From Pseudomonas poae (GTDB lineage Bacteria; Pseudomonadota; Gammaproteobacteria; Pseudomonadales; Pseudomonadaceae): a stretch of DNA of 64,000 bases. The stretch's first letter is position 1. Every line of letters starts with the position of its first letter. The position numbers and the translations under genes were made by a program. The notes under the pieces are model-generated. The model made no database searches. It was not told the DNA's origin and worked only from the letters and a program-made list of their open reading frames with translations. The DNA lies in the NCBI GenBank assembly GCA_004000515.1, contig CP034537.1:6779501-6843500 (forward strand), in the 5' to 3' direction. Below, in pieces: positions 1-64,000 of the stretch.

Positions 1-1687
1 AAACACGAAACTGAAAACTTTAGCCTCAAAGAATTCTACCTGTCGCGATTAAAAAGAATCCTCCCAGCTTATTTAGCACTACTGACTGTCGTTAGCATTC
101 TGGCGGCAATCGTATATATACCTAGTGACTTCAGCAGCTACCTATCAAGCCTTCGGTCGGCATTAACCTTTACAAGCAACAATTATTTCTCGCACTACTA
201 CGACTACTTTGGACCCCAAGCCTACGAACTACCCTTATTACATACATGGTCTCTGGCCATAGAAATACAATATTACCTGCTAGCACCAATAATTTTAATT
301 AGCATGCCTCGTTCATGGAGATTACCAGCAACCCTCACACTGGTAGTGATTTTCACAATCCATGCCAGCTACCAACTGCATTACAAATGCAAACCATACA
401 ACTTATTACTCATTACTAGCACGCATACCTGAATTTCTGATCGGCACAACCGCCGCACTACTACGTCCCCCGCTAAAAAAAACCTGGGAAAACTTTGCTT
501 ATTTATCTGGCTTACTATTAGTAATTTCCAGCTTTTTAATAATTAATGAGTCCCTACCTTTTCCTGGACTGTTTGCACTTCCTCCATGTATCGGCACTGC
601 ACTCATCATTTGGAGTAAAAAGACGATCTCAAAAAATTGGCTGAATAGCCCGCCACTCGTAAAAATTGGAAATCTCTCATACTCACTATATTTATGGCAC
701 TGGCCAATTCTCGCAGGCTTTAAGTACTATTACGGAAAATACACACTGCCTGCTGGTACAATCACTGTCGCCTTGGCACTGATATTCTCCGCATCTTACT
801 TATCCTACAGATGGATAGAAATCCCAGTACGACAGGCCAAACTTAATCGAAGCCATATACTAAGAATCTTTACATTCACGATACTAATGCTCGGAACAAT
901 ATTGTTAGCACACTTGATAAATCTGAATATCACAAAGCCAACCCCTATAGAACTGACGCGCTATGCGGATCCAAAAACAATATGCCATTCGAAAATAGTT
1001 GGCGATTGTGTCAGAGGAGACAGAGCGGGAAAGCGAGACATTCTGATGATAGGCGATAGCCATGCGGCACAACTAAACTTATTTGCCGACGTCATTGGAA
1101 ATTTTATGCATGTTCGCATTCGAGTCATCACGGCAAGTAATTGTGTAACAATTAATGGCTTTGACTTTGATCGCATACCTGAAGACTCTCGCGCCCCTGT
1201 TTATCCCAAATAAAAGAGATCGATAAACTTTTGCCAACCACCCATGAAATAATTCTCGCAGGGAACTGGGATTATCAACTCAAAAGCCCAGCCTTCATCG
1301 CCGCCTTGCATAACTTTCTCAACGTTACGCACAAAAAAAATCAACGAGTGTACATCCTAACACAAGTCCCTAGCCTCACAAACAACTTACAGCGCGCCAT
1401 AAAGTTCAAAAGCCTTGGCCTCAACCCCATCACTCAAAAAAAATCCAAACTGGGAAAAAGCTAATCTTGAGGTAGAACAAATTAGTAAAAAATACAGCAA
1501 CGTTACCATTTTGGATTATAGCCACATCGACCTCTTTAAAAATGCACCTTTTTTTGAAGACGTACCGCTTTACTTAGACAGTGACCACATCAATGAAGTA
1601 GGCTCATTACTTTATGGGGAGGCTGTAAAGCAGAGCATATCGCAGGTACTTCTACAGCAAGAACCAACCGTCGACCGAGCACAATAA
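1..1687 (+). CDS. O-antigen acyltransferase, OafA-like (5' end outside window, frameshifted)
   Basis: This is the 3' part of an inner-membrane acyltransferase-3 protein fused to a C-terminal SGNH domain, the architecture of enzymes that O-acetylate lipopolysaccharide sugars. The open frame at base 1 reads a hydrophobic AT3 core (LLHTWSLAIEIQYYLLAP), continues with more membrane segments (SYSLYLWHWP), and then gives the SGNH block GDSHAAQLN near 1050 and a terminal SDHIN-type Asp/His block near 1580. Three frame changes break it: one between about 370 and 420, one in a C run at 1194-1197, and one in an A run at 1436-1443. Repairing the last two restores a continuous protein. The region is AT-rich with codon use unlike the permease that follows. 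The acceptor sugar is unknown. The protein probably decorates the O-antigen made by the distant locus at 7.6-28.4 kb, which is an inference. Confidence 0.8.
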
Positions 1688-1763
1688 AATAGAGAAGCTA
1701 AATCTTTAGCGCGAATCAAATACCAATGTTTGCTAGCGTCGCTTATAGAAAACTAATTGGCGT

Positions 1764-1801
1764 GTCGGAAAAGGGCAAACGCGTCATTGAGACCTTCCGA
1801 C
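1764..1801. promoter_or_regulatory. inverted repeat upstream of sigma-54 promoter (candidate enhancer site)
   Basis: GTCGGAA (1764-1770) and TTCCGAC (1795-1801) form a perfect 7-bp inverted repeat about 95 bp upstream of the sigma-54-type promoter. That is the distance at which enhancer-binding activators usually sit. The match to any named activator is not known. Confidence 0.35.
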
Positions 1802-1893
1802 GCACCGATTCAGGGCGCTAGATAAGGCAATTACTGCGTCAATTTATCTCATCGCGACGACTGATTGAGCTTTACGACATAAAACTTCATGTT

Positions 1894-1907
1894 GGCATGC
1901 CCAGTGC
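1894..1907 (+). promoter_or_regulatory. sigma-54 (-24/-12) promoter of the ethanolamine permease
   Basis: TTGGCATGCCCAGTGCAG carries GG at 1894-1895 and GC at 1906-1907 with exactly ten bases between them, the sigma-54 spacing, and the flanking bases resemble TGGCAC-N5-TTGC. Transcription would start near 1919, 30 bases before the ATG at 1949. This argues that the in-frame ATG at 1889 is not the start. Confidence 0.6.
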
Positions 1908-1948
1908 AGCACCTTGAATCATTCCAACCGGTTCAGGGAGAGCAACAC

Positions 1949-3313
1949 ATGAACACACAACTCAAACCCACCCTAGGCACCCTGCATCTATGGGGCATTG
2001 CCGTAGGCTTGGTGATCTCCGGGGAATACTTCGGCTGGAGCTACGGCTGGGGCGTCGCCGGGACCCTGGGCTTCCTGGTGACCTCGCTGATGGTCGCCGC
2101 GATGTACACCTGCTTTATCTTCAGTTTCACCGAGCTGACCACCGCCATTCCTCACGCAGGCGGGCCATTTGCCTACAGCCGTCGAGCGTTTGGTGAGAAA
2201 GGTGGCTTGATTGCCGGCCTTGCGACCCTGATCGAATTCGTCTTCGCACCGCCAGCCATTGCCTTGGCCATCGGCGCTTACCTGAATGTGCAATTCCCGG
2301 CTCTGGACCCGAAACACGCGGCAGTCGGCGCCTACATCGTGTTCATGGGCCTGAACATCCTCGGTGTAAAACTCGCCGCCACGTTTGAGCTGGTGGTGTG
2401 CGTACTGGCCGTCGCCGAACTGCTGGTATTCATGGGCGTGGTCGCACCGGCGTTCAGCTTCAGCAATTTCGCCCTCAATGGCTGGGCCGGCTCCGACACC
2501 TTCGGCGCCCCCGCGATTGCCGGCATGTTTGCCGCGATTCCCTTCGCCATCTGGTTCTTCCTCGCCATCGAAGGCGCAGCCATGGCCGCCGAAGAAGCGA
2601 AAGATCCCAAACGCACCATTCCAAAAGCCTACATCAGTGGCATCCTCACCCTGGTGGTCCTGGCAATGGGCGTAATGTTCTTCGCCGGCGGCGTGGGCGA
2701 CTGGCGCACCCTGTCCAATATCAACGACCCACTGCCACAAGCCATGAAAACCGTCGTAGGCGACAGTTCCGGCTGGTTGCACATGCTGGTGTGGATCGGC
2801 CTGTTCGGCCTGGTAGCCAGCTTCCACGGCATCATCCTCGGCTACTCGCGCCAGTTCTTCGCCCTCGCCCGCGCCGGTTACCTGCCCTCCTTCCTCGCCA
2901 AACTGTCGCGTTTCCAGACACCCCATCGAGCAATCATTGCCGGCGGCGTGGTCGGCATCGCCGCCATCTACAGCGATGGCCTGATCAACCTGGGCGGCAT
3001 GACACTGACCGCAGCGATGATCACCATGGCAGTGTTCGGCGCCATCGTGATGTACATCATGAGCATGCTCAGCCTGTTTAAACTGCGTAAGACCGAACCC
3101 CTGCTGGAGCGCACCTTTCGTGCACCGGGTTACCCGATCGTGCCGGGTATTGCGCTGGTACTGGCGGTGGTGTGCCTGGTGGCAATGGCATGGTTCAACG
3201 CGCTGATCGGGTTGATCTTCCTGGGCTTTATGGCGGTGGGGTTTGCGTACTTCCAGATGACTGCGCAAGACCGTGCGGATGCGCCGGCGGATGTGATGTT
3301 GACTGGGCTTTGA
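1949..3313 (+). CDS. eat: ethanolamine permease (APC superfamily)
   Basis: This is a 454-residue amino acid/polyamine/organocation transporter with about 12 hydrophobic segments, and it should import ethanolamine across the inner membrane. The N-terminus (GTLHLWGIAVGLVISGEYFG) carries the APC-type GlvISGeyfGw motif of the Eat subfamily. The later segment IEGAAMAAEEAKDPKRTIPKAY is the typical APC E-A-kdPkr-P loop. The chosen start, ATG 1949, follows GGGAGAG and lies downstream of the sigma-54-type promoter. A longer frame from 1889 would begin upstream of that promoter. No ethanolamine ammonia-lyase genes are in view, so the gene stands alone here. Ethanolamine use in pseudomonads is known to be sigma-54-activated, which fits the promoter. 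Confidence 0.9.
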   Translation: MNTQLKPTLGTLHLWGIAVGLVISGEYFGWSYGWGVAGTLGFLVTSLMVAAMYTCFIFSFTELTTAIPHAGGPFAYSRRAFGEKGGLIAGLATLIEFVFAPPAIALAIGAYLNVQFPALDPKHAAVGAYIVFMGLNILGVKLAATFELVVCVLAVAELLVFMGVVAPAFSFSNFALNGWAGSDTFGAPAIAGMFAAIPFAIWFFLAIEGAAMAAEEAKDPKRTIPKAYISGILTLVVLAMGVMFFAGGVGDWRTLSNINDPLPQAMKTVVGDSSGWLHMLVWIGLFGLVASFHGIILGYSRQFFALARAGYLPSFLAKLSRFQTPHRAIIAGGVVGIAAIYSDGLINLGGMTLTAAMITMAVFGAIVMYIMSMLSLFKLRKTEPLLERTFRAPGYPIVPGIALVLAVVCLVAMAWFNALIGLIFLGFMAVGFAYFQMTAQDRADAPADVMLTGL

Positions 3314-3379
3314 CCTACTTGGGGCAGAACGGGCCTACACTGAACTAGTCAGAAAGTCCGTTACTCAAAGCAGTTATTA

Positions 3380-3401
3380 CCGTGGGAAAACTCTCCCACG
3401 G
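3380..3401. other. hairpin between eat and the DUF2897 gene
   Basis: CCGTGGGA (3380-3387) and TCCCACGG (3394-3401) form a perfect 8-bp stem with a 6-base loop, 24 bases before the next start codon. No U-tract follows, so it is either a weak 3' end of eat or a leader structure of the small gene. Confidence 0.5.
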
Positions 3402-3424
3402 CAATCTGCCTCAAGGAGAGCCTT

Positions 3425-3592
3425 ATGCCGTGGTATGCGTGGTTGATTTTAGTGGTAGCGATCGGGTCGATCGTCGGTGGGCTGCTGATGCTGCGTGACA
3501 GCGCCAACAAGGTCGAACTCACCGACGAACAACGCAAACGCGTGGCCGAACGCAACGCCCAGGCGGACGCCAAGGACGCGCAGGATCGCTAA
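3425..3592 (+). CDS. DUF2897 family small membrane protein
   Basis: A 55-residue protein starting MPWYAWLILVVAIGSIVGGL, so one N-terminal membrane helix of about 20 residues followed by a short charged, Glu/Lys/Arg/Ala-rich tail ending AQDR. A good Shine-Dalgarno (AAGGAG) lies 8 bases before the ATG. The small, single-helix form and tail fit the DUF2897 family, common in pseudomonads and of unknown function. It lies 112 bp after eat with a hairpin between them, so it probably has its own promoter. Confidence 0.75.
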   Translation: MPWYAWLILVVAIGSIVGGLLMLRDSANKVELTDEQRKRVAERNAQADAKDAQDR

Positions 3593-3611
3593 TCCGCATT
3601 CGTGCTTATTG

Positions 3612-3631
3612 TAGTGAGCGGGCTTGCCCCG
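3612..3631. repeat. left half of a REP sequence interrupted by the IS
   Basis: GTGAGCGGGCTTGCCCCG here, joined to CGCAGGGCGGCGAAGCAGCCCC after 4913, reconstitutes a common Pseudomonas REP. CCCG occurs at both IS ends (3628-3631 and 4910-4913), which is a plausible 4-bp target duplication. Confidence 0.7.
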
Positions 3632-4909
3632 GTACAGACCGGGGACATCGTTTACATTTCTAACCGGGGACATGGTTTACAGGTTATTACACATGATCAG
3701 GAGGTAACTGATCATGCCCTGGAACCAAGAGTCTCCCATGGATCAACGAATCAAACTGGTCATCGACTGGCTTTCTGGTGACTTCACCAAAAGCCAGTTA
3801 GCTCGGCGCTTCGGCGTCAGTCGACCGACTGTAGATAAATGGATCTCCCGTCACGTTGAAGGAGATTTAAAGTCGTTGGCAGAGCTATCTCGACGACCCC
3901 ATAACAGCCCAAACAAGACTGACGATGAGATCTTGGCTCGCATAGTGGCGATGAAAGAAGCCCACTATGAATGGGGGCCGAAGAAGCTTGTCAGGCTATT
4001 AGGAATCGATGATTCGTCGGTCGCCTGGCCATCTCCAAGCACGGCAGGCCAATGGCTTGACCGTCTTGGGCTGGTCAAAAACGACGCTTCAAACGACGGC
4101 ACAGTACCGGTCACAGGGAAATGCGCGAAGCCAACGAGCCCAACAATACGTGGTGCGCTGACTACAAAGGGCAGTTCAAGATGCTCAACGCCCATATGTG
4201 CTATCCCTTAACTGTTACAGACCATGCCTCTCGTATGATTTTTGGCGTGCAGAGCTCACTCCAGGATCATGACCAAGCCTGTAAAACAAGCATTTGAGAG
4301 GCTTTTCCATGAGTACGGAATGCCTGAAGTCATTCGGTCTGACAACGGCGTTCCTTTTGCGTCTCCAGGCCTGGCAAGAATGTCCACACTGGCCGTTTGG
4401 TGGATCCGTTTGGGTATATATCCGGAGCGAACAATGCCGGGAAGACCGGACCAAAATGGCCGACATGAACGGATGCATCGCAGTATGAAGTTAGAGCTGC
4501 CGATCGGGAAAAACCTGGTTGAGCAGCAGCTTTTTCTAGAGCACTTTCGACATGAATTCAATTACATACGCCCCCACGAGGCGCTCGGCATGAAGCGCCC
4601 AGGAGAGCTGTATGTGCCGTCTAATCGACCTTATCCAGGATGCTTGCCGGATGTGGAATATGCGGCGGAAATGAAAGTACGAAGCGTAAGGAAGAACGGC
4701 TCGATCATGTGGAAAGGAAAGTTGGTGTTTGTTAGCGAAGCACTATCAGGAGAACGGATCGCGCTCAAGGAAGTTGAAGAAGATGTTTGGGATCTTTACC
4801 TGTGTGATTATCCCTGGGGAGGCTTGGACGAGGAATGAGCCGCGTCCAAGCTTCAAATGTGTAAACGATGTCTCCGGTTTCAGATGTAAAGGATGTCTAC
4901 GGTTCTACA
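3632..4909 (+). mobile_element. IS481-family-like insertion sequence
   Basis: A 1278-bp element. Its ends are imperfect inverted repeats of about 48 bp: left ACCGGGGACATCGTTTACA-type repeated twice (3638-3681), right the inverse, TGTAAACGATGTCTCCGGTT-type (4856-4909). Each end holds two tandem copies of the motif ACCGgrGACATcGTTTACA, a usual transposase-binding arrangement in IS481/IS3-like elements. CCCG flanks both ends. It carries one transposase gene with frameshifts. The insertion splits a REP sequence. The exact outer bases are set by the target duplication and could be off by one. Confidence 0.75.
3738..4838 (+). pseudogene. IS481-type DDE transposase, frameshifted
   Basis: The N-terminus (MDQRIKLVIDWLSGDFTKSQ, then LARRFGVSRPTVDKWISR) is a helix-turn-helix of the IS481 type. 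The catalytic core follows in pieces: the first Asp in WCADYKGQF near 4160, the second in RSDNGVPFASPGL near 4340, and the Glu in GRHERMHRSMK near 4470. At least two frame changes are needed. One lies at the A run 4077-4081 (LVKK-RRFKRR restored by one extra A). The other lies between about 4245 and 4290, before TKPVKQAFERLFHEYG. Start ATG 3738 begins the recognisable HTH; ATG 3714 is a possible alternative. As read, no active transposase is made. Given the other indels in this window, the breaks may be artefacts. Confidence 0.75.
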
Positions 4910-4944
4910 CCCGCGCAGGGCGGCGAAGCAGCCCCTTATCCGCC

Positions 4945-5793
4945 CTACTCCCCATCCGCCTTGGCAATTTGCAATCCGTGCTGCCCCTTGTAGGCAGCAC
5001 GTTCCGGTTGACTCCAGCCGCCCAGTAGCGCCTCCTCCAACCTATAAATCTCGACCCCCAACGGACGACACACCGTCAGCGGGTCCTGTGCATCCGGCCC
5101 CCACATCGGCAGCGACAAATCCCCACCTGGGCAGGTCGACAACGCACACAGCAAATCAATCTCGGCAAAAAACTCCAGGTAGTCGCCCTTCTGCGCCGGA
5201 CAAGCCTTCATGAAGTACATGTCGTCATGATTGAGGCCCGTGCACTGGAAAATATTCAACACGTCATGCACGTCAAATTCTGTCAGCCCATGAGGTAATA
5301 CCGCACGAGTCAGGTTCGAATGGCAATGATGATGGAAGTCCTCGCCCGTGAGCATGCGATTCACATACGGATCGCAGCGCGTGCCTAGCAAATCGTGCAG
5401 CCGCCCACCGTGCTCATCGATACCGTAGCCCGCCAGACTGTCATCGGTGATCGTCACCAAAGGCCGCAGGAACGGCAGGTTCGACCAAAGCCGATCATGG
5501 GTGCTGACATGAGCGCCCTGTAGCTGACGGGTACGCGCCGCCCAAAGCCGTTCGCGAGGGTCGTTGGCGTTCCACACATTGAAGTCGCCCACCTGCGGGC
5601 CCACTGGCGTAGTCACACGAAACACATGCCCCGCCGGCACCTTCCACGCCCTGCCCGTACGGATGGGTACCTCAAACTGCTCGATCAGCGTGCGCTGCTC
5701 CTTTCGATCACGGATACGCTCATAAAACGCCGTGTCTACCTGTAACGCTGAACCTTTACTGACCTGATAAGCGGCCGGATAGTCTTTGTACAT
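4945..5793 (-). CDS. DUF1989 / urea carboxylase-associated family protein
   Basis: A 282-residue soluble protein whose body (WKVPAGHVFRVTTPVGPQVGDFNVWNANDP, then DDMYFMKACPAQKGDYLEFFAEIDLL and CPGGDLS) fits the DUF1989 family. Members often sit near urea carboxylase or amine-catabolism genes, and their own chemistry is unsettled. Start choice: GGAGG touches the ATG at 5802 but lies 9 bases before the ATG at 5793, so 5793 is preferred. It follows the GntR gene by 15 bases on the same strand and is probably co-transcribed with and controlled by it. No urea carboxylase is in view. His/Cys residues (HHHCHSN, CPGG) are prominent and could bind metal, which is an inference. Confidence 0.75.
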   Translation of the reverse strand: MYKDYPAAYQVSKGSALQVDTAFYERIRDRKEQRTLIEQFEVPIRTGRAWKVPAGHVFRVTTPVGPQVGDFNVWNANDPRERLWAARTRQLQGAHVSTHDRLWSNLPFLRPLVTITDDSLAGYGIDEHGGRLHDLLGTRCDPYVNRMLTGEDFHHHCHSNLTRAVLPHGLTEFDVHDVLNIFQCTGLNHDDMYFMKACPAQKGDYLEFFAEIDLLCALSTCPGGDLSLPMWGPDAQDPLTVCRPLGVEIYRLEEALLGGWSQPERAAYKGQHGLQIAKADGE

Positions 5794-5808
5794 GATGCGC
5801 ATCCTCCA

Positions 5809-6453
5809 TCAGGGGTTGGAAAACAGAGCCAACGACAGGCGTTCCGAATCATCCAGGTACAAGCTCATCGCCTCCCCTGCCGCCGGTTTGTCCTGCTGGA
5901 CCAATAGTTGGTAAATCTCGCGGTCACGCTCCAGCCAAGGCGACTGGAAACGCTGCTCATCAGGCGCAGCGCAAAACACCAGGCGCAGCTGGGCGATGAC
6001 CTGGGCAAAAAACCCGTCGAACAGTGGGCTACGCATCAAGCCCACAATCAGTTGGTGGAATACCAAACTGTGAGTAGCTACAGCACGCCAGTCTTCGCGC
6101 TCCCGCGCCAGGGTGGTGGCGTCAATGGCGTTTTGCATGCGTTCGGACTGGTCGTCTGTGAGCGGGCCGCTCTGGGCGATGGCCTGCAACTCCAACGTGC
6201 GACGGACTACAAATAGATCACGCACTTCTGATCGCTCAAGACGCCGAACCATAACGCCTTTGTTGCGCACGTAACGGGTCAGCCCCTCTTGCCCCAGACG
6301 ATGCAGTGCCTCGCGAATCGTATTACGCGACGCGCTGTATGCTTTGACCAATTCCACTTCGACCAACGCCATCCCCGGCAGCAACCGCCCACCGATAATG
6401 TCGGCACGCAATTCCAGGGCAATCTGGTCGGCTAAGGACATGCTAAGCGTCAT
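5809..6453 (-). CDS. GntR family transcriptional regulator (FCD domain)
   Basis: A 214-residue regulator with an N-terminal winged helix (LADQIALELRADIIGGRLLPGM, then KAYSASRNTIREALHRLGQEGL) and a C-terminal all-helical FCD ligand domain (VRDLFVVRRTLELQAIA, later HSLVFHQLIVGLMRSPLFDGF). The start MTLSMSLADQI at 6453 is preferred over an upstream in-frame codon at 6489, because the family N-terminus begins about here. It lies just upstream of the DUF1989 gene in the same direction and probably regulates it in response to an amine or organic acid. The ligand cannot be told from sequence. It is divergent from the TetR gene over a 133-bp gap. Confidence 0.85.
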   Translation of the reverse strand: MTLSMSLADQIALELRADIIGGRLLPGMALVEVELVKAYSASRNTIREALHRLGQEGLTRYVRNKGVMVRRLERSEVRDLFVVRRTLELQAIAQSGPLTDDQSERMQNAIDATTLAREREDWRAVATHSLVFHQLIVGLMRSPLFDGFFAQVIAQLRLVFCAAPDEQRFQSPWLERDREIYQLLVQQDKPAAGEAMSLYLDDSERLSLALFSNP

Positions 6454-6586
6454 CACGGTCTCACGATTGTTGAACAATACGTAAAGCAAACGTAATCACT
6501 TTTCATGCCAATACAACGCGGTCTTGTCGTGATGTTTAAAAAGGTCCACCTTCGTTAGAATGCCGCTACGTCCCCGAGGCATCCCA

Positions 6587-7156
6587 ATGCGTTATTCACA
6601 AGACCATAAAGCCCAGACCCACCAACGCATCATCAAGGAAGCTTCCGTTCGCTTCCGTCGCGATGGTATTGGTGCCACGGGGCTACAGCCATTGATGAAA
6701 GCACTGAACCTGACACACGGCGGGTTTTACGCGCATTTCGCCTCCAAGGACGAATTGGTGGAAAAAGCGCTGCAGGCTGCTGCTGCCGAGTTGGATGCCC
6801 ATTGCGAGATGCTCTTCAGCCAAGAAAGGCCACTGGAAGCGTTTATCGACAGCTACCTGTCGGAATGGCACCACACGTCCCCAGGTGAAGGCTGCCCGCT
6901 GCCGACCATGTCATCTGAACTAGGGCTAAGAGGCCAGCAAAGCGCAACGACCGATGCGGTGCTTGGCGCAAGGCTCAAGCAAATAGAAGCAGCACTGGCG
7001 GATGGACGAGGCGATACCCAGGGATTGCTGTTGATGTCGACACTGGTTGGAGCGCTGGTGCTGGCCCGAAGTGTCGAAAATCCGGCCCTGGCGGCGCGAA
7101 TCATGGATGTGGTCCGTGAAAGCTTGAAAGCGCAGATATGTGAGCCCGAGGATTAA
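6587..7156 (+). CDS. TetR/AcrR family transcriptional regulator
   Basis: A 189-residue repressor-type protein. The N-terminal HTH is THQRIIKEASVRFRRDGI, then ATGLQPLMKALNLTHGGFYAHFASKDELVEKAL, the canonical TetR fold with the FYaHFasKdeL recognition-helix block. The C-terminal half is a diverged ligand and dimer domain (SYLSEWHHTSPGEGCPLPT), similar to regulators of the YxaF/LmrA kind. ATG 6587 begins the family-typical RYSQDHKAQTHQRI; the in-frame codon at 6560 would add an unlikely leader. No obvious target gene follows, since the next gene is convergent. Confidence 0.85.
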   Translation: MRYSQDHKAQTHQRIIKEASVRFRRDGIGATGLQPLMKALNLTHGGFYAHFASKDELVEKALQAAAAELDAHCEMLFSQERPLEAFIDSYLSEWHHTSPGEGCPLPTMSSELGLRGQQSATTDAVLGARLKQIEAALADGRGDTQGLLLMSTLVGALVLARSVENPALAARIMDVVRESLKAQICEPED

Positions 7157-7157
7157 A

Positions 7158-7181
7158 AAAGGCCGGTCAATGACCGGCCCT
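7158..7181 (-). terminator. intrinsic terminator of the ComEA gene
   Basis: On the minus strand, GGCCGGTCATTGACCGGCC (near-perfect 9-bp stem) is followed by TTTTTT. It lies 12 bases after the ComEA stop and also caps the convergent TetR gene. Confidence 0.85.
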
Positions 7182-7192
7182 CCTGATATGTG

Positions 7193-7524
7193 TTAGTTGA
7201 TTTCCAGCCTCTCGCGATTCTTCTCCAACAACGCCTTGCCGATCCCCTTCACCTCCAACAACTCATCCACCGCCGTAAACGGGCCATTGCTCTCACGGTA
7301 GGCGATGATCGCCTTGGCTTTCGCCGCGCCGATGCCAAAGAGGTCACGGCGTAAGGTTTCGGCGTCGGCGGCGTTGAGGCTGACCTTGCCGGGCTGCTCG
7401 GTTTTGGTGAGTTGGGCGGTGATGGGGGTTGGGGCTTCGGGCTTGAGGGAAGGGGCTGCGGTGGTGGTGAGGGAGAGAGTAGTGAGGAAGGCGAAGATTA
7501 GGGAGGTTAGGTAGGGGTTTGCAT
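7193..7524 (-). CDS. ComEA-like helix-hairpin-helix DNA-binding protein (frameshift near start)
   Basis: The frame reads a hydrophobic, signal-like leader (YLTSLIFAFLTTLSLTTTAAP), a Pro/Thr linker, then the helix-hairpin-helix body (VSLNAADAETLRRDLFGIGA, AKAKAIIAYRESNGPFTAVDELLEVKGIG, KALLEKNRERLEIN). This is the ComEA family, periplasmic DNA-binding proteins of about 110 residues. The only suitable ATG (7524, after AAGGAG) is out of frame by one base. Adding one C to the run at 7514-7517 joins MQTPYLTSL and gives 110 residues. The gene is not intact as read and was recovered by translating by hand. In pseudomonads this gene commonly follows wbpM, as it does here. Confidence 0.75.
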
Positions 7525-7550
7525 TTGACGCTCCTTGGGACCGATAGTGA

Positions 7551-7578
7551 AAAAGCAGCTTTTCCGAAGCTGCTTTTC
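7551..7578 (-). terminator. intrinsic terminator downstream of wbpM
   Basis: On the minus strand AAAAGCAGCTT and AAGCTGCTTTT pair around a 5-base loop and run into TTTTT. It lies 56 bases after the repaired wbpM stop and closes the O-antigen transcription unit. Confidence 0.8.
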
Positions 7579-7633
7579 AAACTTAGGCGATGCTGGGGAT
7601 TCGTCAAAAGTGCTTGAGTAACAGGGTGTTAAA

Positions 7634-9628
7634 TCAGGGGTCAAGGCGACGCTGTTGGTAGATCCAATCGACGATTTCGCCGTCAGGGGGAGTAGCCGCT
7701 GACGGTGTCGCGAAGGAGTTGGCGGACCCGGGTGTAGTCGTCTTGGTCCACGGCGGCTAGTAGCTCGGTTAGCTTGCTCTTAAGCACTTCCCACGAGAGA
7801 TGGTCTTCGTTTGCACTCATGATCATTGGTGCTGGGTGGCGACGACGTTGTCGCCGATTAGCAACTCTTCGTAAAGCTTTTCGCCAGGGCGCAGGCCAGT
7901 GAATTCGATGGCGATGTCGCCATGAGGGTTTTTATCGGAGCGCACGCTCAGGCCGGAGAGGTGAATCATCTTTTCGGCGAGTTCGACAATTTTTACGGGC
8001 TCGCCCATGTCGAGTACGAATACATCACCGCCCTGCCCCATGGAACCGGCTTGGATAACTAACTGTGCCGCTTCGGGGATGGTCATGAAGTAGCGAGTGA
8101 TTTTTGGATGAGTCACCGTAATGGGACCACCCGACTTGATTTGTTTGTGAAACAGTGGGATCACGGACCCGGACGAGCCCAGTACATTGCCGAAACGGAC
8201 CATGGTGAACCGGGTTTTGTTGACGCAGGAGATGTTGAACTTATCGCCGAAAAGGACTGGCGCCAACTCGCGACTCAACGCCTGGAGAGTCAATTCCGCG
8301 AGACGCTTAGTACTTCCCATCACATTGGTCGGGCGTACAGCCTTGTCGGTAGAGATCAGGACGAAATTGGCGACCTCAGCCTGGAGCGCCGCTTGTGCCG
8401 TATTAAGCGTACCGATGACGTTATTTAGGATGCCCTCCGCAATATTGTGCTCAACCATCGGAACATGCTTATAAGCCGCAGCGTGATAAACCGTATCAAC
8501 CCGCCAACTCTTCATGATGTCCAATAACTTAGGGGGATTGCGTACAGAGCCAAGGATCGGTAGTAACCTTACCGGCAGCGACTCTCGAATCACCCGCTGC
8601 TCTAGTTCCGAGAGAATACTGTAGAGATTGAACTCGCTGTGCTCGAAGAGCAGCAGCGTAGTAGGGCGTAGAGATATGATCTGGCGGCAGAGTTCAGCAC
8701 CAATGGAACCACCGGCTCCAGTCACCATTACACATTGCCCCCTGATGCAACGTTCCAAAAGCTCGGCTTGAGCGGGAACAGCATCCCGACCCAAAAGGTC
8801 AGCAATGTCGACCTCTTGGATATCGTCGACTTTCACACGTCCACTGGCCAGGTCCATAAATCCAGGAACACTGCGTACATGTAGCGGGAAACCTTCAAGG
8901 AAGCTAAGAATTTCACGACGGCGACCTCGATTGGATGAGGGAATAGCCAGAAGGATCTCTTGCACACCGGTAGCGTCGATCATGCGCTGGATATGCTTGG
9001 GCTTATAAACCTGAAGACCGGAAATAACCCGATCGGCAATACTGCCGTCGTCATCGATAAAAGCAACCGGGCGCATCAAACGCCCCATCCGCAGCGCTGC
9101 AACCAGCTGATTGCCGGCTGCGCCCGCGCCATAGATAGCAACACGGGGAAGACCATCCTCACGACTGGCAAACGGCACGTGTTTGGATGCGGAGAACCAA
9201 TCCCCCAGAAAGTACTGACGCATCGCCAAGCGCAGCCCGCCAACCAAGATCAGGCTGAGCCACCAATAAATGAAGACAATTGAGCGCGGGACAACGTGTG
9301 CCTGATTGCTGTTCCAATACACAACAAGCCCCAGTATCAAGGCTGATAAAGTGACCGCTTTAAAGATTGCGATGAGGGCATCGTTACCGAAATACCGCAT
9401 GACTGCGCGGTACATCCCAAAACGAACGAACAACGGGATTGCAACCACTGGCGCTGCAACAAATAACCATAGATGGTCTCGAAAAGGAGTGATCATCTCA
9501 TCAACCCCCAGCCGCACAATAAACGCCAACCAAAGAGCAGCCCAAACAACCAAAATGTCGGTAGTCACTTGAATTAGCCGTTTGTTGCGGCGCGGCAATC
9601 CCACAAGAATCGCCCGTAACCTTTCCAT
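7634..9628 (-). CDS. wbpM: WbpM-type nucleotide-sugar 4,6-dehydratase (two frameshifts near the 3' end)
   Basis: Membrane-anchored UDP-GlcNAc C6 dehydratase, which makes the 4-keto-6-deoxy precursor of QuiNAc/FucNAc. The N-terminus has four hydrophobic segments (VVWAALWLAFIVRLG and on). Next come a first nucleotide-binding fold (VAIYGAGAAGNQL) and the catalytic SDR domain (MVTGAGGSIGAELCRQI, ISTDKAVRPTNVMGSTKR). The natural M..K active-site pair of the WbpM/FlaA1 long form is visible in that last stretch. The protein stops after QHQ as read. Adding one C at 7828-7829 and removing one from the run at 7686-7690 continues it as PMIMSANEDHLSWEVLKSKL to GEIVDWIYQQRRLDP. The total is 664 residues, essentially the size of Pseudomonas WbpM. 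It is the last gene of the O-antigen locus. Confidence 0.93.
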
Positions 9629-9688
9629 AATCCCTTCGTCCACCTGAAAACGTTTCTGTTTTTTATGAATGTGCAGCCAGATGCTGCC

Positions 9689-10714
9689 TCAGTTAGTGGC
9701 AACCTTTTCCAATTCGCCCGCATGAAACTTAAGCGCCAGCGCAATCAACGGCAAATAAGCCAACACAACACCTACAGCTCCGTCCAGCTCCAGCATGACC
9801 ACGCACATCGCAACCGGTAATAGCCAGAGCAGATTCAGCCCTGCAACAGCGAGTGTTACTGATAAATGATTACCGTACCGCCGGGAGGCAAATTGATACG
9901 CGTGACTGCGATGGGCCTCGTATACCTTGTCACCACGTACGAGACGGCGGACCAATGTAAAGGTTGCATCTACGATGAATACGCCCAACAGAATTAGCCA
10001 TGCCCATAGCAACTGAGAGGATGCCCAAGCAGCCTGGATTGAAAAAATACCCAGGATGATTCCAAGAAACCCACTGCCAGCGTCCCCCATAAATATACGG
10101 GCAGGTGGAAAGTTCCAACATAGAAAGCCCGCTACTGCCATTGCCAGAACGAGTGGTAGCAGAACAAGGCTTGTGTGACCGCTTAAAACATAAAGCAGAC
10201 ACATACCCAAGCACGCACAAATAGCTTCAATGCTGGCAATACCGTCGATTCCATCCATGAAATTGTACAAATTAAGCATCCAGACCAGATAGAAAGCTGC
10301 AAGAACGCCACCGGGCCAACCGGGGTTTACACTGGCACCGAAGAGCACTAGCACAGGCAAGCCACCTAACCAATATAGTGCCCATGCAGAGGCCGCAAAA
10401 TGCCCTAATAACCGCCACCGAGCCGCTATGTGCCCGTGGTCGTCCATAAAGCCAATTATTGCGATCAATGCACCCGCTCCCCCAGCGCCCATCAAGGTCT
10501 GAAAAGGCACTTCCTGTGCCCACCCAAAGAGAGACAACGCTAAAAGGAAAGACACTACGATGGCTACTCCTCCTCCCCTCGGGGTTGGAACGGAGTGGGA
10601 GCTACGAGCAATAGGAATATCAATCATGCTATGAGCGAGAGCATATCGACGCAACAACGCAGTCAGCAGATACGACAAAAGAGCAACACCAAATATAAGC
10701 CACCAATAAGTCAT
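9689..10714 (-). CDS. wbpL: WbpL-type undecaprenyl-phosphate glycosyl-1-phosphate transferase
   Basis: A 341-residue integral membrane protein with about ten helices, of the MraY/WecA family. It should load the first sugar phosphate (QuiNAc or FucNAc type in pseudomonads) onto undecaprenyl phosphate in the inner membrane. Family signatures are visible: SSHSVPTPRGGG, FMDDHGH, NLYNFMDGIDG, ARIFMGDAGSGFLG and the HRSHAYQ cytoplasmic loop. It starts at 10714, overlaps the stop of the reductase gene upstream, and precedes wbpM, the order known from P. aeruginosa O-antigen loci. The gene is intact. Confidence 0.93.
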   Translation of the reverse strand: MTYWWLIFGVALLSYLLTALLRRYALAHSMIDIPIARSSHSVPTPRGGGVAIVVSFLLALSLFGWAQEVPFQTLMGAGGAGALIAIIGFMDDHGHIAARWRLLGHFAASAWALYWLGGLPVLVLFGASVNPGWPGGVLAAFYLVWMLNLYNFMDGIDGIASIEAICACLGMCLLYVLSGHTSLVLLPLVLAMAVAGFLCWNFPPARIFMGDAGSGFLGIILGIFSIQAAWASSQLLWAWLILLGVFIVDATFTLVRRLVRGDKVYEAHRSHAYQFASRRYGNHLSVTLAVAGLNLLWLLPVAMCVVMLELDGAVGVVLAYLPLIALALKFHAGELEKVATN

Positions 10715-11676
10715 TGCTTCTTATCACTCATGTACTGTACCGCGACTGCTTTGAGCGCGTCGTTCACTGACTCCGGGGGTGTCCATTGAAGTAAGGTTCG
10801 AGTCTTCTGTATATCAACCTGTAACGACCCGCAAAGTCTCTGGGATAGGGCGCCTTTACCTACAAGCTTGGCCGCGCCGCTTAGTATCCAAGATGGGACT
10901 GGTAACAAACGGGCGGATTTTCCAAGCGCGTCTGCCGTTCTACGCAGCAACTGCGTCGTGGATAAATCTTCCCCATCACTTATCAGAAATATCTGGTTTG
11001 CCGCTGCAGGATGACTGATAGTCGTGACTATGAGATCCACGAGATTATTCAACGCTACGAGACTACGCCGGTTGTCGATAGCACCAAAAGGCAGGGGGAT
11101 GCCCTTATCCAACCATCGAATCATATTCAAAAAGTTAGCCTTGACTCCTGGTCCATATACCAAAACCGGGCGGATAATTACGATCTCCATGGCGGTGCGC
11201 TCTGCCAATGCCAGCAAACCCAGTTCAGCTTCTAGTTTCGAAACACCATATGGATCACTCGGCGCAGGGGTGTCATCAGCCGCGTAGGGCTTACCTAATC
11301 GAGTTCCTTCGCCGCTAACCTTGACTGAACTAATGAAGACAAAGCGCCGAACGCCAGCTTGGGCAGCCTGTTCTGCCAGATCTAAAGTGCCCTCTACGTT
11401 AACCTTACGAAAGGCCGCCAATGGATTAACTTCCGTATCACTCATGACATGGACACGTGCAGCACAATGAACAACAGCGTCGACGCCCATAAGGCTCTGG
11501 TACCAATTTGCACCATCAAAGGAGTCAAAGTGAACGACCTCAACATCCTCATCAAAATCGACGGCCCCATTGCGCACAGCAGCAGTGACGCGAGCGCCAT
11601 CCGCAACCAAACGACGCATCACAGCCCCACCGACAAAACCGGTAGCTCCGGTCAAGAAAACAGATTGCGGCATCAC
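10711..11676 (-). CDS. NAD-dependent epimerase/reductase of 6-deoxy sugar synthesis (WbpV/WbpK/WbjF-like)
   Basis: A 321-residue extended short-chain dehydrogenase/reductase. It has the Rossmann motif FLTGATGFVGGAVMRRL, the catalytic SSVKVSG...YGVSK set with Tyr and Lys in DPYGVSKLEAE, and a small substrate domain. Neighbours wbpL and wbpM show its role: reducing the C4-keto group of the WbpM product to make UDP-QuiNAc or UDP-FucNAc in the cytoplasm. The stereochemistry (WbpV- or WbpK-like) cannot be told by eye. The start is GTG at 11676 with ATG at 11673; this overlaps the repaired stop of the upstream glycosyltransferase, which signals tight translational coupling. Confidence 0.85.
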   Translation of the reverse strand: MMPQSVFLTGATGFVGGAVMRRLVADGARVTAAVRNGAVDFDEDVEVVHFDSFDGANWYQSLMGVDAVVHCAARVHVMSDTEVNPLAAFRKVNVEGTLDLAEQAAQAGVRRFVFISSVKVSGEGTRLGKPYAADDTPAPSDPYGVSKLEAELGLLALAERTAMEIVIIRPVLVYGPGVKANFLNMIRWLDKGIPLPFGAIDNRRSLVALNNLVDLIVTTISHPAAANQIFLISDGEDLSTTQLLRRTADALGKSARLLPVPSWILSGAAKLVGKGALSQRLCGSLQVDIQKTRTLLQWTPPESVNDALKAVAVQYMSDKKQ

Positions 11677-12928
11677 AGACGTCCTGTACGCAAGGTTGCA
11701 TCACGAAACAGTTGCTCCAGACGAGCCAAGAGCGAAGGCTTCGAATAGTTGGCCAGATAGTACTTACGACCAGCCCCCCCATGCGAATACGCTCACTCTC
11801 ATCAGTGGTCGCCAATTCAAGCGTAATACGTGCAAGGGCGGCGGCGTCACCGGATGAGCATGCCAGCCCAGCGCCCGATGCCTTGATAACGTGTGCCGCC
11901 TCACCGTTAATCATCCCGAGGATAGGCTTGCCAGAGGCAAGATAAGCCTGAACCTTGCCCGGGATGGTTTTTTCGAAAACATCATTAGTCTTGAGCGAAA
12001 CCAGCAAGGCATCTGCGCACGCGAATAAGCCAGGCATTTCCTCCAAGGGGTGACGGCCCAACAGCAAGACATTATCCAGACCACGTGTTTTAACCTGGTC
12101 GGCTAGCCAATCGCTCATACGGCCATCGCCCACGATGACCCAACGCACCGCTACACTCCCCACCAAGGTCTGTGCAGCCTCTATCACAGCAGGTAAATCC
12201 TGCGCCTCTCCCAGATTACCTGCAAACAAAACAGTAAAAACCGAAGGATCATGTATCAGCAATGCGGAGGGAGGCGGTGTAGTACTGGAAAAATCATCCT
12301 CTGCCCAACTCGGAAAGTAAACGATTCGCCGCTGCTCAATTTCGCGCGAGCAGTAACGTTGCACATTTTCAAAAAAACCGTGGGATTGGAGTAGCAGATA
12401 ATCCGCTCGATTGTATATCCAGGAAACTACTTTTCCGACACATCTCAATAACTGGCGTTGCCGTATCACGCCGACCGCACGAAGCGTTTCTGGCCACAAA
12501 TCCAGAACCCAAATAAACACCGGAGCTTTTTTCAAACGACCGATTATGAGCGCAGGGATAGCCGCCATGATGGGCGATACTGCGTATACGAAAACTGCAT
12601 CAAACTTTTTACCACGTAGCTTCCAAGTACCCAGCGTGGAGGCCACAGTGAAAAAAGAGAGGTAGTTAAGAATTAGATTGATGCTTCGTTTGCCTCGCGG
12701 GATCAGTGGCACACGTACGACAGTTGCACCGGAATAGTTATTGAAGCTTTCAGGCTTAGTACGGTAACGTTCATACACCGTACCTTCCGGGTAGTTCGGC
12801 AACCCGGTCAATACTGTAACTATATGTCCTTTTTCCGAAAAGTCGCGAACAAGGTCGTTGATACGCATATTTTCGGGCCAAAAATATTGCGTCACCACTA
12901 AAATATTCAGCTTGTTATTATCAGGCAT
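11673..12928 (-). CDS. WbuB-like glycosyltransferase family 4 (L-FucNAc transferase), frameshifted
   Basis: A GT-B glycosyltransferase: N-terminal NILVVTQYFWPENMRINDLV, VLTGLPNYPEG, then the donor-binding C-terminal domain (VLFAGNLGEAQDLP, ALLVSLKTNDVFEKTIPGK, YLASGKPIL). Its place directly after fnlABC matches WbuB/WbjE, which add L-FucNAc to the WbpL-loaded lipid. The frame is lost in the G run at plus-strand 11774-11780. One extra G restores RKYYLANYSKPSLLARLEQL to the stop at 11673 and gives 418 residues. As read, the frame runs on into the next gene to 11552. Start ATG 12928 follows the fnlC stop closely; ATG 12934 is also possible. Confidence 0.82.
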
Positions 12929-12941
12929 CAGCATAGCTCGA

Positions 12942-14073
12942 TCAGTAACGCTTCCAGACAATGCGACTCACATAATCTGTATAACTATGAACAAGCCTGA
13001 CAATTTTCTCTGAAACGTTAGGCATACTGTAATCATTTACCAGTCGCAAGGTCCGGCGCTCCCCCGTACCTTGACTTTCAAGAACGCTGAGCCCTTGTAG
13101 TACACGATCAACCTCAAGCCCGACCATCATGACAGCCGCTTCCTCCATACCCTCGGGTCGCTCGTGTGCTTCTCGAATGTTCAACGCGGGAAAGTTAAGA
13201 ATGGACGATTCTTCATTGATCGTGCCGCTGTCCGACAATACGGCCTTTGAAGTGAGTTGCAATTTATTGTAGTCCCTGAAACCTAATGGCTTGAGCAGCT
13301 GCACATTCTTATGGAATTTGACACCCATCGCCTCTACGCGTTTTTTGCGTACGTGGGTGGGTCGATACAATGACCGGAAGATCATAGTACGCCCCGACGG
13401 TATTCAAAACTGCCACCAATTTTAGGAAATTTCTGTCCGAATCAATATTTTCTTCACGGTGAGCGCTACACACAAAAAATTTGCCAGGCTTCAAACCAAG
13501 ACGTTCAAGCACGTCAGAACCTTCGATGCCAGACCTATAGTGGTTTAGCACCTCAAACATTGGACTGCCCGTCTTGACTATCATGTCTGGTGGCAAACCT
13601 TCACGTAGCAGGTAATCCCTAGCGATGGTGCTGTAGGTCATGTTGATATCGGCCGTATGATCAACAATCCGTCGGTTAACTTCTTCAGGGACGCGCATAT
13701 CGAAACAACGATTGCCCGCCTCCATGTGGAATGTCGGAATTTTGCGGCGTTTGGCAGGAATAACCGCCATGCAGCTGTTGGTGTCTCCGAGAACCAATAG
13801 AGCTTCCGGCAAAACCTGAGCCAGTACACGATCAATGGAAATGATCACATTACCAATGGTTTCCGCACCATTTGCACCCGCAGCATTCAAGAAGTGGTCG
13901 GGCTTGCGGATATCCAAATCCTGAAAAAAAATCTCGTTGAGTTCGTAGTCGTAATTTTGCCCGGTATGAACCAAAATATGGTCACAGTGTTCGTCCAGAG
14001 CGGCGATGACCCTCGATAGACGAATAATTTCAGGACGTGTTCCAACGACCGTGACGATTTTCAATTTTTTCAT
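12942..14073 (-). CDS. fnlC: UDP-N-acetyl sugar 2-epimerase (FnlC/WbjD, WbpI family), frameshifted
   Basis: Non-hydrolysing 2-epimerase of the UDP-GlcNAc 2-epimerase superfamily. Signatures are [61 protein letters not shown] and, in the second piece, [14 protein letters not shown] and [16 protein letters not shown]. After fnlA and fnlB it should perform the last step to UDP-L-FucNAc, by C2 epimerisation. WbpI, which acts on UDP-GlcNAc(3NAc)A, is a close relative and cannot be excluded. The frame breaks at the run of six A's on the minus strand near 13340-13346. Five A's give HPRTQKRVEAMG and a full 376 residues. Confidence 0.87.
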
Positions 14074-14097
14074 GATTATATCTACTTGAGAATATAT

Positions 14098-15219
14098 TTA
14101 GACTTCTGTACCCACCGGCAACACATAGGTATCCGGGAGATCGCGATTGAACACCTCGTTGGCCCAGAGCATTACAATCATCTCGTCATTACCCACGTTG
14201 GTAATATCATGGGTCCAACCAGGTACCGTCTCGACAATCTGCGGTTTTTCGCCGGTGGTACATAATTCGTAAAACTCTCCCGACACGATGTGACGGAAAC
14301 GAAAACAAGCATGCCCCCTTATTACGAGAAATTTCTCGGTTTTGGAATGATGGTAGTGCCCGCCACGAGTGATGCCTGGATACGCAGTAAAATAAGAGAA
14401 CTGGCCAGAATCCTGGGTCTTGAGCATCTCGACAAAGACGCCTCGCTGATCACCATACTTTGGAACGTCGTAGGTGAAGCGTTCTGGAGGGAAATAACTT
14501 AAGTACGTCGAATAAAGTGCCCTTGTCAGCCCTGCACCCACAGCTTCAGTGAGCAGCGTTTCACGACTGTCGCGGAAAGCCGTCAATTGGGCAGCTACCT
14601 CTCCGACAGTTGTTACATAGGTAGGTTGGGCTGAAACAAACGGATCACCAGTAAGCCGACCATCCATAACTTCCAGAAACTGAGCGATCACGTCATCAAT
14701 GTAAACTAGAGTCAATGCCGCGTCAGCGTTATTGATTTTGATCGGCTTATTATGAGCGATGTTATTGCAAAAAGTTGCTACGGCTGAATTATAATCAGGG
14801 CGCGCCCACTTACCGAAGACATTAGGCAAGCGAAAAATATGGACGGGGACATCATGCGTCGCGGTCAAGTCAAACAGAATCCGCTCGGCGGCCAATTTGC
14901 TGGCGCCGTAGGCATTATTCAACTCCGCTTGGCTGGAAGATGTGTAGAGCACGGGAATTTTCTTGCCACTGGCGATAATCCCTTCGCAGACCAAACGAGT
15001 CAGATCTGTATTTCCAGACCGGAAGTCCTCAGGATCGATTGGTCGATTCACACCAGCCAAATGAAATATAAAATCTGCCCGCGAGACCAATTCGTTCAGA
15101 CTAGAAATACTGTCCTCACGTGAAAACTGAGTTATTTCAACGTCTTCACGAACCTTCAGATGTGCAAGGAGGTTCTTTGCGACAAAGCCATGGCATCCCG
15201 TGATCAATACCTTCATCAC
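14098..15219 (-). CDS. fnlB: UDP-sugar C4 reductase with cupin domain (FnlB/WbjC/Cap5F)
   Basis: A 373-residue, intact, two-domain enzyme. Residues 1 to about 240 form an SDR reductase (KVLITGCHGFVAKNLLAHL, then YTSSSQAELNNAYGASKLAAE with the Tyr/Lys pair). The rest is a metal-binding cupin (TRGGHYHHSKTEKFLVIRGHACFRF). This is the architecture of Cap5F/FnlB/WbjC, which epimerises at C3 through the cupin and reduces C4 in UDP-L-FucNAc synthesis. The gene starts immediately (1 base) after the fnlA stop. Confidence 0.92.
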   Translation of the reverse strand: MMKVLITGCHGFVAKNLLAHLKVREDVEITQFSREDSISSLNELVSRADFIFHLAGVNRPIDPEDFRSGNTDLTRLVCEGIIASGKKIPVLYTSSSQAELNNAYGASKLAAERILFDLTATHDVPVHIFRLPNVFGKWARPDYNSAVATFCNNIAHNKPIKINNADAALTLVYIDDVIAQFLEVMDGRLTGDPFVSAQPTYVTTVGEVAAQLTAFRDSRETLLTEAVGAGLTRALYSTYLSYFPPERFTYDVPKYGDQRGVFVEMLKTQDSGQFSYFTAYPGITRGGHYHHSKTEKFLVIRGHACFRFRHIVSGEFYELCTTGEKPQIVETVPGWTHDITNVGNDEMIVMLWANEVFNRDLPDTYVLPVGTEV

Positions 15220-16253
15220 TTATTCCTCCAGCGCGGCTTGTTCGCCACGCTGGATTGCGCGCATGAATTCTAGTTTCAGAAGTAAAGCCTGCATCCCCTG
15301 GATATCCAAACGCTCAGTATTGTGAGAGTTGTAATCCTCCATAGCGGAGATTTTTTCCTCTCCCTGTTCGACGTACTTGCTATAGTTCAGGTCACGCAGA
15401 TCGGGCGGCACACGAAAGTACTGGCCACGGTCTTCAGCGGATGCCATTTCCTCACGACTCAGGAGTGCCTCGTACAGTTTTTTCGCCATGCCGAGTTCCG
15501 ATGACATTTATGGGATGTTCCGGAACTCCAAGCATTGAAGTCAAAGCGCGAGCCAATGTTTCAACAGTCGCCGCAGGCGCCTTCTGAACGAAAAGGTCTC
15601 CATTATTCCCATGCTCAAATGCATACAGAACTAGGTCTACAGCATCCGCAAGAGTCATCATGAAACGAGTCATATTGGGGTCAGTAATTGAAAGTGCTTT
15701 TCCAGCTCGAATCTGCTCGATGAACAACGGAATCACCGACCCCCTGGATGCCATGACATTACCGTATCGTGTACCACATATGACGGTTTTGGAATCGTCG
15801 ACGTTGCGAGATTTGGCGACCATGACCTTTTCCATCATCGCCTTGGAGATTCCCATAGCGTTGATTGGATAAACAGCCTTATCAGTGCTTAGACAAACGA
15901 CGCGCTTGACTTCGTTTTGAATAGCCGCCTCCAGTAAGTTTTCAGTGCCAATGACATTGGTTTTCACTGCCTCCATCGGATGAAATTCGCAAGAAGGAAC
16001 TTGTTTGAGGGCGGCCGCGTGAAAAATATAATCTACCCCCTAGTAGCATTTAGAATACTTTGGTAGTCACGCACATCACCGATATAAAACTTAAGCTTCC
16101 TATTATTGTAGTGCTTGCGCATATCGTCTTGCTTCTTTTCATCGCGACTAAATATACGAATCTCAGCAATATCAGTCTCTAGAAACCGTCTGAGTACTGC
16201 ATTACCAAAAGAGCCTGTGCCGCCTGATATGAGAAGCTTTTTTCATCAAACAT
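15220..16253 (-). CDS. fnlA: UDP-GlcNAc 4,6-dehydratase/5-epimerase (FnlA/WbjB/Cap5E), three frameshifts
   Basis: The soluble SDR dehydratase that opens the UDP-L-FucNAc route. Pieces read MFDEK, then LLISGGTGSFGNAVLRRFL and FSRDEKKQDDMR. These are followed by HAAALKQVPSCEFHPMEAVKTNVIGTENLL, LSTDKAVYPINAMGISKAMMEKVM and finally KLYEALLSREEMA. Three homopolymer breaks occur: T run 16238-16243 (one short), C run 16038-16042 (one short), T run 15478-15483 (one long). Correcting them gives 344 residues, as expected for FnlA. The recognisable active-site lysine lies in TDKAVYPINAMGISK. It precedes fnlB directly. Confidence 0.87.
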
Positions 16254-16519
16254 AACTAAATCAAACCTCAATATTGTAAACCCAAATCAGAGCGCAACCC
16301 GACACAGTAAAAAACCACATATATTCAGACCGCTCTCCTTGAGACCCTTGTCAGTACCCGATCTAGTGTTCAACCGCGTTAGAAGCAATCTTCCTATACG
16401 GTAAAGCATACCATTCCACGTGCGAGCGCCATAGCAAAATCACTTTAAGCGCCGCAAGGGATGACAAATCTTCCAAAATACAACAACATACCCAACTCAA
16501 CGTCTCAAATAAGCCAAAA
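16254..16519. other. AT-rich gap between hisF and fnlA
   Basis: No open frame with recognisable content is seen on either strand of these 266 bases. It is the largest gap inside the O-antigen gene series and could hold a promoter for the fnlABC-wbpLM part. No clear -35/-10 pair was identified. Confidence 0.4.
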
Positions 16520-17312
16520 TCAATTTACTGAATCAGGTTTCAAGGCTACAAAAACTAATGCATCTTTTTGCTCAGGGCTAGGGTAGTTGATTAGGACGGC
16601 TCGATAAGCCCCCTTAAAAACGAAAAGACTTCCCGCTGCCACACCTACAACACCACAGGCCAAAATTACGTCTTGAATATGCTGTAAAGAGCCGCCCCCG
16701 CCTAAAAAAAGTAACTGGTATGCTTACGGCTTTGCGCAGATCTACCGACAGATCAATATCATAACCCTTCATACGACCATCATTGTCGATAGAGTTAATA
16801 ACAATCTCGCCTGCCCCTAGCTTTTCCATTTCAACGGCAACATCAAGTACGTCTCGCTTGGTGTTGCGTGTGCCATTATGAGTCCACACGTCATGACGCT
16901 TACTCAGCACACGCCTTTTGTGATCAAGCACGACCACAACACTCTGACGGCCGATTTCATCAGCTATTCTGGTTATTAACAAAGGGTCCGCTAAAGCAGC
17001 CGCGCTTATGGCAACTTTTTCGACGCCTAGCGCAATAATACGTTTAGCCTGCTCCGGCGTACGAATACCTCCGCCGTAGCACAACGGCATTCTACACTCC
17101 GCAGCCAGATGCGCGATTTGTTTATAATTCGGCTCACTGCCATTCACAGTGGCATCGATGTCCATAACAATCAGTTCATCGGCTTCCTTTTCGTTAAAAA
17201 TTCGAACTGCATTGATAGGGTCTCCAACGTACTTGGAATCCTTAAAACGTACAGTTTTCACCAATCCGCCATCCTGAATCAGGAGGCACGGTATAATTCG
17301 AGGTCTCAACAT
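16520..17312 (-). CDS. HisF-like cyclase subunit of the O-antigen amidotransferase system, frameshifted
   Basis: A TIM-barrel protein of the HisF family (PRIIPCLLIQDGGLVKTVRF, VGDPINAVRIFNEKEADELIVMDIDAT, CRMPLCYGGGIRTPEQAKRI, GAGEIVINSIDNDGRMKGYD). In O-antigen loci such HisH/HisF pairs pass ammonia to WbpG-type enzymes that make acetamidino sugars, separate from histidine synthesis. The frame is lost in the A run at plus-strand 16704-16710 (seven where six fit). Removing one base continues it as LGGGGSLQHIQDVILACGVV to a stop at 16520, 263 residues. The gene begins 1 base after the hisH stop. Confidence 0.85.
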
Positions 17313-17313
17313 T

Positions 17314-17929
17314 TTATAGTTCCGCGAAATTCTTTAATAGCCCCACGCCGAAGTGATGGCTCTTCTCCGGATGAAACTGAACACCATAGATGTTATCCAC
17401 GGCAACTACGCAGCTGAAATCCAGACCGTACGATGCGTGCGCGATCGAATGGTCAACATTGTTACATTCAAAATAAAATGAGTGGAGAAAGTAGAAACGA
17501 GCGCCGCGATCCAACCCTTTAAACAGAGGCGAGCCGCATGCGGGGAGCACATCGTTCCAGCCCATGTGAGGGTAGAGCAAGTCGTTCAAGGCCCTCACAG
17601 TTTCGAAAATGACGGACCCGTCCCGGCACCCAGCCAAGCCCGGGCAAATCCCCCTCCTCACTTGAGTCCGCAAGAATTTGCATACCAACACAGACGCCAA
17701 TAACCGGAACCTTTCTAACGAGCACCAGATCATCTAGTGCTGGGCGCATACCAGAATCGTCCAAAAGAGCCATGGCGTGATCAAATGCACCGACTCCCGG
17801 TAAGATAAGCTTGGTTGCCCCTTGCAACTCTTCGGCTGAACGGGCAACTGTAACTGGGATGTGCAGCCGCCTGTAAACATTGACAAATGCCTGAATATTA
17901 CCCAATCCATAATCGATGATGGTTATCAT
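17314..17929 (-). CDS. HisH-like glutamine amidotransferase subunit, frameshifted
   Basis: Class-I glutamine amidotransferase of the HisH type that releases ammonia for its HisF partner. [33 protein letters not shown], and the nucleophile block [11 protein letters not shown] give Cys near residue 82. The second piece has [10 protein letters not shown] with the catalytic His and Glu. The frame breaks at the G run 17570-17572. Removing one base gives [13 protein letters not shown] and a total of 204 residues. Its ATG overlaps the wbpG stop by the ATGA pattern, linking it to the O-antigen amidotransferase and not to the his operon. Confidence 0.87.
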
Positions 17930-19055
17930 CTAAAAAGCCTTCTCTCAAGTCCCAAGGCACTGATTAAACGCGAACCAACGCCAATTAGGAAACGCTTGTT
18001 ACGATATTTACGATAAGTCGTATTTTCACCGTCAAAAATCTCCTGTAATTGGCTTACGGAGAGATCGAGCTTGCTAGCAACGTACTCAAATTCACTTTTA
18101 AGGAAATTTTCAGACAGCTCAGGTTCTGCAATCCTCTTGAGAGCCTCATCCCTATTCATCTGGCCTGTCATTATCAGACTAGAAAAATGCGCTCTACGCT
18201 TTTCATAACCAAATTTTTGGGGAAGCCAATAATCCTCGTAAAATCTTGTGAATCTAGATTCATGATGCTTGTGCTGAAATTTTTTCCATCCATATAGACG
18301 CTCTAGTGTTTCCTCGGCTTCCGATTTAATGTAAGGAACCAGATTAAGTGGTTTAACAACCTGCATTCCAAGAAAACGCTGATATAAGATTTTATATACA
18401 AGAATATCAGCAATCGGGAAGCTTTTAAGCTTCCGATTACCATAACGCCGATGTATATCCATAAACAAAGTCTTGTCAATTCCCGGATACCCTCCCCACT
18501 CTTCGGGTTCTCGACAGCATTCTGTTGAATAATTAGCACCTGTCAAAACAAATTTTATACGATGTTTCCTTGCAAACTTATACAGCGCAGAAAAAAAGCA
18601 GCATCTTGAGGCAAATCTTGATCAGGAATTTGAGACCGAAGGAAAGCAAGTTGCAAATCCTTCATTTCCTGCCAGTTAATAACTTCGGTGAATAGATCAA
18701 GGCCCAGCCCATCCACAAGCTTTTCGATGTTACTCACCGCCTGATCGGTATTCCAACCTGCATCAACATGAAATAGCAAAGGACGCAAACCCATTACTTC
18801 TTTAACAACATAAGCAGTATAAGAGCTATCCAGTCCGCCGCTTAAACCGATAATACAATCAAAATCCTTACCGCGGCCATTTGCCTTAATCTTGTCGGCA
18901 AGCCTCATGAGCTTCTCGTACCCAAGAGCACCTGTATTCCAACTCGGAAGAATATTTTTTTGATAATTACGGCAATAATCACACACACCGTCGTCATCGA
19001 AATTAATATTAGGATCAGAAGTATCCATAATACAGTTAGAACAAATTTTATACAT
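17926..19055 (-). CDS. wbpG: WbpG/LfnA-type N-acetyl sugar amidotransferase, frameshifted
   Basis: An ATP-pyrophosphatase (PP-loop) enzyme that, with HisH and HisF, converts an acetamido group of a nucleotide sugar to acetamidino. N-terminal zinc-type cysteines [24 protein letters not shown] and the PP-loop [20 protein letters not shown] are clear. The C-terminal part has [19 protein letters not shown]. The frame breaks in the A run 18591-18597. One extra base gives [16 protein letters not shown] and about 376 residues from ATG 19055; a GTG at 19067 is an alternative start. Homologues act on Man(2NAc3N)A (WbpG) or on L-FucNAc (LfnA), and the presence of fnlABC makes the second plausible. Confidence 0.87.
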
Positions 19056-19080
19056 AACATTTCTCACTAATTACACTCAA

Positions 19081-20223
19081 TTAAACGTAAAGCCGAGCCG
19101 CCAAAATTTTGTAGTCTAATAAGGACTGCGCCAGGCGAAACGACTGCCTTCTCATCTCTTTTAGCGACTCGGGGCTTGCCGCTATGAATTTAAAAACGTC
19201 GATAAAATCACTATAGCTCTCGACCCAAAATCCGTTCTCCACAAGGTATGGCTTATGGCTAGCATAAGGATACAACGCGACTGGCGAACCAGCACAAATC
19301 GCATTTTGCATCGTCGCAGATTGAGTTCCAGGCTGAAAATAAAGATTGGCGGCAGCCAAGTATTTTATCAATTCAACCGCTGGTTGCCACCCTACAAAAA
19401 TTATCCTCTGATCAGCATCGATTAACGGTTGCAAACGCGCAGACTGATCAGCCGGAATTGAACCGATAATCACTAACTTCAAATTTGGTGAGCACACCGC
19501 CGAAAAAAGCTCTGAGTGTTTCTTCCGTGCGCTTCCCCTGATCTAACTTTCCAGAGTGTACGATGATTACGTCATCAGCTGACAAACCATGCTTATCTCT
19601 AACTTCCATGGCGAAAGTACTACTTTGACTTTCACTTAGAACCTGCCCACCCAGCGGATAAAATTCTAGCTCAGCATCCACCAACCCATACATACGCACT
19701 AAAAAATCACGCGATTCGTAAGACAAATATAAAAACTTATCTACTTCCCTTTTTATAATTGCTACCAACAGTCGATTAAAAATTTTATATTGAAACAGTC
19801 TTGAAACCCAGTTCTTTCCAGAGTTATGAAAATCTTCATGACTATCGATATACAGCTTAACTTTAGGATAATGTTTTTGTATTCAAATACCGTCAACATC
19901 TCCCAACCGGCCACACCATGAAACAAAATAACGTCGGGGAGTAGCTTCGCACAACATCGTACAGCCCATTAACCTTACGTATCTTTGAGGATAAAAACTC
20001 GTTCAAAAAATTTGTGTATCTCATCCTCTTCAGTCTAATCCCACTGGAAAGAATTCTATCTTCTTCTAGAACTGAAACAAGTTGCCCATCAACATACTGA
20101 TAGCAATCACTCACAACCATTACATCATGGCCGTCCAACGCGTTTTTGCAACGGGAGCAAATTATCCTGGTATGTCATTCCCTCTGTGTAGTGTGACGCC
20201 AAGCAAACATGTAAGATTTTCAA
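19081..20223 (-). CDS. glycosyltransferase (GT4-like) of the O-antigen locus, four frameshifts
   Basis: Reconstructed by hand. It starts at a TTG (20223) as LKILHVCLASHYTEGMTYQD, three bases after the stop of the upstream glycosyltransferase. Middle pieces read DGHDVMVVSDCYQYVDGQLV, ILFHGVAGWEMLTVFEYK, LYIDSHEDFHNSGKNWVSRL. The donor domain has VIIVHSGKLDQGKRTEETL, IIFVGWQPAVELIKYLAAAN and YFQPGTQSATMQNAICAGSPVALY. Breaks lie at an A run near 20148, a C run near 19938, an A run near 19878 and a T run near 19504. Two bases in and two out leave 380 residues. Donor and acceptor sugars are unknown. Confidence 0.75.
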
Positions 20224-20226
20224 AAA

Positions 20227-21441
20227 TCACCGCCCATTAACAGACTCTAAGTAAAGTGACGTATAGGAACTAAACATCTTACGCTTACTGTAATTGCTCG
20301 AAGAAAACTCGACACACGCATCTTCAGAAGAATATAAAGGCTTACCATTCACAAAATCCATCAACATAGAACCTAACGCATTTAAGTCGCCATACTCAAC
20401 GAAATATCCATAACCGCTTGGTGCAACTTCCGGAGGTGCCCCGGAGTCGAAGCCTAAGATAGGAGTACCGCAGGCCAAACTCTCTGCAGTGACCATAGAA
20501 AAAGTTTCCTTCCGACTAGAAAGAATAGTTATATCGGCCATCGAATAATATGCCGCCAGCTCATACTGACTGGTCAATAAGGGAAGAGCTATAACGTTAT
20601 CAGGCCAAACTGCTTCCAATACCGTAACACCAATTAGAATAAACTTAATATTTTCTCCTAGGTATCTTTCCGCTAGCTCTACAACCCACTTACCCCCCTT
20701 TCGATCGGACATCAGATCGGGAGCGACCGAGATCGCAACGAACTCGTCACTTAAGCTGTGGCGTATCTTTAAGAATTCAAATTCGGTGGGTTTGAAAACA
20801 TCTGTGTCGATGCCATTATTAATGACCTGTATACGTTTATTCATCAGAAAAGACTCAGATATTCGTCGAGCCAACCAATTGGAAGGCGCAACAATCACAA
20901 GATTTTCAAAGCCCTCAAATAATTCTTTTTTCTCAAGATGCATTTTTTCTGAAAAATCAAACAGCAAACTCTTTGGGTATTCGGATAATTGAGGACAACT
21001 ATGGCAAGTGTCTTTCCATTTTTCGCATTCATTCGCATACCCACATCTACCGGTATACATAAATTCGCAATGAAAGGTCCAAACGACTTTTATCCCCTTG
21101 TACTTTAGATAATTTATGAAATCGAAAATATTTACATAATATCCATGAAGCTCATGCAAATGTACAACATCGGGATTAAATCTCTCAACTTGAGCTATTA
21201 ATCTTCGGGTCGCTAATGGAGAGAAGTAACCTACCATCCCACTTATACGAGACAGGGTAGCGTCCAAAACCACTTCTACGCCTGATGCGATTTTAAAAAG
21301 ACCGGCTTCATTGGTTTCCTTGCCCCTGCCGTAACTAGCCTCTACAACGTGCCCCTCCATTCGCAGTTGAGCAGTCAAGTCGTGTACAATTTTCCCCGTG
21401 CTGGAAAAATTATAATTAACATCAACCATTAAAACTTTCAT
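20227..21441 (-). CDS. glycosyltransferase family 4 of the O-antigen locus
   Basis: An intact 404-residue GT-B transferase. N-terminal domain: MKVLMVDVNYNFSSTGKIVH, DVVHLHELHGYYVNIFDFINY, VWTFHCEFMYTGRCGY with a cysteine cluster (CEKWKDTCHSC) seen in WcaC-like enzymes. C-terminal domain: VAISVAPDLMSDRKGGKWVV and the donor site TILSSRKETFSMVTAESLACGTPILGF. It should add one sugar of the repeat unit on the cytoplasmic face. The chosen start (21441) overlaps the wzy 3' end by 20 bases. It is one of the few frames in this part of the locus without a break. Confidence 0.87.
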   Translation of the reverse strand: MKVLMVDVNYNFSSTGKIVHDLTAQLRMEGHVVEASYGRGKETNEAGLFKIASGVEVVLDATLSRISGMVGYFSPLATRRLIAQVERFNPDVVHLHELHGYYVNIFDFINYLKYKGIKVVWTFHCEFMYTGRCGYANECEKWKDTCHSCPQLSEYPKSLLFDFSEKMHLEKKELFEGFENLVIVAPSNWLARRISESFLMNKRIQVINNGIDTDVFKPTEFEFLKIRHSLSDEFVAISVAPDLMSDRKGGKWVVELAERYLGENIKFILIGVTVLEAVWPDNVIALPLLTSQYELAAYYSMADITILSSRKETFSMVTAESLACGTPILGFDSGAPPEVAPSGYGYFVEYGDLNALGSMLMDFVNGKPLYSSEDACVEFSSSNYSKRKMFSSYTSLYLESVNGR

Positions 21442-22745
21442 ACTTTCTGCCTTTTTTCTGCCGAAAAAAATAGAAAAACAACAACAAAAATAATCCACCA
21501 AAAGATATCAGTGCTGTAAAAAAGTGTCCATTCGTTAAAATCACTGCTAAGGGTAATACTACCAACATAGAAAACCTGGTACTCCAACGCACTGAAAGTC
21601 TATTCAGTAAATATATCCAAACCGACAAGAAAACCCCAATAAAAAGAACCCCCAAGGCCCCAGCCGCTGCAACACCATCTCCCGAAAAAGGTTTGCATTA
21701 TAATTATTTTATCTGTCCCATACATATACTTACCTACTAAGACCCCTAGCTGGGGCCAAGCCTCATCAGAAACAAAATAAGCCGGGGCGTCCACAAAAGC
21801 GCTTACTCCCTTTACATGAGCCCAATGGGTATATCCGTACTTATTAAATAGGTCCTCATATAAGCTAATCGACAATCCAGGAAGAGCTAAAGTACGAAAC
21901 AAAAATATATACCCAATACATTAGCTAATGTATTCGTCGCGAAGAAAACAGAGGTAAAGGCGACTAGGAGACTTAACCCTAAATATATCAATGTAGCACT
22001 TCTTCCAATTCCATTCTCACCCTTCAACAACATATTGAAGGCCAAAGTCAAAAATGGCATAAGAAATATTGTACGCTCAGCCGAGATCATGTACATCAAC
22101 ACAAACCCCCGACTGCTAAAAGCATATACGCCCCCCTTTTCTCGGACAAACCCAACGAAAAGATAATAGGCGTTAAAACATAAGCAAAATAGGTTTTAAA
22201 GTAGGATATGTATCCGCCAACCGTACTTGTCTCAGCGCGCTGATCATAAACATTATCTAACCCAACAAAACTTAATGAAGAGTGATACTCAAATATCAAA
22301 ACAACCCCTAAGAAAAACCATATTCCAAAAATCACTTTTCGGCCTAATGTAGAACATTCAAGCATATTAAAATCAAACCCAGAAACATTACCGTGCCTAG
22401 CAACGAGGGAAATTAAAATAAATACAACTGTCAACGAACACAAAATATACCCATACTTAAATGCTCCACTCTGTGCAACGCACATACAAACAATAACACC
22501 CGGTATATAAACCACGCTGTGCAAAAAAATTACGACCAACGCCCCAGGAGTACGCATTCTGAAGGGTAAAAATAATGACGTTAATAAAATCAACGACATC
22601 ACCATAGCGACTTCCTCTAACTCTGGCTCAAAATAAGTAAACCCATAGTACCCCCACACTGGGTTCAAATAAGACACGTATGAAGAATACATTACTGCCA
22701 CATATAAAAAAATCGAGACTACAAAAACAGCCGCTCAACTCGCAT
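21422..22745 (-). CDS. wzy: O-antigen polymerase Wzy-like membrane protein, four frameshifts
   Basis: A low-similarity, highly hydrophobic protein with roughly ten membrane segments. Successive frames read MYSSYVSYLNPVWGYYGFTY, FGIWFFLGVVLIFEYHSSLS, DQRAETSTVGGYISYFKTYF, MYMISAERTIFLMPFLTLAF, YGYTHWAHVKGVSAFVDAP and VLFIGVFLSVWIYLLNRLSV. Its place after wzx and before transferases, its size (441 residues after repair) and its topology fit Wzy. ATG 22745 (MRVERLF) overlaps the wzx stop. Breaks lie at 22723-22727, about 22107-22111, about 21903-21907 and about 21690-21700. No catalytic signature is expected in this family, so the call rests on context and topology. Confidence 0.75.
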
Positions 22746-24003
22746 AATACCCCCGCCTACTGGAAAGAAACCATCTACCAAAACAGATATCTATTACATA
22801 GAGTGCAGCCATTTGTAATGAGAGAAAAATTAAATAATTTACAAAAGACAATTCAAAAAAATATGAGGCCGCAATAGCAACTAACGTTGCCACTACTCTG
22901 CAAAAGTGGAGAGTTGGTAAGTAGCTATTCACTCTCAAAACCAAGCTTAAACGATCTAATGGAGAACTGATAAACGAAAAAAATGCGGCGGCAGAAAGTA
23001 TCTCTGCGTATTGACCAGCCTCTACCCACTGCCTCCCCTAATACGAATGGATATATATATTTTGGAAGAAAAGGCCACGAATATATAAATAGGCGCCCCA
23101 CACACAATTAATCTAATTATGGTATCTCGCCATAGAGGCCGAATATCTCTAGAAGCTTGGTAAAACTGGGCCGCTCGCTGGTAAAAAACCTGCCCAATTG
23201 CCACTCCTATTAAACCAGATGGTAAGAATATAGTTGCCATCACCATAGTAAATTGACCTAACTTCTCTACTCCGTACTGATAAGATATGAAGAGAATTGG
23301 CAAGCTACCGCTCACCGTCAAAAATAAATGTGATACCACCATCGAATTTGCACTCTTAGCGAAACGAATTCTTGGAGAGTCCTCTTTAGAAATCAATGCA
23401 GCCTTCAAGCTCAATAATTTAATCAAGTAAGCCTTCAAAGCGAAGATTTTCCCGACAGCACTAGACAAACTGGTTAAAATCAACCCCAGAGTTCCAAACG
23501 AAGAAAAAACTATTCCTGAACCAACATAAAGGGCTTTACCCGTGACTTCAGACATAGCTGACTTCTTGAAATCCCCGTTTCTCTGCGTGCAATGCTGAAG
23601 TGCTAGAGCGAAAGATACAAAACATGCCGAAACAGGCGCAAATAATAAATAAAAACTCAGGTTCTCTACCCCCAACGCTCTCTCTATATATACCCCCCGA
23701 GATAGATAAGCGCGGTAAGAATGAGGCATGAAATCAACCCAATTTTAACGATCCAATTAAATAAGTATTTAACATGTGCATCTACGCCCAGCATTTGAAA
23801 AAAATATTCATAACGCCAAGTCATTATCCCAGCCAAGAACATCACGGCCTGCAAAAAATATTCTGCATAGCAAAAGCTTCAGGACTATAGACCCTGGCCA
23901 AAATAGGTATACCCAGCAGTCCTACTAGTTGAGCACCACTGTTGCCAAGAGCTTGAAGCGCTACATCTCTCCAGTACTTTACGAGCGCTGTATTAGGTTT
24001 CAC
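22735..24003 (-). CDS. wzx: O-antigen flippase Wzx-like, four frameshifts
   Basis: A polysaccharide-transporter (MOP superfamily) protein that should flip the lipid-linked repeat unit. The reconstructed start is GTG 24003, reading KPNTALVKYWRDVALQALGN and GAQLVGLLGIPILARVYSPE. Then come MTWRYEYFFQMLGVDAHVKY, SFGTLGLILTSLSSAVGKIF, FIMFISYQYG-type segments and the C-terminal block FVLGRQWVEAGQYAEIL, typical of Wzx. Breaks lie at 23853-23858, 23693-23698, about 23070 and about 23036. Two bases in and two out give 422 residues with about 12 membrane segments. Stop and wzy start overlap. Confidence 0.78.
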
Positions 24004-24048
24004 TTAAAAGGCCCATATCAAGCAATATATACTGGCTTTTCGATAAAC

Positions 24049-25145
24049 TCATTTGGTGGTACCTACTACCAACTCTAGGGCGTCAAATATCAGATTTTGA
24101 TCAACCGTTTCTAGATACGGATGCATTGGAAGACTGAGCACTTCATTAGCAACTCTGTCTCCGATTGCTAGCAATACCGTATCGTTCTTAACTGCTGGTT
24201 GCTTATTCAAAGGCACCGGATAGTGCACAACCGTCGGAACACCTCGCTCTCTAAGTTTCGCTTGAACGGCATTTCTATCTTCCACCCGAATCGTATACTG
24301 GGCAAATACCGAACTGTTGTACTCCTCAATATAAGGAGTGGCCAGGATATTTAAAGCAGATAATTTTTGGTTATACGATGCGGCAACTTTCTCGCGCTGT
24401 AGTATCTCGCCTTCGAAGATATCCAACTTTGGCAAAAGTATCGCCGCCTGTAACGTATCAAGACGGCTATTGACACCTAATCGCACATGATGATACCTAC
24501 GCTCTTGTCCATGTCTTGATATTTGCCTTATCAATAAGGCCAGATCATCGTCATTAGTAAATATGGCCCCTCCGTCACCGTAACATCCCAAAGGCTTGCT
24601 AGGAAAAAACTGGTGCAAGCGATTGTGGTCAAACCACAGGATTTTTTTCCTTTATAGGTAGCACCAAAGCTTTGAGCCGCATCCTCAATAACGGGAATGC
24701 CGTATTTTTTAGCGATGGAATTTATCTCATCATAATCAGCGCATTGACCGTATATTGAAACTGGAATAATCGCTTTTGTTGCAGGCGTGATTGCTGCCTC
24801 CAGTAAGGTATGATCCAAGTTAAACGTTAGAGGATTAACGTCTACATATACAGGCGTAGCTCCCAACAGTGCGGCGCTTTCTGCTGTAGCTATATAATTA
24901 AATCCAGGCGTAATAATCTCGTCACCGGGGCCCACTCCCAAAGCCATTTGAGCAATTTGCAGCGCGTCCGTGCCATTAGCAACTGTAATGCAGTGTTTTA
25001 CACCAACGAAACATGCTAAACGCTCTTCAAGTAAATTCACCTCTGGTCCTAGTATATATTTACCGTGCGCGAGCACATTCTTTATCGCAAGGTCTATTTT
25101 CTCACGTAACAAAACTTGCTGTGCCCGCAGATCAATAAACTCCAT
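24049..25145 (-). CDS. wbpE: PLP-dependent sugar aminotransferase (WbpE, DegT/DnrJ/EryC1 family), frameshifted
   Basis: Sugar aminotransferase that places the C3 amino group on the 3-keto uronic acid made by WbpB. MEFIDLRAQQVLLREKIDLA, the PLP phosphate site ANGTDALQIAQMALGVGPGD, EDAAQSFGATYKGKKSC and the lysine block TSFFPSKPLGCYGDGGAIFT are typical. Schiff-base Lys lies in SFFPSKPLG. The frame breaks in the A run 24604-24609; one extra base gives 365 residues, near WbpE length. The C-terminal piece YTIRVEDRNAVQAKLRERGV fits the family. Confidence 0.9.
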
Positions 25146-25147
25146 TA

Positions 25148-26029
25148 TTATTTCAAGCTCCGCATTAAGTTTTTGATAAATTTCAAATGGGGAATGGCAA
25201 AGTTACCCGTTACTTTCTCCCCGGCAGCAACATCTCTCACTACAACGGCTCCAATAGTGACGAATGCCTTGTCACCTAATGAAAGGCGGTTTGATATTGC
25301 GGAGCCCGGCCCTACCCAAACATCATGACCAAGAGTTACATTTCCCGCGAGCATTGCAGATGCTGCAATAAGACATCGTTCACCAGATTGCACGCCATGT
25401 GCGTAATGAACAAGACCATCTAGCTTTGTATCGCGCCCAATTATAGTATTGCGGTAACTGAAGCCTTTAACAACCGTACAGTTTGGTCCGACTTCTGCGT
25501 ACTCTCCGATGACTACACCGCCATCATGCCCAACCGTAAGCATTCCACGGGATGTCCGCTTATGCTCAAAACCATTTACCCCAATTACCGCACCGGCTCT
25601 AATTACTGCGCCCCGCTTGATTAAGACATCATCAAGAACAACCACTCCCGCTTCAATAATCACGTCGTCTTCAATTATGACACCTTGGCTCGATATCACA
25701 GCCGAGCTATGTATCCTAGCAAGATCTGAAACGACGCTCGCAGATCTTTCCTTTATTAAGGAGAGATAATTAACTAACGTAAAAAAATACCACTTAGGAT
25801 CATCAACGATTATTTTATCAATTCTATCATCCAGTACATGCTGGTCTTTCAACCGAACAAATACCGCCTTTATTTTTTCATTCTTGTTAATGATCGAAGC
25901 ATATTTGTGATCCTCAATAAACGTAAGTATTGTATTAAAGAACTGAGAATCAGCGGTACCAGCGCCATCGACAGAAATTCCGTACGAATTCAAACCTGTT
26001 GCTAATTTTAGCAGATTAGAATCGATCAT
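25148..26029 (-). CDS. left-handed beta-helix (hexapeptide repeat) sugar N-acetyltransferase, LpxD-like
   Basis: A 293-residue protein. Residues 1 to about 100 form a mixed domain, and about 100-285 a hexapeptide beta-helix (SAVISSQGVIIEDDVIIEAG, VVVLDDVLIKRGAVIRAGAV, GFEHKRTSRGMLTVGHDGGV, CLIAASAMLAGNVTLGHDVW). This LpxD-like architecture is larger than the short WbpD acetyltransferases of known loci. Between wbpB and wbpE it most likely acetylates the 3-amino group of UDP-GlcNAc3NA, the WbpD step. The catalytic His candidates lie in HYAHGV and GHDVW. Start ATG 26029 is preferred over 26047, as the body begins there. Confidence 0.75.
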   Translation of the reverse strand: MIDSNLLKLATGLNSYGISVDGAGTADSQFFNTILTFIEDHKYASIINKNEKIKAVFVRLKDQHVLDDRIDKIIVDDPKWYFFTLVNYLSLIKERSASVVSDLARIHSSAVISSQGVIIEDDVIIEAGVVVLDDVLIKRGAVIRAGAVIGVNGFEHKRTSRGMLTVGHDGGVVIGEYAEVGPNCTVVKGFSYRNTIIGRDTKLDGLVHYAHGVQSGERCLIAASAMLAGNVTLGHDVWVGPGSAISNRLSLGDKAFVTIGAVVVRDVAAGEKVTGNFAIPHLKFIKNLMRSLK

Positions 26030-26050
26030 CAGCACCTCTCCTATCAATGC

Positions 26051-27034
<984 letters not shown>

Positions 27035-27082
27035 TCATTTACTTATGAAAAATAGAAATAACTATCTATTGGAAATAGCCAA

Positions 27083-28395
27083 TCATGCCTTAATAATGTG
27101 CGCCGCTGTAGTTCGGTACTTCCCACGACTATCAATAATTAGGTTAGAAGCAGACTTGATCAGATCATAGTCGAATTTTTCGTGATCTGTCGCAAGCACC
27201 ACCGCATCAAAGCTTGATAAGTTTTCAAAGGTTAGCGACTCACTCACAAGATCAAAATTATGTTCGCGCATCTTTGGAAAAGCTGGCACATGCGGATCAC
27301 TATAAGCAACGATGCATCCTTTCCGCTCAAGTAACTCCATGATTTCGACCGAAGGAGACTCTCGCATATCGTCAACATTTTTCTTATAAGCAATACCAAG
27401 CACTAGCACTTTGCTCCCCTTCAGGGATTTTCCTCGCTCATTTAAACCATCCACTAGCTTTCCAACGACATATTCTGGCATCGCTTTATTAACCTCACCA
27501 GAGAGCTCGATAAAACGAGTATGAAGACCGTATTCGCGTGCTTTCCAGGTTAGATAAAATGGATCAATTGGAATGCAGTGCCCCCCAAGCCCGGGCCTGG
27601 ATAATAAGCAGTAAAACCGAATGGTTTGGTCGCAGCGGCATCTACAACCTCAAATATGTCGATGCCCATCCGATCTGCAACAACTTTCATTTCATTGACA
27701 AGCCCAATGTTCACAGCGCGATGAATATTCTCCAAAAGCTTGGTCATTTCCGCTGCTTTCGTCGAGCTTACGGATACCACCCGATCAATCGCTTGCTCGT
27801 AAAGTGCAATACCCACTTCTAGACAAGCGGCTGTATCGCCGCCGATAATTTTAGGAATTGTGCGGGTTTCAAAATCAGGGTTTCCTGGATCCTCACGCTC
27901 AGGCGAATAAACGAGAAAGATATCTTCTCCGACTATGAGCCCCCCTTCCTGTACTCGTGGCAGTAACTCTTCTTCGGTTGTTCCTGGATAAGTGGTGCTT
28001 TCAAGTGATATGACTTGTCCGGAACGCAGGAAAGGCTTGATTGCGTTCGTGGTATCGATAACGAATCGCATATCTGGCTCGCGATATTTATTCAGTGGCG
28101 TAGGCACGCACAAAATCAGCGCATCACACTCCAATACCCGCTTGAAGTCAGTGCTGGCCTCAAAGCCTGTGGTGCGCGCTGCAAAAATTTTCTCCGAGGG
28201 AATGTGCTCAATATAGCTCCTTCCAGCGTTCAGCTCATCAACCTTACGTTGGTCAATATCAATACCAATTACTCGAAAGCCTATGGAGTTGTATCGAAGC
28301 ATCAAAGGCAATCCCACATAACCCAGCCCGACAATTCCGATTAATGCTTCCTTACTTTTGAATTTGGCGACAGCGGCCTGTTTCTGCAGGTGCAT
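27083..28395 (-). CDS. wbpA: UDP-N-acetyl-D-glucosamine 6-dehydrogenase (WbpA), frameshifted
   Basis: The first committed enzyme of the locus, oxidising UDP-GlcNAc to UDP-GlcNAcA with NAD. N-terminal [36 protein letters not shown] and [19 protein letters not shown] are typical of the UDP-glucose dehydrogenase superfamily. The catalytic Cys should lie in the glycine-rich block [16 protein letters not shown], exactly where the frame breaks (C run 27581-27586, one short). The second piece continues [20 protein letters not shown]. Repair gives 437 residues. ATG 28395 follows GGAG; the longer frame would begin at a TTG. The block before it is a 517-bp gap. Confidence 0.92.
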
Positions 28396-28912
28396 CAATA
28401 ATACTCCAACCTAAAAATAGTAAATTAAAATGACTTATTATGAACGATTAGTGACCGACTCTCACCACACACAACGGCGATTGGCTCAAAAGTCTCTAAA
28501 ATTCAAAGACGCCTGTCCACAGTCGAGCCTAGTCAAGCCATATTTTGCGTAAAATATGGAAAGGTGCCAAGGACCTCGACTCGCGAACGGCAATGCATCG
28601 CTCGACCATAGCTGAAATTAAATCATAGCTTTGCAGCTCAGACGTACAAAGATTCGGAAAAGATAGGCACCAAATAGACTCAGACAAACCGAAAGTCGTC
28701 GCGATATTTTACACTAAGGTGAGGGTTCTAGAGAGATGCCACCCCATTCCCCTCACACGACAGCAAATGGGGGTTACGAACACCAAAATGCTGGAAAAAA
28801 ATCAGTCACTTCCAAGCGTTGCACCTGAAAAAGCGCTTAAGACCAACACAACTCAAACTGTTGCAAAGCCAAGCATTCGCCACAACTACTCGTGATACAG
28901 CACAGAATGCAA
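28396..28912. other. 517-bp gene-free region upstream of wbpA
   Basis: No coding frame is recognisable. It holds a perfect hairpin, CCATATTTT paired with AAAATATGG around GCGT (28538-28559), and a second, looser pair, CCCCATT (28742-28748) with AATGGGG (28766-28772). It should contain the promoter and leader of the O-antigen operon. No JUMPStart/ops sequence is seen, nor a wzz gene, which occupies this slot in P. aeruginosa. Confidence 0.5.
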
Positions 28913-29155
28913 CTAATTATTTAGTGAAGATCTCTTACGAGATGCAAGATGCCTGCCCATCACGCCCAGGAATGGACCGACAACCAATCCAGCAATCATG
29001 GCAATTACGATAAACAAGGAAACTGGCGCCTCGAGCAATGCCCGTCCAAAAATAGAGAGGGTGACCAGCTGTTGGTTCTCAAGGACAAATATTAGAACCA
29101 TCAAAGCTAAAATCAAATACACCAACACGAGTAAAATTCGCTTGAGTTCGAACAT
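28913..29155 (-). CDS. LapA domain (DUF1049) inner membrane protein
   Basis: An 80-residue protein with two hydrophobic segments (ILLVLVYLILALMVLIFVLE and VSLFIVIAMIAGLVVGPFLG) and a short basic C-terminus (RHLASRKRSS). The spacing and the ENQQLVTL turn fit the LapA/DUF1049 family, which in enterobacteria works in lipopolysaccharide assembly with LapB. ATG 29155 (MFELKR) follows a good GGGAGG-type site; the in-frame codon at 29179 overlaps ihfB. It probably follows ihfB as one transcript. Confidence 0.85.
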   Translation of the reverse strand: MFELKRILLVLVYLILALMVLIFVLENQQLVTLSIFGRALLEAPVSLFIVIAMIAGLVVGPFLGVMGRHLASRKRSSLNN

Positions 29156-29178
29156 CCCAACCTCCCTCCATGAAGCCA

Positions 29179-29475
29179 CTAAATATCACACTCCTCATCC
29201 TCATTCACCCGATCCCGCAACTCCTTGCCCGGCTTGAAATGAGGCACAAACTTCCCATCCAGACTCACCGACTGCCCAGTCTTGGGATTCCGGCCAACCC
29301 TTGGCGCACGGTAGTGCAGCGAAAAACTGCCAAACCCACGGATCTCAATCCGGTCGCCAGTCGCCAGGCACTGGGACATTTGTTCAAGCATGGTCTTGAT
29401 AGCCAGCTCCACATCCTTGGATGAGAGCAGCCCTTGATGGGTGACAATTCGTTCGATCAACTCCGACTTCGTCAT
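29179..29475 (-). CDS. ihfB: integration host factor subunit beta
   Basis: A 98-residue DNA-bending protein of the HU/IHF family. [20 protein letters not shown], the DNA-arm sequence [20 protein letters not shown] and PKTGQSVSL are diagnostic of IHF beta. It binds as a heterodimer with IhfA in the nucleoid. Its position between rpsA and the O-antigen genes matches himD in P. aeruginosa and marks the chromosomal anchor of the locus. Confidence 0.96.
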
Positions 29476-29607
29476 ATTTTTCCCTTCTTTTTCAAGCAGC
29501 TAGGAAAAGCGCTTCGAAGGTTTTAGCATGACTTGATGAATTTGAACAGCCCACGGCTCAACTTATCTACTGGTTAGATGCATACGCCTGACACGTGCCT
29601 CAAACCC

Positions 29608-29892
29608 TCAATTACACATGACAAGCATGGTGCGAGTTACAGCGCCGGCAGGGTTCCAGCCGAAGAGGTAGTCGCCCTCTTCGTCCTTGGCGTCGCTGGA
29701 TCGGGTGATCACCTTGTAGCCTTGCATCTTGCATTCACGGGCGGCACGGCTTTCACACTTGTCCCAGTTATTGCCCAAGCCCGAGCAGTCGATCTCGATG
29801 CCGCTCACGCCGCGCTTGGCGTGGGTCTTGGCGCTGGTGGCGGCGCAGCCTGCAAGCATTACCACGGCGATTACTACGATAAGCCTGTTCAT
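29608..29892 (-). CDS. small lipoprotein of unknown function
   Basis: A 94-residue protein with a lipoprotein signal (MNRLIVVIAVVMLAGCAATS; lipobox LAGC, lipidated Cys 16). The mature part holds four further cysteines (DCSGLGNNWDKCESRAAREC and the final MCN), so disulfides in the periplasm are likely. Asp is absent directly after the lipid Cys (Ala at +2), which predicts outer-membrane sorting. It is monocistronic between ihfB and rpsA. I do not recognise a named family. Confidence 0.8.
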   Translation of the reverse strand: MNRLIVVIAVVMLAGCAATSAKTHAKRGVSGIEIDCSGLGNNWDKCESRAARECKMQGYKVITRSSDAKDEEGDYLFGWNPAGAVTRTMLVMCN

Positions 29893-30007
29893 TCAGATCC
29901 TTATTGAAGCCATAACACGAGCGCTTGTTTTGTGAAGACTATAGTCAGTTCTGACACTGAGCTGCACGCCTTGGTTCTCGGTTGTTGATTCAAGGAATTG
30001 CGGGCAC

Positions 30008-30036
30008 AAAAAGGGCGACCGAAGTCGCCCTTTTTC
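30008..30036 (-). terminator. intrinsic terminator downstream of rpsA
   Basis: GGGCGAC and GTCGCCC pair around a four-base UUCG-type loop (plus strand CGAA), followed by TTTTT on the minus strand, with A's on the other side so it could act in both directions. It lies 16 bases after the rpsA stop. Confidence 0.9.
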
Positions 30037-30052
30037 TATGGTCTGACAGAAC

Positions 30053-31747
30053 TTAGTTCTGCTTTTCCATTTGTGCACGCAGCAGGTCGCCCAGAGTGGT
30101 AGGACCAGCAGCAATTTCAGAGGTAGCTGGCTTGTCGCGCAGGCTCTGGATTGCTTCTTTCTCTTCAGCATCGTCTTTCGACTTGATGGAGAGCTGGATT
30201 ACGCGGCTCTTGCGGTCAACACTGATGATCTTGGCTTCTACTTCCTGGCCTTCTTTCAGAACGTTGCGCGCGTCTTCAACGCGGTCACGGCTGATTTCGG
30301 AGGCTTTCAGAGTCGCTTCGATATCGTCGGCCAGAGTGATGATGGCGCCTTTAGCGTCAACTTCTTTCACGATGCCCTTAACGATTGCGCCTTTGTCGTT
30401 GTCCTGAACGTATTCAGAGAACGGGTCGCTTTCCAGTTGCTTGATACCCAGGGAGATACGCTCGCGCTCTGGGTCAACCGACAGGATAACGGTGTCCAGC
30501 TCGTCGCCCTTCTTGAAACGACGAACAGCTTCTTCGCCAACTTCGTTCCAGGAGATGTCGGACAGGTGAACCAGGCCGTCGATGCCGCCGTCCAGACCAA
30601 TGAAGATACCGAAATCGGTGATCGACTTGATGGTGCCGGAGATTTTATCGCCCTTGTTGAACTGGCCAGAGAAATCTTCCCATGGGTTAGATTTGCACTG
30701 CTTGATGCCCAGGGAGATACGACGACGCTCTTCGTCGATGTCCAGAACCATAACTTCCACTTCGTCGCCGACTTGTACGACTTTCGAAGGGTGGATGTTT
30801 TTGTTGGTCCAGTCCATTTCGGAAACGTGTACCAGGCCTTCCACGCCTTCTTCCAGCTCAGCGAAGCAGCCGTAGTCGGTCAGGTTGGTAACACGCGCGG
30901 TTACGCGAGTGCTTTCTGGGTAACGGGCTTTGATAGCAACCCATGGATCTTCACCCAGTTGCTTCAGGCCCAGGGAAACACGGTTGCGCTCGCGATCGTA
31001 TTTCAGAACCTTGACATCGATCTCGTCGCCAACGTTGACGATTTCCGATGGATGCTTGATACGCTTCCAAGCCATGTCGGTAATGTGCAGCAGGCCATCC
31101 ACGCCACCCAGGTCGACGAATGCGCCGTAGTCGGTGAGGTTTTTGACGATACCTTTGACTTGCTGGCCTTCCTGCAGGGATTCCAGCAGAGCTTCACGCT
31201 CGGCGGAGTTCTCTGCTTCCAGGACGCTGCGACGGGAAACGACAACGTTGTTGCGCTTCTGGTCGAGTTTGATGACCTTGAATTCGAGTTCTTTGCCTTC
31301 CAGGTGCGTGGTGTCGCGCACTGGACGAACGTCGACCAAAGAACCTGGCAGGAACGCACGGATGCCGTTAACGTCGACAGTGAAGCCGCCTTTAACCTTA
31401 CCGTTGATAACGCCCTTGACCACTTCTTCAGCTGCGAAGGCTGCTTCGAGAACAATCCAGCATTCAGCGCGCTTGGCTTTTTCACGGGACAGCTTGGTTT
31501 CACCGAAACCGTCTTCAACCGAGTCCAGAGCAACGTGAACTTCGTCACCGACATTGATAGTCAGGTCACCAGCATCGTTGTAGAACTGTTCCAGCGGGAT
31601 CAGAGCTTCAGACTTCAGACCAGCGTGAACGGTTACCCAGCGAGCTTGGTAATCGATATCAACGATAACACCGGTGATGATGGAGCCTGCCTGAAGGTTC
31701 AGGGTTTTTAGGCTTTCTTCAAAGAGTTCCGCAAAGCTTTCGCTCAT
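30053..31747 (-). CDS. rpsA: 30S ribosomal protein S1
   Basis: A 564-residue RNA-binding protein with six S1 (OB-fold) repeats. Four are easily seen: [60 protein letters not shown] and [20 protein letters not shown]. The N-terminal [20 protein letters not shown] binds the ribosome. Start 31747 is the family start; an upstream frame to 31792 is spurious. It lies after cmk in the supraoperon and ends at a strong terminator. Confidence 0.97.
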
Positions 31748-31821
31748 TTTAATTCCTGTTGATAAGGGCGAAGAATACGCCCATCTCCACACCCCAGACG
31801 GTGTGGGTCAGTTTCAGTTAA

Positions 31822-31866
31822 AAGAAGCCACCGCAGGACTATGACTGGTCCCCTGCGGCCTTCTTG
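31822..31866 (-). terminator. hairpin downstream of cmk (terminator or attenuator)
   Basis: On the minus strand GCCGCAGG pairs with CCTGCGGTGGC around a 14-base loop, closed by GAAG/CTTC and followed by TTTT. It lies between cmk and rpsA, where it could lower read-through into rpsA. Confidence 0.6.
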
Positions 31867-31867
31867 A

Positions 31868-32557
31868 TCACCCGGCGATATCGCGAATGGCGATTTCACT
31901 CAAGATGCGTTCCAGCACCTGCTCGATGGACAACTCCGTGGAATCCAGCTGTATGGCGTCAGCCGCCGGCTTGAGCGGGGCTACCGCACGCTGGGTATCA
32001 CGCTCATCACGTGCACGGATCTCATCTAGCAGACTCGACAGACTAACACCATCGACTTTGCCCTTCAACTGCAAGTAGCGGCGGCGAGCACGCTCCTCGG
32101 CGCTGGCAGTCAGGAAAATCTTCAATGGCGCCTCGGGAAACACCACGGTGCCCATGTCTCGACCGTCAGCAACCAGGCCCGGCGGCTCTTGAAACGCCCG
32201 CTGACGCTGCAGCAAGGCGTCACGTACCGCCGGCAACGCGGCTACCTGAGAGGCCCAGGAACCCACTTGTTCGTTGCGCAGGTCATCCGTCACATCGTCC
32301 CCTTCAAGGATGATGCGCTGGGGATGGCCTTCCGTCGCGCCGACGAACTGCACATCAAGATGCGCCGCCAGCAGCTTCAGGGATTCTTCATTGGTCAGGT
32401 CAACGCCATGATTGCGTGCAGCAAAAGCCAGCAAGCGGTACAGCGCGCCGGAGTCCAGCAGACACCAGCCCAGGCGCTTGGCCAGGATGCCGGCGATCGT
32501 GCCTTTGCCCGAGCCGCTTGGCCCGTCGATGGTAATCACCGGTGCTTTGATATTCAC
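31868..32557 (-). CDS. cmk: cytidylate kinase
   Basis: A 229-residue P-loop kinase that phosphorylates CMP and dCMP. The nucleotide loop [19 protein letters not shown] is N-terminal. [20 protein letters not shown] and [14 protein letters not shown] are the substrate-binding and lid blocks of Cmk. The GTG start at 32557 ([11 protein letters not shown]) is preferred over the longer frame from 32599. It overlaps the aroA stop by four bases, so translation is coupled within the supraoperon. Confidence 0.95.
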
Positions 32558-34764
32558 AATTGAGCCTCTTGGGCAACACGGATGCCGACTTGGGCACACA
32601 GTGTAAGAAAATTCGGAAAAGACGTAGCAACATTGGCGCAGTCACGGATACGAATCGGCGCCGCTGCCCGTAGGGAAGCCACACTGAACGCCATGGCAAT
32701 CCGGTGATCGCCATTGGCATGGACTTCACCGCCACCCATCAGACCGCCATTAATGATAAGCCCATCGGCGGTTGCTTCACACTTGACTCCCAGCGCCAGC
32801 AGACCATCGGCCATGACCTGGATACGATCGGATTCCTTCACGCGCAGCTCTTCGGCACCCCGCAATACGGTTCGCCCTTCGGCACAGGCCGCCGCGACGA
32901 ATAGCACCGGAAACTCATCAATCGCCAACGGGACCAGAGCCTCAGGAATCTCGATCCCGTTCAGTGCCGCCGCACGCACGCGCAGATCCGCCACCGGCTC
33001 ACCGCCAACTTCGCGCAGGTTTTCCAGGGTGATATCCGCGCCCATCAGCCGCAGGATGTCGATAACGCCGGTGCGTGTCGGGTTGATACCGACATGCTCC
33101 AGCAGCAACTCTGAACCCTCGGCGATCGAGGCAGCCACCAGGAAAAACGCCGCGGAGGAAATATCCCCCGGCACTTCAATATGGGTCGCCGTCAACGCAT
33201 GGCCAGATTCCACCGACGCCGTAGCACCCTCCACCACAACCGGATAACCAAACCCACGCAGCATGCGCTCAGTATGATCGCGGGTCGGTGCAGGCTCGGT
33301 CACCGCAGTCTCGCCCTCGGCATATAACCCGGCCAGCAACAGGGCAGATTTGACCTGGGCGCTGGCCATTGGCAACGCGTAGGTCAACCCCTTCAACGCC
33401 TGGCCACCACGAATGGTCAGCGGCGGACGCCCTTCCGGCCCCGTCTCGATCACCGCGCCCATTTCCCGCAGCGGCTTGGCCACGCGATTCATCGGGCGCT
33501 TGGACAGCGACGCATCGCCGGTCAACACGCTGTCAAAACTCTGCGCCGCCAGCAGCCCGGAAAGCAAACGCATGGATGTACCGGAATTACCGAGGTAAAT
33601 CGGCCCCGGCGGCGCCTTCAAGCCATGCAAACCCACACCATGGATGGTCACGCGGCCGTGATGTGGCCCCTCGATCACCACTCCCATGTCGCGAAATGCC
33701 TGCAAGGTCGCCAGGGCATCCTCACCCTCAAGGAAACCTTCGACTTCGGTTACCCCGTCAGCCAATGAACCCAGCATGATCGAGCGATGAGAGATCGACT
33801 TATCACCCGGCACGCGGATACGCCCGCTCAAGCGGCCACCCGGATTGGCGAGGAAGGTCAGCTCATCAGCGTTCACTGCAGTTTCCATGTAGGCCCGGCG
33901 CGCCAGGATCTTGCTGAAATGCTCACGCGCGACCCGCGCACGGGTAAACACGCCCAATAATTGGTGGCCATCCCCGGCATCGACCGCGTCGCGCAAGGCG
34001 TCAAGGTCACTGCGGAAGGTGTCCAGGGTGCGCAACACTGCCTCACGATTGGCGAGGAAGATGTCGTGCCACATCACCGGGTCGCTACCGGCGATCCGCG
34101 TGAAATCACGGAAACCACCGGCGGCGTAACGGAATATCTCGAGGTTCTCGTTGCGCTTGGCCAAGGAGTCCACCAGGCCAAATGCCAGCAGGTGTGGCAA
34201 ATGACTGGTCGCCGCCAACACTTCATCGTGGCGCTCAACCTGCATATGCTCGACATCCGCACCCAGCGCGCGCCAAAGGCGATCCACCACCGCCAGCGCA
34301 GCCGGATCGGTCTGTTCCAGAGGCGTGAGAATCACTTTATGACGACGGAACAGTTGCGCGTTGGAGGCTTCCACCCCGCTCTGCTCGGAACCGGCAATCG
34401 GATGACCCGGCACAAAACGCGCAGGCATGCCGCCAAAAGCCAGTTGCGCCGCGCGCACCACATTGCCCTTGGCACTGCCGACGTCCGTGAGGATCGCCTG
34501 CCCCAGATCCATACGGGCCAACAGCGCCAGCAATTTCTCCATCGCAAGAATCGGCACCGCGAGCTGGATCACATCAGCGCCCTGGCACGCGAGCGCCAGG
34601 TCGGCTTCACAGCGATCCACTACCCCCAATTCAACCGCCAATTTGCGCGATTGCGGGTCCAGATCCACACCGACCACCTCGCCGCACAACCCGCTTTCAC
34701 GCAGGCCTCTGGCGAAGGAGCCGCCGATCAACCCCAGACCGACCACTACCAGGCGACCGATCAT
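32554..34764 (-). CDS. bifunctional prephenate dehydrogenase / EPSP synthase (TyrA-AroA fusion)
   Basis: A natural fusion of 736 residues. Residues 1-300 are TyrA ([20 protein letters not shown]ossmann motif, [14 protein letters not shown] active-site block). Residues about 310-736 are AroA ([55 protein letters not shown]). It serves tyrosine synthesis and the shikimate pathway. The fusion is known from pseudomonads. Start ATG 34764 fits the family; a GTG about 33 bases upstream that overlaps the hisC stop is an alternative. Confidence 0.93.
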
Positions 34765-34792
34765 AGGCACAGCAGGTTGCAATGCAGTGACA

Positions 34793-35904
34793 TCAACCAC
34801 GAGCCAGAACCTTGGCCAGCGCCTCCAGGAAGCGCGCGTTCTCGGCCGGCAAGCCAATGGTGATACGCAGGTGGTTCGGCATGCCGTAGTTGGCTACCGG
34901 ACGCACGATCACACCTTCGCGCAGCAGGCCCTGGAACACCGGGGCAGCCACTTGGCCAAGGTCGACACAGATGAAGTTGCCCTTGGACGGAATCCAGCCC
35001 AGGCCCAACTCACGGAAACCTTCCTGCAGTTGCAGCATGCCGCTTTCGTTGAGACGACGACCTTCTTCAAGGTATTCAGCATCTTTCACCGCTGCACAGG
35101 CCGCCGCCAAGGCGAGGCTGTTGACGTTGAAAGGTTGACGCACACGGTTCAGCACATCGGCGACGACGGCTGTGGACAGGCCGTAACCCACCCGCAGCGA
35201 AGCCAGGCCATAGGCCTTGGAGAACGTGCGCGATACCAGCAGGTTCGGGTAGGCCGCCAGGAAGTCCAGGCCATCTGGCAGGTCGCTGCCTTCGGCATAC
35301 TCGATGTAGGCCTCGTCCAGCACCACCAGCACGTGCTCAGGCACGTCCTGCAGGAAATCGTCCAATGCTTGCGCATCGAACCAGGTACCGGTGGGGTTGT
35401 TCGGGTTGGCGACAAACACCACACGGGTCTGGGCATCGATCGCAGCCAGCATGGCCGGCAGGTCGTGCCCCATTCCTTGGCTGGAATGACGCGCGCATCG
35501 GCACCGACAGCCTGAGTGACAATCGGATACACCGCGAACGCGTGCTCGCTGAACACGGCGTTCAAGCCAGGCGCCAGGTAAGCGCGACCGACCAACTCAA
35601 GAATGTCGTTGGAGCCGTTACCCAGGGTGACCTGGTTCAGCTCGACCCGGCATTTCTCCGCCAGCAGCGACTTGAGGGCGAAGCCGTTGCCATCAGGATA
35701 TCGGGTCAGCTCGGCCAACTCTTCACGAATCGCCGCCAGCACTTTAGGGCTCGGGCCCAGCGGATTCTCGTTGCTCGCCAATTTGACGATCTTCGAGGGA
35801 TCCAGATTCAACTCACGCGCCAACTCGTCCACAGGCTTGCCCGGAACGTAAGGCGACAGTTGTTGCACGCCCGGCTGCGCCAGGGCGAGGAAGTTGCCAC
35901 TCAT
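34793..35904 (-). CDS. hisC: histidinol-phosphate aminotransferase, frameshifted
   Basis: A class-I/II PLP aminotransferase. The first frame reads VQQLSPYVPGKPVDELAREL, LASNENPLGPSPKVLAAIRE and LGNGSNDILELVGRAYLAPG. The second reads VVFVANPNNPTGTWFDAQAL, VVLDEAYIEYAEGS and SRTFSKAYGLASLRVGYGLS with the PLP lysine. The break lies in the run of four G's (minus strand) near 35474-35477. Five G's give KEWGHDLPAMLAAID and 370 residues. A core gene in the supraoperon between pheA and tyrA-aroA should be intact, so this is a strong case for a sequencing error. Confidence 0.93.
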
Positions 35905-35913
35905 GTTAAAGCC

Positions 35914-37008
35914 TCACAAAACCGCTTTCGGGTAAGAGCCCAGCACCTTGAGTGCCACGGCTTCCTGACTGATTTTCTCGAGCACACCCTTGACCAGCGG
36001 GTCGCGGTGATGGCCGACGAAGTCGATAAAGAACACGTAAGTCCATTTACCGCTGCGCGAAGGACGAGTCTCGATGCGCGTCAGGTCAATCCCGTTGTCA
36101 TGGAACGGCACCAGCAGCTCATGCAGCGCACCGGGCTTGTTGCTCATGGAAACGATAATCGAGGTCTTGTCGTCGCCGGTCGGCGGCACTTCCTGGTTAC
36201 CGATCATCAGGAAGCGCGTGGAGTTGTCCGGGCGGTCCTCGATTTTCTCGGCCAGGCGCGTCAGGCCATAAAGGCCTGCTGCCATATCACCGGCGATGGC
36301 CGCCGAGTTCCACTCACCCTTGACCCGCTTGGCCGCTTCGGCGTTGCTGGAAACCGCCACACGCTCGACGTTCGGGTAATGGGCGTCCAGCCACTTGCGG
36401 CACTGGGCCAGGGACTGGGCGTGGGAATAGATACGGCTGATGCTGTCGGTCTTGGTGTTCTCGCCCACTAGCAGGTGGTGGTGAATACGCAGTTCGACTT
36501 CGCCGCAGATCACCATGTCGTGCTCGAGGAAGCTGTCCAGCGTGTGGTTGACCGCACCTTCGGTGGAGTTTTCCACCGGCACCACGCCAAAGTTCACCGC
36601 ACCGGCAGCCACTTCACGGAACACCTCATCAATGGCCGCCATCGGCTTGCTGATCACGGCGTGACCGAAGTGCTTCATGGCGGCCGCTTGGGTGAAGGTG
36701 CCTTCCGGGCCGAGGTACGCCACTTTCAGCGGCTGCTCCAGGGCCAGGCACGACGACATGATCTCGCGGAACAACCGCGCCATCTCTTCGTTGCCCAACG
36801 GGCCCTTGTTGCGCTCCATTACGCGCTTGAGCACCTGGGCCTCACGCTCAGGTCGGTAGAACACCGGCACTTCGCCTTCCGCCAAGGACGCCATCTTCAC
36901 CCGCGCCACTTCCTGGGCACAGCGTGCGCGCTCGCTGATCAGCTCCAGGACTTTCTCGTCCAGGCTGTCAATGCGCACCCGCAGGGCCTTGAGTTCTTGC
37001 TCAGACAT
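35914..37008 (-). CDS. pheA: bifunctional chorismate mutase / prephenate dehydratase
   Basis: A 364-residue P-protein for phenylalanine synthesis. The N-terminal AroQ chorismate mutase (ELKALRVRIDSLDEKVLELI) is followed by the prephenate dehydratase domain (VAYLGPEGTFTQAAAMKHFG, PVENSTEGAVNHTLDSFLEH, DNSTRFLMIGNQEV with the Thr-Arg-Phe site). A C-terminal ACT domain (NKPGALHELLVPFHDNGIDL, TRIETRPSR) senses phenylalanine. Its start overlaps the serC stop. Confidence 0.96.
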   Translation of the reverse strand: MSEQELKALRVRIDSLDEKVLELISERARCAQEVARVKMASLAEGEVPVFYRPEREAQVLKRVMERNKGPLGNEEMARLFREIMSSCLALEQPLKVAYLGPEGTFTQAAAMKHFGHAVISKPMAAIDEVFREVAAGAVNFGVVPVENSTEGAVNHTLDSFLEHDMVICGEVELRIHHHLLVGENTKTDSISRIYSHAQSLAQCRKWLDAHYPNVERVAVSSNAEAAKRVKGEWNSAAIAGDMAAGLYGLTRLAEKIEDRPDNSTRFLMIGNQEVPPTGDDKTSIIVSMSNKPGALHELLVPFHDNGIDLTRIETRPSRSGKWTYVFFIDFVGHHRDPLVKGVLEKISQEAVALKVLGSYPKAVL

Positions 37009-38093
37009 TAGCCCTGTTCCTTTTCGAACTCTGCCATGTAGGCAACCAACGCGTTGATGGCGTGGATGTCGACGGCGTTGTAGATGGAGGCGCGCATGCC
37101 ACCGACCGAACGGTGACCCTTGAGGTTCAGCAGGCCGCGCGCGTCGGCACCGGCCAGGAATGGCTTGTCCAGGCGGTCATCAGCCAGACGGAATGGCACG
37201 TTCATCCACGAGCGGTCGGTCAGGTTGATCGGGTTGCTGTACAGGCCGCTGGCGTCAATGAAGTCGTACAGAGTGCGCTTCTTCTCTTCGTTCAGCTTGC
37301 CCATGGCGGCGACACCGCCCTGCTCTTTCAGCCACTCGAACACCAGGCCAGACAGGTACCAGGCGAAGGCCGGCGGAGTGTTGTACATCGAGCCGTTATC
37401 GGCCGCGACCTTGTAGTTGAGCATCGTCGGGCACAGCGAACGGGCGCGCCCCAGCAGGTCTTCGCGGATAATGTTGACCAGGATGCCGCTCGGGCCGATG
37501 TTCTTCTGGGCGCCGGCGTAGATCATGCCGTACTTGGACACATCGATCGGGCGCGAGAGGATGTCCGAAGACATGTCGCACACCAGCGGAACGTCGCCCA
37601 CTTCTGGCACCCAGTCGAACTCCAGGCCGCCGATGGTCTCGTTCTGCACGTAGTGAACGTAGGCCGCGTCCTTCGAGAGTTTCCACTCGTTCTGACCGGG
37701 AATGGCGAAGTAGTCGTAAGGCTTGGCAGTGCCTGCCACGTTGACGTTGCCGTAACGAGAGGCTTCTTCAATGGCCTTCTGGCCCCAGATGCCGGTGTCG
37801 ATGTAGTCGGCAGTGCCGTCTTCCGGCAGCAGGTTCAGCGGGATCTGGGCGAACTGCTGGCTGGCGCCGCCTTGCAGGAACAGCACTTTGTAGTGTGATG
37901 GGATGTCCAGCAAGTCGCGCAGATCCTGCTCCGCCTTGGTGGCAATGGACACGAACTCATCGCTGCGATGGCTCATTTCCATCACGGAGAGGCCTTTTCC
38001 ATGCCAGTCGAGGAGTTCACCCTGCGCACGCTGCAGGACTGCTTCAGGAAGCGCCGCGGGACCGGCACAGAAGTTATAGGCTCTCTTGCTCAC
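37008..38093 (-). CDS. serC: phosphoserine aminotransferase
   Basis: A 361-residue class-V PLP aminotransferase for serine and pyridoxal synthesis. KRAYNFCAGPAALPEAVLQR, FLQGGASQQFAQIPLNLLPE and YGMIYAGAQKNIGPSGILVN (PLP lysine in AGAQKN) are diagnostic. The GTG start at 38093 (S-K-R-A-Y-N-F) is the family start. It is the second gene of the supraoperon, just downstream of gyrA. Confidence 0.96.
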   Translation of the reverse strand: MSKRAYNFCAGPAALPEAVLQRAQGELLDWHGKGLSVMEMSHRSDEFVSIATKAEQDLRDLLDIPSHYKVLFLQGGASQQFAQIPLNLLPEDGTADYIDTGIWGQKAIEEASRYGNVNVAGTAKPYDYFAIPGQNEWKLSKDAAYVHYVQNETIGGLEFDWVPEVGDVPLVCDMSSDILSRPIDVSKYGMIYAGAQKNIGPSGILVNIIREDLLGRARSLCPTMLNYKVAADNGSMYNTPPAFAWYLSGLVFEWLKEQGGVAAMGKLNEEKKRTLYDFIDASGLYSNPINLTDRSWMNVPFRLADDRLDKPFLAGADARGLLNLKGHRSVGGMRASIYNAVDIHAINALVAYMAEFEKEQG

Positions 38094-38170
38094 ATCCAAT
38101 CTCACTCTAGATCTGGTGGGGTGGTGCAATAAACAGGTATTTCAATACTTTCAGAAGGGACAAACAACAA

Positions 38171-38200
38171 GGGGGCGAATCTTCATCCGCCCCCTGTGTG
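38171..38200 (-). terminator. hairpin between gyrA and serC
   Basis: GGGGGCG and CGCCCCC pair around a ten-base loop, followed by a T-rich TTGTTGTTTG on the minus strand. It probably ends part of the gyrA transcripts before serC. Confidence 0.75.
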
Positions 38201-38205
38201 TCCGC

Positions 38206-40860
<2,655 letters not shown>

Positions 40861-41284
40861 GAGAAGCCTGATTCCTTTTTCGGGTGAAACCTCGTCACAT
40901 CCATATGGGACGAACGAAGCTCGCCGCTGCCGGCACGGTGCCTGACAACGACTTACGACAAATCAACGAGTTATGACACGGATCTGCGCGTTTAAGGCCT
41001 CCCCTCGGGGCGGCCCTGGAAACCGCCGGATGTTATCACAATCGCCGCCACGCACCTATCCCCCTGATGCGCATGGAGCATAGTTAGTTGACGGGTGACA
41101 GGCTTGAGGGGGGACGAGAGGGGCTTAGAGCAGCACTGGTGCTATTTTTAAACAGTCGATCCGAGAGGTTTGTTGACTTTTATGGCCAATCGCGGGCAAG
41201 CCCGCTCCCACATTTTGAACGGTGAACATATTCAGTGTGGGAGCTGGCTTGCCTGCGATAGCAATTCCACAGCCGCCACCGCCC
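40861..41284. other. gene-free region between gyrA and mtnA with a REP doublet
   Basis: About 424 bases hold the divergent gyrA upstream region, a GC-rich hairpin (GGCCTCCCC with GGGGCGGCC, 40995-41015) and, nearer mtnA, a REP doublet. No coding frame is convincing here. Confidence 0.6.
41188..41261. repeat. REP doublet (mixed stem types)
   Basis: An inverted pair of different subtypes: CGCGGGCAAGCCCGCTCCCACA (41191-41212) and TGTGGGAGCTGGCTTGCCTG (from 41236). It lies just after the mtnA stop. Confidence 0.85.
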
Positions 41285-42355
41285 TCAATGCAACCGCTTA
41301 CGGCACATCAACTTGGCCAATTTGGCCGTATCGGGCCGCTCGACAATGCCCTTCTCGGTCACTATCACGTCAATCAAGTCCGCCGGCGTGACGTCGAATA
41401 CAGGGTTGAATGCCTCCACGCCCAACCGCTGCCCCACTATTTCCAGCAACTCACCCGACTCCCGCTCCTCCAGCGCAACGTCATCGCCGCTCGCCATCAT
41501 CAAGTCGATGGTCGAACTCGGCGCCACCACCATGAAGCGCACGCCGTGGTGCATGGCGCACACGGCCAGTTGATAGGTGCCAATCTTGCTGATCACATCG
41601 CCATTGGCGGTAATGCAGTCGGCACCGACAATCACCCAGGTAACGCCCTTGGTCTTGAGGATATGCGCGCCGGCCGAGTCAGCATTCACCTTCACCGGGA
41701 TCCCCTCGCCCGCCAGTTCCCAGGCAGTCAGCCGCGAACCTTGCAGCCAAGGGCGGGTTTCATTGGCGTAGACCTGCTCGACCATGCCCTCCAGGTAAGC
41801 AGCCCGGATCACTCCAAGGGCCGTGCCGACGCCGCCAGTGGCCAAAGCGCCAGCATTGCCATGGGTGAGGATCGCCTGGGCATTGCCCTGGTGCTTGCGG
41901 ATCAACTCGACACCCAGCTGGGCCATGGTGATATTGGCCTCGCGATCACTTTCGTGGATCGCAATGGCCTCGGCTTCCAGCACCGCCAGCGGATCGGCGT
42001 GTTTCTTGACGCGGTCCAGGCGGTCGCGCATGCGCTTGAGTGCCCAGAACAGATTCGCTGCGGTAGGACGGGTATCCGCCAGGAGTGCGTAGTCTTCTTC
42101 CCACGACGCCTGCCAGTCACCCCCCTCGGCCATTCGCTGGCGAGCGGCGAGCACCAGGCCATAGGCGGCGCTGATCCCGATGGCCGGTGCGCCGCGCACT
42201 ATCATCGAACGGATAGCCGCAGCCACCTCATCAACCGTAGAGCAGGCGATCCAGCTTTCCCGAGACGGTAAGGCACGTTGATCGAGCAAGTGCAGCGCGC
42301 CATCGCGCCAATCGATGGCCTTCACCTTCTCCGCAGCCAACAGTCGATCGCGCAT
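41285..42355 (-). CDS. mtnA: S-methyl-5-thioribose-1-phosphate isomerase
   Basis: A 356-residue enzyme of methionine salvage, isomerising methylthioribose-1-P to the ribulose form. [40 protein letters not shown] with the catalytic Cys-equivalent region, and [20 protein letters not shown] with the catalytic Asp are the family signatures of the eIF-2B-like fold. It is divergent from the MTA/SAH deaminase gene, which feeds the same salvage area. Confidence 0.95.
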
Positions 42356-42463
42356 TCGTTACTCCGCACTCAGAAACAAAGCCGCCGATTATAGCGATCC
42401 GCCAGCCAGGACGCTCGGGTATACTTCGCCCTTCTTTTATAGCTGCCTGGGAAGAAGCCTTCG

Positions 42464-43795
42464 ATGACCGCCACTGCCGCCCCGCTCGACCTGTTGCTAT
42501 TGCCGACCTGGCTGGTACCCGTCGAACCTGCTGGCGTGGTACTCAAGGAACACGGCCTGGGCATCCGCGACGGGCGCATTGCCTTTATCGGCCCGCGGGC
42601 CGCAGCGCTGAAGCTTTCAGCCACCGAAACACGCGAGTTGCCGGGCATGCTGCTCAGCCCTGGCCTGATCAACGCCCACGGGCATGCGGCGATGAGCCTG
42701 TTTCGCGGCCTGGCCGATGACCTGCCCCTGATGACCTGGCTGGAAAAGCATATCTGGCCCGCCGAAGCCAAATGGGTCGATGAAGCGTTCGTACGCGACG
42801 GCACCAACCTGGCCATCGCCGAGCAACTCAAGGGCGGCATCACTTGCTTTTCCGACATGTACTTCTACCCCAAGGTCGCCAGCGACTGCGTGCACAACAG
42901 TGGCATGCGCGCGCAGATCGCGATTCCCATCCTCGACTTCCCGATCCCCGGTGCCAGCACCGCCGATGAGGCGATCCGCCAAGGTGTCGAGCTGTTTGGC
43001 GACCTCAAGCACCACCCGCGCATCAAGATCACCTTCGGCCCTCATGCGCCGTACACCGTGTGCGATGACAACCTGGAAAAAATCCGGGTGATCGCCGAGG
43101 AACTGGACGCCGCAATCCACATGCACGTTCATGAAACCGCCTTTGAAGTGCAGCAAGCTGTCGAGCAGACCGGCGAACGGCCACTCGCCCGCCTGGGTCG
43201 CCTCGGGCTGCTGGGCCCGCGCTTCCAGGCCGTTCATATGACCCAAATCAGCGAGGATGACCTGGTTTTGCTGGTAGAAAGCAACACCAGCATCATCCAT
43301 TGCCCGGAATCGAACTTGAAACTGGCGAGCGGCTTTTGCCCGGTGGAGCGTCTGTGGCAGGCTGGCGTCAATGTGGCCATCGGTACCGATGGCGCCGCCA
43401 GCAACAACGACCTTGACCTGCTGGGCGAAACCCGCACGGCAGCGATGCTGGCCAAGGCTGTCGCCGGTTCGGCCACTGCCCTGGATGCCCACCGCGCGCT
43501 GCGCATGGCTACGCTCAACGGTGCACGAGCCATGGGCCTGGAGAGCGAGATCGGTTCGCTGGAGGTGGGCAAGGCCGCGGACATCGTCGCCTTCGACTTG
43601 TCCGGGCTGGCGCAACAACCGATCTACGATCCGGTCTCACAGCTTATATATGCCACCGGACGTGATTGCGTGAAACACCTTTGGGTCGCCGGCAAGCAAT
43701 TGCTCGACGACCGGCAACTGACCCGCATGGATGAACAACAGTTGACCGCCACGGCCATAGCCTGGGGCCAACGCATCAGCGGGCACCACGAATAA
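42464..43795 (+). CDS. mtaD: 5-methylthioadenosine / S-adenosylhomocysteine deaminase (TRZ/ATZ family)
   Basis: A 443-residue amidohydrolase. The metal-binding HxH is in [20 protein letters not shown]; later His residues lie in [20 protein letters not shown] and [11 protein letters not shown], and the metal Asp in [20 protein letters not shown]. It should deaminate MTA or SAH to the inosyl compounds. It faces mtnA across a short divergent gap and is followed by ubiG, an order seen across pseudomonads. Confidence 0.9.
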
Positions 43796-43859
43796 CGTCA
43801 GTCTTGAACCTACGGATTCAGGACCGAAAACCCGATTTATCAGATTTAGAGGATTCACC

Positions 43860-44557
43860 ATGAGCAACGTCGACCACGCCGAAATCGCTAAATTCGAAGC
43901 TTTGGCTCACCGTTGGTGGGATCGCGAAAGCGAGTTCAAGCCCTGCACGACATCAACCCGCTGCGGGTCAACTGGATTGACGAGCGCGTCAACCTGGCCG
44001 GCAAGAAGGTATTGGACGTGGGTTGTGGCGGCGGCATCCTCAGTGAGGCAATGGCCCAGCGCGGCGCCACCGTGATGGGTATCGACATGGGCGAAGCGCC
44101 TCTGGCCGTGGCCCAACTGCACCAGTTGGAGTCCGGCGTGAGCGTGGAATACCGCCAGATCACCGCCGAAGCCCTGGCCGAAGAAATGCCCGAGCAGTTC
44201 GACGTGGTGACCTGCCTCGAGATGCTGGAACACGTGCCGGACCCGTCCTCGGTGATTCGTGCCTGCTTCCGCATGGTCAAGCCAGGTGGCCAGGTGTTCT
44301 TCTCCACCATCAACCGCAACCCGAAGGCCTACCTGTTCGCGATCATCGGCGCCGAATACATCATGAAGCTGCTGCCGCGCGGCACCCACGACTTCAAGAA
44401 ATTCATCCGTCCGTCCGAATTGGGCGCGTGGAGCCGCCAGGCCGGCCTGACCGTCAAGGACATCATCGGCCTGACCTACAACCCGCTGACCAAGCACTAC
44501 AAGCTGGCCAACGACGTTGACGTCAACTATATGATCCAGACCCTGCGCGAGGAGTGA
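43860..44557 (+). CDS. ubiG: UbiG, ubiquinone biosynthesis O-methyltransferase, frameshifted
   Basis: An SAM-dependent methyltransferase that acts twice in ubiquinone synthesis. The first frame gives [20 protein letters not shown] and DRESEFKP. The second gives [20 protein letters not shown], the SAM motif [20 protein letters not shown] and [18 protein letters not shown]. The break is at the CC before CTGCAC near 43944; one extra base gives [10 protein letters not shown] and 232 residues, the normal length. The gene is essential for aerobic growth on respiratory substrates, so a true loss is unlikely. Confidence 0.95.
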
Positions 44558-44561
44558 GCCT

Positions 44562-45233
44562 GTGAAGTTGCGAGCGGTTCTCTTCGATATGGACGGTACC
44601 CTGCTGGACACCGCGCCGGACTTTATCGCCATCTGCCAGGCCATGCGTGCTGACCGTGGCCTGGAGCCGATCAACGACCAGCATATCCGCGATGAGATCT
44701 CCGGCGGTGCGCGGGCGATGGTCGCGGTGACCTTTTCGATGGACCCGGAATCTCCAGGCTTTGAGGAGTTGCGCCTGGAATTCTTGGAGCGTTACGTCAA
44801 GGGCTGTGCGATCCACAGCAAACTCTTCGATGGCATGGCCGAACTGCTGGAAGACATCGAGAAGGCCAACCTGATCTGGGGCGTGGTCACCAACAAACCG
44901 CTGCGTTTTGCCGAACCGATCATGCAGCAGTTGGGCCTGGCCGAGCGCTCGGCGCTGTTGATCTGCCCGGACCACGTGAAAAACAGCAAGCCGGACCCGG
45001 AGCCGATGATCCTGGCGTGCAAGATGCTCGACCTGGACCCGGCGAGCGTGTTGTTCGTGGGCGATGACCTGCGCGACATCGAGTCCGGCCGCGACGCCGG
45101 GACCCGGACTGCTGCGGTCACCTACGGCTATATCCACCCGGACGACAACCCGCGTCATTGGGGCGCCGATGTGGTGGTGGACCACCCGCTGGAGCTGCGC
45201 AAGGTGCTGGATAACGCGCTGTGCAGTTGCTGA
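44562..45233 (+). CDS. mupP: N-acetylmuramic acid 6-phosphate phosphatase (MupP), HAD family
   Basis: A 223-residue HAD hydrolase starting at GTG 44562, four bases after ubiG. Motif [15 protein letters not shown] with the nucleophilic Asp, motif [11 protein letters not shown], motif III Lys in [11 protein letters not shown] and motif [14 protein letters not shown] are clear. The position between ubiG and yciK is that of the Pseudomonas cell-wall-recycling phosphatase MupP. It resembles Gph, so an annotation as phosphoglycolate phosphatase is a common alternative. Confidence 0.92.
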
Positions 45234-45265
45234 TTGCTCATCAAACCTGCAAACACCGAGGTCAA

Positions 45266-45355
45266 TGTGGAAGCTGGCTTGCCTGCGATAGCGCAGTGTC
45301 AGCCAGCACACGTGCCAGCTTAGAGACCGCCATCGCAGGCAAGCCAGCTCCCACA
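45266..45355. repeat. REP doublet between mupP and yciK
   Basis: TGTGGAAGCTGGCTTGCCTG and, inverted, CAGGCAAGCCAGCTCCCACA flank a short spacer that could form a long hairpin in the transcript. The left copy has one mismatch to the usual form. Confidence 0.88.
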
Positions 45356-45410
45356 GGAATTGGATTCCACATTGAGAGCTGTATCACTGTGAATTTTGTC
45401 GAGGCTATTT

Positions 45411-46151
45411 ATGTTTGATTACTCCGCACGTCCAGAACTGCTCAAAGGCCGGGTGATCCTGGTGACCGGCGCCGGTCGCGGGATTGGCGCAGCGGCGGCG
45501 AAAACCTATGCCGCCCATGGCGCCACCGTCTTGCTGCTGGGCAAGACCGAGGCCAACCTGGCCCAGGTCTATGACGAGATCGAAGCCGCAGGCCAGCCGC
45601 AACCGGTGGTGATCCCGTTCAACCTGGAGACCGCCCTGCCGCATCAATACGATGAGCTGGCAGCGATGATCGAAAAAGAGTTCGGCCACCTCGACGGTCT
45701 GCTGCACAACGCCTCGATCATCGGCCCCCGCACGCCGATCGAGCAGTTGTCCGGTGAGAACTTCATGCGGGTGATGCACGTGAACGTCAACGCGATGTTC
45801 ATGCTGACCAGCACGCTGCTGCCGCTGCTCAAGTTGTCCCAGGATGCGTCGGTGGTGTTCACCTCCAGCAGCGTGGGCCGCAAGGGCCGAGCATATTGGG
45901 GCGCTTACGGCGTGTCGAAATTCGCCACCGAAGGCCTGATGCAAACCCTGGCCGATGAGCTCGACACGGTCGCGCCGGTACGCGCCAACAGCATCAACCC
46001 AGGCGCCACGCGCACCAGCATGCGGGCCCAGGCGTATCCAGGGGAAAACCCGACGGATAACCCGACGCCGGAAGAGATCATGCCGGTGTACCTGTACCTG
46101 ATGGGGCCGGACAGTACCGGCATCAATGGGCAGGCGTTCGACGCGCAGTAA
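45411..46151 (+). CDS. yciK: YciK family short-chain dehydrogenase/reductase
   Basis: A 246-residue SDR oxidoreductase. The cofactor motif VILVTGAGRGIGAAAAKTYA, NNAG-equivalent HNASIIGPRTP, and the catalytic TSSSVGRKGRAYWGAYGVSK with its Tyr/Lys pair are complete. The start ATG 45411 (MFDYSARPELL) is the family start; an upstream in-frame codon at 45396 is less likely. The substrate is unknown. It lies after mupP and a REP doublet, in the usual pseudomonad order. Confidence 0.92.
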   Translation: MFDYSARPELLKGRVILVTGAGRGIGAAAAKTYAAHGATVLLLGKTEANLAQVYDEIEAAGQPQPVVIPFNLETALPHQYDELAAMIEKEFGHLDGLLHNASIIGPRTPIEQLSGENFMRVMHVNVNAMFMLTSTLLPLLKLSQDASVVFTSSSVGRKGRAYWGAYGVSKFATEGLMQTLADELDTVAPVRANSINPGATRTSMRAQAYPGENPTDNPTPEEIMPVYLYLMGPDSTGINGQAFDAQ

Positions 46152-46172
46152 TACCTCACACACCAAACCAAA

Positions 46173-46259
46173 TGTGGGAGCTGGCTTGCCTGCGATGCAA
46201 ACACCTCGGTGACTCAGTCACTGCGCGGTGATGCTATCGCAGGCAAGCCAGCTCCCACA
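46173..46259. repeat. REP doublet between yciK and the ABC binding protein
   Basis: TGTGGGAGCTGGCTTGCCTG and CAGGCAAGCCAGCTCCCACA form a clean inverted pair at the convergent ends of yciK and the transporter operon, where it may act in termination or mRNA stability. Confidence 0.9.
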
Positions 46260-46282
46260 TTGGTTTGCGGTGTGCTGAGGGT

Positions 46283-47797
46283 TTAGTTTTTCACCACTTC
46301 CTCAAGGGTGAAGCGGCCCAACGGGTTCTGCAGGAAATTGCTGATGTTGCTGCGTGAGATGTTGATATACGGGCTGTAGTACAGGTCAATCCAGTTCACA
46401 TCCTGCTTCGCCAGCTTCTGCAGCTCGACATACATCTGCTCACGCTTGACCGGGTCGGCCTCGATCCGCGCTTGCGCCACCAGGTCCTTGACCTTGTCGT
46501 TCTTGTAGCGGGTCATGTAGTTCTGGTTGGTGTCGTGGCCCAGCACGAAAGTGGTCTTCTGGTCCGGGTCGAGGATGTCGTTGGTCCAGTACATCACCGA
46601 AATATCGTAGTCACCGTCCACCAGCATCTGCCAGCTTTGGGTGGGGTCGACCTTTTGCAGGTTGGCGGTCACGCCGACCTTGGCCAACTGGTCCTTGATG
46701 ATCACCGCGATCTGCTCGTCGGCTTCGTTACCGGCATTGACCACGTAGTTAAGCTTCAAATCCTTGGCACCGGCGGCAGCCAGCAGTTTCTTGGCCTCGG
46801 CTGGGTCGTACGGGCGTTGCAGGTTGTTGGCGTAGTGGTACAGCGAGCCCTTTGGAATGTAGGAATAGGCCACAGTGCCCTGACCGAACGTGGCGGTCTT
46901 CACCAGCGACTGCTTGTCGATAGCCATGTCCAGCGCCTGACGCACTTCCGGCTTGGCCAACAAGCCGTGCTCGTGGTTGATCAGCAGGTGATCTTCACGG
47001 GTGGACGGGTCGGAATGCACCACCACATTCTTGTCTTTCTTCAGCTCCTCAACCCGTGAAAACGGCACGAAGATCGCCGTGTCCAGCTCGTTGTTCTGCA
47101 CCATGCGCATGCGGGTGTTGTCGTCGGTCACCGAGACCCACTCCACGCCATCCAGGCTGACGTTCTTGGCTTGCCAGAAGTTCGGGTTCTTTTTCAGGAT
47201 CACCCGATCGCTCTTGCGCCACTCGTCCACGGTAAACGCGCCGGAGGTCACCGGGTTTTCCGAGTAGGCCTCTTCACCCATTTTGGTCATGGCTTTTTCC
47301 GACAGGATCGACACCGTCGGCGAAGCCAGTTGGGAAAGGAAAGCTACAGCCGGAGTCTTCAGCGTGACCACCAGGGTTTTCGGATCAGCCGCCTTGGCCG
47401 TGTTGATCAGGTTGAAGGGGTCAGCCCACAGCGACGCCTTGTTGTCGCGAATACGCAGCAGGCTAAACGCCGCGTCATCTGCGGTGATCGCCGAACCGTC
47501 CGAGAATTTCGCGTCACGCAGCTTGAAGGTGTAGGTCAGGCCGTCCTCTGAAATCTCCCAGCTTTCTGCCAGCCCCGGCTCCATCTTGGTGCCCAGGTTA
47601 TCCACGCGGACCAGGGTGTCGTAGACGTTGGCGAATACCCAGGTGTCGCGGTTTTGCGCGCTTTTGATCGGGTCGAACGTGGTGCTGTCTTCACGGCAAC
47701 CGATGGTCAATACGCCGGCGGCTTGCGCCAACCCGGCAGTGAGGGACCAAGCGGTCAACGTGGCGGCTGCAAGCAGCTTCAAGTGGCGCGATTGCAT
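46283..47797 (-). CDS. peptide ABC transporter substrate-binding protein
   Basis: A 504-residue periplasmic binding protein of the oligopeptide/dipeptide (SBP family 5) type. The signal peptide (MQSRHLKLLAAATLTAWSLT, AGLAQAAG) precedes LTIGCREDSTTFDPIKSAQN. The SBP-5 signature region LAESWEISEDGLTYTFKLRD and FSDGSAITADDAAFS is plain. It is the last gene of the transporter operon, starting inside the 3' end of the second ATPase gene. In the known PipR system such a transporter imports the plant-derived signal. That role is inferred for this one. Confidence 0.9.
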   Translation of the reverse strand: MQSRHLKLLAAATLTAWSLTAGLAQAAGVLTIGCREDSTTFDPIKSAQNRDTWVFANVYDTLVRVDNLGTKMEPGLAESWEISEDGLTYTFKLRDAKFSDGSAITADDAAFSLLRIRDNKASLWADPFNLINTAKAADPKTLVVTLKTPAVAFLSQLASPTVSILSEKAMTKMGEEAYSENPVTSGAFTVDEWRKSDRVILKKNPNFWQAKNVSLDGVEWVSVTDDNTRMRMVQNNELDTAIFVPFSRVEELKKDKNVVVHSDPSTREDHLLINHEHGLLAKPEVRQALDMAIDKQSLVKTATFGQGTVAYSYIPKGSLYHYANNLQRPYDPAEAKKLLAAAGAKDLKLNYVVNAGNEADEQIAVIIKDQLAKVGVTANLQKVDPTQSWQMLVDGDYDISVMYWTNDILDPDQKTTFVLGHDTNQNYMTRYKNDKVKDLVAQARIEADPVKREQMYVELQKLAKQDVNWIDLYYSPYINISRSNISNFLQNPLGRFTLEEVVKN

Positions 47798-48798
47798 GTC
47801 ATAACTCCTTGTTTATGGACGGCAGAAAGGGTCAAGGGTTGTTCAAGCACGCAACTGTACCGATGCTCGTGCAGGAAATGAGTCGGCGGCAACACCACGG
47901 AACACATGGCTTGCGCGTGCCGGCAGCGCGGGTGAAAGGCACACCCTGTAGGCAAATTCAGTGGGCTGGGTGGCTCACCCGGCAAGGGTTCCGAAGGCAA
48001 CGGTCGATGAGGGTCGATCTCCGGAACCGCCTCAATCAACGCCGCGGTGTAGGGGTGGCGCGGCGCGGTAAATACCGCTTCCACCGGCCCTTCCTCGACG
48101 ATCTTGCCCAAGTACATCACCGCCACGCGGTCACACAGGCGGCGCACGATCGCCAGGTCATGGGCGATAAACAGAATCGCCAGGTTCATGCGCTGTTGCA
48201 GCTCCAACAGCAGGTTGATGATCTGGCCCTGAATCGACACATCCAGCGCCGCCACGCACTCGTCGGCGATGATCAGGCGCAGTTCCACCGCCAGCGCACG
48301 GGCGATGCCGACGCGCTGGCACTGGCCGCCGCTGAGGGAGCCGGGTTTGCGGCTGGCAAGTTCGGGGCGCAGGCCGACCAGGTCGAGCAGTTCATTGACC
48401 CGAGCCGGAATCCGGTCCGCTGGGACCTTGCGTTGCACCCGCAACACTTCGGCAATGGTTTCGCCGATGGTATGGCGCGGGTTCAAGGCTGCGTAAGGGT
48501 CCTGGAAGATCATCGCAGTTTCATGACGCAAACGCGCAATGTCGACGGCGCTGCCGTGGGCCATATCGATGCCGTCGAACAACACCTGGCCGCCACTGAT
48601 CGGGTTGAGGTGCAAAATTGCCCGACCCAAAGTGCTCTTGCCGCTGCCGGACTCGCCTACCAATCCAAGGGTTTCACCCGCCGCCAGGTTCAGCGCCACA
48701 CCGTTCACCGCCCTCACCCACTGCTTGTTCAACCCGAACAGCCCGGTGCCGGACGCGGCAAACTTCACCTCCAGGTCCTTGATCTGCAACAGGCTCAT
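47779..48798 (-). CDS. peptide ABC transporter ATP-binding protein (OppF/DppF type)
   Basis: A 339-residue ATPase. Walker A is [20 protein letters not shown], the signature SLSGGQCQRVGIARALAV, and Walker B RLIIADECVAALDVS. The C-terminal oligopeptide/dipeptide extension has a cysteine cluster (GCAFHPRCRHAQAMC) as in OppF. Note Gln-Cys in the SGGQCQR signature where SGGQRQR is usual. Start 48798 overlaps the OppD-type stop by four bases; the longer frame to 49053 is not real. Confidence 0.9.
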   Translation of the reverse strand: MSLLQIKDLEVKFAASGTGLFGLNKQWVRAVNGVALNLAAGETLGLVGESGSGKSTLGRAILHLNPISGGQVLFDGIDMAHGSAVDIARLRHETAMIFQDPYAALNPRHTIGETIAEVLRVQRKVPADRIPARVNELLDLVGLRPELASRKPGSLSGGQCQRVGIARALAVELRLIIADECVAALDVSIQGQIINLLLELQQRMNLAILFIAHDLAIVRRLCDRVAVMYLGKIVEEGPVEAVFTAPRHPYTAALIEAVPEIDPHRPLPSEPLPGEPPSPLNLPTGCAFHPRCRHAQAMCSVVLPPTHFLHEHRYSCVLEQPLTLSAVHKQGVMTCNRAT

Positions 48799-49751
48799 GG
48801 GTGCGCTCCCAAGGGGTAGTGACAGGCGACCCGCGCCCCTTCCGGCAAGCGCTCGGTGCACAAGGCGCCGACCTGCGGGCAGCGCGGATTGAAGCGACAA
48901 CCGGCGGGCAATGAGTCCAGCAACGGCGGCTGGCCAGGGATGGTGCGCAGCAAGGCGTGACCGCTGCTGTGCGCCGGTTGGCAGTCGATCAGGCCAGCGG
49001 TGTAGGGGTGTTGCGGACGGGCCAGCAGGTCGTACTTGCTGCCGTGTTCGCACAGGCGTCCGGCATACATCACCGCGATGGAATCACAGGTTTGCGCCAC
49101 CACGCCAAGGTCGTGGGTGATGATGATGATCGATAAGCCGCGCGTGTCTCGCAGGTCCAGCAGCAGGCGCAGGATTTGCGCCTGCACGGTGACGTCGAGG
49201 GCGGTGGTTGGCTCGTCGGCAATCAATACCTTGGGGTTGCAGCCCAAGGCGACGGCGATCATTGCGCGCTGGCGCATGCCGCCGGAAAACTCGTGGGGGT
49301 AGTTGTCGACACGCGCCTGGGGATCGGGAATGCCCACTTGGCGCAACACGTCGATGGCCTGCAGGCGCGCGTCCTTTTTCGAGGCGCCTTGATGCAGGCG
49401 GATACCCTCGGCGATCTGCTCGCCGATGCGCATCAGCGGGTCCAGATGGCTGCTGGGATTCTGGAAAATCATGCCCAGTTGCCCGCCACGCACGGCGCGC
49501 ATGCCTGCATCATCCAGTTGCAACAGATCCTGGCCGGCCAATCGCACCGCGCCGCCTTGCACCCGCAGGCTGGGCGATGGCAGCAAGCGCATCAGGCCGC
49601 GACAGGCCATGGTCTTGCCCGAACCACTCTCGCCCACCAGGCCGAGGATCTCGCCTTCGGCCACGTCAAACGACACGCGGTCCACCAAGGTGACGTCGCG
49701 CCCAGGGTGAGTGGCGATTACGCTCAGGTCTTGCACCTGCAACAGGCTCAT
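48795..49751 (-). CDS. peptide ABC transporter ATP-binding protein (OppD/DppD type)
   Basis: A 318-residue ATPase. Walker A is [20 protein letters not shown], the signature [16 protein letters not shown] and Walker [16 protein letters not shown]. The C-terminal domain ends with the [12 protein letters not shown] cysteine motif. It is translationally coupled to the DppC-type permease upstream and the second ATPase downstream through 4-bp overlaps. Confidence 0.92.
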
Positions 49752-50605
49752 GAGCGATCCCCCAATACTTGCGCCACGCCGTCCGCCAGCAAGCTAAAGC
49801 CCATGGCCAGGGTCACAATGGCCAGCCCCGGAAACGTGCAGATCCACCAGGCGGTGGTGATGAAGGCCTGACCTTCGGCGACCATGGTGCCCCACTCGGC
49901 GGTGGGCGGCTGCACGCCCAGGCCCAGGTAACTCACGGCGGCGCCATTGAGCAGTACCAGCACGGCGTCGGACATGGAAAACACGATCGAGCCGAACATC
50001 GCATTCGGCAGCAAATGCCGGAACAGAATGCGCCCGTGGCCAAAGCCCAAACTTTTGGCCGCCAAGGCAAAGTCGCTTTCCTTCAGCACCAGGATCTGCG
50101 AGCGGATCAGCCGCGCATACGACACCCAACCCACCAGCGCCATGGCGATGTAAAAACTCTTCAGGCCCGGCCCGAGAATGGCCATGATCGCCAGCATCAA
50201 CACCAGGAACGGGAACGCCAGGATCACATCGATGACGCGCATGCAGAAACTGTCGAAACGCCCGCCGATGTAGCCGGAGACTGCGCCGATGAAGGTGCCG
50301 ATCATGAACGGGAAGATCACGCCGATGATCGCCAGTTGCAGGTCGATGCGTGCGCCCCAGATCACCCGCGAAAGAATGTCGCGCCCGTAATTATCCGTGC
50401 CAAATGGATGGGCCAGGCTGGGACCGAGCAAACTGATATCAGTGTTTTGCGCAATCGGGTCATAAGGTGCGATCCACGGCGCGAACAGTGCCAGGGCAAA
50501 CCACACCAGCAGAATCAACAGGCCCCACGCGGCAGTCAGACGACCGTTGCGAAAACCGAAACGCAAGCGCAGGCGCCACGGGGCAATCAACGGGCGGCTG
50601 GTCAT
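49748..50605 (-). CDS. peptide ABC transporter permease (DppC type)
   Basis: A 285-residue inner-membrane permease with six helices. The N-terminal segment WGLLILLVWFALALFAPWIA is followed by HPFGTDNYGRDILSRVIWGA, the family signature. The EAA loop (ALAAKSLGFGHGRILFRHLL) contacts the ATPases. Starts and stops overlap neighbouring genes by 4 bases. Confidence 0.92.
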   Translation of the reverse strand: MTSRPLIAPWRLRLRFGFRNGRLTAAWGLLILLVWFALALFAPWIAPYDPIAQNTDISLLGPSLAHPFGTDNYGRDILSRVIWGARIDLQLAIIGVIFPFMIGTFIGAVSGYIGGRFDSFCMRVIDVILAFPFLVLMLAIMAILGPGLKSFYIAMALVGWVSYARLIRSQILVLKESDFALAAKSLGFGHGRILFRHLLPNAMFGSIVFSMSDAVLVLLNGAAVSYLGLGVQPPTAEWGTMVAEGQAFITTAWWICTFPGLAIVTLAMGFSLLADGVAQVLGDRS

Positions 50606-51549
50606 TGCATCTTCACCCGTGGGTCGAGGGCCACGGTGACCACGTCAGCAACAAAGTTGACCACCACCGTGGCACAGGCCAGCACCATGGCCACGCCCTG
50701 CACCACCATGTAGTCGCGGGTGAAGATGCCGCGCACCAACAATTGGCCGATGCCGGGGATGGCGAACAGGCTTTCGATCACCACCGTGCCACTGATCAGC
50801 CAGCCGATATTCACCGCCAACAGGTTGACCGCCGGCACGAGGGAGTTGGGCAACACGTGGCGGCGAAACACCGCCGCTTCCGACAGCCCTCGGGCCCGGG
50901 CGGCGGTGACATGGTCGGCCTGTAACTCCATCAACATGCTGGCCCGCAGGTTGCGCACCAATACCGCCGACAGCGCCAGGGCGATGGTCAGGCACGGCAG
51001 CACCATATGGTGGGCCTTGTCCACCCAAGTGCGACCGTAACCGGACACCGGAAACAGGCCCCACTGCACGCTCAACAACAGGATCAGCATCAAGCCCAAC
51101 CAGAACGCCGGCATGCCCAGGCCCACGGTGGTGAATACGCGGATCAGGTTGTCTGCCCAACCACCTTTGTTACGCGCGGCGACGGTTGCCAGCGGCACCG
51201 CAATCAGCAGCGCCAGCACCACGCTACCAAGCACCAGCATCAGGGTCGGCTCGATGCGGGTAACGATCAGTTTCAGCGCATCGACCTTGTACAGCAGCGA
51301 TTGGCCGAGATCGCCTTTGAGCAGGTTTTTCAGGAAGTAGAAATATTGCAGCCATAACGGCTGATCGAGGCCGTACTGGGCGCGGATTTTCAACAAGGCG
51401 TCTGGCGTGCTTCGCGAGCCCAGCAGGGCCCGCGCCGGGTCGCCGGGAATCGAACGCACCAGCACAAAGGTAATCAGGCTGATGCCAAACAACACCGGCA
51501 GCAATTGCAGCGGCCGGGAGAGTACAAAGCGGTAGCGCGCCAGGTTCAT
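50602..51549 (-). CDS. peptide ABC transporter permease (DppB type)
   Basis: A 315-residue permease with six membrane segments. RPLQLLPVLFGISLITFVLV and RSIPGDPARALLGSRSTPDA form the N-terminal family block; VTAARARGLSEAAVFRRHVL and PNSLVPAVN make the EAA loop. It follows the proline-iminopeptidase-like gene by three bases, so the operon is peptidase, two permeases, two ATPases, binding protein. Confidence 0.92.
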   Translation of the reverse strand: MNLARYRFVLSRPLQLLPVLFGISLITFVLVRSIPGDPARALLGSRSTPDALLKIRAQYGLDQPLWLQYFYFLKNLLKGDLGQSLLYKVDALKLIVTRIEPTLMLVLGSVVLALLIAVPLATVAARNKGGWADNLIRVFTTVGLGMPAFWLGLMLILLLSVQWGLFPVSGYGRTWVDKAHHMVLPCLTIALALSAVLVRNLRASMLMELQADHVTAARARGLSEAAVFRRHVLPNSLVPAVNLLAVNIGWLISGTVVIESLFAIPGIGQLLVRGIFTRDYMVVQGVAMVLACATVVVNFVADVVTVALDPRVKMQ

Positions 51550-51552
51550 CCG

Positions 51553-52440
51553 TCAGCCTCGATGACGCGCAAGGAAGTCCAGCAGCACCGGGAAATACGC
51601 CTGGGGTTCTTCGTAGAACGGCATATGGCTGCTGTTGGGAAATACGTGCAATTCGGCGTGCCTGGCGGCCATCTTCATTCGCATGGCACAGGCCGGGGTG
51701 AGTTCGTCGTGCTGGCCGGTGGTGATCAGGATAGGCATCTTGAATTCGGTCATTTCAGGGAGACGGTTCCAGTCCTTGAGATTGCCGATATAGAGGAATT
51801 CGTTGGGCCCCTGCATGGTTTCGTAGGGGCCCATGTTCCAGTCACCCAGCGAGCGTTTGACCGGCTCGGGCCACTCGTCGAGGCGGCACACGTGGCGGTA
51901 GTTGAGCAAGGTGATCGCGGCCTGGTACTGCGGGTGGCTTAGGGTGCCCATGGCTTCGTGGCGCTGCATCATGGCCACGGTTTCGCTGCCGAGGGCGCCG
52001 CGCAGGCGTTCCAGTTCCTGGGACAGGTGCGGGATGTCGCCGACGGTGTTTTCGAGGATCAGGCTTTTCAGGGCTTCGGGGTAGTGGATGGCGTACTCGA
52101 TACCCAGCCAGCCGCCCCAGGAATGCCCAAGCAAATGCACGCGGCCCAGTCCCAGGGCTTGGCGCACGGTTTCGACTTCTTCGACATAACGGCGGATTTC
52201 CCACAGGGAAACATCGGTCGGTCTGGCTGATGCGCCCGTGCCAAGCTGGTCGAATGCAACCACTCGCAGGTTATGGTCTTTGAGCCAACCATGGGCGTCG
52301 CGCAAGTAGTCACACGGCAAGCCTGGCCCGCCGTTGAGACACAAAAGCACCTCATCGCCTTCGCCAAAGCTGTAGACCACGAGGTCATAGCCGTCGACTT
52401 GCACGCTGTACTGCTGGTCGGGGGCAATTTCACGCCACAT
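51553..52440 (-). CDS. proline iminopeptidase-like alpha/beta hydrolase, first gene of the transporter operon
   Basis: A 295-residue cytoplasmic hydrolase. The oxyanion block LCLNGGPGLPCDYL, the nucleophile GHSWGGWLGIEYAI, the acid in TGQHDELTP and the His in PNSSHMPFYEE complete a Ser-Asp-His triad of the prolyl aminopeptidase/amidase family. ATG 52440 follows AAGGAA. A lux-box-like dyad and a -10-like TAGTGT (52495-52500) precede it on the minus strand. In the PipR system of Pseudomonas a similar peptidase gene is activated by the LuxR solo next to it. Confidence 0.88.
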   Translation of the reverse strand: MWREIAPDQQYSVQVDGYDLVVYSFGEGDEVLLCLNGGPGLPCDYLRDAHGWLKDHNLRVVAFDQLGTGASARPTDVSLWEIRRYVEEVETVRQALGLGRVHLLGHSWGGWLGIEYAIHYPEALKSLILENTVGDIPHLSQELERLRGALGSETVAMMQRHEAMGTLSHPQYQAAITLLNYRHVCRLDEWPEPVKRSLGDWNMGPYETMQGPNEFLYIGNLKDWNRLPEMTEFKMPILITTGQHDELTPACAMRMKMAARHAELHVFPNSSHMPFYEEPQAYFPVLLDFLARHRG

Positions 52441-52522
52441 GCATACATTCCTTGTGTTGTGTCGGCCTGGCAGGTAGCGGCCGTTTAGCGGCCAACACTA
52501 CCGAGGATGCCGCGCGTCCATA

Positions 52523-52542
52523 ACCTAGCAATTCTTATAGGT
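52523..52542 (-). promoter_or_regulatory. lux-box-like dyad upstream of the peptidase-transporter operon
   Basis: Read on the minus strand, ACCTATAAGAATTGCTAGGT is a 20-bp dyad (ACCTA/TAGGT outer arms). TAGTGT, a -10-like hexamer, begins 22 bases past its end. The right half TTGCTAG matches the second box at 53400-53419, at nearly the same distance from its -10-like element. Confidence 0.65.
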
Positions 52543-52601
52543 TTGGCCTGGCTGTCCTTCGCCGGGGCGTGGCATTCTACTTGCAGCAAGTCGAGATTCA
52601 A

Positions 52602-53387
52602 ATGAATTCGGGAGCAGAACGGATGCTGGCCAAGCTAACTGCCTTCAATCACCGCTTGATGCCGGGCAGGAGCCTGGATGAGCAGATGGACAACACGTTT
52701 ATCCTCGCCCAGCAGTTGGGCTTCGATGCACTGGTGTATGACTACACCCCGGTGCCGATTGACCAGGATGGTGCACTCATCACCCCCTCGGTACTGGCGT
52801 TGCGCAATACCCCGCCGGGCTGGCACAGCTTGTGGTGCTGCAAAGGGTTCTATCAGATCGATCCGGTGCAGCATTTGGCCCTGAGTACGGTGTCGCCGTT
52901 CGTGTGGTCCTACGAAGCCAAGGCCGATACCGCGCTACAAAAGATCATCGATCCCTGCCATGCGCCCGTTTCGTCCTACCTGCACGACCAGCAACTGACC
53001 TGCGGCGTGAGCGTGCCAATCCACCTGCCCCGTGGTGGTTTTGCGTCGCTGACCGGGCTGCGTACCGGCAAAGCCCAGACCGTACTGCAGGATGCGCAGC
53101 AAACCTTGTCGGATTTCAGCCTTATTTCCCATGCCTTGCAGGAAGCGGCCTACCCGCTGTTCAGCAAGGAGCTGCGCACCTACCCGCATATCCACCTGAC
53201 CAAACGGGAGCGCGAGTGCCTCAAATGGGCCGCCGACGGCCTGACTGCTGCTGAAATCGCCAGCCAGCTGAGCCGTTCACTGGCGGTGGTTACCCTGCAC
53301 CTGGCCTCGGCGATGCACAAACTGGGGGCCAAGAACCGCGTACAGGCGGTGGTGCGCGCCACCCATTACCGCCTGCTCGACGATTGA
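52602..53387 (+). CDS. pipR: LuxR-family solo regulator (PipR/OryR type, autoinducer-binding-like domain plus HTH)
   Basis: A 261-residue regulator with an autoinducer-binding-like domain (about 1-170) and a C-terminal LuxR HTH (IHLTKRERECLKWAADGLTA and AEIASQLSRSLAVVTLHLAS). By the TraR numbering, W57, D70, P71 and W85 are retained in GWHSLWCCKGFYQIDP and FVW, but Y61 is Trp. Such replacements mark the plant-responsive solo subfamily, which does not bind usual AHLs. No luxI-type synthase is in view. A peptidase gene sits on each side and a peptide transporter beyond, as in the PipR locus that senses an ethanolamine derivative. ATG 52602 is used; ATG 52623 has a better-spaced GGGAG. Confidence 0.88.
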   Translation: MNSGAERMLAKLTAFNHRLMPGRSLDEQMDNTFILAQQLGFDALVYDYTPVPIDQDGALITPSVLALRNTPPGWHSLWCCKGFYQIDPVQHLALSTVSPFVWSYEAKADTALQKIIDPCHAPVSSYLHDQQLTCGVSVPIHLPRGGFASLTGLRTGKAQTVLQDAQQTLSDFSLISHALQEAAYPLFSKELRTYPHIHLTKRERECLKWAADGLTAAEIASQLSRSLAVVTLHLASAMHKLGAKNRVQAVVRATHYRLLDD

Positions 53388-53399
53388 CCCGCGCGCAAA

Positions 53400-53419
53400 A
53401 CCTAGCTGTTTTGCTAGTT
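53400..53419 (+). promoter_or_regulatory. lux-box-like dyad upstream of the second peptidase gene
   Basis: ACCTAGCTGTTTTGCTAGTT is a 20-bp dyad (CTAGC/GCTAG inner arms). A -10-like TATTGT follows at 53441-53446, 21 bases after the box, so the box centre would lie near -43. This is the usual position of a class II LuxR-activated promoter. Confidence 0.7.
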
Positions 53420-53480
53420 ACCTAAACTTCCCGCGACGACTATTGTGTCCCTGATCCTTTTTTTGAGAGCAGGGCACGAA

Positions 53481-54413
53481 ATGGAATTCATCGAAAAAAT
53501 CCACGAAGGGTATGCGGCGTTTGGCACCTACCAGACCTGGTATCGCGTCACCGGTGACCTGTCCAGTGGCCGTACACCGCTGGTGGTCATTCACGGCGGC
53601 CCGGGTTGCACCCACGACTATGTCGACGCGTTCAAGGATGTCGCTGCCAGCGGTCACGCCGTGATCCACTACGACCAACTGGGCAACGGGCGCTCCACCC
53701 ACCTCCCTGACAAAGACCCATCCTTCTGGACCGTCGGCCTGTTTCTCGAAGAGCTGAACAACCTGCTGGAGCATCTGGAGATCAGCGACAACTACGCGAT
53801 TCTCGGCCAATCCTGGGGCGGCATGCTCGGCAGCGAACACGCGATCCTGCAGCCCAAGGGCCTGCGCGCGTTTATCCCGGCCAACTCGCCGACGTGCATG
53901 CGCACGTGGGTCAGCGAAGCCAACCGCCTGCGCAAATTGTTGCCCGAAGGCGTGCATGAAACCCTGCTCAAGCACGAAGCCACCGGCACCTACCAAGACC
54001 CGGAATACCTCGCGGCATCACGGGTGTTCTATGACCATCACGTGTGCCGGGTCAACCCGTGGCCGGACGCAGTGGCGCGCACCTTTGCCCAAGTCGACTC
54101 CGACCCGACGGTGTACCACGCCATGAGCGGCCCCACCGAATTCCACGTAATCGGCAGCTTGAAAGACTGGAAATCCATCGGCCGCCTGTCGGCAATCAAT
54201 GTACCGACGCTGGTGATTTCCGGCCGGCACGATGAGGCCACGCCGCTGGTGGTCAAGCCGTTTTTGGATGAGATCGCGGATGTGCGCTGGGCGCTGTTTG
54301 AAGACTCCAGCCACATGCCCCATGTCGAAGAACGCCAAGCGTGCATGGGGACCGTGGTGAAGTTTTTGGATGAGGTGTGTGCAATGCCGTACAAAGAACT
54401 CAAGGCTGGCTGA
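53481..54413 (+). CDS. second proline iminopeptidase-like alpha/beta hydrolase
   Basis: A 310-residue alpha/beta hydrolase. [17 protein letters not shown] is the HGGP oxyanion block, [14 protein letters not shown] holds the nucleophile, SGRHDEATP the acid and [11 protein letters not shown] the His. It resembles the first peptidase across the regulator but is clearly a different sequence. ATG 53481 is preferred over 53445, since the protein body begins [20 protein letters not shown]. It lies downstream of a lux-box-like dyad and is probably activated by the LuxR solo. Confidence 0.87.
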
Positions 54414-54420
54414 ATTCAAA

Positions 54421-54492
54421 TGTGGGCGCTGGCTTGCCTGCGATGACGAGGGTGAATTCACCGCAGCTATCGCAGGCAAGCCAGCGCCCACA
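54421..54492. repeat. REP doublet at the convergent peptidase/NCS2 ends
   Basis: TGTGGGCGCTGGCTTGCCTG and CAGGCAAGCCAGCGCCCACA form a fully symmetric pair; the loop is short. Both copies share the same change (GGCGCT for GGAGCT), showing compensatory change in the stem. Confidence 0.9.
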
Positions 54493-54504
54493 TCAGGTAC
54501 CGCT

Positions 54505-56007
54505 TCAGACCTCAGTGGTCTCAGGCTTAGTGGTTTTCCTCGGAGCATCCGCTACCAACGGAATCTCCTTACCCTCGGCATCGAACAACTTACCGCCGCT
54601 GAAGTAATCCCCATCGCGCAGTTCCGATACATCCCGGAAGCACAAGCTGCGCTCTGTCCCCGCCACAAACACCGACTGCTGGTCCGAGTTGCCGGCGGTG
54701 AAATGGTTGAAGGCCAGGTTCAGCAGGATCGCCATGATCGCCGATGAGCTGATGCCCGAGTGGAAAATGGTCGCGAACCACGTCGGAAAATGATCGTAGA
54801 AGTTCGGCGCTGCGATCGGGATCATGCCAAAACCGATGGAGGTGGCGACGATGATCAGGTTCATGTTGTTGCGGTAATCCACCTTCGACAGCGTACGGAT
54901 ACCACTCGCCGCCACAGTCCCGAACAGTACAATCCCCGCCCCACCGAGCACCGACGTCGGGACCGCCGCAATCACCCGCCCCATGAACGGCAGCAGTCCG
55001 AGGATCACCAGGAACACCCCGCCAGTTGCCACCACAAAACGACTTTTCACCCCGGTAACCGCCACCAGGCCGACGTTCTGGGCGAAGGCGCTCTGGGTAA
55101 ACGAACCGAAGATCGGTGCGAACATGCTCGACAACATGTCGGCACGCAGACCGTTGCCCAAGCGCTTGGAATCAACCTTAGTGTCGATGATCTCGCCCAC
55201 CGCCAGGATGTCTGCCGAGGTCTCGACCAAGGTCACCATCACCACGATGCACATGGAAATGATCGCGGCCACATGGAAGGTTGGCATGCCGAAATGGAAT
55301 GGCGCTGGGAAACCGAACATTGGCCCCTGGGTCACGCCGGAGAAGTCGGCCATGCCCAGGAACACCGCAATCACGGTGCCGATTACCATCGCCAGCAGGA
55401 TCGACAGGCGCGAGATGGTCGCACTGCCGATCTTGCTCAGCAGCAACACCAACACCATGGTCAGCGCAGCCAAGCCAATGTTCGGCATGCTGCCGAAATC
55501 TGCCGCGCGGCTATTGCCGCCCATGGCCCAGCGCGCCGCAACGGGCATCAGGGTCAGGCCTATGGTGGTGATCACGATCCCGGTGACCAAGGGTGGGAAA
55601 AACTTGGTAATCCGCGAGAACACTGGCGTGATCAGCAATCCGATCAACGACGCGGCCATCACCGCCCCGAGAATCACCGGCACCCCGCCGGCACCGTCGC
55701 CGCCGACAATCGCCACCATGGTTGCCACGCCGGCAAACGACACACCCTGCACCAGCGGCAACTGACAGCCAAAGAACGGCAGGCCAAGGGTTTGCAGCAG
55801 TGTGGCCAGGCCACCGGCAAACAACGACGCGGCGATCAATAGGCCGATATCCGCCGGTGACAAGCCGGCGGCCTGGCCAATGATCAGGGGCACGGCAACG
55901 ATGCCGCCGTACATGGTGAGCACATGCTGCAGGCCGTAAGCCATGTTGGCGGCGACGCCCAGATTTTCATCTTCGGGCCGCTGCGGTGACGCCTTCGGGA
56001 TAGTCAT
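54505..56007 (-). CDS. NCS2 family nucleobase:cation symporter (xanthine/uric acid type)
   Basis: A 500-residue membrane transporter with about 14 helices. ANMAYGLQHVLTMYGGIVAV and PLIIGQAAGLSP open the family fold. The NAT signature Q-N-x-G-x4-T-G appears as AQNVGLVAVTGVKSR, the purine-type form. VETSADILAVGEIIDTKVDS carries the substrate Glu. Start ATG 56007 (MTIPKASPQ) is used; the frame is open to an upstream ATG at 56037. The LysR gene is divergent and probably controls it. Confidence 0.87.
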   Translation of the reverse strand: MTIPKASPQRPEDENLGVAANMAYGLQHVLTMYGGIVAVPLIIGQAAGLSPADIGLLIAASLFAGGLATLLQTLGLPFFGCQLPLVQGVSFAGVATMVAIVGGDGAGGVPVILGAVMAASLIGLLITPVFSRITKFFPPLVTGIVITTIGLTLMPVAARWAMGGNSRAADFGSMPNIGLAALTMVLVLLLSKIGSATISRLSILLAMVIGTVIAVFLGMADFSGVTQGPMFGFPAPFHFGMPTFHVAAIISMCIVVMVTLVETSADILAVGEIIDTKVDSKRLGNGLRADMLSSMFAPIFGSFTQSAFAQNVGLVAVTGVKSRFVVATGGVFLVILGLLPFMGRVIAAVPTSVLGGAGIVLFGTVAASGIRTLSKVDYRNNMNLIIVATSIGFGMIPIAAPNFYDHFPTWFATIFHSGISSSAIMAILLNLAFNHFTAGNSDQQSVFVAGTERSLCFRDVSELRDGDYFSGGKLFDAEGKEIPLVADAPRKTTKPETTEV

Positions 56008-56179
56008 GGTGAGGGGATCTCTGTTTTTGTTGTGCATTCACTGTATGCAAAGGAAACAAGAGATGTCCATAGAGTTGTATACAATCAATTCCACAATAAG
56101 CCGTTTACAGCCGTTACAAAAATCCATTCAGCCGCCCTGCCCTGTGGCTTGAAGCCGTGCGCAAAAGGACCTGAAAAAA

Positions 56180-57127
56180 ATGCTCAACCGCAAGCTGCGT
56201 ATTCACGCCCCGGCGATCTACTACTTCGACATGGTGCGGCGCTGTCACTCGATCCGCGAGGCCGCACGCCGCCTGAACGTGGCGTCATCCGCCGTGAACC
56301 GGCAGATCCTCAAGCTGGAAGACGAGATGGGCGCCGCCTTGTTCGAGCGTCTACCCGGCGGGCTGCGCGTGACTGCCGCCGGCGAAATCCTCACTCGCCA
56401 CGTGACGCTGCTGTTGCAGGATGTGGAGCGCGTGCGCGGCGAGTTGGATGGATTGCATGGCGTGCAGACCGGCCACGTGGAGATCGCTACGGTGGAAGGC
56501 GCCGCCGTCGAGTTGCTACCGGCCGCGCTCAGGCGCATGCGCGAGCGCTACCCGAAGGTGACGATTGGCGTGACGGTACAAGGCTCGCAGTCGATTCCCG
56601 GCTCGGTGATCAATGGCCAGGCGGACTTGGGCCTGGCGTTTGCCCTCGCCCGCAGCAGCGAAATCACTCAGTTGTGCGTCGGGCATTTCCGCCTGGGTGC
56701 GCTGATGACACCGGCCCATCCGTTGGCCGCTGAGACACGCGTCAGCTACGGGCAGTGCTGCGAGCATGGGGTGATTCAGGCGAAGAGCGAGTTGTCGGTG
56801 CATCACCTGATCGCGCCTTTGCACAAGCGCGCGGCGGCATACAAACCCTTGCTGCAGAGTAATTCCATGGAGTTGGCCCGGCAGTTGGCACGCCAGCAAT
56901 TGGGCATCGCCTTTCAGACCCGTATCGGCATCGAAGCCGACCTGGCGCGCGGCGAACTGTTGCACATTCCCTTGAGTGACCAGGGCGGCATCTTCAGCGA
57001 CCTCGGTGTGTATGCCCGCAAAGACCGCGACCTGCCGGTGGCAGTGCAAGCCTTGACCCACTTGCTGGGCGAGGAAATTGCCCTGCGCGAGCGTGAAGAA
57101 ACTGCCTGGGCACCCCGTATTTCCTGA
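56180..57127 (+). CDS. LysR family regulator divergent from the NCS2 permease
   Basis: A 315-residue LysR-type regulator. HTH: FDMVRRCHSIREAARRLNVA and SSAVNRQILKLEDEMGAALF. The effector domain (HVEIATVEGAAVELLPAALR, VTIGVTVQGSQSIPGSVING) is complete. Divergent orientation to the permease gene suggests control of purine uptake, and perhaps of the Tsx-like porin downstream. The ligand is unknown. Confidence 0.88.
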   Translation: MLNRKLRIHAPAIYYFDMVRRCHSIREAARRLNVASSAVNRQILKLEDEMGAALFERLPGGLRVTAAGEILTRHVTLLLQDVERVRGELDGLHGVQTGHVEIATVEGAAVELLPAALRRMRERYPKVTIGVTVQGSQSIPGSVINGQADLGLAFALARSSEITQLCVGHFRLGALMTPAHPLAAETRVSYGQCCEHGVIQAKSELSVHHLIAPLHKRAAAYKPLLQSNSMELARQLARQQLGIAFQTRIGIEADLARGELLHIPLSDQGGIFSDLGVYARKDRDLPVAVQALTHLLGEEIALREREETAWAPRIS

Positions 57128-57270
57128 CTTTCACGACAGCTGCGCTGCTGCCGTTTCGGCATCGCCCCAGGCGAGATTCTGTTCTTTGGCGCACACCAGC
57201 CTTGTGCTGATACTGCGCCCGGCGGCCCCTGCAAGGCCGCCATGAGCCAAACGCCAAAGGAATTAAAACA

Positions 57271-58104
57271 ATGAAAAAGGCACTGCACGGCGCAACCGTA
57301 TTACTCACACTCCTCGGCGGCGGGGAGGCTGTCGCGGTGGAATGGATGAACAACAGCGTAGGATTTCGCTACGGCCAACACTTCACCAATCCAAATAACC
57401 CCGACGATTTCAGCAAGCGCATCTACAGCTTCACCCACGCCAGCGGCTACCAGTACGGCAGCAATTACCTGAACCTGGACGTCTTCCTCTCCGACAGCAG
57501 CGACCCGCGCAAGGGCACCGACCATGGTGGCAGCGAGGTGTATGCGGTGTACCGGCACCAGTTGTACGCGTCGCGCGTGTTCGATGTGCCGCTGGGTACC
57601 GGCATGATCAAGGATTACGCGCTGACCCTGGGCTTCGACGCCAACCGCAACAACAACTTTGCCTCAGCCAAAAAGCGCGCACTGGTGATCGGCCCGACCT
57701 TGAAGTTCAACACTGTCGGCGTGCTGGACCTGAGCCTGATGTATTACAAGGAAAAGAACCACACCGGTATCCCTGGCGCTCAGGAGTCGAACCACACGTT
57801 CGACGCGACCTACATGCTCAACCTGACGTGGATGCGCCCGTTCGAGATCGCCAATCACGGAGCGAAATTCCAGGGCTTCATTAATTACGTCGGAGAAAAA
57901 GGTGAGGACTACCATGGCCGTGACACCGCGCCGGAAGCGCTGATGCGTACGGCACTGATGGTGGCCGTGCGACCCGGTAAAAGCGTGAAGCCGAACCTGT
58001 ACCTCGGGGTCGGTTACGAGTACTGGCATAACAAGTTCGGCGTGGACGGCGGCCGCGGTAGCCGCACGTCGACGCCGACGGTGAATATGGAAATCACCTT
58101 TTAA
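57271..58104 (+). CDS. Tsx-like outer-membrane nucleoside channel
   Basis: A 277-residue outer-membrane beta-barrel. The signal peptide (MKKALHGATVLLTLLGGGEA VA) is followed by VEWMNNSVGFRYGQHFTNPN and repeated amphipathic strands ending with MEITF, so a C-terminal aromatic residue as needed for barrel assembly. The pattern and size fit the nucleoside-specific Tsx/Omp5 family. Its neighbours (NCS2 permease, LysR, purine exporter and PunR) agree. A Shine-Dalgarno (AAAGGA) lies ahead of the ATG. Confidence 0.82.
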   Translation: MKKALHGATVLLTLLGGGEAVAVEWMNNSVGFRYGQHFTNPNNPDDFSKRIYSFTHASGYQYGSNYLNLDVFLSDSSDPRKGTDHGGSEVYAVYRHQLYASRVFDVPLGTGMIKDYALTLGFDANRNNNFASAKKRALVIGPTLKFNTVGVLDLSLMYYKEKNHTGIPGAQESNHTFDATYMLNLTWMRPFEIANHGAKFQGFINYVGEKGEDYHGRDTAPEALMRTALMVAVRPGKSVKPNLYLGVGYEYWHNKFGVDGGRGSRTSTPTVNMEITF

Positions 58105-58130
58105 GGCATAACTGCAGAAACCGAATCAAA

Positions 58131-58218
58131 TGTGGGAGCTGGCTTGCCTGCGATGGCATCCCGTCGGTATCAATGAAACAACCGAGTCGTCAGCATCGAA
58201 GGCAAGCCAGCTCCCACA
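58131..58218. repeat. REP doublet between the porin and punC
   Basis: TGTGGGAGCTGGCTTGCCTG and GGCAAGCCAGCTCCCACA are inverted around about 50 bases, between two convergent gene ends. Confidence 0.9.
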
Positions 58219-58236
58219 CTCGATCGTATTGCCAGA

Positions 58237-59420
58237 TCAAGCGCTCGCCAGTTCGGAATTATCCGACTTCGGGCGCGCCAACCAGTAACCCAACACCGCC
58301 AACGGCGCAGTCGCCAACATCACGATCACGGTAACCAGCAGCGGTTGCTCGATCATCGACGACACCAGCAGGCTGCTGAGAAAGCACAGACCCAGTTGCA
58401 GGGTGTTTTGCAGTGCTGCCGCCTTGCCGGAGTTTTCCGCAAAGGCATCAGCGCATTCGCGACGACGATGGGGTAACTGGCACCGTTGACCAGTGCCATA
58501 AGGCAGAACGGAATCAACAGGGTGGTCAGGGTCGGTATGGTCAACGTCGCGACCAGGTACAACGCCACCATGCTGATGCAGTAGGCCAGCAGCAACCACG
58601 GCAACAGCGTCTTGCCCTGAAAGTGTTGCAGGGCGCTGCGGCAACTGTAACCGCCCACCAGAAACGCCAGCGTCGGCAGCACATAGCTCAAGCCGATGTC
58701 ATTCGGGCTGTAGCCCATATCGCCAAGAATGAACGGCGAAGCGGTCAGCCAGGCAAAGAAACTGGCCGAGCACGCGGCGAAGATCATCACGTTACCGGTA
58801 AATACACGAGAGGTAAGCAACTGGCCATAGCCCAAGTGCGTCGTTTCGCCTTCAACCGCCTGACGTTTCGGCACGCTGCGTAGGAATAATGTCGGCAGCA
58901 GCAACAGCAGTGAAACGCCCAGCAATACCCCGAAAATCGCCTGCCAGCCAAAGTGGTTCAGCACCATCGCGCCTAACAGCGGTGCCAGTGCGGGCGACAG
59001 CGACATCAACGGCATGATGCTGGCGAATACGCGGTGGGCCTTGTCCGCCGGGTAGCGATCAATCACCAGCGCCTGCCAGCTTACGGCGGCGGAACACACG
59101 CCAATCGCCTGCATGAAACGCAGTGCCAGCAGCTGCGGTGCGGTCTCGACCCAGAACATCCCGGCGCATCCCAGCACAAACAGGCTCAGGCCCGCGAGCA
59201 GGATGGGTTTGCGCCCCAGGCGGTCAGACAGTGGCCCCCACAGCAATTGCCCCACCGCAAAACCAGCCAGGAAAATGCTCAAGCTGGCGCCTACTGCGCC
59301 CGCGCCAATCTGCAACTGCTCGCCCATGGCGCCGAACGCCGGCAAGTACATGTCCATGGCGAGGTAACCGAGCATGCTCAGCCCCGCCAGATACCAGGTA
59401 AAACCAAAAGAATTTTTCAT
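58237..59420 (-). CDS. punC: PunC-like purine nucleoside exporter (Bcr/CflA MFS), frameshifted
   Basis: An MFS transporter of 12 helices, matching E. coli PunC (YdhC) closely: [26 protein letters not shown]-type [40 protein letters not shown] and the C-terminal [21 protein letters not shown]. coli PunC acts on purine nucleosides. The frame breaks at the A run 58441-58443 (three where four fit); one extra base gives [15 protein letters not shown] and 394 residues. It is divergent from punR, as in E. coli. Confidence 0.9.
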
Positions 59421-59542
59421 CGAAGCCTTGTAGATCCTGCCATCAAACTATTTGCTGACTGGCACCCATTATGAAGCTGACAGTGTCTGTGTGAAGCGAT
59501 AATAATTGAACACTCTTATCAATAATTTTGAAGGCAACTGCC

Positions 59543-60456
59543 ATGTGGTCCGAATACTCCCTGGATGTAGTCGATGCGGTGGCGCGCCATGGCAGTTTCA
59601 GCGCCGCCGCCCAGGAACTGCACCGAGTGCCGTCGGCCATCAGCTATACGGTGCGTCAGATTGAAGAGTGGCTGGCGGTGCCGTTGTTCGTGCGGCGACA
59701 TCGCGATGTGGAACTGACGCCCGCCGGCCGCCTGTTTATAGATGAAGCTCGGGGCGTGATGAAAAAATGCTCGGCACACGGCGCCTGTGCCAGCAAGTGG
59801 CCAATGGCTGGAGTGGGCAGTTGAAGGTGGCGGTGGACTCCATCGTCAAACCTCAGCGCTGTCGGCAATTGGTGCTGGATTTCTATCGGCAGTTTCCCGA
59901 GGTGGAATTACTGCTGGAATACGAGGTGTACAACGGTGTGTGGGATGCCCTTGCGGATGAGCGCACCGACATTGTTATCGGTGCGACCAGCGCGGTGCCG
60001 GTAGCCAGTCATTTCACTTTCCGCGATATGGGTTTGCTCAACTGGCTGTGCGTGGTCAGCGCGAAGCATCCGCTGGCGGCCGTGCAGGGTTTGCTCAGTG
60101 ATGATCAACTGCGCCCGTTCGCCTCGCTGTGCATGACCGACACCTCGCGCAACTTGCCCAAACGCGACACGTGGACCCTGGATAACCAGCGGCGGCTGGT
60201 GGTACCGAATTGGTCCTCAGCCATCGATTGCCTGCGCGACGGCCTGTGTGTCGGCATGGCACCGGCGCATCAGGTGTTGCCATGGATCGAACGCGGGGAA
60301 TTGGTGGCGTTGCAGTTGAGCCGGCCGTTTCCGGCCAGCCCGTCGTGCGTGGCGTGGGCACAGAACAAGCTGTCCCCGGCGATGGCGTGGCTGTTGGACT
60401 ATTTAGGGGACAAGGAGACGATGAACCAGGAATGGCTGAATGGGCATGCCCACTGA
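59543..60456 (+). CDS. punR: PunR-like LysR regulator, frameshifted
   Basis: A LysR regulator very like E. coli PunR (YdhB): MWSEYSLDVVDAVARHGSFS, AAAQELHRVPSAISYTVRQI and EEWLAVPLFVRRHRDVELTP for the HTH. The second frame gives CQQVANGWSGQLKVAVDSIV and LLDYLGDKETMNQEWL. The frame breaks in the A run 59762-59767; one extra A gives MKKMLGTRRLCQQ and 304 residues. In E. coli PunR senses a purine nucleoside and activates punC. The divergent layout here supports the same circuit. Confidence 0.9.
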
Positions 60457-60468
60457 AAGACACGGAAA

Positions 60469-60550
60469 TCGGGCTTGCTCACGAAAGCGGTGGATCAGTC
60501 AGCTTGTTTGTCACTGACACACCGCATTCGCGAGCAAGCCCGCTCCCACA
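60469..60550. repeat. REP doublet (GCTCGCGA type) after punR
   Basis: ATCGGGCTTGCTCACGAAAG and CGCGAGCAAGCCCGCTCCCACA are inverted copies of the second REP subtype (GGGCTTGCTCGCG). The left one is diverged at its outer end. Confidence 0.85.
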
Positions 60551-60563
60551 CTTTGCTCTTATT

Positions 60564-61715
60564 TCAATCCAGCAAACGGGTGACGGCTCGCACAATCATC
60601 TCCACCTCCTTGGCATCCAGCGTCAACGGCGGCAGCAGGCGGATGATCTTGCCCCGGGTCACGTTGATCAATAGGCCATGCTCCTGGGCGGCGCGTAGGG
60701 CGAGGTCACGGTAAGGGCTGGCCAACTCGATACCGATCATCAAGCCTTGCCCACGGATGGCCACCACCTGCGGGTGATCCGCCAGCTCTACACGTAACCG
60801 CGCCAACAGGCGTTCACCCTGTTGCGCGGCATTCTGCAGCAAGCGCTGTTCTTCAATGATATCCAGCACAGTGCAGCCCACCCGACAGGCCAACGGGTTA
60901 CCGCCGAACGTACTGCCGTGGCTGCCGGGCGTGAACAGCTGGGCCACACCGGACCGGGCCAGGCAAGCGCCGATGGGCACGCCGTTGCCAAGGCCTTTGG
61001 CCAGGGTCATCACGTCAGGCACGATGCCTTCGTGCTGGAAGGCAAACCAGGTGCCGGTACGGCCGATGCCGGTCTGGATTTCGTCGAGCATCAGCAACCA
61101 GCCGTGACGGGTGCAATGTTCGCGCAAGGCTCGCAGGTAACCCGGCGGGGCTGGCAACACACCGCTTTCGCCCTGGATGGGTTCCAGCAGGACTGCGGCA
61201 ATACGCACTCCAAACTGTTGGGTAAGTGCTTCGATGGCGGCGATATCACCAAAACCAACCTTGAGGAAATCCCCCGGCAACCGTTGGAAGCCCAGGCGCA
61301 CCGAGGGCCCATCGCTGGCCGCCATGGTGCCAAGGGTGCGACCGTGAAAGGCGTTCTCCATCACCACCACCAACGGCTCTTCGATGCCCTTTTTCCAGCC
61401 GTGCAAACGCGCCAGCTTCAGCGCCGTCTCGTTGGCTTCGGCGCCGGAGTTGTTGAAAAACGCCTGGTCCAGCCCCGACAGCTCGGTCAGGCGTTGTGCC
61501 AACCTTTGTTGCCAATCGATGCTGTAGAGGTTGGAGGTGTGCAATAACAAGCCAGCCTGTTCACTGATGGCGGCCACCAGTTTGGGGTGGGAATGCCCGA
61601 CGTTGGTCACTGCCACACCGGCTACAGCATCCAGGTACTCACGACCCTGCTGATCCCACAGACGGGTGCCCAGGCCACGGGTGAAGCTCAAGGGCGAAGG
61701 TTGATACGTGGTCAT
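60564..61715 (-). CDS. class III aminotransferase (ArgD-like)
   Basis: A 383-residue PLP enzyme like acetylornithine/succinylornithine aminotransferase. [20 protein letters not shown] and [20 protein letters not shown] open it; [20 protein letters not shown] binds PLP phosphate; [20 protein letters not shown] leads to [20 protein letters not shown] with the PLP lysine. Pseudomonads carry several paralogues, so this is not necessarily the arginine-pathway enzyme. Start ATG 61715 ([10 protein letters not shown]) fits; 61733 and 61748 are alternatives. It is divergent from a LysR gene, which may control it. Confidence 0.87.
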
Positions 61716-61835
61716 CAGGCAGGCGGCGGTCATGGCGTCGAGCTCCAAGCATTGTGGGGGTGTGCCCAGTATCGTTAGCCATCAGAGCTGGATAAACTGG
61801 GTTTACCTGCAATTACTTTAAAGCTGGACTTGATA

Positions 61836-62741
61836 ATGGACCTGTTCCAAGCAATGACGGTGTACGTGAAGGTGGTGGAAACCGGCAGCATGACCGCCGC
61901 CGCGCAGGAGTGCGGAATGTCGACCACCATGGTCAGCAACCATCTGCGCGCGCTGGAACAACGGCTGGGGGTCAGCTTGCTCAAGCGCACCACGCGCAAA
62001 CAGAGCCTCACCGAGTTTGGCGGGCAATATTACCAGCGCTGCCTGGAAGTCCTGGGACTGGTGGCCGACTCTGAGCTGCTGGCCGAACAGATCCACAGCG
62101 AAACCCCCAAAGGCAACCTGCGTATCACCGCGCCCCCCGTGTTCGGCACCGAACGCCTCGTGCCGGCCTTGAGCGAGTTCTCCCAACGCTACCCGCTGAT
62201 CAACCTGTACGTAGTGCTGAGCAACGAGCGGATGGACTTGGTCGACAGCGGCTTCGACGTGGCGATCCGCCTCGGCGAACTGGAAACCTCCAGCCTGATC
62301 GCCAGACCCATGCAGGCCTACACCCTCACCCTCTGCGCTTCCCCTGAGTACCTGGCGCGACGCGGCACGCCACAGACGCCCAACGACCTGCAGCATCACG
62401 ACTGCCTGGCGTTCGCCTACCCGGCGAACGACAACTGGCGTGATACCGACAAGCTCTGGCGCATGACAGGCGATGACGGCGAGGTGGAGGTTCCAGTGGC
62501 CGGCACATTGACCATCAACAGCTCGCAAGGCTTGCGCCAGGCGGCTGTAAACGGCATGGGCATCATCATGCTGGCCGATGCCCTGGTCCAACCGGACCTG
62601 GAGAGCGGCAAGCTGGTGGCCTTGTTGACCACCTATCAATTGCCCAGCCGCCCCATGCACTTGCTGTATCGCCAGGACCGTTACCGCCTACCCAAACTGC
62701 GCGCGTTCGTGGATTTCGTGATGGAGAAGTGGGCGCGCTAG
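61836..62741 (+). CDS. LysR family regulator divergent from the aminotransferase
   Basis: A 301-residue regulator. HTH: MDLFQAMTVYVKVVETGSMT and AAAQECGMSTTMVSNHLRAL. The effector domain (LRITAPPVFGTERLVPALSE, DSGFDVAIRLGELETSSLIA) is typical of the CrgA-like class of LysR proteins, which often repress quinone- or aldehyde-related genes. ATG 61836 is used; ATG 61830 is two codons upstream. Its 3' end overlaps the convergent HAD gene by 4 bases. Confidence 0.88.
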   Translation: MDLFQAMTVYVKVVETGSMTAAAQECGMSTTMVSNHLRALEQRLGVSLLKRTTRKQSLTEFGGQYYQRCLEVLGLVADSELLAEQIHSETPKGNLRITAPPVFGTERLVPALSEFSQRYPLINLYVVLSNERMDLVDSGFDVAIRLGELETSSLIARPMQAYTLTLCASPEYLARRGTPQTPNDLQHHDCLAFAYPANDNWRDTDKLWRMTGDDGEVEVPVAGTLTINSSQGLRQAAVNGMGIIMLADALVQPDLESGKLVALLTTYQLPSRPMHLLYRQDRYRLPKLRAFVDFVMEKWAR

Positions 62742-63361
62742 AAGCCCACGCCCAACTCACGCAGGCGCGCCGCTGTGCGCTCGGCCGACACATGGTGAAT
62801 CCCCTGCCAACCGAGCGCGACGGCCGCCTCGATATTGCCCGCCACATCATCGATAAACACCACCTCACCGGCCTGGATATCCGGCAGATGAACACGCACC
62901 TGGCTAAGGCTTGCGTGATAGATCGCCGGATCAGGCTTGATCAGCTTCAATTCGCCGGACACCACGATGTCGCGAAAATGCTGCAGGAACGGATAGTTGG
63001 CTCGGGCATACGGGAAGGTTTCGGCTGACCAGTTGGTGAGCCCGAACAACGGCATGTTGGCGCTATGCAAGGCTTCAAGGATCGCCACACCGTCCGGCAA
63101 CGGGCCGCGCAGCATTTCATGCCAGCGGTCGTAATAGGACTGGATCAACGTTTGATGCTGGGGATATTGCTCGATGAGGCTGCGAGTGCCCTCGGCCAGG
63201 GAGCGGCCGGCGTCCTGCTCGGTGTTCCAGGCCTGGGTGCAGATGTTCTCGAGAAACCATTGCCGTTCGTGGTCGTCGGCAATCAACTTGCGGTAGAGGT
63301 GCTGCGGGTTCCAGTCGAACAGGACACCGCCGAAATCAAAAACTACTGCACGAATCGTCAT
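62738..63361 (-). CDS. HAD-IA family phosphatase (YihX-like)
   Basis: A 207-residue HAD hydrolase. Motif I is AVVFDFGGVLFDWNPQHLYR, with a Gly-Gly after the nucleophile, as in YihX-like sugar phosphatases. Motif II is FGLTNWSAETFP, motif III the Lys of LIKPDPAIYH, and motif IV VVFIDDVAGNIEA. The substrate may be a hexose phosphate but is not shown. It converges on the LysR gene. Confidence 0.85.
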   Translation of the reverse strand: MTIRAVVFDFGGVLFDWNPQHLYRKLIADDHERQWFLENICTQAWNTEQDAGRSLAEGTRSLIEQYPQHQTLIQSYYDRWHEMLRGPLPDGVAILEALHSANMPLFGLTNWSAETFPYARANYPFLQHFRDIVVSGELKLIKPDPAIYHASLSQVRVHLPDIQAGEVVFIDDVAGNIEAAVALGWQGIHHVSAERTAARLRELGVGF

Positions 63362-63466
63362 CAGATCCTCCGTTAGCGTGAGTGATAGCGAAGGGATTCT
63401 GGCAGATCTTGCAGAAGGGGTGCACTCAGCGGAGCGTAAGAAGGGTCTGAGAAAACACAGATCGAA

Positions 63467-63556
63467 TGTGGGAGCGGGCTTGCTCGCGAAAGCGGTGTAT
63501 CAGTCGCCCTATTCAGTGACTGACACTCCGTATTCGCGAGCAAGCCCGCGCCCACA
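63467..63556. repeat. REP doublet (GCTCGCGA type) between the HAD gene and fabV
   Basis: TGTGGGAGCGGGCTTGCTCG and CGAGCAAGCCCGCGCCCACA are inverted copies, with one stem mismatch, 14 bases after the fabV stop. Confidence 0.9.
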
Positions 63557-63571
63557 TTTTTTCGACCGTGT

Positions 63572-64000
63572 TTAAGCCTGGATCAGGCCATTGATCTTCA
63601 CGGTCGGGTTCACGTCAGCGTCGTAATCCACGCCGTCGATTTCAAAGCCGAACAAGCGCAGGAATTCAGCCTTATAGCCGGCAAAATCGCTGATCTCATT
63701 GACGTTGTCGTCGGTGACCTGGTTCCACAGCGCAGCCACGGCGTCCTGAACTTTAGGCTCAAGCTCAGCCAGGTCGGCACGCAGGCGGCCGTCGGCGTCG
63801 AGTTTCGGCTCGCTGCCGTACAAGCTGTCCTTGAACAGGCCGTAGACCTGCTCGATGCAGCCTTCGTGGGTGCCCTGCTCTTTCATCACTTTGAACAGCA
63901 GCGACAGGTACAGCGGCATGATCGGGATCGCCGAGCTCGCCTGGGTGACCACGGCCTTGAGCACCGACACACGGGCGTCGCCTTTCAGCGCAGCGAGGTT
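63572..64000 (-). CDS. fabV: FabV enoyl-ACP/trans-2-enoyl-CoA reductase, 3' part
   Basis: The C-terminal 143 residues of a FabV-type enoyl reductase; the frame stays open to the window edge. [40 protein letters not shown] and [20 protein letters not shown] are typical of FabV near its C-terminus. FabV performs the last reduction of fatty acid elongation and confers triclosan resistance in pseudomonads. The N-terminal NADH site lies outside the window. Confidence 0.93.

Follow-up and report, generated by a model that had tools for sequence, protein, structure and literature searches.

The locus studied here raises the question of which genes a LuxR solo controls when it stands between two hydrolase genes of opposite orientation, through which DNA sites it acts, and how the regulator itself is expressed. 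Plant-associated solos of the PipR/OryR group would be expected to respond to plant macerate or HEHEAA and not to AHLs. The locus lies in a stretch of 64,000 nucleotides from Pseudomonas poae (contig CP034537.1), the whole of which is called the window. The following genes belong to it:

46283..47797, minus strand: substrate-binding protein (family 5) of the ABC transporter, encoded by the final gene of the aap operon (PF00496, E 2.4e-96)
47779..48801, minus strand: ABC transporter ATPase of the oligopeptide type (PF00005, PF08352)
48795..49751, minus strand: ABC transporter ATPase of the oligopeptide type (PF00005, PF08352)
49748..50605, minus strand: ABC transporter permease in the aapC position (PF00528)
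50602..51549, minus strand: ABC transporter permease in the aapB position (PF00528), its place matching that on the GM79 contig L068
51553..52440, minus strand: aapA, aminopeptidase-type alpha/beta hydrolase (TIGR01250 above cut-off, 87% identity to GM79 AapA)
52623..53387, plus strand: pipR, LuxR solo, 254 aa long if the start proposed here is used (PF03472, 4.9e-25; PF00196, 1.6e-15; 73% identity to GM79 PipR)
53481..54413, plus strand: pipA, hydrolase of the proline iminopeptidase family (TIGR01250 above cut-off, 76% identity to GM79 PipA)

Both hydrolases that flank pipR, AapA and PipA, are members of the proline iminopeptidase family (TIGR01250), and downstream of aapA come the genes for two permeases, two ATPases, and one binding protein of the peptide-transporter type. 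The regulator contains an autoinducer-binding domain (PF03472) as well as a LuxR HTH domain (PF00196). No LuxI synthase gene adjoins pipR; the neighboring genes encode hydrolases, transporter proteins, a permease, and a LysR-type regulator. The gene set, order, and strands are those of the locus in Pseudomonas sp. GM79 (contig L068), and alignment with the GM79 proteins revealed identical residues at 185/253 positions of PipR, 258/295 of AapA, and 219/290 of PipA. Alignment of the ligand pocket to RhlR chain 7r3g indicated that W57 is kept and that Y61 is replaced by W, a signature given as the rule for GM79 PipR in the available text of PMC4981722. GM79 is the poplar endophyte in which the PipR circuit was worked out. 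We consider the P. poae locus to be an orthologue of this circuit with a probability of about 0.9. A preliminary description of the DNA had proposed a LuxR solo of the PipR type with a matched pair of operator sites, and the domains, pocket, gene order, identity to GM79, and dyad conservation all agree with this proposal.

The two sites and the hexamers that accompany them are as follows:

52495..52500, minus strand: aapA operon, -10-like TAGTGT with a gap of 22 nt to the dyad
52523..52542, no strand assigned: predicted PipR dyad on the aapA side, plus-strand letters ACCTAGCAATTCTTATAGGT
53400..53419, plus strand: predicted PipR dyad on the pipA side, ACCTAGCTGTTTTGCTAGTT
53441..53446, plus strand: pipA, -10-like TATTGT with a gap of 21 nt to the dyad

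Direct reading confirmed to the base what had been claimed of them, namely the dyad coordinates, the common ACCTA...TTGCTAG, the opposite strands, the hexamers TAGTGT and TATTGT, and their distances of 22 and 21 nt from the dyads. Both dyads are 20 bp long, are complementary at 6/10 positions, and have the form NNCT-N12-AGNN, which is that of a lux box. Their centres lie at -71.5 (pipA) and -92.5 (aapA) relative to the ATG in the window. For GM79, the available text of Schaefer et al. 2016 (PMC4981722) gives two positions: -71.5 for an inverted repeat in front of pipA, and -91.5 for a potential site in front of aapA. Measurement on contig L068 gave exactly these values, -71.5 and -91.5, so the published sites are the dyads noted here. 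Both PipR sites were thus already known, of which the preliminary description was unaware.

Relatives of the locus were drawn from the best 80 of 102 matches in a first set (81 loci), from the best 30 matches in each of two genome sets (with matches in 42/199 and 93/398 genomes), and from 20 extra regions picked by hand, mostly of low identity. This yielded 161 loci, of which 159 were counted after L027 and L069 were left out; dyads were seen in both of these. Some loci represent one genome twice (e.g., L081 and L187), and counts of distinct loci are therefore given per distinct promoter sequence.

The aapA-side dyad is followed on the plus strand by a third conserved element that the preliminary description missed:

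52570..52584, plus strand: predicted sigma54-type -24/-12 core before pipR, TGGCATTCTACTTGC

This core is part of a conserved block between the dyad and the pipR ATG. Among 119 distinct loci, TGGCA begins 27 nt past the dyad in 104, GG-N10-GC is found in 106, and the full TGGCAY-N5-TTGC in 91. The core is broken in 10 orthologous distinct loci and in 3 paralogues; GC lies one base further on in eight distinct loci (L053 plus seven from the L076 group) and is absent from L081 and L185. TGGCAT-N5-TTGC occurs at 22 places in the P. poae genome, versus 5 for the reversed pattern. Two of the 22 precede glnA and fliL, which are classic sigma54 targets, and 14, including the place before pipR itself, lie within open frames longer than 200 codons. 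A simple regular expression found no NtrC-like site in the part of the window searched or in L068, L058, L191, L193, and L198. A search of the open-access library found no paper on sigma54 together with a LuxR solo in Pseudomonas; the available text of PMC6490944 discusses RpoN at hrpL and not for a pip regulator. On these sequence comparisons, we give even odds to the reading that a sigma54-type promoter at 52570-52584 drives pipR, with translation from 52623, in which case the receptor would be made only when a sigma54 activator is on. This judgment stands outside the probability given above for the PipR circuit.

The same block, TGGCATTCTAC, could instead be a sigma70 element with TAGAAT as a minus-strand -10, which would give basal aapA transcription through the dyad and perhaps form a bidirectional promoter with pipR. 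A scan for sigma70 promoters returned one match, TTGAAT-16-TAGAAT on the minus strand, which is the background rate (1 found, 0.9 expected). The -35 on this strand matches at 4/6 positions in 48/69 distinct leaders, versus 2/6 in 68/69 on the plus strand. High basal expression of aapA, described for GM79 in the text available, and the common -10 of bidirectional promoters, described in the accessible part of PMC10268837, would also fit, as would the spacer TTCTA, whose conservation in the main clade equals that of the -24 element and exceeds that of the -12 element. However, seven distinct loci of a clade with about 60% identity carry TGTCC, CGTCC, or TGTCT as the spacer with TGGCAC and TTGCT unchanged; TAGAAT is lost there and the sigma54 elements are kept. 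The minus-strand -35 is also poor in more distant loci. We regard the sigma70 element as a tentative alternative that is rather doubtful.

The sigma54-type reading is joined to a start codon preceded by a ribosome-binding-like sequence that was identified by direct reading:

52610..52614, plus strand: GGGAG of pipR

The comparison of leaders suggests 52623 as the most likely start of pipR, in place of the start annotated in GM79, which lies further upstream so that the gene runs across the dyad. With a start at 52623 behind GGGAG, the aapA-side dyad would be intergenic. In GM79, pipR as annotated overlaps the aapA-side site, according to the available text of PMC4981722, and the corrected start removes this apparent overlap of site and gene. 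The long GM79 frame begins at L068:2408 and comprises 289 aa. If PipR started there, the block from the aapA-side dyad to 52623 would be coding; the frame is indeed open upstream in both the window and GM79, and the length from the conserved core to the ATG falls into a single phase in 88/103 distinct loci. Against this, the other 15/103 show another phase, an in-frame stop separates the core from the ATG corresponding to window 52623 in 15/103, and GTGGCATTCTAC is conserved even at third codon positions. L027, L069, L119, L194, L197, L204, and L188-L190 were left out of the 103 loci. Of these, L197 has about 170 extra nt between core and start, which also speaks against coding, and its dyad-to-core offset is still 40 nt, as in L193 and L198. 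The upstream start is therefore very unlikely. As a side observation on numbering, residue K96, as it appears in the available text of PMC7301841, fits the 289-aa frame by count.

Conservation of the two dyads was followed in steps of increasing breadth. With half-site anchors, the first 81 loci had the aapA-side dyad in 81 cases and the pipA-side dyad in 80, with L081 lacking the latter; when 141 loci were set to one strand, the pipA dyad was found in 140. Loss of the dyads from relatives that keep the genes had been named as evidence that would count against the proposal, and the proposal survived this check: by regular expression, 154/159 loci have the aapA-side dyad and 152/159 have the pipA dyad. 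L197 and L198 were missed by the aapA-side expression and carry that dyad too, with T at the second position. The LuxR paralogues L188-L190, with 44-49% identity, have neither dyad. The pipA dyad is absent from these three and from L081 and L185-L187, the latter four being protegens-type loci from three genomes. In L191 and L193, of the clade with about 60% identity, no open reading frame of at least 120 aa lies on the aapA strand between pipR and the first transporter gene (a permease in L193), so the dyad faces the transporter.

The arrangement around the dyads is also conserved. In 113/113 distinct pipA promoters with a dyad, the distance to TANNNT is exactly 21 nt, and the intervening spacer is poorly conserved; a 20-bp dyad overlapping the -35 region is thus held there at a fixed distance from the -10. 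For aapA, TANNNT at 22 nt was found in 90/114 distinct loci, and this -10 is less conserved than that of pipA, in line with the weaker PipR control of aapA in GM79.

Counting the pattern gave a different result. The exact ACCTA-N6-8-TTGCTAG, a pattern derived from the same two sites on which it was tested, occurs at two places in the 7.52-Mb genome, versus three for its reversed form, and a looser dyad pattern with up to three mismatches gave 14 places versus 40 for its control. The earlier statement that the agreement of the dyads is hard to get by chance is therefore weakened by the pattern count. The genome search that had been suggested for this pattern did place its matches solely at the pipR locus, although their number was no better than that of the reversed control. 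Since the count is at chance level, conservation must carry the argument: the unusual feature is the placement of the dyads, and conservation is its independent test. Another pattern, AAACCTA-N10-TAGKT, was searched in 25 genomes. It matched beside pipR in 17/17 genomes with pipR, with three matches elsewhere; the eight genomes without pipR had two matches in total. That the dyads are chance matches or sites of another regulator, for which the reversed control of the exact pattern speaks, is scarcely credible in view of their conservation with fixed spacing down to about 60% PipR identity, the 17/17 matches beside pipR, and the GM79 genetics in the text available.

Candidates for further PipR sites were also considered. 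In the P. poae genome, AAACCTA-N10-TAGKT occurs without mismatch at four places, two of them at the pipR locus. The place at 571177 (L165) sits among TTGTACA repeats before an open reading frame and was rejected; extra matches resembling it were seen in two other genomes (G165 and G310). The near-palindromic place at 1367056 (L166) has nothing like it among the matches of the 25 genomes and was also rejected. A match with two mismatches at window position 11217, apparently within coding sequence, was put down to chance. Neither the P. poae genome nor the 25 genomes yielded a conserved third target with this pattern, a search that weaker sites would escape. Dedicated PipR targets look confined to the pipR locus. 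A search against Rfam gave matches that were all far below the gathering scores and were placed on a hairpin behind pipA.

If the -10 hexamers begin at -12, the dyad centres would lie near -43.5 and -44.5, a class II geometry. The preliminary description had predicted class II activation of both units. This is supported for pipA, whose expression in GM79 strictly depends on PipR and whose -10 spacing is invariant, and is more weakly supported for aapA, with its weak response in GM79 and less conserved -10. The available text of PMC4981722 provides the underlying data: PipR-dependent expression of a GM79 pipA reporter was abolished by deletion of pipR or by a two-base change in the pipA dyad, and an aapA reporter had a basal level about five times higher and rose about 1.5-fold with peptone. 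The aapA-side dyad may accordingly do less than was proposed. The transporter, PipR, and the pipA dyad were required in GM79, and peptidase feedback was present. The inducer in GM79 is an ethanolamine derivative, as cited in the accessible part of PMC7301841.

In the proposed circuit, the aap ABC transporter would import a plant- or peptide-derived molecule, to which PipR would bind. With its ligand bound, PipR would then act on the two 20-bp dyads, which overlap the -35 region, to activate pipA and, more weakly, the aapA-transporter operon. The two peptidases would destroy the signal and thereby close a negative loop. Direct observation in the window and its relatives covers which genes are present and in what order, the two dyads and how well they are conserved, and the constant -10 spacing at pipA; by analogy, we infer that the circuit operates in P. 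poae as in GM79. Relatives did not always respond, which counts against it. In the text available, pip of P. syringae pv. actinidiae was not induced by plant extract, and psaR2 was highly expressed with no autoregulation under the tested conditions (PMC3909224); in Kosakonia, plant extract gave no induction either, and PsrR was not responsive to the GM79 ethanolamine derivative (PMC7301841). The protegens-type loci also count against it, as they keep the pip-type gene without the dyad.

In the Pseudomonas loci compared here, the PipR circuit keeps both operator sites, and at pipA the geometry is exact to the base, which supports the transfer of GM79 genetics to these loci. The PipR system and its sites are of a known kind, and the new part is the predicted sigma54 gate. 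Such a promoter of pipR, if true, would link plant sensing to the nutrient state of the cell. Plant sensing in fluorescent pseudomonads would then be gated twice, by a plant molecule via PipR and by a sigma54 activator, for which nitrogen status is an obvious candidate, and this double gate could account for weak or absent responses in some laboratory conditions.

Four known systems can be compared with this locus. Promoters of the sigma54 (RpoN) type, for instance that of glnA, share TGGCAT-N5-TTGC before the gene and on the same strand, and the pattern search in the P. poae genome that finds pipR also finds glnA and fliL. Unlike these, pipR has no activator site recognized upstream by the simple NtrC-like expression, and its -12 GC is shifted or absent in the few loci named above. 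The P. protegens homologue (L081), which we take to be PsoR, has a regulator with 61% identity, the upstream dyad, and a pip-type hydrolase gene downstream, but no dyad before that gene, no GG-N10-GC core, and a peptidase M24 gene where aapA would stand. The OryR/XccR-type solos of Xanthomonas also have a proline iminopeptidase gene next to them, together with an inverted repeat (PMC4981722, PMC8546723); in the available texts, however, they have an APC-type transporter and no ABC peptide transporter (PMC4981722), and the pocket Trp that is unchanged in the window and GM79 is not conserved in Xanthomonas. The GM79 system (aapA-F, pipR, and pipA; PMC4981722, as available) is the closest; it agrees in the genes, their order, and their strands, in the dyad positions (-71.5 and about -92), and in the pocket signature. 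It differs in that the aapA-side dyad of the window is one base further from the ATG (92.5 versus 91.5) and in that the centre of the pipA dyad is GCTGTTTTGC in the window and TCTGTTTCTC in GM79. To this system, the present analysis adds the fixed geometry across relatives, the corrected pipR start, and the candidate sigma54 gate.

Compared with L193 and L198, locus L197 has the dyad predicted to bind PipR and the sigma54-type core approximately 170 nt farther from pipR on its upstream side, and the spacing between the two elements is unchanged despite this shift. Judging from its sequence, the leader looks as if something had been inserted. Loci L191 and L193 belong to a clade that is approximately 60% identical; an ORF check of both revealed no aapA-like ORF, and their transporter genes are directly faced by the dyad. 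Three pipR matches were found in one genome, G169 (contigs C14 and C20), two of them partial and on a small contig, which reflects either duplication or an assembly artefact.

Two dyad-like places occur elsewhere in the P. poae genome. The near-palindrome AACCTAATAAAATCAATAGGTT (L166, 1501-1522; C1, 1367056) had no similar counterpart among the pattern matches of the 25 relatives. In L165 (1440-1568; C1, 571177), TTGTACA repeats surround a probable chance match to the dyad upstream of an ORF, and additional pattern matches in genomes G165 and G310 look similar to this place.

Downstream of pipA, a near-perfect long hairpin (window 54420-54493) has a folding energy of -63 kcal/mol (z -10.9). 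It is perhaps a REP-like element or a terminator; all Rfam matches to it were far under the gathering scores.

In the protegens-type locus (L081, 997-4262), an M24 peptidase gene occupies the place of aapA, the upstream dyad is retained, and the pip-type gene has no dyad in front of it. By its gene and site arrangement, this locus appears to be a rewired version of the PipR circuit.
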